The position numbers and the translations under genes were made by a program. Source: Lachnospiraceae bacterium (GTDB lineage: Bacteria; Bacillota_A; Clostridia; Lachnospirales; Lachnospiraceae). From it: 34,100 nucleotides of DNA. A model generated the notes under the pieces. The model was not told where the DNA came from, searched no databases, and saw only the letters and a list, made by a program, of their open reading frames with translations. This document shows positions 1 through 34,100 of this stretch, one piece after another. How positions within the stretch are numbered: the stretch's first letter is position 1; each line of letters starts with the position of its first letter. The stretch is taken from positions 1 to 34,100 of the forward strand of contig JAFQCI010000053.1 of the NCBI GenBank assembly GCA_017416505.1, in the 5' to 3' direction.

Positions 1-1181
1 CCAAGAGACCGGTTATCATTGGATTCCCGGTTTTCAAGTGACAGCATCATGTATCGTGTAAAAACAACTGCGGTATGTGCAGTCATTGCATCATAGGACA
101 GAGAATTGCATTCTTTGCTCAGATTCAGATAGCTTTTGCATACCTTGAAGAACACCTCTATATCCCAGCGTTTTCCATAAATCCGGATGATTTCATTCTC
201 ATCCAGATTTATATCTGTGGAAATGAGGCAGAGGTATTCCTTGCGTTTATTACGGTTGCGGACATAAACTACTTTTGCAGGAATGATTTCACCATCCTTC
301 ACTACATCAACCATAACAGAAAGCAGATATTTTGATTTGCCTCTTCTCTTTTTATTTTTGTTGTAAATGGAGACCAGAGACATATCTTCACCATCGTAGC
401 GAAAAAACATTTTCGGAGATTTTTTAACCATGCCGATTACATCAAAATCCATCTGTTTAATAGCATGAAGGGTGCTTGGAGAGGTAAACCAGCTGTCAAA
501 AAGGACGTATTTCGCCGGAATTGCAACTTTTTTAGCTGCATCCAGAAGCGTAAGCATGGCATGGGTTCCCTTTTCCATGGACAGCTTCCTGCGCTTGTAA
601 CCAACGGTTCTTTTGTCCACTTCAGCCGCTTCATTGATGCGATTCTTCTTGTTTTCTGTAGAAAGAAGAATGCTGTTTACCGGCAGAAAAGTACTTCCAT
701 CTGACCATCCAAGGGTAAGCATTCTAAACCCGAAGCGGTATTTATGCTTTGCATGATCATAGACTTTTGCAAGAAGCTCCACCTTTTTGGAGCGGTTTCG
801 TTCAAACATAGAATCATCGATGATAAGGACATTGGCGCGATCTTCAGAATCCAGCGGAAGTATGGCATCTTTAATAATTCTGGATGCAAGTATTGTGGTA
901 AAACGCATCCAATTAATCTGAACCATCTTCATGAAACGATACACGGTATCTTTTGCAAAATCAGGAGTATTTCTTCCTGTAAGCAGACTCATATACATGC
1001 TTCTGTTGGAAAAAATCAGTAAAAACAGGTACTGAAAAATTTCTGTTACCGGTATCCCCTTCCTTTTGTAGGCGTTGGACGCTTTCAAGGCTGAGGAAAT
1101 ATGAAACCTTGTAAAAAATCTTTTGATAGATTTCGAAATCTGCTTATCATTTTGTGTTGCTTGTGTTATACTTGTATTCAT
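1..1181 (-). CDS. IS4 family DDE transposase, C-terminal end beyond window
   Basis: The frame is open from an ATG at 1181 to the left edge (393 codons). The start follows an ACCGGAGGCTC ribosome site 5' of the ATG. It catalyses cut-and-paste movement of the element. The DDE residues are visible: the first Asp in NVLIIDDSMFERN, the second in YVLFDSWFTS, and the Glu in YGKRWDIEVFFKVCK. That last stretch fits the YREK signature Y-x2-R-x3-E-x6-K of IS4 family enzymes. No stop or frameshift is seen, so the enzyme may be active. The gene cannot be scored as complete because its 3' end is outside the window. A TATAAT lies upstream on the minus strand in the leader, but I see no convincing -35. Confidence 0.88.
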   Translation of the reverse strand, partial: MNTSITQATQNDKQISKSIKRFFTRFHISSALKASNAYKRKGIPVTEIFQYLFLLIFSNRSMYMSLLTGRNTPDFAKDTVYRFMKMVQINWMRFTTILASRIIKDAILPLDSEDRANVLIIDDSMFERNRSKKVELLAKVYDHAKHKYRFGFRMLTLGWSDGSTFLPVNSILLSTENKKNRINEAAEVDKRTVGYKRRKLSMEKGTHAMLTLLDAAKKVAIPAKYVLFDSWFTSPSTLHAIKQMDFDVIGMVKKSPKMFFRYDGEDMSLVSIYNKNKKRRGKSKYLLSVMVDVVKDGEIIPAKVVYVRNRNKRKEYLCLISTDINLDENEIIRIYGKRWDIEVFFKVCKSYLNLSKECNSLSYDAMTAHTAVVFTRYMMLSLENRESNDNRSL

Positions 1182-1305
1182 AGCATGAGCCTCCGGTTTG
1201 TAATTGTTTCTAGCAACTCAATTATACCAAAACCTTCGGTTTCATGCTATTTTTATGCCAGTTATTATTGAATTTTCAAGGTGCATAGGCACATTTTAAT
1301 GTGCG
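1..1305 (-). mobile_element. IS4-like insertion sequence, right-hand part only
   Basis: One transposase gene on the minus strand fills almost all of this segment and runs off the left edge. The right boundary is placed near 1300-1310 because the coding frame of the interrupted YkgJ-type gene resumes there, just after an in-frame stop at 1297. Between the transposase start and this boundary lies a non-coding stretch with a short hairpin (AAACC/GGTTT around 1230-1245). I cannot see the other end of the element, so neither the terminal inverted repeats nor the target duplication can be checked. The boundary is uncertain by about 10 bases. Confidence 0.8.
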
Positions 1306-1794
1306 AAGTTTGAGTTATTAAATACATATATAGAATTAAATGAAGTAGATAAAATTATCTTGCCGAATCTCTTAATGGCAGGCAATGAAGAGGCTTGTAG
1401 TTTCTTAAATGAAGAAGGAAGATGCAGTATTCATGAATTCAGACCTGGTATGTGCAGATTGTTTCCACTGGGGCGTTTTTACGAGAATGATACCTTTCAA
1501 TATTTCATACAAATACATGAGTGTAAAAAAGAGAATTTATCAAAAGTAAAGGTGAAAAAGTGGATTGGTGTGGAAAATATTAAGGAATATGAAGCATTTA
1601 TCAATCAGTGGCACTATTTTCTAAAGGATTTACAAAAACAAATCAGTGAAAGCACAGAGGAAACTTTTATCAAGAAAGTCAGTATGTATGTATTACAAAA
1701 TTTTTATTTAAGACCATATGAAGAAGATAGAAGTTTTTATGAACAGTTTGAAGAACGGTTACAGGAAGCAGAAGAAAACATAAAACAATGGTAA
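1306..1794 (+). pseudogene. YkgJ-family cysteine-cluster protein, 5' end removed by the IS
   Basis: Proteins of this family bind zinc or an iron-sulfur cluster through a CxnC cluster; their exact reaction is mostly unknown. The remaining part shows EEACSFLNEEGRCSIHEF and RPGMCRLFPLGR, the family's second cysteine group and the RPxxCRxFP signature. The frame is open back to about 1300 and encodes KFELLNTYIELNEVDKII, which looks like native YkgJ sequence rather than IS sequence. The first cysteines (normally CxxC..C) are absent and should lie to the left of the insertion. A TTG at 1360 could start a 144-residue remnant, but there is no clear ribosome site. Read as an interrupted gene. The C-terminal 80 residues are charged and helical. 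Confidence 0.72.
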
Positions 1795-1815
1795 TGAAGT
1801 AAAGGAAAAATGATT

Positions 1816-2403
1816 ATGGCAAACAGAACTTATTTATATGGAATAAAAGGAAAAAAGGCGAGTGGTATTTCTGAATACAATTATGAAATTCCTATTTCAT
1901 ACAAGATACTACTAAGTCAAAATACCAAAAGAGTAAAATCGAAAATTTTCAGGAGTCCATTTAAAATTGCATTGCAGGGAGATTTTGAAAAAGGTGTCAA
2001 AAAACTAAATGAATTTTTAGAAGAACTGATAAAGAAGGGGTACTTCGAGGAAAATGAGTTGGAAAAAGAAATCGAAAATACCAAAGCTTTCTTTCAGAAA
2101 AATGCGAACTTTGACTACTTCTATCTGGATTGTTCGGAGATATATGAAATGGAATCAAAAAGTCGTTGTCTGAGCAATAAAAGAACACTAAAACAAATTT
2201 TGAATATCAATGATGAGATAGAATGCTTTTATCGAGAAATGGATGCGATAAAAAAAGAATATGATGACATGAATGGAAAGATGACACAGTTGCAGAAAGA
2301 AACAGGTGGAAATCAAAAACTGGAACAATTAAAAAATCGAATGATGAGTATGATAGGGATTCAGGAATGGACAAATTACTTATATTATGAATTAGGGGAA
2401 TGA
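1816..2403 (+). CDS. 'ANRTYLY' family protein of unknown function (DUF7822-like)
   Basis: The protein is about 195 residues, with no signal peptide or membrane segment, so probably cytoplasmic. It opens with MANRTYLYGIKGK and soon after has GISEYNYEIPISYKILLS. That opening is shared by a family of small bacterial proteins of unknown function, often found in accessory regions beside immunity-type genes. The C-terminal third (about residues 120-180) is charged and likely a coiled coil. I chose the ATG at 1816 rather than 1810: family members begin MANRTYLY, and AAAGGA at 1801 is then about 10 bases away. It lies 21 bases after the YkgJ remnant. Function is not known. Confidence 0.6.
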   Translation: MANRTYLYGIKGKKASGISEYNYEIPISYKILLSQNTKRVKSKIFRSPFKIALQGDFEKGVKKLNEFLEELIKKGYFEENELEKEIENTKAFFQKNANFDYFYLDCSEIYEMESKSRCLSNKRTLKQILNINDEIECFYREMDAIKKEYDDMNGKMTQLQKETGGNQKLEQLKNRMMSMIGIQEWTNYLYYELGE

Positions 2404-2470
2404 TAATTGCTTAAATAAAAACCGAAAAGGGTAATAACATTGCTCATTTACTTAAATGAAAGGGAAAAGG

Positions 2471-3556
2471 ATGAATCATATAGAAATTAAAAAAATGCAA
2501 ACACCATATAGATATAAAGAGAATTTCTGGGTAATAGATGGAAAAGCATTACCAGAATATTTAAATGAATGGGCATTGGAATCTAAGGATACATATTTAA
2601 AATCTATAGGTTCCTTTTTCGGTTTATATCCTGCATGGGGCAAGGGACTTGATTACAAAGGTGACATTCGATTTGTATGGAAACTGATTGAAATGGATTC
2701 TGCAGTATTACCATTGTTATTATGTAGTGATGACTTGGATTTTTCCTGTATTGTAATGGTGGTGGATGTAGAAAAGACGAAAGATTTTGTTTATTGGAGA
2801 AGAATTGGATATGTTCTTCATGAAAAAGAGGATTTTAAGGAAGAAAAGAAATGTGGAATTCTATATTTAGAGTCTTATTCGGATGAAGATTGGGAAAAGT
2901 ACGGTGATAATATCGCACTGGAACAGGTAGATAGCTTATTTTGGAAACAATGGATTAGTGAGAATTGGGAAGAAGAATTATTTCGAAGACGTATGAATTA
3001 TACTTTGCCGTTTTATCAGACCGAAGGAAATGTATGCTGGATAAAAAATGTTGAATGGGCATTTGATAGGTTTGAGTATGATAAAATGGTGAATCAATTT
3101 TGGCAAACAGAAACAATAAATCAATTACAGAATTTTAATGAAAATAATGTTATGAGTATTGAAAAATGTGCTAATATGTTAGCAGATTTGACGCCGGAAG
3201 GGAAACAGAGGTTTAAGGAACATTTGAAAGATTTTAATGAAATTTTGTTGCATGTTTTGGCAGGAGATTTAATTACAGAACCTCTAATTGATTTATTAAA
3301 GCACCATATGGATAGAAAAACGGAAATTCAGATATATTGTAAAGCTATTGAAGTGATGCGGAAAAACGGGGATGATGAGGTGGTAAATGTAGTAGATGTA
3401 ACCATTTTAGAAAGGCTGTCTGATGAAGAATGTGTATGGGAGAGGTTTGGCATTTTTCTTTCGGAGGAGTTTAGAAATTATATTAATGATGAAGTTTTGG
3501 GTTCTAATCTTATGATGGGAGGGATAAAGCTAGTAGAGAAAGAGAGGGATGAGTAG
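2471..3556 (+). CDS. Immunity-like two-domain protein, unknown function
   Basis: About 361 residues and probably cytoplasmic; I see no signal or membrane segment. Residues 1 to about 200 are rich in Trp and acidic residues (for example FWVIDGKALPEYLNEW and FFGLYPAWGKGLDYKG), which suits an immunity-type fold. Residues from about 205 (QFWQTETINQLQNF) to the end form a helical domain resembling DUF7674-type proteins, also met in toxin-immunity loci. This is a family-level impression, not a proven match. The ATG at 2471 is preceded by AAAGGGAAAAGG; an upstream in-frame ATG at 2456 has no ribosome site. It probably forms a unit with the preceding gene, 67 bases upstream. No partner toxin is visible in the window. 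Confidence 0.55.
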   Translation: MNHIEIKKMQTPYRYKENFWVIDGKALPEYLNEWALESKDTYLKSIGSFFGLYPAWGKGLDYKGDIRFVWKLIEMDSAVLPLLLCSDDLDFSCIVMVVDVEKTKDFVYWRRIGYVLHEKEDFKEEKKCGILYLESYSDEDWEKYGDNIALEQVDSLFWKQWISENWEEELFRRRMNYTLPFYQTEGNVCWIKNVEWAFDRFEYDKMVNQFWQTETINQLQNFNENNVMSIEKCANMLADLTPEGKQRFKEHLKDFNEILLHVLAGDLITEPLIDLLKHHMDRKTEIQIYCKAIEVMRKNGDDEVVNVVDVTILERLSDEECVWERFGIFLSEEFRNYINDEVLGSNLMMGGIKLVEKERDE

Positions 3557-3875
3557 CATATGAATTCAGAAATAGATAAATAACTTATATTATGTAATGG
3601 GCAATGTTTGTGAGAAATTTGATTAAAATTATGGTCATGTGTATTATTAATATCCATGTCTTGTTTGTTGTTGCTAGAGTGATAAGATAAAAATATTTTA
3701 TCAGTTGGAGAAAATTGCTTGTTATGGACAATAAATAATGTTTGGCTTTTTTTGGAGAAACTGACATTTTGGTTTGAAATTTAACTCCTAGTATGCTATA
3801 ATATAAAAATAAAGGACACGATGCACAAAAATTACAATTTTAAACAATGAGTATCGATTTATTGGGAGGTAGCTT
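3557..3875 (+). other. Intergenic region carrying the peptidase promoter
   Basis: About 320 AT-rich bases without a supported gene. Its last 100 bases hold a near-consensus promoter and the ribosome site of the peptidase gene. A 60-codon hydrophobic frame on the minus strand (3585-3767) has no well-placed ribosome site and biased composition, so I do not call it. Confidence 0.6.
3774..3802 (+). promoter_or_regulatory. Sigma-A type promoter of the secreted peptidase gene
   Basis: TTGAAA (3774-3779), a 17-base spacer and TATAAT (3797-3802), with TG one base before the -10 (extended -10). The leader to the ATG at 3876 is about 65 bases and ends in GGGAGG. Confidence 0.75.
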
Positions 3876-4847
3876 ATGAAAAAAATGAAAAAAAAGCTTG
3901 CAATATGTTTGGTTTTGTTTGCAATAACTTTAATGAAAGTAAATTCTTCGGTATTTGCTAATGATACAAATTATTTTGAAGTGGCTGACGAAAAGATTTA
4001 CTATAATGAGGAATCAGAGATTCCTTTATATTGCGAAGACGGAACTAGTATTATTGCATATTATTATAAATGTTTACCAACAGGATATGTTATTTTTAAT
4101 GTATCTAAAGGACAGATTATTGAATTTTGTTTGGATGAAGATATATATTATTTGGATAGTAACAAAATTTATTGTTATTTATCACCAACTAACATAGATG
4201 AATATGTAGTCAAAGATGGAATTCAAGTTCAAAGTGAAATTGATGGAAGTAGCAATAGTACTAATTGGACTGAGAATTATATAAGTGAAAATACCTTTGA
4301 TGTGGCAGGTCAAAATATTGCATTAGCTAGTTCAGAAACAAAGGTTAAAATATCACACTCTACTGTAAAATATAAATATAATCCAAATGGAATTTGTGGG
4401 AGTGTAGCTGCAGCAATAGTGTTTAAATATTATGATAATTATGTGGATTCAAGATTTATTCCTAGTGATTTGGATTCTTCGAATGGTGAAACATTAATAA
4501 AAGCACTAGTACCGTATATAGACGGGAGTTCTCCTGGTTCTACATATGGAGATATAAAATATGGTATGACACAATATATGTTAAAACAAAGTCTTATTTA
4601 TAAGGCAGGATACATACAAAAAACATTAATAAGTTCACCTTGGGATAAAATTACATCGACTATAGGAGATGATTTGCCAATTATTGTTGGTCTTTCTTCA
4701 GAACCTACATATGGGGAACATTGGGTTGTATGCACAGGATATTTGATTTCTTCTGACACCAGATATGTATATGTCAATGATGGATGGGGAAATACAGATG
4801 TATGCATTAATTATAATTATGTAGATGGTACCGTATATATACATTGA
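3876..4847 (+). CDS. Secreted papain-like cysteine peptidase (C39/C10 type)
   Basis: 323 residues. Residues 1-28 are a signal peptide: lysines at the start, then a hydrophobic core, with likely cleavage after SSVFA. Residues about 35-100 resemble a propeptide of the streptopain kind (LPTGYVIFNVSKGQIIEF). The catalytic domain occupies about residues 160-323. Cys174 in NGICGSVAAA, His282 in GEHWVVCTGY and Asn301/Asp302 in VYVNDGWGN are placed as in papain-fold peptidases of the C39_2 and C10 groups. The expected role is proteolysis outside the cell; the substrate is unknown. It has its own strong promoter and a GGGAGG site before the ATG. It is not next to an ABC exporter gene, so it is unlikely to be a bacteriocin-leader peptidase. 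Confidence 0.78.
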   Translation: MKKMKKKLAICLVLFAITLMKVNSSVFANDTNYFEVADEKIYYNEESEIPLYCEDGTSIIAYYYKCLPTGYVIFNVSKGQIIEFCLDEDIYYLDSNKIYCYLSPTNIDEYVVKDGIQVQSEIDGSSNSTNWTENYISENTFDVAGQNIALASSETKVKISHSTVKYKYNPNGICGSVAAAIVFKYYDNYVDSRFIPSDLDSSNGETLIKALVPYIDGSSPGSTYGDIKYGMTQYMLKQSLIYKAGYIQKTLISSPWDKITSTIGDDLPIIVGLSSEPTYGEHWVVCTGYLISSDTRYVYVNDGWGNTDVCINYNYVDGTVYIH

Positions 4848-4940
4848 TTTTAAAGTGTAATTATTTTTGATAAAGCGTGTCCTTTTATTATGAGTTTGCA
4901 TATATGAAATTTCGTATGTATATTTAAGGTGGGTGTTTGT

Positions 4941-5330
4941 ATGAAAAACGGTGCTAAATTTTTAGTGTTTGCTGGTATTGTTATAATTTTAATTATTATT
5001 GCAATTAACGTGTTTAGTAGCAAAAGTTTTGATAAGATTTCGGAGAGTGATGTGGCTTATATTAGTGTAAAGATAATACCGGAAGCATTAGACGAAAAAG
5101 AGATTAGGGATAAGGAACAGATTGAAGAGATAGTAAGAATATTAAATTCTATTATCACGAAAAAAAGTGACGGAAAAAATAAAGAAAAGGGTTGGGAAAT
5201 TATGCTGACTTTTTCTTATGAAAACGAAACTTATAATATAAGTATAATAGGAAATAAAATAATTTGTAATGGATATATATTTAATACTTCTTCTGATAAT
5301 ATCGATGAACTAAAAAAATTAATAAGATAG
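4941..5330 (+). CDS. Membrane-anchored small protein, unknown function
   Basis: About 129 residues. Residues 5-25 (KFLVFAGIVIILIIIAINVF) form a single N-terminal membrane anchor, leaving about 100 residues outside. The outer part has a helical segment (EKEIRDKEQIEEIVRILNSI), then beta-like strands (WEIMLTFSYENETYNISIIG). That layout resembles DUF5301-type anchored proteins, but I am not certain. The ATG at 4941 is supported by AAGGTGGG just upstream; an in-frame GTG at 4929 overlaps that site and is less likely. It follows the peptidase by 93 bases and could be cotranscribed, since I see no terminator between them. Confidence 0.55.
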   Translation: MKNGAKFLVFAGIVIILIIIAINVFSSKSFDKISESDVAYISVKIIPEALDEKEIRDKEQIEEIVRILNSIITKKSDGKNKEKGWEIMLTFSYENETYNISIIGNKIICNGYIFNTSSDNIDELKKLIR

Positions 5331-5343
5331 GATATATTTGTGG

Positions 5344-5385
5344 AAATAAGGATTATCATAATTAGATAGTCTATGCTTATTTTTT
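5344..5385 (+). terminator. Probable intrinsic terminator
   Basis: The arm AAATAAGGATTATC pairs with GATAGTCT..CTTATTT through a small bulge and two G-U pairs, followed by a T-run at 5380-5385. It separates the accessory genes from the riboswitch unit. Confidence 0.5.
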
Positions 5386-5419
5386 GAGTGAATAGAAAGA
5401 AAATCAATTGTAAATTTGA

Positions 5420-5448
5420 TTGAATTTGTAAATGAGTTATGATATAAT
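5420..5448 (+). promoter_or_regulatory. Promoter of the fluoride-responsive transcript
   Basis: TTGAAT (5420-5425), a 17-base spacer and TATAAT (5443-5448). The predicted transcript start near 5455 puts the aptamer at the very 5' end, as usual for this riboswitch. Confidence 0.7.
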
Positions 5449-5456
5449 GCTGAAAG

Positions 5457-5515
5457 TTGGGAATGAAGTTCTCCCATGGGAAACCTAAACCGCATGAAAT
5501 GCTGATGACTTCTGC
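5457..5515 (+). promoter_or_regulatory. Fluoride riboswitch aptamer (crcB motif)
   Basis: The sequence has the conserved landmarks of the crcB/fluoride motif: GGGAATGAAGT, TCCC, and GCTGATGACTTCTGC. The pairings are visible. GAAGT (5465-5469) pairs with ACTTC (5508-5512). GGGA (5459-5462) can pair with TCCC (5472-5475). GCAT (5492-5495) pairs with ATGC (5499-5502) around a GAA loop. This is the same order as in the well-studied Thermotoga aptamer. Fluoride binding would hold the aptamer and block the overlapping terminator, turning the downstream transporter on. Confidence 0.9.
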
Positions 5516-5546
5516 GAAATTTACGCAGAAATTGTCAGCTTTTTTA
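5501..5546 (+). terminator. Riboswitch-controlled intrinsic terminator
   Basis: GCTGA (5501-5505) pairs with TCAGC (5535-5539), and TTCTGCG (5510-5516) pairs with CGCAGAA (5524-5530). A run of six Ts follows. The 5' arm takes in ACTTC (5508-5512), which the aptamer needs for its own stem, so terminator and ligand-bound aptamer exclude each other. This predicts an ON switch. Confidence 0.87.
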
Positions 5547-5573
5547 ATTTTTACGATACCAGGAGGCTTAGTT

Positions 5574-6749
5574 ATGTTAACAAGTATTGCTTTCATTTTA
5601 TTATTAGGACTACTGCTCGGGAGTATTTTTTCGAAGCTGAAACTGCCAAGTTTATTAGGAATGATGGTGGTAGGAATTGTTTTAGGTCCTCATGCTCTTA
5701 ATCTGATGGATGAATCTATTTTAAATATTTCAGCGGATTTAAGGCAGATTGCCTTGGTTATTATTCTTACAAGAGCAGGGTTATCACTAGACATATCTGA
5801 TTTAAAGAAAGTTGGAAGACCAGCGGTTCTTATGTGTTTTGTTCCTGCCTGCATAGAAATGATAGGAACTGTTATTCTGGCTCCGGTATTATTAGGGGTA
5901 ACAACATTAGAAGCAGCTATTATGGGAAGTGTGATTGCGGCAGTGTCCCCAGCAGTGGTTGTGCCTAGAATGATTCGATTCATGGAAGAGGGATATGGTA
6001 AAAAGAACGGTATTCCACAGTTGATATTAGCAGGTGCATCGGTGGATGATGTGTTTGTTATTGTTGTATTTACAGCATTTACGTCCTTAGCTTCCACAGG
6101 AAATATATCTGCTGTTAAGTTCCTTCAGATACCGGTTTCGATTTTACTTGGAATTGCAGTGGGTGTAGTGACAGGTATGGTACTTGTGATGTTTTTTAAA
6201 AGATTCCATATGAGAGATTCGGTTAAGCTATTGATTCTTCTAAGCCTGTCCTTTTTGCTTTTGGAATTACAAAATCGCTTAGAGGGGATGGTTCCGTTTT
6301 CCGGACTTTTAGCGATTATGAGTTTAGGAATTGTAATCAAACAGAAATACGATATACTAGCGGTCAGATTATCCGGTAAATATAATAAATTATGGGTTGC
6401 TGCAGAAATATTCTTATTTGTACTTGTAGGGGCAACCGTTGATTTGAAGTATGCAGTATCTGCTGGAATCGCTGCGGTTATGGTGGTGCTTGGTGCCTTA
6501 GTTTTTCGAATGATTGGAGTAGCATTATCGTTGGTAAAAACAAAATTGACAAAAAAAGAAAGGCTATTCTGTATGGTGGCATATACACCAAAGGCAACCG
6601 TACAAGCGGCAATCGGTGCAATTCCACTTACCATGGGATTGCCTTGCGGACAGATTGTGCTGACCGTTGCAGTTTTATCCATTCTTATTACGGCACCATT
6701 CGGAGCAATTTGTATGGATCATTTGTATCAGAAATGGTTAGAGAAGTAG
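5574..6749 (+). CDS. Fluoride-responsive cation/proton antiporter family transporter (CPA)
   Basis: 391 residues and about 12 hydrophobic membrane segments, from LTSIAFILLLGLLLGSIF to ILITAPFGAICMDHLY. The fold and the GASVDDVFVIVVF segment, with two adjacent Asp in the ion-binding helix, fit the cation:proton antiporter superfamily. Paired Asp is typical of the electrogenic NhaA/NapA branch. Antiporters of this superfamily are a known class of genes under fluoride riboswitches, next to CrcB/Fluc and EriC-F. The inferred role is therefore fluoride relief; whether it moves fluoride itself or restores ion balance is open. The ATG at 5574 follows CAGGAGG. A longer in-frame reading from 5457 would translate the riboswitch and is rejected. 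Confidence 0.85.
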   Translation: MLTSIAFILLLGLLLGSIFSKLKLPSLLGMMVVGIVLGPHALNLMDESILNISADLRQIALVIILTRAGLSLDISDLKKVGRPAVLMCFVPACIEMIGTVILAPVLLGVTTLEAAIMGSVIAAVSPAVVVPRMIRFMEEGYGKKNGIPQLILAGASVDDVFVIVVFTAFTSLASTGNISAVKFLQIPVSILLGIAVGVVTGMVLVMFFKRFHMRDSVKLLILLSLSFLLLELQNRLEGMVPFSGLLAIMSLGIVIKQKYDILAVRLSGKYNKLWVAAEIFLFVLVGATVDLKYAVSAGIAAVMVVLGALVFRMIGVALSLVKTKLTKKERLFCMVAYTPKATVQAAIGAIPLTMGLPCGQIVLTVAVLSILITAPFGAICMDHLYQKWLEK

Positions 6750-6823
6750 ATTAAAATGAATTTTATGGGAGTAAATTTTGCAAGTAATAGGACAAGTAAC
6801 TTTAAGCTGTTTTTTTCTGGAAT

Positions 6824-6856
6824 CTTCATTTTAAATTCATACCATTATGATATACT
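6824..6856 (+). promoter_or_regulatory. Operator-promoter of the two-component operon
   Basis: TTCATTTTAAATTCATACC (from 6825) holds two TTCAT half-sites 11 bases apart, as expected for an OmpR-type dimer on one face of the helix. Ten bases after the second half-site is TATACT (6851-6856), preceded by TG plus one base. There is no good -35, which suits an activator-dependent promoter. The same arrangement precedes the ABC genes at 9214-9246. Confidence 0.62.
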
Positions 6857-6971
6857 GTGAGAACAAAATAAATGATTTTTAGTGAGTACAGGAACCAGCT
6901 TATATTTTTGAGATAATAAAGTTTTTTAAGAGTTACTAAAAAGGTATGAGGAAAGGTTATGGGGAGGAATT

Positions 6972-7634
6972 ATGCGAATTTTATTTTTAGAAGATGAACC
7001 CACGATACAAGAGGTTTTAACGGAATATATGCGAATGCAAAACTATCAGGTAACAGCAGTAAGTGACGGCGAGGAAGCACTGGCTGTTTTGAAAAAAGAG
7101 CCTTTTGACATGGCAGTATTAGATATTATGGTTCCCAAAATCAGTGGATTGGAAGTTTTGGCTTATTTAAAGGAAAATAAACCGGAAATAGCAATCATTA
7201 TGTTGACCGCTTTAGAGGATGAAAAGACACAGATAAATGCATTTAATTTGTATGCAGATGATTATGTAATGAAACCCGTTTCTCCCATTATTCTTTTAAA
7301 GAGAATGGAAGCTATATTAAGACGTGTAAAGAAAAAAGAAGAACATCAGGAAAAAGAAAAGGGGCTGTTTATTCATAATGATTCTTTTCAGGCTTTTTAT
7401 GATGGTGTGTTGCTGCCACTTACCTTAAGTGAATTTTTATTATTACAGACCCTTTATGGAGAGCCTAATCGGGCATTTACAAGAGAGCAGTTAATTCTTC
7501 GAATTTTTAATGAAGATTATATTGGAAATGACCGGATTATAGATGCTCATGTAAAAAATTTAAGAAAAAAACTGCCTAAGAACTTTATTAAAACCATCAT
7601 AGGAGTTGGCTATCAGTTCAATAAGGAGGCATAA
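6972..7634 (+). CDS. OmpR-family response regulator
   Basis: 220 residues. The receiver domain (about 1-115) has the acidic pocket LEDEP, the phospho-acceptor Asp51 in MAVLDIMVP, a conserved Thr in IIMLTALED and Lys in DDYVMKPVSP. The C-terminal winged helix (about 125-220) has SEFLLLQTLYGEPNRAFTREQL and the recognition part IIDAHVKNLRKKL, typical of DNA-binding OmpR/PhoB proteins. It is a cytoplasmic activator of transcription paired with the kinase one base downstream. The ATG follows GGGGAGG. The shared direct repeats before its own operon and before the ABC genes suggest it controls both. The stimulus is not evident. Confidence 0.9.
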   Translation: MRILFLEDEPTIQEVLTEYMRMQNYQVTAVSDGEEALAVLKKEPFDMAVLDIMVPKISGLEVLAYLKENKPEIAIIMLTALEDEKTQINAFNLYADDYVMKPVSPIILLKRMEAILRRVKKKEEHQEKEKGLFIHNDSFQAFYDGVLLPLTLSEFLLLQTLYGEPNRAFTREQLILRIFNEDYIGNDRIIDAHVKNLRKKLPKNFIKTIIGVGYQFNKEA

Positions 7635-7635
7635 A

Positions 7636-9210
7636 ATGAGATTATCAAAAAAAACGCTTTTATATAGCATATTGCTTGCAGTGATTATGGTTTCACTTAT
7701 AGTAGGATACTTTGTATGGATGTTACCTTCCTTATATGTGGATTATGTAAAAAAAAGTGATTTGGAATCTTTAATAGCGATTCAGGAAGGATATATGAAA
7801 ACGAAAAGCTATGATAATCTTACTGTGAAAAACCCTTCTGGTACTTTTACAATAGAAATTCCAGATACAGGTGATACTTTATATGTTTCTGGCAAGTTTT
7901 TTAATGTATCCATAAACATCAAAGATGAAGAATTAAAAGACTTTTTGAATGAGTTTCGGTCATTTTCTAAGAATTCTGATAATTGGGATGACACGAATGT
8001 AGAGATTTCTGAGGAAGTAGTATCAGAAAAATTTGAGAAATTAAAAGTCAAGTTGTTGGGAGAGGAGTTTTTATCTGAGGAATCTCCTTTAGAAATTAAG
8101 TTTGAGTCAAAAGAGGATTCCACTATTTATCAGCTACAAAGCGAAAAATTACATATGATATCCGATTCCCTTATTGTGTATGAAAATAGTGTTTCTGATG
8201 GAAATAATTCTTATAGTACTTATATTGCTATGGGAAAGGGAGAGGATTCGGTTGCCATTACTTTTCTGACTGCCATGGCGCCGGAAATGAAGGAGATTTT
8301 ACCGGTAATTTTGCAAAGCCTTCCTATGATTGTTTCTGTAGTATTTCTTATCGTATTAATTGCCTCACAGGCATTTTCGAAAAAAATTGTAAATCCTATT
8401 ATCAGTCTGGCTTCTTACAGTGCCAATGCGAAAGAAATGGAGCATTTTGAAGTCGAGCCTTTTTCTGTGGAAAGTAATGATGAGATAGGGGATTTAGGAA
8501 GAACGTTAAATGAATTATATGAAAAATTGCGAAATAATTATCTGGAATTGGAAGAAAAAAATCATAGGTTAAAAGAAGAAAACGAAAGACAGGAAATATT
8601 TCTTCGTGCGTCTTCTCATCAGCTGAAAACTCCGGTTACAGCCGCACTTTTATTAGTAGAAGGTATGATGAATGAGATAGGGAAATATAAAAATACCAAA
8701 GAATATCTTCCAAAAGTAAAAGAACAGCTTTTATCCATGAAAAAAATTATCGAAGATATTTTGTATTTGAATCATTGTGCTAAAAATTTGCAAATGGAAA
8801 AACTGTCATTGAAAGAGATAACAAAAAAGCTGACAGATGCTTATTGGGTTCAGATATCAGAAAAAGGACTTATGTTAGAAATAGAAGGGGATGGAATAGT
8901 AGAAGCAGATAAGGAAATCTTAAAAAAGATGATTGATAATCTTATTTCCAATGCAGTAACGTATACAAAAGAAGGAGAAAGAATTCATATTCTGTTAAAA
9001 AACAACGAAGTATGTATTAGAAATTATGGTTCATTAATAGAAGAATCTTTGCTTTCCCATATTTATGAACCATTTGTAAGCAGTGATACCAAGCAGAAAG
9101 GAAAAGGATTGGGACTTTATCTGGTATCCTATTATAGCCGGCTTTTAGGGGCAAAAGTAAGTGTTGAAAATTTTGAAGGCGGAGTGGTATCCAAACTTAT
9201 ATTTACATGA
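7636..9210 (+). CDS. Membrane sensor histidine kinase
   Basis: 524 residues from the ATG at 7636, which follows AAGGAGG; a TTG 10 codons upstream overlaps the regulator gene and is less likely. Residues about 5-32 and 220-250 are membrane helices. Between them is an extracellular sensor domain of about 185 residues, acidic and of unknown family. A HAMP-like linker follows, then the dimerisation helix with His328 in SSHQLKTPV. The ATPase domain has the N box DNLISNAVTYT and the G box KGKGLGLYLVSYY. It should phosphorylate the adjacent regulator. The large sensor loop argues against the short-loop BceS kinases and for a ligand-sensing type. Confidence 0.88.
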   Translation: MRLSKKTLLYSILLAVIMVSLIVGYFVWMLPSLYVDYVKKSDLESLIAIQEGYMKTKSYDNLTVKNPSGTFTIEIPDTGDTLYVSGKFFNVSINIKDEELKDFLNEFRSFSKNSDNWDDTNVEISEEVVSEKFEKLKVKLLGEEFLSEESPLEIKFESKEDSTIYQLQSEKLHMISDSLIVYENSVSDGNNSYSTYIAMGKGEDSVAITFLTAMAPEMKEILPVILQSLPMIVSVVFLIVLIASQAFSKKIVNPIISLASYSANAKEMEHFEVEPFSVESNDEIGDLGRTLNELYEKLRNNYLELEEKNHRLKEENERQEIFLRASSHQLKTPVTAALLLVEGMMNEIGKYKNTKEYLPKVKEQLLSMKKIIEDILYLNHCAKNLQMEKLSLKEITKKLTDAYWVQISEKGLMLEIEGDGIVEADKEILKKMIDNLISNAVTYTKEGERIHILLKNNEVCIRNYGSLIEESLLSHIYEPFVSSDTKQKGKGLGLYLVSYYSRLLGAKVSVENFEGGVVSKLIFT

Positions 9211-9213
9211 AAT

Positions 9214-9246
9214 ATTCATTTGAAATTCATATGTTTTTGTTAGGAT
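9214..9246 (+). promoter_or_regulatory. Operator-promoter of the ABC exporter genes
   Basis: ATTCAT occurs at 9214-9219 and 9225-9230, 11 bases apart. The run TTCATTTGAAATTCATATG matches the regulator's upstream site at 16 of 19 positions. Ten bases on lies TAGGAT (9241-9246), preceded by TG plus one base. The geometry is the same as at 6824-6856, so both are likely bound by the same regulator. Confidence 0.62.
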
Positions 9247-9309
9247 AGATGTACAGGAAAGATGTTCCATTCAATTTGTGTAAGAAAATATTAAGAAAGG
9301 ATGCAGATT

Positions 9310-10197
9310 ATGTTATTAACAATTGAATATTTGAAAGTACAATATGGAAACCAGATAGCACTTATGATTGAACAGCCCCTACATTTTAATGAGGGAGAAA
9401 GAATTGGTATTATTGGCTCAAATGGTGCAGGGAAAACAACTTTTGTGAAATCCGTGTTAGGTCTTACAAATTACACGGGAAGTATAAAAACACGGATAGA
9501 ACCGAAGCAGATGGCAGTACATATGCAGTTTAATGAATATGTGGGAAGTATGCCGGTTCGATATATTATGGAAGCAATACTGGATACTAAGATTAAGCGA
9601 AATAAACAATTGCAGGAATTAATTGATTTTTTTGATTTTGAAGAATGTTTATCTAAAAAATATAATGCTTTATCAGGAGGGCAGAAGCAACGCTTTACCA
9701 TTATTATGGTGATGCTTCAGAATGCGAAACTTACTTTTTATGATGAGGTAACTTCAGGACTTGATTTTGAAACGAGGCGGAAGCTGATGGCAAAGCTTAC
9801 AGAATGGTATCGGGATAAAAATGATACCCTGTTTATTGTATCCCATTATTATGAAGAATTGGAGCAGATGGCAGATAAAATTTTAATTTTGGATAAAGGA
9901 AAAGTAATTGCTTATGGAAAAAAAGAAGAACTGTTCCGGAAGTATTGTGGAAACGGCATTTTTATTTTGGAAAATTCGGAAGAAAACAGGAAACTGGCTG
10001 AGAATTTTTCAAGAATAAAGGCACCGGAAAATTTACTTGCCGTATCTTGTAAGAAGAAAGAAGAAGAGAAAAAACTGATTCAGTTGCTAGTAGAAGAGGA
10101 TGTGAATTTTAAAAGAAGTAATAACGACATTGAAATTATGTTTATTAATGCAAAGGAACATTATTATAAAAGTAGGAAAGAGGGAGAAAATTCATGA
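9310..10197 (+). CDS. ABC transporter ATP-binding protein (ABC-2 type exporter)
   Basis: 295 residues from the ATG at 9310; AGAAAGG lies 9 bases before it, whereas an in-frame ATG at 9301 abuts that site. It has Walker A GSNGAGKTT, the signature LSGGQKQR, Walker B LTFYDEVTSGLD and the switch His in IVSHYYEE. It energises the permease encoded directly downstream. The last 80 residues or so extend past the ATPase core, as in many drug and antibiotic-peptide exporters of this class. The ATGA overlap with the next gene shows translational coupling. The substrate is unknown; control by the upstream two-component system suggests an envelope or antimicrobial stress role. Confidence 0.87.
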   Translation: MLLTIEYLKVQYGNQIALMIEQPLHFNEGERIGIIGSNGAGKTTFVKSVLGLTNYTGSIKTRIEPKQMAVHMQFNEYVGSMPVRYIMEAILDTKIKRNKQLQELIDFFDFEECLSKKYNALSGGQKQRFTIIMVMLQNAKLTFYDEVTSGLDFETRRKLMAKLTEWYRDKNDTLFIVSHYYEELEQMADKILILDKGKVIAYGKKEELFRKYCGNGIFILENSEENRKLAENFSRIKAPENLLAVSCKKKEEEKKLIQLLVEEDVNFKRSNNDIEIMFINAKEHYYKSRKEGENS

Positions 10198-10964
10198 AAG
10201 AAAAGAAATGTAATCTAAATTTGATATTATATGAATTGCGCAATATAAATGGTAATTTCTATGTTCATTTTTTCGGAATGGTATTTCCTGTCCTTATGTC
10301 TGTTATTTTTGCGAAAGTATATGGGAATCAGGTACCGGAAGCAATTCGATTGGAAGTTGTAACCTCCGTTGCGATTGGCATGAGTATGATGTGTCCTATG
10401 TCCGTTGTTTTAATTGGCTATGCAGCAAACTACTCTCAAGAAGTAGAAAAGGGTGTGCCTTTAAGAATGCGGTTGTTTGGTTATCAAGAAAAAAGTATGA
10501 TTTTAGCGAAATTAATTGCACAGTTAATTTTTCTCACCATTGCTTTGATAGTTTATGGTGTGGCAGAGGTACTTTTCATTGATATGCTAAAACCAGCCAT
10601 TTCATCTTTATTTTGTCTTGTTGGATGTTTGTATCTTCTTGCGATTATTTTCTTTGTTATGGCACACGCAATAGCAGAACTTTTAAAGAAATTTGGTCCA
10701 ACTTATGCAGTTTCCATGGGGCTTTACTTTGGTTTTATGATTTTATGTGGAATGATGGGAATATCCACTTCCCAGCTTCCAAAAGCATTGCAGGTCGTTT
10801 CAAGAACACTTCCTATGAGTTACATTGGAAACGATTTTGTGGATTTCTGGCAAGGAGGCAGTTATAATTTTGTACCTCTTATTCAGTCTTTCCTATTCAT
10901 GGGTGCAGTGTCCGGAATCCTTCTGATTTTTTCGGTGTATAAAAATAAAAGAGTGGTTAATTAG
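10194..10964 (+). CDS. ABC-2 type transporter permease
   Basis: 256 residues with six predicted membrane helices, starting at about residue 23 (FYVHFFGMVFPVLMSVIFAKVY) and ending at about residue 247. This is the usual size and layout of ABC-2 permeases. The stretch MSYIGNDFVDFWQGG before the last helix is the conserved region often ending LP..Y. Its start overlaps the stop of the ATPase gene by four bases. The two should form a dimer of heterodimers in the membrane. A strong terminator follows at 11076. Confidence 0.83.
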   Translation: MKEKKCNLNLILYELRNINGNFYVHFFGMVFPVLMSVIFAKVYGNQVPEAIRLEVVTSVAIGMSMMCPMSVVLIGYAANYSQEVEKGVPLRMRLFGYQEKSMILAKLIAQLIFLTIALIVYGVAEVLFIDMLKPAISSLFCLVGCLYLLAIIFFVMAHAIAELLKKFGPTYAVSMGLYFGFMILCGMMGISTSQLPKALQVVSRTLPMSYIGNDFVDFWQGGSYNFVPLIQSFLFMGAVSGILLIFSVYKNKRVVN

Positions 10965-11075
10965 TAGAAATTTTTTTGAGAATTTTAGAAGAGTTGTATT
11001 TCCTATGCTTTACATTGACTTTACGAAGTTGGTGTAGAGCATTTTAAGAAATTAAATATGAAATCTGAAATAAAA

Positions 11076-11117
11076 ACGAGGTATTCCAAGCACAAGCGGT
11101 GAATACTTCGTTTTTTT
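11076..11117 (+). terminator. Intrinsic terminator after the ABC exporter
   Basis: ACGAGGTATTC (11076-11086) pairs with GAATACTTCGT (11101-11111), with one G-U pair, followed by seven Ts. Confidence 0.87.
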
Positions 11118-11148
11118 GCGTAAGATAGAATAAAAGATGAAATGAAAG

Positions 11149-11177
11149 TTGAAAGCATCTGAATGCTATAGTATAAT
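11149..11177 (+). promoter_or_regulatory. Sigma-A type promoter
   Basis: TTGAAA (11149-11154), a 17-base spacer and TATAAT (11172-11177). It drives the anchored protein gene starting at 11241. Confidence 0.75.
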
Positions 11178-11240
11178 TGAAATGTTATCAGGGGCAAAAG
11201 CAAACAGAAAAAGGTTGTTTTATTGAGAAGGAGAGAAGTT

Positions 11241-11777
11241 ATGAGTAAAAAAACAAAAATAACAGCTGCAATATTAGCTGTAATAGCAATCGTAATCGTA
11301 GTAGTTTTTATTTTCAAAAATCAGTCCCATCCATATAGTACAGATGATTTATATCAAAATATGCAATGGGGAATGAGTCCTGGTGAAGTAAAATCGAAAG
11401 CGATTGACCTGGGTGAAACATGGGACGATATTCCTGTCGATTTGGGAGAAAGAATTGTTTATAAGGCAGAAGGTACAAATTTTGACGGAAATGAAGGCAT
11501 CAATTATCAGGTAATTTACATATTCAAAGAAGAAAAATTGTGGTCTGTATATTTGAAATTTGAAGCTGATAATTGTAATGTTGACTTGGATAAGTTTTTT
11601 AAGCAGCTATCGAAAGGTTTTGATAGTAAGTATGAAAAGTCAGAACTATTAGATAGTGAGGAAGAAGGATTTGAAACCTGGGAATCTGACTGTTCAGTGA
11701 TTAATTGTTTTAAATTTTCTTCCTCGACTTTGAGTTTGATATATGAAAAGATAGAGACAAAAGAAGAATATAAATAA
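11241..11777 (+). CDS. Membrane-anchored protein, unknown function
   Basis: 178 residues from the ATG at 11241, which follows GAAGGAGAG; an in-frame TTG at 11223 would place this site inside the gene. Residues 7-28 are one hydrophobic anchor (ITAAILAVIAIVIVVVFIF). The outer part is acidic and has WGMSPGEVKSKAIDLGE, a motif seen in small secreted proteins that begin a domain with 'MSxxEVK'. No catalytic pattern is visible. It has its own promoter and probably a terminator (11877-11909), so it is likely a single-gene unit. Confidence 0.6.
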   Translation: MSKKTKITAAILAVIAIVIVVVFIFKNQSHPYSTDDLYQNMQWGMSPGEVKSKAIDLGETWDDIPVDLGERIVYKAEGTNFDGNEGINYQVIYIFKEEKLWSVYLKFEADNCNVDLDKFFKQLSKGFDSKYEKSELLDSEEEGFETWESDCSVINCFKFSSSTLSLIYEKIETKEEYK

Positions 11778-11876
11778 TAGAATACTAGGGTCAAAAGGTC
11801 ATATTTTTCATGCTTGCATAAAGAAACATGATTTCCCATGGAGAATATCATCTGAAAACGGAAATCCTTATAAAAT

Positions 11877-11909
11877 AAAGGTTGCAACCAATGGTAGCAG
11901 CCTTTTTTT
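11877..11909 (+). terminator. Intrinsic terminator
   Basis: AAAGGTTGC (11877-11885) pairs with GCAGCC plus Ts (from 11897) around an 11-base loop, followed by seven Ts. It ends the single-gene unit before the MacB-like operon. Confidence 0.72.
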
Positions 11910-11948
11910 GATGTTGTAAAGTGATATAGCTGGCTGAAACCGGGGGTC

Positions 11949-11960
11949 TTTTGTTAGGAT
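11949..11960 (+). promoter_or_regulatory. Probable -10 region of the FtsX-type ABC operon
   Basis: TTTTGTTAGGAT includes TG plus one base before TAGGAT (11955-11960). The same 12 bases occur at 9235-9246 in the other ABC promoter. The TTCAT repeats are missing here and no clear -35 is seen, so any activator should differ. Confidence 0.4.
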
Positions 11961-12009
11961 GAAATAGTCATAAAGAGAGCAGTGCAACAAAAAAAGAAAG
12001 GATAAGAAA

Positions 12010-12777
12010 ATGATGAAGGAAAAAGAGAAGATTATTTCAACAAAAGACTTAAAAAAGAGTTTTGGAACCGGAGAAATGAAACAAACCATTTTTGAACATA
12101 TGGATTTAGAAATTTATAAAGGAGATTTTACTGTATTAATGGGTTCTTCAGGAGCAGGAAAATCCACACTTTTATATTCACTATCCGGCATGGACCGGCC
12201 AGACGAAGGAAAAATTTTATTTTGTGGTGAAGATATTACTTCCTATCATGATGATAAACTGGCGGTGTTTCGTAGAAAGAAATGCGGATTTGTATTTCAA
12301 CAGATTTATCTTCTAGAAAAAATGAGTCTGATGGATAATGTACTGACTGCCGGACTTTTAGTAAACCGTAATAAAAAAGAAGTAGTAGAACGGGCAAAGG
12401 AACTGTTTCAAAAGGTAAATATTCCGGAAATTACATGGAAAAAATTCTCCACTCAGATTTCCGGAGGAGAAGCACAAAGAGCTGGTATTGTCCGGGCGGT
12501 CATTCATAAGCCGGAAGTTTTGTTTGCAGATGAACCTACCGGGGCATTAAATTCCAATCATTCCGATGCGGTTTTGGATGTATTTAGTGAGCTAAACAGG
12601 GAAGGACAAAGTATTATCATGGTAACCCATGATAAAAAAACAGCCTTGCGGGCAAATCGTGTGATTTATCTGAAGGATGGAAAAATCTTTGGAGAGTGTG
12701 AATTGGGAGCTTATAAAAAAGAAGATGAACTTCGAAAGAAAAAGCTGGATGATTTTCTGATAGAAATGGGATGGTAA
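12010..12777 (+). CDS. ABC transporter ATP-binding protein (MacB/LolD/BceA type)
   Basis: 255 residues. Walker A is GSSGAGKST, the signature is ISGGEAQR (a Glu variant of SGGQ common in this branch), Walker B is VLFADEPTGALN, and the switch His is in IIMVTHDKK. The FVFQQIYLLEKMSLMDNV Q-loop region is typical of MacB/LolD/BceA ATPases, which work mechanically with FtsX-type permeases rather than through a classical channel. AGAAAGG lies 9 bases before the ATG. It pairs with the permease encoded at 12857. Likely roles are peptide antibiotic resistance, or envelope lipid or lipoprotein handling; the substrate is unknown. Confidence 0.88.
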   Translation: MMKEKEKIISTKDLKKSFGTGEMKQTIFEHMDLEIYKGDFTVLMGSSGAGKSTLLYSLSGMDRPDEGKILFCGEDITSYHDDKLAVFRRKKCGFVFQQIYLLEKMSLMDNVLTAGLLVNRNKKEVVERAKELFQKVNIPEITWKKFSTQISGGEAQRAGIVRAVIHKPEVLFADEPTGALNSNHSDAVLDVFSELNREGQSIIMVTHDKKTALRANRVIYLKDGKIFGECELGAYKKEDELRKKKLDDFLIEMGW

Positions 12778-12856
12778 AAAAATCTATGTTCTGCATTATT
12801 TTATAAAAATAGTATCCCGTGATTTGAGGGCAGAAAAAAGAAGATGGAGGATGAAG

Positions 12857-15184
12857 ATGCAACAGACTAAGAATTTAACGATGTATCATTTAAGGAAGGA
12901 AAAGGGGCAATATATTTCCTTTGGTGTAATTTTGTGTTTAACCGCATTCATTATAAATATTGCACTTGTGCTGGTGTTTCAAATGGATAAGGCATATGAT
13001 AAAACCTTTACCAAGCTGAACACTGCCAATATAAATCTATGTATTCCGAAAAGTCAGGATTCAGAGTTGTTAAGAAAGAAAATTGGGGAAATGGCAGATG
13101 TGGAAGTCATAGAAAGCAGAAGTGGAATATTGCTTAATGCCACAGCGAAAGATTTCAGGGAAACAGAGTTTGCCATGAATACGGTATTTTATAATATCGA
13201 CGAAACTTTTGAATTAAATCAGTTTGAAATGATAGAGAAATCGGAAGAAAATTTCGAAAATGCGATTTTTTTACCAAGATATATTGCGGAATTTGGGGAA
13301 TATGAACTAGGAGGAACCATTACTTATCAGATAAATGAGAAAGAGTATACATTTCAAATTGCAGGCATTTTACAGGAAATGCAGTATGGAAATTATGGGT
13401 CAGGATTGATAGGGGTTTATCTTAGTGAGGAATGTTATAATAAATTGTTGGAGGAATCGGAAGTTTATCAGGTCAGTACGTATGCTGTCAAGATAAAAGA
13501 AGGAAAAGATTCTACCAGTGTGTGCAGGGAAATCAATCAGGTTTTGGAAGAGGAACAAATTAAGGTGCATTACAGTAATACAGAATCACAAAACAAACAG
13601 ACCAGAACCATGGTAAGTGATCTGGTTGTAATGATGCTGTTTGTGTTTGCGGTAATTGTATTAGCTGTTTGCCTGTTCTTAAGCCGGTTTCGAATTCGAA
13701 ATATGATACAGGAAGATATGGTTAATTTAGGTGTGTTAAAAGCCATTGGTTATACCGGAAATACCATAATAAAGACCGTAGTATTTCCATACCTGCTTAC
13801 AGGAGGGTTAGCTTCTGTTCTTGGAGTTTTCTTGTCCTATACGGTACTTGGTGCTATGGTGCAGATGTTGACTTTACAGTCGGGTTTTGGTTTTTCTATT
13901 AGTTTTGATATCGTGTCAGGCTTCGTTACTATGATGGTATTACTTGTTATTATTTTACTGACTACCTGGTCAGCAGCAGGAAAAATCAAAAAATTACAGC
14001 CGATTCTTGCAATTCGTGGGGGCGAGGAGAAAGAACATTCTATGAAAAATTATATTCCGATGGATAAAATCAGAGGAAATATACAGATTCTTTTGATTTT
14101 AAAACGGATATTTGGTCAGGCAAAGCAGAATCTTTTATTGTTCTTGGTTTCCTTTGTAATGATGGGGTTGATTGCTTTTGCAGGTACATTGTTTTATAAT
14201 GTTGTGATAAAACCGGAACATTTTTTAAAGACTTTGTCAGAAGAAACACCAGATGTTATTATTAAGATAAAAGAAGAAAGTAGAAATGAAATCAAAAATA
14301 CTTTATTAAAAAATCAAAAGGTGGAGCAGGTACTTTTTTATGGAACGGAAACCATAAAACTAGAAAATGACAGCACAAAGGTCTTTGTTTGCGAAGACTT
14401 TTCTAAGGTAAAAAACGATTTATGCTATGAGGGAAGAAATCCGGAAAATGAAAATGAAATTGCCCTGGGAAGTGCTTTTTCTGAGAAATACCAGGTAGAT
14501 GATTTAATTGAAATTACATCGGATTCCGGCACCCTTACCTATAAAGTTGTTGGTTTTGTTCAAAGTGTAAATTATTCAGGGAATGTCTGCGAATTAACTG
14601 AAGAGGGATATTACAGGATAAAAGGTGAGGGATCATTGACTTCGCTTTATGTATACTTAAGCGATGATGTAAATATAGAAAACTGGATAGATGAAGCAAA
14701 CAATGATTATGAAATGGATATTTTACAGGCAGTAAATTATGTTGAAATGATGGAACAGACTTCAGATATGTATTCCGGTATTGTAAAAATTGCAGTGATT
14801 GCAGTAATGATTCTTACTACACTCATTATCTTTTTAATTTTATATGTTATTGTTAAATCCATCATAGTAAAAAGCAAACAGGAACTAGGGATTTATAAGG
14901 CAATGGGATATTCCAGCAGACAACTGATATTCCAGACAGCAGGAAGTTTTCTTCCAGTAATCGGAGGAGCAGCGATTCTATCGGCTTTACTTGGTTGTGT
15001 ATATATGCCACATATTAACAATCTGATATTTTCAATGGTAGGAGCCATGAAAAATGATTGTGAAGTATCAATAGGAATTTTACTATTGTTTGCTTTGTTA
15101 CAGACAGGAATTAGTTTTGTTTTATGCATCTGGCTGGCATTGCCAATCAGAAAAATATCGGCTTATTCATTGATAAAAGATTGA
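12857..15184 (+). CDS. Large FtsX-domain ABC transporter permease
   Basis: 775 residues from the ATG at 12857, which has GGAGG six bases before it; upstream in-frame starts overlap the site. It is a duplicated FtsX layout. The first half has helix 1 near residue 20, an outer domain to about 255, then three helices to about 390. The second half has a helix near 430, an outer domain to about 640, then three helices to the end, giving about eight in all. FtsX motifs such as LGVLKAIGYTGNTI and LGIYKAMGYSSRQL stand at equivalent places in the two halves. It partners the ATPase at 12010. Unlike BceB, it has two outer domains, so it fits general Firmicute FtsX-type exporters better. Confidence 0.83.
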   Translation: MQQTKNLTMYHLRKEKGQYISFGVILCLTAFIINIALVLVFQMDKAYDKTFTKLNTANINLCIPKSQDSELLRKKIGEMADVEVIESRSGILLNATAKDFRETEFAMNTVFYNIDETFELNQFEMIEKSEENFENAIFLPRYIAEFGEYELGGTITYQINEKEYTFQIAGILQEMQYGNYGSGLIGVYLSEECYNKLLEESEVYQVSTYAVKIKEGKDSTSVCREINQVLEEEQIKVHYSNTESQNKQTRTMVSDLVVMMLFVFAVIVLAVCLFLSRFRIRNMIQEDMVNLGVLKAIGYTGNTIIKTVVFPYLLTGGLASVLGVFLSYTVLGAMVQMLTLQSGFGFSISFDIVSGFVTMMVLLVIILLTTWSAAGKIKKLQPILAIRGGEEKEHSMKNYIPMDKIRGNIQILLILKRIFGQAKQNLLLFLVSFVMMGLIAFAGTLFYNVVIKPEHFLKTLSEETPDVIIKIKEESRNEIKNTLLKNQKVEQVLFYGTETIKLENDSTKVFVCEDFSKVKNDLCYEGRNPENENEIALGSAFSEKYQVDDLIEITSDSGTLTYKVVGFVQSVNYSGNVCELTEEGYYRIKGEGSLTSLYVYLSDDVNIENWIDEANNDYEMDILQAVNYVEMMEQTSDMYSGIVKIAVIAVMILTTLIIFLILYVIVKSIIVKSKQELGIYKAMGYSSRQLIFQTAGSFLPVIGGAAILSALLGCVYMPHINNLIFSMVGAMKNDCEVSIGILLLFALLQTGISFVLCIWLALPIRKISAYSLIKD

Positions 15185-15199
15185 TAGGAGGAAAAGAAA

Positions 15200-16078
15200 A
15201 TGGATTTTGGAGCAAAATTAAAGGAAATAAGAAAAAATGAAGGATTATCTCAGGAACAATTAGCGGATAAAATAGGGGTATCTAGACAGGCTATCACGAA
15301 GTGGGAGACTGGAAGAGCATTACCAGATATGGAAAATATGATAATTCTGGCTGAAATTTTTAAGACAACGCTGGATGAACTGGTTTCTAACGCAATACCG
15401 GAATACCAAGGTAAAAAAGAAGTATATTCAAGTGAAACGATTTATGACATTGATTGTTCCAAGCATTTCGATATTCATTTTGGAAGTGCCAATACCATTG
15501 TAATATGTGGTGGAAAGGATGAAAAACTCCATGTGAAACTGGAGTCAGAAACCATGGAAGACTTAAGTCGTGTGATGAAAGTAAAACTGGATGAACATAA
15601 AAATAAGCTGGACGTGGATTGTGTCAAACAAAAAGGATTAAGTAAGTATGAAATTGGAGAGGCAGTTTCTGTTACGATTACATTGCCTCAAGGATTTACG
15701 GAGCATTGTGAATTAGCTGCAGATGCAAAAAAAGTTTATATGACGGGACTTGAATTAAGACGCTTGGAATACGATGGAGAGGCAAAAGAAATTTTTATTT
15801 CAGAGTGCAATGGAAGTCTGGAATTTACTTCAAAATCAGATTACGAAATTACGGTAGATGAAATACATGGAAGAATAGAAGTCAATCAGTGGAAAGCCAC
15901 CTGTATCGTTCATATTCCTGCAAAAACCGATTGTAAAGTAAGAAATACGGGAAGAAAATGCCAGTTGTTTTTTAAAAAAGAGGGGGAATTTTGTGATAAT
16001 ATGTTTCCGGAAATAAGTGAAAATGAACTTTGTATTACAGGAATCGGGGCTGAAATGATAGTGGATGTAATAGAGTGA
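15200..16078 (+). CDS. XRE-family regulator fused to a DUF4097-like domain
   Basis: 292 residues. Residues 5-60 are a helix-turn-helix of the Cro/C1 type (LSQEQLADKIGVSRQAITKWETGRALPDMENM). Residues about 85-290 are beta-rich, with repeated short strands (KEIFISECNGSLEFTSKSD), like the adhesin-like DUF4097 domain usually found in exported proteins. Here there is no signal peptide or membrane helix, so the domain seems to be cytoplasmic, perhaps for ligand sensing or assembly. It begins 15 bases after the permease stop with AGGAGG, which points to one operon and autoregulation. I see no inverted-repeat operator that I would defend. Confidence 0.82.
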   Translation: MDFGAKLKEIRKNEGLSQEQLADKIGVSRQAITKWETGRALPDMENMIILAEIFKTTLDELVSNAIPEYQGKKEVYSSETIYDIDCSKHFDIHFGSANTIVICGGKDEKLHVKLESETMEDLSRVMKVKLDEHKNKLDVDCVKQKGLSKYEIGEAVSVTITLPQGFTEHCELAADAKKVYMTGLELRRLEYDGEAKEIFISECNGSLEFTSKSDYEITVDEIHGRIEVNQWKATCIVHIPAKTDCKVRNTGRKCQLFFKKEGEFCDNMFPEISENELCITGIGAEMIVDVIE

Positions 16079-16169
16079 TGAGTGTATCATAAATAAAAAT
16101 CTGTATTTTATATAAAATTCTGCAATAGATGTAAACTGAAAAATAAAAACCAGGAAAGATAAAAAAATA

Positions 16170-16198
16170 TGGAAACTCATAGAATTTTATAGTATAAT
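16170..16198 (+). promoter_or_regulatory. Promoter of the EAL gene
   Basis: TATAAT (16193-16198) with a weaker -35, TGGAAA (16170-16175), at 17 bases. A GAAAGGAGG ribosome site follows before the ATG at 16238. Confidence 0.55.
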
Positions 16199-16237
16199 AG
16201 AACTATATTTTGAGAAAAGAGAAGAAAGGAGGCAGGT

Positions 16238-18157
16238 ATGAATATTCAGTTGCAGATTTGCGGAATTTTAATTTTATTAATATTGCTGTTTTTTTATCAT
16301 GGGCAAAAAAGATTAAATCTACGAACTGAAGTTGCCTTCACAAGATGTTTTACCGGGGTTTTAATTTCTTTGTTGCTGGATGTTGGCTCTATTGTGGCGA
16401 TTGTTTATATGGATTCACTTCCTATGTTTTTTGTGGAGTTGCTTTGTAAATTATATCCGGTTTCCCTTATTGTGGTTGTATATTTTTCATTGACTTATGT
16501 TTGTGCGGATGTATGTTATGAGGTAGGCAGGTATAAGAAACTTACTCGGGGATATGGAATCTTTACCATACTTTCTGCTATTGCGATTTTGCTGGCACCG
16601 ATTGATATTTTTTATGATGCGGCGGAAAAAGATGCACATACTTTTGGAATCAGTATATATATTACATTTATCTGTGCTGCAGTTTTATTGCTTTCTATAT
16701 TTTATCAGTTGATTCGGGAGAAGAATAAAATTAATCCTGCTAGAAAGAAAGCAATGTGGCTCTGGATTATTTTATGGACGATGGCGGCTGTCGTTCAGTT
16801 TATTTCTGACAGTGCCATGCTTATGATTGGCTTTGCTATGGCGATAGGTATGATGATTGTATATCTGATGCTTGAAAATCCGATGGCAAACATTGATAGA
16901 AGTACTGGTATCTATAACCAAAATGTTATGTTGCATTATGTCAGACAGTTATATGGAGAGAAAAAGAATTTCAGTATATTATCTATTTCTTTTGAACATA
17001 CGCCAGGGAATAATATTATTACTCAGGCAGATTTAAGAATGAGAACAGAAATCATAAATTATCTTCTGAATGTACCTAAGGCAGTAGTATTTAAGAATGT
17101 AGAGGATGAACTGATTCTGATTTTTAAGGACGAGGAATGGGCAGAAAAAGGGGTTGCTGAGATTGTAAAGAGATTTTCACAAGGATTCGCCAGTGGTGAC
17201 GAGAACGAATCTTCCTTTAGCCAGAATGATAGAGTTCCAAACTGTCACTATGTACATGTTCCTAATGCCAATGTAGTAGACCAGGTGGGAGATTTATTCT
17301 ATCTGCTTCGTTACACAAAGGAGAATAGCACAGAGTTAAGCAATGACCGTCTTTTAAGGGTTAGCCAGAAGATGGTGGAGAAAATGTTCTGTGAAAAAGA
17401 AGTAGAAAATATGATTTTCAGTGCTATGGAAAACGACAGAGTGGAAGTTTTCTATCAGCCGATTTATTCTACAAAAGAACAAAAATTCACCTCAGCAGAG
17501 GCTTTGTGCCGAATCAGGGATGAGAATGGTAATTTGGTTCCTCCGGGAGCATTCATTCCGATTGCAGAAAAGAACGGAATGATTTTAAGACTTGGAGAGA
17601 TTGTTTTTGATAAGGTATGTAAATTTATCAAAGAAAATCGAGTTGAGCAATACGGAATTCAATACATTGAAGTGAATTTGTCTGTGGTTCAGTGTGCTTA
17701 TGAAGGACTAGCCTCAAGCTTTATTGAAATTATGGAAAGACATGGTGTAAGTCCTGAATACATTAATTTGGAAATCACAGAATCAGCATCTTTAAGTGCG
17801 AAGATGACGATGCTTGAGAATATGAAAGTCTTAATGAATTATGGTGTTGTATTCTCATTGGATGATTTTGGTACAGGACAATGTAATTTGAATTATATCG
17901 TAGACATGCCTGTAGATATTGTAAAATTTGATAAGGACATGATTCGTGCCTATTTTGAAAATAAAAAAGCGAAGTATGTTATGGATGCAGCCATGCATAT
18001 GATTCAAGGAATGAAGTTGGAAATCGTTTCAGAAGGAATTGAAACCGAGAAACAATTTGAAACTATGAAAGAATTGCAAATTGCATATATTCAGGGATTC
18101 TATTTTTCTAAGCCTTTACCTGAGGTGGAATATCTGGAATTTATGAATCAGGCATAA
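16238..18157 (+). CDS. Membrane c-di-GMP phosphodiesterase with degenerate GGDEF and active-looking EAL
   Basis: 639 residues. Residues 1-212 hold about seven membrane helices, a sensor module. Residues about 215-390 have the length and DRSTGIYNQ entry of a GGDEF domain, but NVEDE (around residue 289) replaces the GGDEF signature, so cyclase activity is not expected. Residues 395-639 are an EAL domain with its key residues: EAL at 421-423, Asn480 in VNLS, Glu512 in LEITES, DDFGTG at 542-547, Lys563 and Glu599 in SEGIET. It should hydrolyse c-di-GMP at the membrane. It has its own promoter and a strong terminator. The membrane part suggests control by an unknown signal. Confidence 0.87.
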   Translation: MNIQLQICGILILLILLFFYHGQKRLNLRTEVAFTRCFTGVLISLLLDVGSIVAIVYMDSLPMFFVELLCKLYPVSLIVVVYFSLTYVCADVCYEVGRYKKLTRGYGIFTILSAIAILLAPIDIFYDAAEKDAHTFGISIYITFICAAVLLLSIFYQLIREKNKINPARKKAMWLWIILWTMAAVVQFISDSAMLMIGFAMAIGMMIVYLMLENPMANIDRSTGIYNQNVMLHYVRQLYGEKKNFSILSISFEHTPGNNIITQADLRMRTEIINYLLNVPKAVVFKNVEDELILIFKDEEWAEKGVAEIVKRFSQGFASGDENESSFSQNDRVPNCHYVHVPNANVVDQVGDLFYLLRYTKENSTELSNDRLLRVSQKMVEKMFCEKEVENMIFSAMENDRVEVFYQPIYSTKEQKFTSAEALCRIRDENGNLVPPGAFIPIAEKNGMILRLGEIVFDKVCKFIKENRVEQYGIQYIEVNLSVVQCAYEGLASSFIEIMERHGVSPEYINLEITESASLSAKMTMLENMKVLMNYGVVFSLDDFGTGQCNLNYIVDMPVDIVKFDKDMIRAYFENKKAKYVMDAAMHMIQGMKLEIVSEGIETEKQFETMKELQIAYIQGFYFSKPLPEVEYLEFMNQA

Positions 18158-18158
18158 G

Positions 18159-18202
18159 AAGGTAATTGTTCAGAGTTTGACTCTGAACAGTTACCTTTTT
18201 TT
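18159..18202 (+). terminator. Intrinsic terminator after the EAL gene
   Basis: AAGGTAA(T)TGTTCAGAG pairs with CTCTGAACA(G)TTACCTT around a five-base loop, followed by Ts. It is the strongest hairpin in the chromosomal part. Confidence 0.9.
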
Positions 18203-18212
18203 CATAGAATGA

Positions 18213-18241
18213 TTGAAAAGGAACTATGTTTCTGATATAAT
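18213..18241 (+). promoter_or_regulatory. Promoter of the hybrid kinase gene
   Basis: TTGAAA (18213-18218), 17 bases, then TATAAT (18236-18241) with TG one base upstream. The TTG here is the -35 box, not a start codon, which settles the start of the next gene. Confidence 0.78.
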
Positions 18242-18281
18242 TAGGATAATAGCGAGTATAGGTAAAGAAGGTGGTGTGCCA

Positions 18282-19895
18282 ATGCAGATAAGAGAAAATG
18301 AAATTATATTACAAAAAAATGAATATGATGAAATTATTCAGGAGAACGAGAAGTTTTTAACTGCAGCAAGCATGGCTTTTTCAAGTATATGGGAGATAAA
18401 CTTTGAAGATGGATATATGAAAAAATATTCAGAAAGTTCAGAGTATATCTTTAATCAGAATGATTATATGCATGTTAGCCAGTATTATTTAAGGGAATTG
18501 GACTACATTAATTATGAAGACCAGGAAAGATTTGCTTCTGAGATGGAACCTTCTGTTTTACAGGAACAATTGAAAAAAAGCCAACAGTTAGTAAGAGAAT
18601 ATCGTTTAAAGAAATTTGACGGAAGATATTGCTGGACCCAGTATATTTTGAAAAAATCTTCTAAGGATTACGATAATATTGTATTGCTTTTAAAACGGAA
18701 TATTCAGGATGAAAAGGATATGCAGGATAACTTAAAAGAATCCTTGCAGAAAGCGGAATTTGGAAATCTTGAAAAGATGGACTTTTTATCTAGAATTTCT
18801 CATGAAATGCGTACAAGATTAAATGTAATCAGCGGATTGACCCAGTTATCCAGAATGGTGGAGCCTTCGGAGGAAATTAAGGATAATCTGTTTAATATCG
18901 AGCAATCAGCCAAGGCTCTTAGTGACTTGGTAAATCATGCCTTTGATTTTTCCATGATAGAAGAAAACAAGATACAGTTGCAGGCTCAGAAATTTAACTT
19001 AAATGATATGCTTCTTATGCTAGAACATGAAATGAAAGAAAAGAGCAGAGAACGGGGATTGGAGTTTATTCTGGAAGAAGTAAATTTAAAACACTATACT
19101 TATTTGTGCGACCAGGATAAAATTATTCAGATATTAAAGCATTTGATAGCCAATGCAGTAAAGTTTAATCGTATAGGGGGATACGTGAAGCTTTCTGTAG
19201 AGGAAAAAGAAGTCAGAGATAACAAAGCATTTATTACATATATCGTAGAGGATAATGGAATTGGAATGAGCGAAGAATTCCAAAAGACTCAGATGTATCG
19301 CCTATATCAACAGGAAAGAAATTCGAACTTGCCGGAAATTATGGGGGTAGGTTTAGGACTTGCGTTGACAAAGAGTATTGTAACTTTATTAGGTGGGGAC
19401 ATACAGGTTGCCAGTAAGTTAGATAAGGGAACTAAAATTACAGTTACCATACCACAGCTTATTTGTGATGGAGAGGTTTCCTTGGAACAAAATGTTCGTC
19501 AGCAATACGACTTTTCTGGGAAAAAGGTACTGGTAGTGGAAGATAATGAAATCAACATTAACATTGTTTGTGCCTTTTTGAATCAGACGGGGATTACCTA
19601 TGACATTGCTAGAAATGGAGAGGAAGCAGTTTCAAAGTTCCGATTGTCCAGGGAAAATGAATATAATATTATTCTGATGGACATTAAAATGCCAATCTTA
19701 AGCGGTACGGAAGCAGCGAAACAGATTCGTTTAATGAATCGAGAGGATGCTCTTACGGTTCCGATTCTTGCTATGACAGCCAATGTGTTGCAGGAAGATG
19801 TGGCGAAGGTATTTAGTGCTGGTATGAATGACCATATTTCAAAGCCGATTATGATGAATGATTTGTTCTATCGAATGAACCGGGTATTAGGTTAG
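18282..19895 (+). CDS. Hybrid sensor histidine kinase with C-terminal receiver
   Basis: 537 residues and no membrane helix. Residues about 20-145 look like a PAS-type sensor, followed by a linker helix. The kinase core has His174 in SRISHEMRTRLNVISG; the Pro usual after the H box (RTPLN) is Arg here. The ATPase part has the N box KHLIANAVKFN, DNGIGM, and GVGLGLALTKSI. A receiver domain (about 410-537) has the acidic VVEDNE, Asp467 in IILMDIKMP, and Lys in HISKPI. Phosphate should pass from His174 to Asp467. No output domain is present, so a separate phosphotransfer protein may follow. The ATG follows AGAAGGTGG and lies downstream of the promoter. Confidence 0.86.
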   Translation: MQIRENEIILQKNEYDEIIQENEKFLTAASMAFSSIWEINFEDGYMKKYSESSEYIFNQNDYMHVSQYYLRELDYINYEDQERFASEMEPSVLQEQLKKSQQLVREYRLKKFDGRYCWTQYILKKSSKDYDNIVLLLKRNIQDEKDMQDNLKESLQKAEFGNLEKMDFLSRISHEMRTRLNVISGLTQLSRMVEPSEEIKDNLFNIEQSAKALSDLVNHAFDFSMIEENKIQLQAQKFNLNDMLLMLEHEMKEKSRERGLEFILEEVNLKHYTYLCDQDKIIQILKHLIANAVKFNRIGGYVKLSVEEKEVRDNKAFITYIVEDNGIGMSEEFQKTQMYRLYQQERNSNLPEIMGVGLGLALTKSIVTLLGGDIQVASKLDKGTKITVTIPQLICDGEVSLEQNVRQQYDFSGKKVLVVEDNEININIVCAFLNQTGITYDIARNGEEAVSKFRLSRENEYNIILMDIKMPILSGTEAAKQIRLMNREDALTVPILAMTANVLQEDVAKVFSAGMNDHISKPIMMNDLFYRMNRVLG

Positions 19896-19962
19896 GTTCT
19901 ATATTGGAGAATGAAAGCATACATTTATTTGATGAAGAACAAAGTTTAGAAAGGAAAGAACG

Positions 19963-20469
19963 ATGAAATTTCAGGAAAGAAAGATAGACGAGATGCAGCT
20001 AAATCCATTTCAAATGATTGGAAAGGAATGGATGCTGGTTACTGCAGGCACCAAGGAAAAAGCCAATACCATGACAGCCAGTTGGGGCGGAATAGGAGTC
20101 TTTTGGGGTAAAAACGTAGTTACCACCTATATTCGTCCTCAAAGGTACACGAAAGAGTTCATTGATGCCAATGAAACATTTTCAATTTCTTTTTTTGATG
20201 AGGAATATAAAAAAACACTTGCCTATTGTGGAAAAGTATCCGGGAAAGACGAAGATAAAATCTCCAATGCAGGATTAACGACCTGTTTTTATGGAGATAC
20301 TCCATATTTTGAAGAAGCAAAATTGGTATTTATCTGTAAGAAAATGTGTGAAGCGGAGATAAATCCGGTGAATTTCATTGATAAAGAGGCGGATGAAAAG
20401 TGGTATCCGCAGAAAGATTACCATAGAGTATATATGGCGGAGATACTTGCTGTCCTTGAAAAGGAATGA
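19963..20469 (+). CDS. Flavin reductase-like FMN-binding protein
   Basis: 168 residues, cytoplasmic. It has the split-barrel FMN-binding pattern of the flavin reductase family: PFQMIGKEWMLVTAG, NTMTASWGGIG, and FSISFFDEEYKKTLAYCGKVSG. Family members bind FMN and reduce flavin or act as small NAD(P)H oxidoreductases; the partner here is unknown. AGAAAGGAAAG precedes the ATG. The spacing from the kinase gene (67 bases) does not show whether they share a transcript. Confidence 0.8.
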   Translation: MKFQERKIDEMQLNPFQMIGKEWMLVTAGTKEKANTMTASWGGIGVFWGKNVVTTYIRPQRYTKEFIDANETFSISFFDEEYKKTLAYCGKVSGKDEDKISNAGLTTCFYGDTPYFEEAKLVFICKKMCEAEINPVNFIDKEADEKWYPQKDYHRVYMAEILAVLEKE

Positions 20470-20500
20470 GAAAAGGATATTATGAGGTGCAGATTAGGGA

Positions 20501-21613
20501 ATGAAGGAAGGGAATAGACGACTACAAATTTTAATATGGATTTTGCTATTTGCTATTTTGTTTTTTGTCATCAATCAACATTTTCATTTTGTTCAGTGTA
20601 GCATTGAAGATGGTAAAATCAAGTTCTCTTTTACACAGGATCCCATTGATTCTATGGAAAAGCTGGCAAAAGATGTAAATGAAGCATTACAAAATGGTGA
20701 AGAAGAATTGAATGTAGTCATCGATGACATTTCAAATGAGGAAATTGAAGAGATTAATTCATATCTGGGTGGATTTTGGGGTAATGTAGTAACCTATGGA
20801 GTTACCAGCCGCAAGGAAACGAAACCAAGAAATCTTCAATTGGAATTGGAATTATCCGATAATTATTATATTTATCGTAGTTATGCCTATGGCGAGGACA
20901 TTCCAGAAAGTATCAGCAGAGCAGAGGAGTTATTGCTTAAAGTAAGAATTGCACTGGCTGAATGTATCAGGCCTGGAATGACGGATTATGAAAAGGAACT
21001 TGCCATTTATGACTATGTTTTAACTCGTTGTACTTATGGTTTTTTGGAGGAAAACCAGGATGATTCTTATAATGCATATGGAGCATTATTAAAAGGAAAG
21101 GCAGTATGTAATGGTTATGCACAGGCTTTTATGTTACTTTCGAGTTGTGCAGGACTGGAAACCCAGATTATTTATGGAGATGCAGGTGGAGAAAGCCATG
21201 CATGGAATTGTGTTAAGCTGGATGGCGAGTGGTATATGGTAGATGCTACATGGGATGACCCCTTACCAGATGCTGCAGGAAGAAAATACTATGCGTATTT
21301 TAATGTAACCTCCGAGTATTTAAGAGTAAACCATACCTGGGAAGAGGAGTGTTTCCCAGAGTGTACTGCTAATAAGTATAACTATTTTTATTACAATGAT
21401 TTGGTTTGTCAGGATATATCAGAGTTAAAAGGTAAGATTAATGCTATTTTAGATGAGAGTAGAAATGCCCAGATGCAGTTTTTAGTGGAAGATATGGGGG
21501 AAAGCATATCTTTACAGAATATTGTAAATCGGACAGATGTGCGTGAAATTGCATGGCAGATTGAAAAACCGGGTCCGAACGGAGTGATTTGGGTAGAGAT
21601 AAAAGGAAGATAA
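20501..21613 (+). CDS. Membrane-anchored transglutaminase-like protein
   Basis: 370 residues. Residues 8-25 are an N-terminal anchor or uncleaved signal. The transglutaminase-like core (about 155-265) has the triad Cys203 in GKAVCNGYAQAF, His233 in GESHAWNCVKL and Asp248 in WYMVDATWDDP. Such bacterial proteins act outside the cell as cysteine proteases or cross-linking enzymes; the activity here is not known. The region after 270 is an extra beta-rich part of unknown family. The start follows GAGGTG. The next gene begins 14 bases after its stop, so the two are likely cotranscribed. Confidence 0.82.
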   Translation: MKEGNRRLQILIWILLFAILFFVINQHFHFVQCSIEDGKIKFSFTQDPIDSMEKLAKDVNEALQNGEEELNVVIDDISNEEIEEINSYLGGFWGNVVTYGVTSRKETKPRNLQLELELSDNYYIYRSYAYGEDIPESISRAEELLLKVRIALAECIRPGMTDYEKELAIYDYVLTRCTYGFLEENQDDSYNAYGALLKGKAVCNGYAQAFMLLSSCAGLETQIIYGDAGGESHAWNCVKLDGEWYMVDATWDDPLPDAAGRKYYAYFNVTSEYLRVNHTWEEECFPECTANKYNYFYYNDLVCQDISELKGKINAILDESRNAQMQFLVEDMGESISLQNIVNRTDVREIAWQIEKPGPNGVIWVEIKGR

Positions 21614-21627
21614 GGAAGGGAATATAC

Positions 21628-22128
21628 ATGACTAGAGTAGAATTTTTAGAAGGGTTAAACGAAGCGTTAAAGGGAGAAGTGGATTCACGAGAATATCAGG
21701 ATGCTATCAAGTATTATTCTGATTATATTGAAGCGAAAATGAGAGAAGGAATGTCAGAGGAAGAAGTAATTTCTTCCTTGGGCAATCCAAGACTCATTGC
21801 AAAATCCATACTTCAGGCCCATGAAAATAAGACAAAAGATACTGGAAGAAGAGAAGAAACCTACGAAAATAAAACTGCCAGAACAGAATTTGACCTTGGA
21901 AAAGGATTTCGTGCGACACAAAACGAAGATGGAAGTATGGATTTTAGGTATAAGAAATTTAATTTTAATTCCTGGTATGGTAAATTATTAGCTGCCTTGG
22001 CTGCTATTTTCATTGTAGTTCTTTTTATTTGTGTTACGTTTGGTGTGGCATATGTGGCATTTACAGTGCTTCTTCCGATTGCGATAGTAGCCGGAATTAT
22101 ATATCTGATTTATAGATGGCTGCGATAA
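21628..22128 (+). CDS. DUF1700 (HAAS-type) membrane protein
   Basis: 166 residues. Residues 1-60 form the helical N-terminal domain (TRVEFLEGLNEALKG, YYSDYIEAKMREGMSEEEVISSLGNPRLIAKSIL), a strong match to DUF1700. In this family the domain is often linked to PadR regulators and DUF4097 proteins. A charged linker follows, then two membrane helices (about 115-165). The ATG at 21628 follows AAGGAAGGG; the longer in-frame GTG start at 21589 overlaps the transglutaminase gene. Its function is presumed to be envelope-related regulation. Confidence 0.82.
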   Translation: MTRVEFLEGLNEALKGEVDSREYQDAIKYYSDYIEAKMREGMSEEEVISSLGNPRLIAKSILQAHENKTKDTGRREETYENKTARTEFDLGKGFRATQNEDGSMDFRYKKFNFNSWYGKLLAALAAIFIVVLFICVTFGVAYVAFTVLLPIAIVAGIIYLIYRWLR

Positions 22129-22146
22129 CGAAAAGGATAGCATCAT

Positions 22147-22165
22147 CCCTAATTTTAGGGAAAAA
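22147..22165 (+). terminator. Weak hairpin, possible terminator
   Basis: CCCTAA/TTAGGG makes a six-pair stem with a two-base loop, flanked by CATC and GATG that could extend it. It is not followed by a clear T-run, so its role is uncertain. Confidence 0.35.
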
Positions 22166-22240
22166 GATGTCGTTTTAAATCGTTAGAATTGTTAAAAAAA
22201 TAGATTCAATTAAAAAAAACAAAAAAATTCAAAAAAAACC

Positions 22241-22269
22241 TTGACATTTTAAGTGGAACAGTATATACT
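22241..22269 (+). promoter_or_regulatory. Strong tRNA operon promoter with UP-like A tracts
   Basis: TTGACA (22241-22246), a 17-base spacer and TATACT (22264-22269). Three A tracts in 22191-22238 lie just upstream, like an UP element for strong stable-RNA transcription. Confidence 0.85.
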
Positions 22270-22289
22270 CATAAATGTGTTAAGGATAT

Positions 22290-22362
22290 GGGATCTTAGC
22301 TCAGCTGGGAGAGCATCTGCCTTACAAGCAGAGGGTCACAGGTTCGAGCCCTGTAGGTCCCA
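22290..22362 (+). tRNA. tRNA-Val (anticodon UAC)
   Basis: GGGATCT pairs with AGGTCCC in the acceptor stem. D-arm GCTC/GAGC, anticodon stem TCTGC/GCAGA with loop CTTACAA, and T-arm ACAGG/CCTGT are all present. The 3' CCA is not encoded. Confidence 0.96.
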
Positions 22363-22378
22363 TTTAGAAAGTTAATAT

Positions 22379-22452
22379 GGCGAGATAGCTCAGTTGGCTA
22401 GAGCACACGGTTCATACCCGTGGTGTCGAGGGTTCGAATCCCCCTCTCGCTA
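22379..22452 (+). tRNA. tRNA-Met (anticodon CAU), prophage attachment locus
   Basis: GGCGAGA pairs with TCTCGCT (G1-U72 as in other Firmicute Met tRNAs). D-arm GCTC/GAGC, anticodon stem CACGG/CCGTG, and loop TTCATAC with CAT are present. The T-stem GAGGG/CCCCC has an A-C mismatch at pair 50-64, where CCCTC would be expected. Prophage DNA begins at its 3' side, so its last bases may come from the phage attachment site. Confidence 0.92.
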
Positions 22453-22460
22453 TTCTTTGA

Positions 22461-22484
22461 AAACACCGATAATACGGTGTTTTT
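22461..22484 (+). terminator. Terminator of the tRNA operon
   Basis: AAACACCG pairs with CGGTGTTT around a six-base loop, followed by Ts. It lies nine bases after tRNA-Met. Confidence 0.85.
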
Positions 22485-22503
22485 CTTATATTAAAAATGT
22501 TAG

Positions 22504-22524
22504 TACCCTACAAATACCCTACAA
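22504..22524 (+). repeat. Tandem TACCCTACAA repeats near the prophage end
   Basis: TACCCTACAA occurs at 22504-22513 and 22515-22524, with an 11-base period. The related CTACCCTA also forms both arms of the hairpin at 22629-22662. Arm-type integrase or excisionase sites have this spacing; the role here is inferred. Confidence 0.5.
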
Positions 22525-22543
22525 CTAAAAAGGTGACGATGTT

Positions 22544-22603
22544 AAAAATATTTATATAAGATGATTATAAATAAGCAAATAATTATTTTATATAAATATT
22601 TTT
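22544..22603. repeat. Exact 16-bp AT-rich inverted repeat
   Basis: AAAAATATTTATATAA (22544-22559) and its exact reverse complement (22588-22603) flank a 28-base spacer. No protein-coding frame covers it. It could be a recombination-related or structural element. Confidence 0.55.
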
Positions 22604-22622
22604 TTATAGTTAAATAAATCGT

Positions 22623-22662
22623 AAAAAATAGGGTAGACAAGAAATTAATCTTATCTACCCTA
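22623..22662 (-). terminator. Terminator of the prophage tail operon
   Basis: On the minus strand TAGGGTAGATAAGA pairs with TCTTGTCTACCCTA, with one imperfect pair and a six-base loop, then six Ts. It lies after the last small ORF of the operon. Confidence 0.85.
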
Positions 22663-22685
22663 TAATACTAATCATACTAATCTAA

Positions 22686-22802
22686 CTACTTATCATCTTT
22701 TTCAATCATTTCATTTAAACAATCCAAATAAAGATGATATAGTATCTTTGACAAATCTGTTTCAGCTAATCCTAAATTAGCAATAAATTCTCTATACGAC
22801 AT
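22686..22802 (-). CDS. 38-residue phage protein, unknown
   Basis: The frame MSYREFIANLGLAETDLSKI... ends in acidic residues and stops at 22686. A clear TTTGGAGGTCGTTCT site precedes the ATG, and it is the last gene before the operon terminator. Small proteins at this position in tail operons (for example the XkdX group) are common, but this sequence does not show the XkdX pattern. It is predicted helical with no membrane segment, so it is not an evident holin. Confidence 0.6.
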   Translation of the reverse strand: MSYREFIANLGLAETDLSKILYHLYLDCLNEMIEKDDK

Positions 22803-22818
22803 AGAACGACCTCCAAAA

Positions 22819-24960
22819 TTATTTGAATACAACTTTAACAATATTATCCGTTACTCGTTTAATCACTCTATAACCAGAATCAAAAGTAGTAGCAATACCA
22901 CCATGAGCAACCTTACAATATCCATTAACTTTGCAAGTACCATCATCTCTAACAGATAATACACCCATCATACCAACACAGTCCCACTCAGGTCTATCTT
23001 TACGTTGAACATAAGGTTTGCTAGAGTCATATTCGGGATTTTGTTTACGTCTTATTCCTGTCTTTGTGATAGTAATAAACTTTCCAGTTTTCTCTTCTAT
23101 AACTTCTTCTTTATATTCAAATTCTTCATTGATATATGAACCAAATTCATCTAGTATATATCGACTCATCCAATCTTCATCGCCATTACCAACAACAGAA
23201 GGTTGCCCACTAATAATACCGATAATATAATCTTCAGGGTTTGCTATTCTAATTTTATCACCCTCCAATGTAACAAAATAACCACGCCTATCTTCTCCAT
23301 TAGGATTTCCATCTAGCCATTCAAAGAATTCAGCGTAGTCTGCCCCCGATGTTACATATTCCCCAGCCGCATAAGCTACACCAGAAAAAGTAACTCTAAA
23401 AGCATTAGACGTATTGTTAGCATCAGTACCATTGCCAATTACAAAAGCACTTCCTGTACCTGTGCCTGCCGATGACCCTTTTGTTGCAGTTGTTGTGTTG
23501 TTGAAATGACCTTGTGTATGTTGATTATCTAATGCTGTCGTACAATAACCTTCTGCATGAGAATGTTGTCCAAGTGCATGGGTACTACGTCCTTCTGCGT
23601 GCGAACAACCTCCAGTATACCTGTTTGATGAATCACCAGCAATACAATTACTACCCTCCACATGACTTGCATAACAATATACGTATGTATTATAACCTTC
23701 TGCGTGGCTATAGTAAGTAGCATATGTATTTCTGCCTTCAGCGTGAGAACCCATTTCAGCCTTTGTTTCAATTCCTTCTGCATGAGAACTATCTCCTAAT
23801 GCCTGAGTACCTGAGCCCTCTGCGTGGGATTTATCACCAGAAGCCGTCGCACCATAGCCCTCTGCATGAGAATATTGTCCAGAGGCATTTGAGTAATTTG
23901 AAGCAAATGAGTAATTTCCAGTTGCTTTACTACTTCCTCCTATAGAAACGCTATTAGTTGACCCCATAATACGAAATAAATAACTTCCATCATAATTTCT
24001 AACAAGAAATTCTTTATCATATGAACTAAACATAAATGCTTTAGGGTCATAAACTGTTTGATAAGTTTCTGTAATTATATTTCCATTTGCATCTTGTGTT
24101 GCTTTTGTAGCAGAATCAACATTACTTGTTAATAATGCTAAAGTTCCATTGGCATTAGGAAGAAAAATTTCTCTATTTACACCATTGCCATTGCTTGCTA
24201 AAAGTCTTGCATGCCCCCCATCTTTACCTAATAAAGATATTGCTCCATATCTATACTTATAGCTAGGAGAAATACCCTTAATGCTTCCAAGAATTAATTC
24301 TGAATATCTAAGATTATTAGTATTGTCGTCTACGGTTTTATATAACAACCCTTCATTGTTTAACAACATTTTATATCCACTTGAAATCTCTTCATGAAAT
24401 GGAATAGTATATGTTGTTTCAATTGTAGGGTTTGTCAATTCACTGTATATTTTTTTAATTTCCATAGAAACCCCTAAATTACCAATCTCATTTTGAACAA
24501 ATTCAGTAGTTGCAATTTGAGTGGTGTTAGTTCCCAAGTCGGCAGTAGGAGCTTCGGGTACTCCTGTTAATGCAGGGCTTTCTAATGGTGCTTTATTATC
24601 TAATTGAGTTTGCACATTTTCTGTTATTTCACTTAATGAATTTAATTCAGATGTTTTTACAATAATTCCATTCAAAACATTTAACTCATCAGCAGTTGTC
24701 AATAAATCAGATAAATTGCTTAACGTATGATTATGAGAATTATCTTTTACACTAACATTACCATCATTATCAACTTCAATGTCTGTCCCTGACTTTACAA
24801 GCCCTAATTCATCTTCTCTTGCAACAATTGTTTTATCAACTTTATTATTTTCTATATTAGTTGCTCTACTTGTTTCTTTTCCAATTTCATCTTTGATATA
24901 AGATTTCATTTTTTCTGTATGACTTTGCAATCCTTCAAAATCTAACGCATTTTCAATCAC
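22819..24960 (-). CDS. Tail fibre with SHAEG repeats and autoproteolytic chaperone domain
   Basis: 713 residues, starting at GTG (24960) after AAGGGAGGAATG. Residues 1-165 are a helical virion-attachment part with PLESPALTGVPEAPTA, a phage fibre motif. Residues 364-483 hold seven SHAEG units and one SHVEG, mostly 14 residues apart, of the YadA-like beta-roll type; this is usually a trimeric fibre. Residues about 538-713 (SGADYAEFFEWLDGNPNG, EDRRGYFVTLEGDKI) match the Peptidase_G2 intramolecular chaperone, as in the appendage protein of phi29. That domain cuts itself off after helping the trimer fold. Likely role: host recognition. Confidence 0.83.
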   Translation of the reverse strand: MIENALDFEGLQSHTEKMKSYIKDEIGKETSRATNIENNKVDKTIVAREDELGLVKSGTDIEVDNDGNVSVKDNSHNHTLSNLSDLLTTADELNVLNGIIVKTSELNSLSEITENVQTQLDNKAPLESPALTGVPEAPTADLGTNTTQIATTEFVQNEIGNLGVSMEIKKIYSELTNPTIETTYTIPFHEEISSGYKMLLNNEGLLYKTVDDNTNNLRYSELILGSIKGISPSYKYRYGAISLLGKDGGHARLLASNGNGVNREIFLPNANGTLALLTSNVDSATKATQDANGNIITETYQTVYDPKAFMFSSYDKEFLVRNYDGSYLFRIMGSTNSVSIGGSSKATGNYSFASNYSNASGQYSHAEGYGATASGDKSHAEGSGTQALGDSSHAEGIETKAEMGSHAEGRNTYATYYSHAEGYNTYVYCYASHVEGSNCIAGDSSNRYTGGCSHAEGRSTHALGQHSHAEGYCTTALDNQHTQGHFNNTTTATKGSSAGTGTGSAFVIGNGTDANNTSNAFRVTFSGVAYAAGEYVTSGADYAEFFEWLDGNPNGEDRRGYFVTLEGDKIRIANPEDYIIGIISGQPSVVGNGDEDWMSRYILDEFGSYINEEFEYKEEVIEEKTGKFITITKTGIRRKQNPEYDSSKPYVQRKDRPEWDCVGMMGVLSVRDDGTCKVNGYCKVAHGGIATTFDSGYRVIKRVTDNIVKVVFK
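23512..23871 (-). repeat. SHAEG coding repeats
   Basis: About 42-base repeats coding for SHAEGxxTxAxGxx in the tail fibre. They are in frame and diverged, so they are protein repeats rather than a CRISPR array. Confidence 0.75.
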
Positions 24961-25001
24961 TATTCATTCCTCCCTTCTAAATAAAAATAACAAAACCTAT
25001 C

Positions 25002-25553
25002 TTAAAACAAGGAATCAATTTCGCTTTGTGTAATAGCTCTAAGTTCTGGCAATGTTTCTGCTTTTTCTAAAGCATCGTTCAGAGCAAGAAACTCGTCTTT
25101 AAAATTGTATAATGTTTCTACTTTAAGTAACGCATTTTCTAATGTAGTAAATTCATCTTTAGATATAATATCATCATTACTAGTCGAAGATTTAATTACA
25201 TTGACAATAAAATGCATCGTATGAATAACTTGCGCATCATCAATATTAATAAGCATTAATTCTGCTTCATTTCTTCCAAATGAGGAGCACATTTGCTCAG
25301 TTAATGTTAATCTTATTGTTCCATTGTCCAGTAGGTTTTCTTGCAAAATATCATTTAATACTATAGAACCATCACTTTTAGAGTATTTTATTTTTATTAA
25401 AATTTTTGATGTATCTATTGTATAAGGTACACCATTATCTGTAATCTGAATGATAATATCTCTTGAATTAATATCATTTTGTGCAACTCTGGTTGAAACA
25501 AATTTATTGTTATATAAATCTAATGTTATTTTTTTTTGCGTGCCAAAAGCCAT
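25002..25553 (-). CDS. Baseplate upper protein, BppU-like N-terminal domain
   Basis: 183 residues from the ATG at 25553, with AAGGAGGAG before it; a longer in-frame reading to 25613 overlaps the previous gene and is rejected. Residues 1-130 (KKITLDLYNNKF, RDIIIQITDNGVPYTIDTSK, LNDILQENLLDNGTIRLTLTEQM) match the beta-sandwich N-terminal domain of BppU. In lactococcal phages that domain joins receptor-binding fibres to the baseplate. The remaining 50 residues are helical and may meet the fibre encoded next. BppU in the model phages has a longer C-terminal stalk, so this form is short. Confidence 0.78.
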   Translation of the reverse strand: MAFGTQKKITLDLYNNKFVSTRVAQNDINSRDIIIQITDNGVPYTIDTSKILIKIKYSKSDGSIVLNDILQENLLDNGTIRLTLTEQMCSSFGRNEAELMLINIDDAQVIHTMHFIVNVIKSSTSNDDIISKDEFTTLENALLKVETLYNFKDEFLALNDALEKAETLPELRAITQSEIDSLF

Positions 25554-25565
25554 AAACTCCTCCTT

Positions 25566-25599
25566 AAAAAGAAAAGAGCCTAAATAATAGACTCTTTTT
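25566..25599 (-). terminator. Hairpin between tail genes
   Basis: On the minus strand AAAAGAGTC pairs with GGCTCTTTT with one mismatch, followed by TCTTTTT. It lies across the stop of the preceding tail gene and before the BppU gene. It may reduce, not end, transcription. Confidence 0.55.
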
Positions 25600-27016
25600 A
25601 AGGTGTTCCCCAAATTTTATCAGTTAAAGGTAAATTGAAATAAAATTTTGACCCATCATGATGATTATGAAACACCAACTTTATATTCATTGTTCTATTT
25701 GTTGAATCCCAATCGCCAAAGATATATTCTAGTCCATACCTTTCATTGTTATCCGTTTTTGTCCATGTAGCCCAAGTATCATATCCAGAACCATACAACC
25801 AATTTTTCATATGCACTTCACCATTATTAGTTACCCAAAATGTAGCCATGTCTGTTTCGTAGTCATAACCTGTCCAGAAAGCCCACTTATTATTATTGCC
25901 TATACCCGTTGTCAATGGCATTTTTTCTGTAGGCAATGTTTCCAAATAATAGCTGCCACTAATTTTGCTATAATAAAGCTTAAACTCACCAATCTGTCCA
26001 CCAGTAATATTTATATCACTTGCGGTGACGCTTCCGTTTTCATCAACAGTAAATGTTCCATTACCATTAGAAATTTTTGTTCCAATAATTTCTCCACCGT
26101 TGATTGTCTTACCATAAATATTTACACCTAAAATATTTTCTGCATCAACACTCCCAGCATGTACTTCTAGTGCATTGATATATTCCGTTGTAACAGTATC
26201 CTTCGTTATTGTTGTAACATGCTCATCTAAATCAGGACTACTTATTTTTAACATTTCACCATCAAAAGTTAATGCACCGCCACCAAAACTAAAAGTGCCA
26301 TCTTTTAAATTGATATATGTACCAGTAGTAGAAGAGTAGTTTTCTGAGTAGATTTCTCCCCCGATTAACTGCGAACCGTAAATATGCCCAGATGTCACAA
26401 ACTCACTAGTTAATAAATGATAATTATTTGCATTGGCATATTTAATATTTTTTTCTAATAACCTAATTTTTGAGAAAGAATTAGGAGAAGAATATAAATA
26501 TAAATATCCACCAAGACATTCATTAACAATACTATTATAGGTATCAAAGTAAATATCGTGTATAGGCTTTTTCATTAAAATATTTTCTTTTGCTAACTGA
26601 AAATTCTCAGAAGTTTTATATCCACCACATATTACCCTGATATGTTCAGAATATGGATATGTAATAATGTTAAAATTATTATATTGAGATAATTGATATA
26701 CTGTACTATTTGAATAGTCAGCTATTAAAATCTCTATACTATAATATTCGTCTTGTATATCACTATAATTTTCAATCAAATATTTTTTCAATTTCTCAAC
26801 ACAAATAAAGTGTGTAAATTGATTTTTAATCCAATCTACACACTTATAAGCATTATTCATATTTCCTGAACAAAAAAAAACTTGTTCTCCAATACAAAAC
26901 AATTTTTGAGCATCATCAAAACAACGCTTAAAACCAGTATTGGTTTTTACAGAGCAAGCACTATCTGCACCTATAAACATATTATTTCCTTGAGTTATAA
27001 TTAAACAAGCACTCAT
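25598..27016 (-). CDS. Tail protein with N-terminal proteasome/HslV-like (Ntn) domain
   Basis: 472 residues. Residues 2 to about 195 follow the layout of HslV and proteasome beta subunits. After loss of Met, Ser is residue 1, Asp is residue 17 in FIGADSACS (as in HslV), and Lys37 in QKLFCIG matches Lys33 of proteasome KLFxI. SGN near residue 50 and ICGGYKTSENFQLAKEN near residue 128 match the glycine turns. N-terminal Ser is known in the HslV-like CodW. Residues about 200-340 are phage-fibre strands (GGEIIGTKISNGNGTFTVDENGSVTA), and the C-terminus is a beta domain. The gene overlaps the nuclease gene by four bases (ATGA). Activity and target are inferences; it might be only a structural relative. 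Confidence 0.68.
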   Translation of the reverse strand: MSACLIITQGNNMFIGADSACSVKTNTGFKRCFDDAQKLFCIGEQVFFCSGNMNNAYKCVDWIKNQFTHFICVEKLKKYLIENYSDIQDEYYSIEILIADYSNSTVYQLSQYNNFNIITYPYSEHIRVICGGYKTSENFQLAKENILMKKPIHDIYFDTYNSIVNECLGGYLYLYSSPNSFSKIRLLEKNIKYANANNYHLLTSEFVTSGHIYGSQLIGGEIYSENYSSTTGTYINLKDGTFSFGGGALTFDGEMLKISSPDLDEHVTTITKDTVTTEYINALEVHAGSVDAENILGVNIYGKTINGGEIIGTKISNGNGTFTVDENGSVTASDINITGGQIGEFKLYYSKISGSYYLETLPTEKMPLTTGIGNNNKWAFWTGYDYETDMATFWVTNNGEVHMKNWLYGSGYDTWATWTKTDNNERYGLEYIFGDWDSTNRTMNIKLVFHNHHDGSKFYFNLPLTDKIWGTP

Positions 27017-28686
27017 ACAGTTTCACCCACCTTCCAGTCATCTAAAATTATTTCTGTATATTTTTTATCTGTGTAAATAAGTTTGTTTATTGATTCAAAT
27101 AATTGTTCTTCAGTAGGCAATTTATGTCCAGATTTTATTCTTAAAATTTTCCAGCCTTCAGATTTAAAGTGTTCGTCTCTACGTCTATCACTTTTTTGAT
27201 TTTGATGCCAATACCATCCATCATACTCAATATCAATCTTTGTATTATCTGTCCAAAGAGCTACATCAAAACAACATCTACCTTCTGGATGGTTTAATAT
27301 ACAATTATCATATTTCTTTTTAATTAATTTATAAATATGTAATTGTTGAGATGATGTTGAAACTATGTTGTTTTCCGATAAAGTTTTAAGTCTTTTGTTA
27401 ATAACTTCTGGAGATTTATTAGGATTTTCTACACCATATTTTTCTAAAAAGGTTTGTTTAGCCTTTTCATATATAATTGGTGATTGCAATGGATATTCAA
27501 CATCATATCTTTCCAAACAAGTATTTTTATATTGTTCTTTATACTCTTGTGTTTGAGAGTAATATTCAACACCATATTTATTCATACATGTTTGTCTAGC
27601 CTTTTGTTTTACTTCTGATAAAATAGAAGGGGTTTCAACACCATATTTACTTAAGTTGGTCTGTTTTATTTTTTCTTGTATCATTTTAGAGGCAAAAGGG
27701 TTTTCTACTCCATATTTATCGAGCCAAGTTTGTATTGCCTTTTGTTTGATTTCAGGAGATAATAAAGGATACTCATTTCCGTATTTTTCAACACATGTGG
27801 CTTTTCTTTTTTCTTGAATTTCTGGTGATAAAGATATATGTTCAACACCATATTTTTCTAAAGTGGTATTCTTAACTTTTTCTTTAAATTCATCTGTTTG
27901 CGAATAATATTCTGTTCCATATTTCTCCAAACAAGTTTGTCTTGATTTCTCTCGAAAAAAATCAGTAAGAAATATATTTTCAACACCATATCTTTCTAAA
28001 TTAGTTTTTTTAGCTTTATCTAATATTTCAGCAGATAAAAAGGGGTTCTCAACGCCATATCTCTCAAGACAAGTTTGTTTTGCTTTATTTTTAACTTCCT
28101 CTGACTGCATATTATGTTCAACACCATATCTTTCGATATTTGTTTGTTTTATTTTTTCTTTAACGGAGTCTAATTGAGTCACACAATCGACTCCGTATTT
28201 TTCCTTGACGGTATTTTTGATTCTAGTTCTTACTTCTGGCGAAGATAAAAATGTTTTTACCCCATACTTTTCCATGCAAGTTTTTTCGGTCTTTTCTTTA
28301 AATTCATCCGTCTGAGAATAGTGTTCGACTCCATAGCGTTCTAAGCAAGTTTGTTTTTGCTTTTCTTTTGCTCCAGGTATGTCCATTATGCAATCAACTC
28401 CATATTTTTCTTTAACTGTTTTTCTTGCCTTTACACCTTTACTACAAGATTCACAATAATCTATTCCATTATTTGTGCATTTAATATATAATTTATAACT
28501 ACGACTAAATTCAGCATTACAATTATCACATATTAACTTTATTTCTGTATGACTACCTTTTGTTAAGTGACATACTGGAACAGTTAATTCACTTTTTACA
28601 TCTTTTACATCGTAGCCTAAATCTCTATAATGCTTAATGGTCTTTCCACTCATTTTAACTTTTACATATTGATTTGGAATTAGCAT
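27013..28686 (-). CDS. Zinc-ribbon, 15-repeat PD-(D/E)XK nuclease-like protein
   Basis: 557 residues. A zinc ribbon (C53xxC56, C78xxC81) comes first. Fifteen tandem 23-residue repeats (95-439) follow, with a consensus like YGVExxxxSPEVKEKAKQTCLEK. The C-terminus (about 465-530) has FDVALW, IDIEYDGWYWH and GWKILRI, a Vsr/DUF559-type PD-(D/E)XK fold, so a DNA endonuclease is expected. Similar repeat-nuclease proteins occur in phages as homing-type endonucleases. Here the gene overlaps its neighbours by seven and four bases, so it is built into the tail operon. The repeats differ mostly at positions 5-8. DNA binding by the repeats is an inference. Confidence 0.75.
   Translation of the reverse strand: MLIPNQYVKVKMSGKTIKHYRDLGYDVKDVKSELTVPVCHLTKGSHTEIKLICDNCNAEFSRSYKLYIKCTNNGIDYCESCSKGVKARKTVKEKYGVDCIMDIPGAKEKQKQTCLERYGVEHYSQTDEFKEKTEKTCMEKYGVKTFLSSPEVRTRIKNTVKEKYGVDCVTQLDSVKEKIKQTNIERYGVEHNMQSEEVKNKAKQTCLERYGVENPFLSAEILDKAKKTNLERYGVENIFLTDFFREKSRQTCLEKYGTEYYSQTDEFKEKVKNTTLEKYGVEHISLSPEIQEKRKATCVEKYGNEYPLLSPEIKQKAIQTWLDKYGVENPFASKMIQEKIKQTNLSKYGVETPSILSEVKQKARQTCMNKYGVEYYSQTQEYKEQYKNTCLERYDVEYPLQSPIIYEKAKQTFLEKYGVENPNKSPEVINKRLKTLSENNIVSTSSQQLHIYKLIKKKYDNCILNHPEGRCCFDVALWTDNTKIDIEYDGWYWHQNQKSDRRRDEHFKSEGWKILRIKSGHKLPTEEQLFESINKLIYTDKKYTEIILDDWKVGETV
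27370..28404 (-). repeat. 15 tandem 69-bp coding repeats
   Basis: Residues 95-439 of the nuclease-like protein, each unit starting at the YGV (or YGT, YGN, YDV) motif. The spacing is exactly 69 bases with no indels. The repeats are diverged at DNA level but in one frame. Confidence 0.85.
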
Positions 28687-31259
28687 AAAGACACCCCCTT
28701 AATAATAGAAGAGATTACTTTATCATTACATAATCCATATGCTGTGTCAGTAGTAAACTTTTCTCCATCATAATAAACATAATCATGCTTACCAAGACCA
28801 AGGGAACAAGTCTTCCAGTTATCTTCAGTAAAGGCTAAAATGTTATGTGTCACCCTTAACTGTTCTTGAGAATAACTGTCAGAAATATCATCATAACTTT
28901 TACAAAACAAACCTTGATTTCCAAACGTAACTTCTTCCTTCTCATTATTTTTAATTCTAACAAGTGCAGAATTTAAGCCATATTTTACCCAATCATTTAT
29001 TTCTTCACTACTTTTTTCGCCTTTACTAGCTTGTTTGCTCACATATGAAAAATTAGTACTCATACTTTTTGCAGAATCTAAAATTTCATTGATATCACTA
29101 CCAACACCTTTAACCTTAGTAACATCAGAAAATTCAACCTCAAGCGTTTGAATAGAAGAGAAGGATAATGCATATCCAATTAAACGCAATCTATAAATAT
29201 CATTATCTACACGTATTCTAATCCAATTACCTAATTCGAACTTATCTATAATAGGTTTAAATTCAGGTATCACAAGTAAGTTGTAAAGTGTAGTAGAAAT
29301 ACTATGTCGATACGTGGCAGCTTTTATTAATTCTTCGTTTGCGACATCTATAAACTCCCTAGCATGTTCAATAATTTCTGAATCAGTTAATCCATCAGAA
29401 ATATAATTAGTATTTTGATAAGTATCTTCACGCCTATAAGCACAAAAGATTTTATACAAATTTTCTCCAAGATAATTTTCAAGATTTAACTCTTTTTGAA
29501 TTTGAGCCTGTTGCGAAGAAGAAGTTTCATAAATTTGTGTCCATTCATCAATAGTTGACTGTCTTTCATCTATTTCACTTTGACATGCTTGCAATTTTTT
29601 GTAGTATGGAAGATATAATACTTCATAAAGTTCTGCGCTTGCATTAGCTTGATTAACTTCAATTAACGTATCCATTGCTGTTTGTATCGCTTCATAAAAG
29701 GAAGTAAGACGATTTAGACAATAATAGGATAGAGCATTACTAAAATCATCTAGGTCTTCAATAGATAATACATCAAATATTGAACCTTCTTTATCATCAG
29801 TCGCAATATTTTTCATTATTTTTTGCTCAATGAAAGATTGGTAGTCATCATAAACTTTTACTCTAATATTTGAAGTGTAAGCAACATCTTCTTTGTCGGA
29901 GTTATTAGTTATTTTAAAATTACCAACCCAAACTCCATAACTATGTCCGTCTATATCTATACCAATATAATTATATGCACTGTTATTAATTTCCAACTTT
30001 ACATATCCTGTTTTAATAAAAACCTTTGCGTAATTTTTTAATGCACTTTCAATGGTAGATATACTGGTGTGTTCATTGACAGTAGCTAAACCTAATAGGT
30101 TTAAATTTGATGATGTTAATTTATCGGCTTCAGTTTTTGCAGTTACTTTTGATTGCTCAATAGTTGGCAACATTGAATGAGTATAATAATTTATTTTATC
30201 TATCGACTCGTAGATATTATTTATAATCTCTTCATAACCATCCATTCTTGACAAATACAATTCATCATAACTATTTAACTTGTCTACTAATTCTTGTGGC
30301 ATGTCTTTTTTTTGTTCATCAGTAATATATACAATATTGTCACTTCCATTTGCATTAAGCAGACGAACAGTGGATGTCATAATATCATCGCCAGCAACTA
30401 ATTTAAGACAGTTTTTCACAGAATCCATATCTGTTGTGAATTGAATTTCTTCTGTGAGGTTTTCTTTGTCAACAAAAATAGTGGTATCTGTTCCAAAATA
30501 TTTTATATTTCTACTCCCACATTCAGGACAGATATAATTATCACTAACCCCATCTGAAAAATTATGCGAGTCGGCTCTATGCCCACAATCTTCACATACA
30601 GTATATAAGTCATAAACATATACTTCTCGTGTCGTAGAATCAAATTTAAAGATACAATTAAATTGCTTTGCACAATCACCTGTTAAAAAGTCATAAACAG
30701 AAGTACCATCAACACTAAAACTTCTTTGTAAATTAATTAAGCTTGAATCTACATGTTTAAGAGTATAATGTGGCACATAAGATAGAACTCTATGGAGCAA
30801 TGAACCCTCTGTATTTTCCCAGTTATAAAATGTCGTGATTACATAATCATCTCTGGCAATATCTGATTCAGTATTAACTTCTAATCCATTTATGTAAGTT
30901 TGAGATAATTCTGATTCACACAAAGAAGTAGCAGTGATAGTTTTCTTGATATTTTCGTTAGAATCGTCCAATGAAACTGTGATTTCAAAGTATTCATTTA
31001 ACTCCTTGACATAAACCAATTTTAAATCAACAATATCATTCCATAACGATTCATTTATGTTTTTGTCTTTTTTCTTATAGGATTTGTAAACTTCAAATTG
31101 AATATCATTAGCACTATTTAAATGTGCATTATAAACAACACTTTCACGATTAATATTTGAAATTGCACCCAAATGTCTATAATCCCTAGTAGACAATATA
31201 AAAGTAAAGTCTTCGACGTTATTATTAACATCAAAGACCAGTTTATTTCCAATTCCCAT
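28680..31259 (-). CDS. Phage tail protein, Tal-like (tail endopeptidase family position)
   Basis: 859 residues. It directly follows Dit with a one-base gap, the place of the tail-associated (Tal/gp18-type) protein that closes the tail tube and contacts the cell surface. The N-terminal 400 residues are beta-rich and resemble the phage minor structural, endopeptidase-tail N-terminal domain. A zinc ribbon (C222xxC225, C244xxC247) is inserted there. A long helical region (about 385-660) suggests a coiled coil. I see no peptidoglycan-hydrolase motifs, so a lytic role is unsupported. The ATG at 31259 follows CAGGAGAAA. Confidence 0.72.
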   Translation of the reverse strand: MGIGNKLVFDVNNNVEDFTFILSTRDYRHLGAISNINRESVVYNAHLNSANDIQFEVYKSYKKKDKNINESLWNDIVDLKLVYVKELNEYFEITVSLDDSNENIKKTITATSLCESELSQTYINGLEVNTESDIARDDYVITTFYNWENTEGSLLHRVLSYVPHYTLKHVDSSLINLQRSFSVDGTSVYDFLTGDCAKQFNCIFKFDSTTREVYVYDLYTVCEDCGHRADSHNFSDGVSDNYICPECGSRNIKYFGTDTTIFVDKENLTEEIQFTTDMDSVKNCLKLVAGDDIMTSTVRLLNANGSDNIVYITDEQKKDMPQELVDKLNSYDELYLSRMDGYEEIINNIYESIDKINYYTHSMLPTIEQSKVTAKTEADKLTSSNLNLLGLATVNEHTSISTIESALKNYAKVFIKTGYVKLEINNSAYNYIGIDIDGHSYGVWVGNFKITNNSDKEDVAYTSNIRVKVYDDYQSFIEQKIMKNIATDDKEGSIFDVLSIEDLDDFSNALSYYCLNRLTSFYEAIQTAMDTLIEVNQANASAELYEVLYLPYYKKLQACQSEIDERQSTIDEWTQIYETSSSQQAQIQKELNLENYLGENLYKIFCAYRREDTYQNTNYISDGLTDSEIIEHAREFIDVANEELIKAATYRHSISTTLYNLLVIPEFKPIIDKFELGNWIRIRVDNDIYRLRLIGYALSFSSIQTLEVEFSDVTKVKGVGSDINEILDSAKSMSTNFSYVSKQASKGEKSSEEINDWVKYGLNSALVRIKNNEKEEVTFGNQGLFCKSYDDISDSYSQEQLRVTHNILAFTEDNWKTCSLGLGKHDYVYYDGEKFTTDTAYGLCNDKVISSIIKGVSLC

Positions 31260-31260
31260 A

Positions 31261-32127
31261 TTAAATTTCTCCTGTTTTGCAAATAGGAGAGTAGCTTAGA
31301 TAAATATTGCATGGCAACGTTACTGTAAAAATATTTTTTACTTCATCTTCCTCATTATCCACTTCATAATAATCATTACTCTCACCACATTTGTTAATTA
31401 TTTTTACAAAATTATAATTAAAATCGTTACATAAAGTCGGATGCTCTTTATCAGATAAGATTATTTTATTTTCTCCATTTAGTGTAATGATTTCTCCTCT
31501 AATGCAATTTTTAACCTCGACAACATTTGATTCTTGTGAGTTTTTAATTTGTAAATCTCCGTCTTCTAAAACTTCGATTTTTAAGGTATTAGGATATATA
31601 TATCCGATTTCATCTGAACTATCATAAATAACAAACTCATCAGATACGTTACTAAAATCCATTTCATAACTAAGTGGTTCATAATATCCGAATGGAGCAT
31701 TAGCTGTAAATGTCAATTCTAAGCCAACAACATCACTGCCTATTTTAATCTTTTTAATTGTATTGAAAGTTCCTTGGTAATATATATTTCCACTTTGCCC
31801 GCCACTATCAATTGTTTTAAATTTATAGTAGCCCCTTTTATTTAACCATCTCATAAGTTTATTAATTTCATTGTTTTCAAAATATTGCTCCCCACCTCTG
31901 ATACGTTCGCAGGGATGTTTGCATATTTGAAACGAAATAGAAAATGGTGCGCTATAACTTGTAGACATTAATTCAAACTTATGGGTACTATGTTTATAAA
32001 TAGTATTCAGATTTAATTCGTTGCCTGCACTTACTGTTTCAGTGCCAGACGCTCCACCAAAGGTACAAACCATACACCCAAAATCTGAAAGTCTTTGCCC
32101 GTTGTATTCAAAATCAATAAAAGACAA
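31261..32127 (-). CDS. Distal tail protein (Dit)
   Basis: 288 residues. The N-terminus MSFIDFEYNGQRLSDFGCMVCTF and PFSISFQICKHP, with a later LMRWLNKRGYYKFKTI, fit the phage tail-component family that forms the Dit hexamer at the tail tip. The C-terminal half is a beta domain (EITLNG-like stretch) of the galectin type. The start is TTG (32127) after AAAGGAGG; the nearby ATG is in another frame. It is the first gene after the hairpin at 32180-32205, which implies either readthrough or a promoter I cannot identify. Confidence 0.8.
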   Translation of the reverse strand: MSFIDFEYNGQRLSDFGCMVCTFGGASGTETVSAGNELNLNTIYKHSTHKFELMSTSYSAPFSISFQICKHPCERIRGGEQYFENNEINKLMRWLNKRGYYKFKTIDSGGQSGNIYYQGTFNTIKKIKIGSDVVGLELTFTANAPFGYYEPLSYEMDFSNVSDEFVIYDSSDEIGYIYPNTLKIEVLEDGDLQIKNSQESNVVEVKNCIRGEIITLNGENKIILSDKEHPTLCNDFNYNFVKIINKCGESNDYYEVDNEEDEVKNIFTVTLPCNIYLSYSPICKTGEI

Positions 32128-32174
32128 AAAATCATCCTCCTTTCTAAATATTGTTTATTTTTAATTTTCTCCAT

Positions 32175-32205
32175 AATAAAAGAGAGACTAAGCTAAGTCT
32201 CTCTT
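32175..32205 (-). terminator. Perfect hairpin before the Dit gene
   Basis: On the minus strand AAGAGAGACT and AGTCTCTCTT form ten pairs around a six-base loop, followed by TTTTATT. It stands between the tape-measure end and Dit. Confidence 0.8.
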
Positions 32206-32346
32206 ATCGTTGATAAAATACTGATATGTTGGATAACCAACCGTGCAATTAACACATCTTTGATACTCTCAATTTTCAAAACTTTCCAAATGTCATTGTG
32301 CATTCCAACAAAACTTACGTTCCAACTATAATTGTACTCACATTTA

Positions 32347-32355
32347 TGATATAAT
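32347..32355 (+). promoter_or_regulatory. Extended -10 promoter of the zinc-ribbon gene
   Basis: TGATATAAT (32347-32355) is an extended -10. The -35 is unclear. It faces away from the tail operon. Confidence 0.55.
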
Positions 32356-32392
32356 TTGTTTACAAAATAATTTTACAAAGGAGAGGTTATAT

Positions 32393-32581
32393 ATGAAAAA
32401 ATGTTTATTTTGTAATGGGGAATATGTTTTATTAGAAGCACCAATAGGAGAAGAAACCGTATATTATTTTCCCACTAAAAACAAAGATGAAAGTAAGTCG
32501 TACCCGTTAACAGGTCTTAAATTCAAACCACACGCTTGTATGAAATGTGGCAATATTCAACTATTTTTGATTGAAGAATAA
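32393..32581 (+). CDS. Small zinc-ribbon protein, moron-like
   Basis: 62 residues with C4xxC7 and C49xxC52, a split zinc ribbon resembling Zn-ribbon proteins that bind nucleic acid or protein. It has a ribosome site AAAGGAGAGG and its own -10, and it runs opposite to all neighbouring phage genes. Such independently transcribed genes in late operons (morons) are often expressed in the lysogen and can change the host. Its 3' end overlaps the 3' end of the minus-strand gene below by 25 bases. Function unknown. Confidence 0.72.
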   Translation: MKKCLFCNGEYVLLEAPIGEETVYYFPTKNKDESKSYPLTGLKFKPHACMKCGNIQLFLIEE

Positions 32582-32781
32582 AGTTTACTTCTTTTGTCTA
32601 CAAACCAAGAAACACCATTTTTATCTTTTACAGAAATAATATTTTCTTGATTTTCGATGTCATAAGAAATTTTTACATATTCGTATAATAAATCCAATAA
32701 CTCATCTGTAATTTCTGGGTTTATTGTACGAATATTTTCTTTTATTTCTTTTAAATCTTTATATAAATCAATATTGTTCAT
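32557..32781 (-). CDS. Small acidic phage protein, unknown
   Basis: 74 residues. The first half is helical (DLYKDLKEIKENIRTINPEITDELLDLLYEY), with a short basic end. The ribosome site AAAGGGATG is 12-15 bases before the ATG, rather far. It lies between the tape measure and Dit and converges with the zinc-ribbon gene. It might be a tail chaperone or regulator, but the sequence does not say. Confidence 0.5.
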   Translation of the reverse strand: MNNIDLYKDLKEIKENIRTINPEITDELLDLLYEYVKISYDIENQENIISVKDKNGVSWFVDKRSKLYSSIKNS

Positions 32782-32803
32782 TATTAGATATCATCCCTTT
32801 CAT

Positions 32804-32849
32804 CAAATAAAGAGCAGACCCTGGAATCTAAAGTCCAAAGCCTACTCTT
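32804..32849 (-). terminator. Terminator-like hairpin after the tape-measure gene
   Basis: On the minus strand AAGAGTAG pairs with CTGCTCTT (one G-U pair), with an inner TGGA/TCCA stem, followed by TATTT. It lies directly after the tape-measure stop. Confidence 0.6.
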
Positions 32850-32858
32850 GTCAAATTG

Positions 32859-34100
32859 TTACCTATAGAAATTACTTCTGTCAGTTCTTCCAAGGAAACT
32901 TGACCCTATCTTTTCTGTAAGTAATTTTTGTGTTTTTGTGTCTGTTATTATTGTATTTCTTAATTGTTTTGCAAATTCTTGTGGGTTATTCACTCCATAC
33001 ATCTGAATATCACCCAACTGAATATTTACATTCTGATTTGGTGCTACACGTTGTATTTCAGGCATTTTAGTCATACTTGAAATATTAGGTATAGCAAATT
33101 CAACTGGTTTCAAACCAGATAATCCCAACTTAGCCATATAACCTTCTGGGTCTTGTGAAAACTCCCATAACTTCTGAGATGCTTCATTAGTAAATACCAT
33201 ATCGCCCTTACCAACTACTTTTAATACACCTTCAGAAGAATCAAGTTGAACTTCTTGCCCTTTTTCTCCCACCAATGCTAATTGGTCTTCAGGAATGCGT
33301 TTACTTCCCTTTGCATATTCATAAAGTGGCAAACCATCTAAAGGTTTGGTATCCATAGTCCAACCTGCTTCATCCAACCATTTACCATCAGCACCGACCC
33401 AGTAATACTTGCCATTATGTCCAATCCATGTATTAGTTAACATCTTGCCACTCTTAGCAACAAAATAATCATCTATCCATTGATTTTCAAGCATATTGCC
33501 ATCATCGTCGAAGGAATACCACTCATTTGAGCCATCTGTCCATCCTAACTTATGCCAACCTGTAACAGCAGCACCAGTACCATCTACATAACTCCAAGTA
33601 CCAGAATCATTCTTAATCCATTGGTTGGTATTCATGTCCCCGTTTTCATCTAAATGATACCATTTATTATCCTTATCATACTTTGTCCATGAGTCTTTAA
33701 CTTGTTCGCCGTCTTTATAATAGTTCCAATTTCCACTATCATTTTTTGTCCAAGTTCCCTTGGTTGTGGCAATGTCTTTTTCAGACTTTTCAACAGAAGC
33801 TATTTTGTCACTAGCAGTCTTATCAGATGTTCCAGCGATTAAACTACGAATAGCATCAACACTTGCTTGTAACGTAGTCATTGTTTCAAGGAAGTTATCG
33901 TTATAGTCACTTACTAAGTTTCCTATACCATCGCCTGCTGAATTAAATGCGTTGGCTAATTTACTTGAAATAGTATATCCTACATCATCAGCAGATTCCT
34001 TGATTGTTTCGTTGATTTCACTTGCGTTTTCGTTGGTTGAATCAATAACATCACTTACAAGTTGAGACAAATCGTCAAGACGCTGATTTACGAATTCCTC
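32859..34100 (-). CDS. Tape-measure protein C-terminus with cell-wall-binding repeats, 5' end beyond window
   Basis: The frame is open to the right edge, giving 413 visible residues. A helical part comes first. Next is a stretch (33357-33758) of aromatic repeats such as GTWTKNDSGNWNYYKDGEQV and NQWIKNDSGTWSYVDGTG, of the CW-binding (choline/glucan-binding) type. Then follows the usual tape-measure ending, with YAKGSKRIPEDQLALVGEKG and VGKGDMVFTNEASQKL. The last 80 residues are helical. A tape measure sets tail length and may leave the tail at DNA ejection. Wall-binding repeats inside one are unusual. The window edge hides the start and most of the coiled coil. Confidence 0.76.
   Translation of the reverse strand, partial: EEFVNQRLDDLSQLVSDVIDSTNENASEINETIKESADDVGYTISSKLANAFNSAGDGIGNLVSDYNDNFLETMTTLQASVDAIRSLIAGTSDKTASDKIASVEKSEKDIATTKGTWTKNDSGNWNYYKDGEQVKDSWTKYDKDNKWYHLDENGDMNTNQWIKNDSGTWSYVDGTGAAVTGWHKLGWTDGSNEWYSFDDDGNMLENQWIDDYFVAKSGKMLTNTWIGHNGKYYWVGADGKWLDEAGWTMDTKPLDGLPLYEYAKGSKRIPEDQLALVGEKGQEVQLDSSEGVLKVVGKGDMVFTNEASQKLWEFSQDPEGYMAKLGLSGLKPVEFAIPNISSMTKMPEIQRVAPNQNVNIQLGDIQMYGVNNPQEFAKQLRNTIITDTKTQKLLTEKIGSSFLGRTDRSNFYR

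Follow-up and report, generated by a model that had tools for sequence, protein, structure and literature searches.

In the window, which is the whole 34,100-nucleotide stretch of Lachnospiraceae DNA that was analysed, a mobile DNA-cutting gene seems to have split a phage tail gene into two parts, and models and conserved residues suggest that the downstream half begins with a catalytically intact-looking proteasome fold. The most likely job of this Ntn enzyme, on our analysis, would be to act on, and perhaps to stitch itself to, the upstream half of the tail protein Tal. The open reading frame concerned (25598-27016) encodes 472 residues on the minus strand, which corrects the strand in an earlier, sequence-only reading. 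That reading had described a proteasome/HslV-type domain fused to ordinary phage fibre sequence; the fusion holds, and the fibre part can be refined to the 3' half of the Tal gene, whose two halves are separated by a homing endonuclease gene (Table 1).

Table 1. Tail module of the window, read 5' to 3' on the minus strand.
Feature	Coordinates	Strand	Basis
Choline-binding-repeat protein	32859-34070	-	
Dit-like distal tail protein	31261..32127	-	DUF6558 E 7.9e-36; phrog_33 Dit E 1.8e-7
TalN, upstream half of Tal, 859 aa	28680..31259	-	42% identity to residues 18-931 of unsplit P0062
C-terminal tail of TalN, 17 residues (LCNDKVISSIIKGVSLC + stop), after invariant Gly	28680..28733	-	CN motif in split TalN
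Homing endonuclease gene between Tal halves	27013..28686	-	phrog_12131 homing endonuclease E 5.8e-85; DUF7487, DUF559
Ntn (proteasome-beta-like) domain, predicted, residues 1-190; Ser2, Asp18, Lys38, Gly51	26447..27016	-	AF2 models; Foldseek/VIA-align; conservation
Linker, residues 191-218, with junction between HL and LTSEFV after residue 201	26363..26446	-	pLDDT <50 over 192-217; junction located by comparing the protein with unsplit P0062
TalC, fibre-like C-terminal half of Tal, residues 219-472	25598..26362	-	39% identity to P0062 from residue 916; phrog_7660 tail fibre E 7.7e-7
BppU-N baseplate protein, next tail gene	25002..25613	-	PF10651 E 7.3e-16
Fibre with Peptidase_G2 domain, after the BppU-N gene	22819-24960	-	

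A picture of the undivided protein is given by P0062, an unsplit relative of 1284 aa, to which the two window proteins align on either side of one point. At this junction P0062 reads KYG followed by LTAEFVQAGHINGSTIIGG, TalN reads AYG followed by LCNDKVISSIIKGVSLC and a stop, and the Ntn protein reads YHL followed by LTSEFVTSGHIYGSQLIGG; the junction is exact on the TalC side. The last codons of TalN overlap the start of the endonuclease gene, and the stop codon of the endonuclease overlaps the ATG at which the Ntn gene starts. Elsewhere in the module, the choline-binding-repeat protein stands upstream of Dit at the place expected for the tape-measure gene, and residues ~219-255 of TalN (CEDC...CPEC) resemble a Zn ribbon, with Pfam matches that are weak and fall under the cut-off.

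The same gene order is found in the Psychrobacillus phage Perkons, as ORF187 (TalN), ORF186 and ORF185 (annotated as a putative tail fiber protein), and the middle genes of Perkons and the window are homologous at both ends. Brevibacillus phage Sundance has a single Tal of 1610 aa, which matches the 136,811-base Perkons record with residues 4-268 and 449-828 in one frame and with residues 815-1187 in the following frame; one extra weak match (266-445, 25%) lies in another gene, and no unsplit Tal copy was found in that record. Perkons is an isolated temperate siphophage (PMC8951557), so the two pieces of its Tal presumably work. Tal is broken at the corresponding residue in two distant families (window against P0062, Perkons against Sundance). 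A third split case, the IMG/VR locus L013, consists of TalN, a gene of 350 aa and then an Ntn fibre, which brings to three out of three the loci with DNA at which a gene lies between the halves. The middle gene of L013 has weak zinc-finger and DUF2726 matches below cut-offs, and we read it as a putative homing endonuclease or other nuclease. Compared with its relatives, in which it is contiguous, the window gene reads as a homing-endonuclease-split phage gene, in two frames with an endonuclease gene between them. Perkons also has a reverse transcriptase (PF00078) downstream of its tail genes (L002:21055-22131(+)).

No significant match for the Ntn domain was obtained by sequence-only searches for its fold (Pfam, NCBIfam, PDB sequences and hhalign against two ClpQ sequences). 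PF00227 (Proteasome) matched neither P0001 at E up to 1 nor eight relatives at E up to 0.5, and in 12 genomes it gave one match each, never at the Ntn locus. Comparison of folds was therefore needed to recognise the domain. AF2 models compared with Foldseek/VIA-align predict a proteasome beta-like fold, as the sequence-only reading had expected, and equivalents of Thr1/Ser1, Asp17, Lys33 and Gly47 are all present, the first three at the residues it had named (Ser1, Asp17 and Lys37 after Met removal). These residues do not vary freely: in 76 non-redundant relatives (matches shorter than 150 aa removed, clustered at 90%), Ser or Thr occupies the nucleophile position in 71 of 71 aligned sequences, Asp and Lys are found in 75 of 75 each, and Gly51, the Gly47 equivalent, in 76 of 76. 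Ser/Thr, Asp, Lys and this presumed oxyanion-hole glycine stay invariant while identity to the window protein drops to ~20%. By predicted fold and active site, the domain fits the proteasome-like family as described in PMC8665760.

The model has helices at 53-66 and 73-84 and none between strands 21-25 and 28-33. The five best matches in BFVD are proteins of 181-257 residues, one of them named Proteasome subunit, and among the best 50 none had a name and match suggesting the Ntn-tail architecture. No connectase is among the fold matches listed, which is uninformative either way. A start-codon artefact at position 2 was considered and rejected, since all 71 sequences aligned there carry Ser or Thr; among the five relatives unaligned at that position, L058 begins Met-Thr, and P0041 and L097 are cut. 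By our own reading of starts, a Ser follows TTG in L089 and GTG in L090, which are also among the five, and the Ntn fibre at L013:6001 apparently starts at an ATT a few bases past AGGAGGT, giving Met-Ser-Thr-Val. Cys4 is present in all 15 gut-type Ntn proteins of alignment A1 (which excludes P0002) and a Cys at tail position 2 in 11 TalN tails, while the Ntn proteins of Perkons and L013 lack Cys4; a paired role of the two cysteines is possible. Of the other alignments, A6 comprises 21 selected sequences, and A7 excludes P0002, P0003, P0029, P0031, P0041, the P0047 fragment and the unsplit Tal rows.

The upstream half ends in a conserved tail. A protein search with residues 560-859 of the window TalN gave 1281 matches, and among the best 120, 12 end within 60 residues of the junction and 108 do not. 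Among these matches, Gly followed across the junction by [LV]CN is found in 11 of the 12 split TalN and in none of the 106 unsplit Tal (out of 108) that could be placed there, all 106 of which have Gly before the junction. The 11 end in [LV]CN[EDN] plus 12-13 more residues, 16-17 in total; P0076, the one listed split TalN that lacks the motif, may be cut by its contig end. Mean pairwise identity of the 11 is 64% over tail positions 1-10, 59% over 11-16 and 54% over the preceding 280 residues. In the window, the DNA of the last TalN residues holds a purine-rich, ribosome-binding-like stretch and the endonuclease ATG, so the end of the tail may be conserved for the next gene. The whole tail was accordingly rejected as a protein signal: the ribosome-binding site and start of the following gene account better for its last six residues (12-17), and only about 11 are left to argue for selection at the protein level. 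The CN motif is missing from the tail of Perkons (19 residues), which is partly similar only, and from that of L013 (17), which has largely diverged. A likeness between the end of Perkons TalN (NACI) and the start of the window Ntn protein (SACL) was set aside, as this TalN end overlaps the endonuclease start codon. The longest contig has the same length for TalN P0116 and Ntn P0008 (37,243) and for TalN P0164 and Ntn P0009 (10,218), which suggests that each pair lies on one contig.

Methionine aminopeptidase prefers small second residues, and removal of Met would expose Ser1 of Ntn-TalC. The Ntn domain would then recognise the tail of TalN, and Ser1 would attack the Gly-Leu bond that follows the invariant Gly, with release of the tail and transfer of TalN to Ser1. 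An O-to-N acyl shift would yield TalN-Gly-Ser1-Ntn-TalC, an arrangement like the amide-linked connectase intermediate, and the split tail tip would be rejoined at the protein level. We put this covalent attachment of TalN to Ser1 after tail removal at slightly less than an even chance. Ligation is preferred over hydrolysis because the enzyme is fused to the very part that needs attachment, because the substrate tail starts where the missing half should start, and because connectase, which has the same fold, forms an amide bond with its substrate and sets a C-terminal peptide free (PMC11961121; PMC11745163). Points against it include the following: genes split by homing endonucleases, such as nrdA of Aeh1, work without an added enzyme domain (PMC2988022), and the helical insertion of connectase is absent from the Ntn model. 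Full trans-splicing, in which the Ntn domain is excised and native Tal restored, was rejected, as the residues before the junction (HL, FL, YL, HC and others) show no clear cleavage motif.

Simple cleavage, or docking with no covalent bond, would give the same sequence signature as ligation. The Ntn domain might be a maturation protease that cuts the C-terminal tail of TalN, or another tail protein, by hydrolysis during assembly, the halves being held together by shape; we regard this as unlikely, if the strongest competitor. The conserved triad and TalN tail are equally expected under it, and both HslV and the proteasome hydrolyse (PMC8665760). The Ntn gene also follows a PF10145 tape-measure gene in four genomes (directly in G484, G498 and G598, with one 80-aa ORF between in G596), as might suit a maturation enzyme. 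However, removal of a tail derived from the split has no obvious use unless joining is helped, and the enzyme, being fused to TalC, stays at the joint. It is improbable that the domain is a docking module that binds the TalN tail and bridges the halves by itself, with catalysis vestigial or serving something else. Polypeptides from homing-endonuclease-split genes can indeed reassemble into working enzymes (PMC2988022), but the invariance of Ser/Thr, Asp, Lys and Gly at such low identity would then be hard to account for.

Members of the Ntn family also occur outside split Tal genes. In four overlapping sets of genomes, the Ntn profile matched 37 of 394 (family of G002), 2 of 25 (genus of G003), 3 of 398 (phylum draw) and 1 of 113 (order of G182). 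Scans of genome contigs gave no locus with the A1 profile and eight Paenibacillus loci with A5; those of viral contigs gave one with A1, three with A5 and only L001 again with A9, and no match with P0001, the window TalN or A8. A tblastn search with P0001 matched two of 50,697 annotated phage records, one of them over the fibre stretch only. In several Paenibacillus members the Ntn gene follows a tape-measure gene, as above, or an SU10-type capsid gene (directly in L077 and L106, with one 195-aa ORF between in L090), with no adjacent split Tal, so joining TalN is not the whole story of the family. Two further arrangements were seen. L091 has tandem Ntn-type genes, a stand-alone one of 201 aa (9646-10251(+), PF00227 E 1.2e-7) and then a tail-type one (10278-11375(+)); in L083 (G704) the Ntn domain (10105-10773) and fibre half (10770-13136) are in overlapping frames that break just past the junction (GERVYGK, then QV and stop), through either a frameshift or a natural split.

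In seven of the eight genomes with Paenibacillus loci, the strong match to Sundance Tal begins only at residue 695-815, at the Ntn gene; three of the eight have one more weak match elsewhere, and Sundance-type TalN is absent from G001-G007. The exception is P. agilis: a 140.9-kb contig of this genome carries an entire Tal frame (1623 aa), and its Ntn copy, which is broken, lies elsewhere. For the nine island copies with DNA (L004-L010, G584 and G736), the fibre half was compared with 17 unsplit Tal and shows 56-87% identity to the nearest of them over 662-888 alignment columns; seven of these alignments begin at the junction residue, and the other two begin two and eight residues before it. 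Twelve database Ntn-TalC proteins, whose context is known for some only, are 56-93% identical to unsplit Tal and start at the junction in 11 cases; the 93% case, P0027, is a record of unseen gene context. The fusion point of these standalone proteins is near-exact.

Near the Ntn gene, the Paenibacillus islands show an integrase, regulators, a primase and no recognised capsid or tail set, and in this they may resemble phage-inducible chromosomal islands. The P. tianmuensis neighbourhood includes a tyrosine integrase, an AEP-type primase, AbiH and an HNH endonuclease, and the P. allorhizosphaerae island a large serine recombinase. Head and tail PHROGs gave no match (E up to 0.001) to any of 20 proteins from two islands, and the PF10145, PF06605 and PF04860 matches in the island genomes lie on other contigs or more than 1 Mb away, the G001 contig being only 9.5 kb. 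A NUMOD4-HNH endonuclease gene is common to four of five islands compared (L026:6205-6864(-); ORFs in L027, L031 and L033). Near the P. xylanivorans island, a helicase-like and then a reverse-transcriptase-like gene (L030:3394-7852(+)) are possibly a defence pair.

In the islands, the same protein might act on the Tal of an infecting phage. It is doubtful that it instead poisons the Tal trimer of that phage, with TalC as the bait, and supplies no working fibre. The identity of the nine island TalC to phage-type unsplit Tal would suit such a decoy, as would AbiH in one island and the reverse-transcriptase-like and helicase genes near another, but Perkons, which has the same architecture and in which it holds the only TalC found, would be left unexplained. 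More broadly, we consider it possible, though on balance unlikely, that a mobile unit of homing endonuclease and proteasome-fold ligase invades Tal and the ligase rejoins the protein by its N-terminal serine, in the manner of an intein on an unrelated fold, and that satellite-like islands took the same ligase-fibre protein to attach a fibre half to the Tal of an incoming phage.

The sequence-only reading had also suggested a self-processing or host-cutting enzyme on the virion or in assembly; an assembly role is supported as one option, no evidence was found for host-cutting, and the upstream Tal half of the phage itself is a better-fitting target. A virion-borne hydrolase of host surface polymer or protein, as the tail-tip location and the existence of Ntn amidases might suggest, is very improbable, since the domain sits at the TalN/TalC joint and not at the distal end of the fibre sequence, is kept while fibre parts differ, and would leave the conserved TalN tail unexplained.

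Proteasome homologs were surveyed by Fuchs, Alva and Lupas in 2021, who listed 22 new ones (PMC8665760). Their Firmicute Cluster 4 (FC4) resembles the window protein in coming from Firmicutes and in joining a proteasome-like domain to phage-tail-like C-terminal domains, both of which were found here (eight named Paenibacillus loci, 37 of 394 genomes and tail homology). The window protein is probably a member of FC4 or close kin, by likeness to the description of that cluster (representative WP_076223917.1). The fusion, of which the sequence-only reading knew no description, is a variant of a described family, and its split-gene setting appears new. In the available text, no function-suggesting genomic context is reported for FC4, the table marks Firmicutes and not phages, and nothing is said of a split Tal, a homing endonuclease, a TalN tail or islands (PMC8665760). 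The phage proteasome homologs PPH and AAH share the fold; PPH has just ~140 residues, and neither tail fusion nor split-gene context is told for either in that text (PMC8665760). A literature search for Ntn or proteasome-like domains or protein ligases in phage tails, with most subscription journals outside its reach, listed, beyond PMC8665760, only papers on apparently unrelated subjects, judging from titles and abstracts.

Connectase, a protein ligase of methanogens, shares the proteasome fold, the N-terminal nucleophile and the lack of a propeptide (PMC11961121; PMC11745163), and by analogy the window enzyme would likewise attack just before a conserved C-terminal peptide. However, connectase is without helices H1/H2 and carries an insertion of two helices between S3 and S4, whereas the window model is the opposite on both counts; its nucleophile is Thr and not Ser, and here the cargo is fused to the enzyme, the recognition sequence is another and ligation is drawn from the analogy. 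In nrdA of Aeh1 and gene 60 of T4, too, a free-standing endonuclease splits a phage gene into two polypeptides that must reassemble (PMC2988022). Here, unlike in those cases, an Ntn domain has been added to the second piece, and the first has a conserved tail at its end. Inteins and split inteins associate an endonuclease with a protein-joining activity inside a host gene, as would be the case here. They differ in that the fold here is unrelated, the endonuclease is a separate gene and the proposed joining would leave the Ntn domain in place.

Both the split-gene setting and the conserved tail of the partner seem to be new. They make the ligase idea testable, as an enzyme can be paired with a candidate substrate peptide and the system is present in an isolated phage, Perkons. 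If the proposal is right, it would give a function to a group of proteasome homologs that has none in the available text of PMC8665760, and would add a way for a protein to survive the splitting of its gene other than inteins or passive reassembly. It would also provide a ligase of natural origin that has the proteasome fold and targets a short, conserved sequence.
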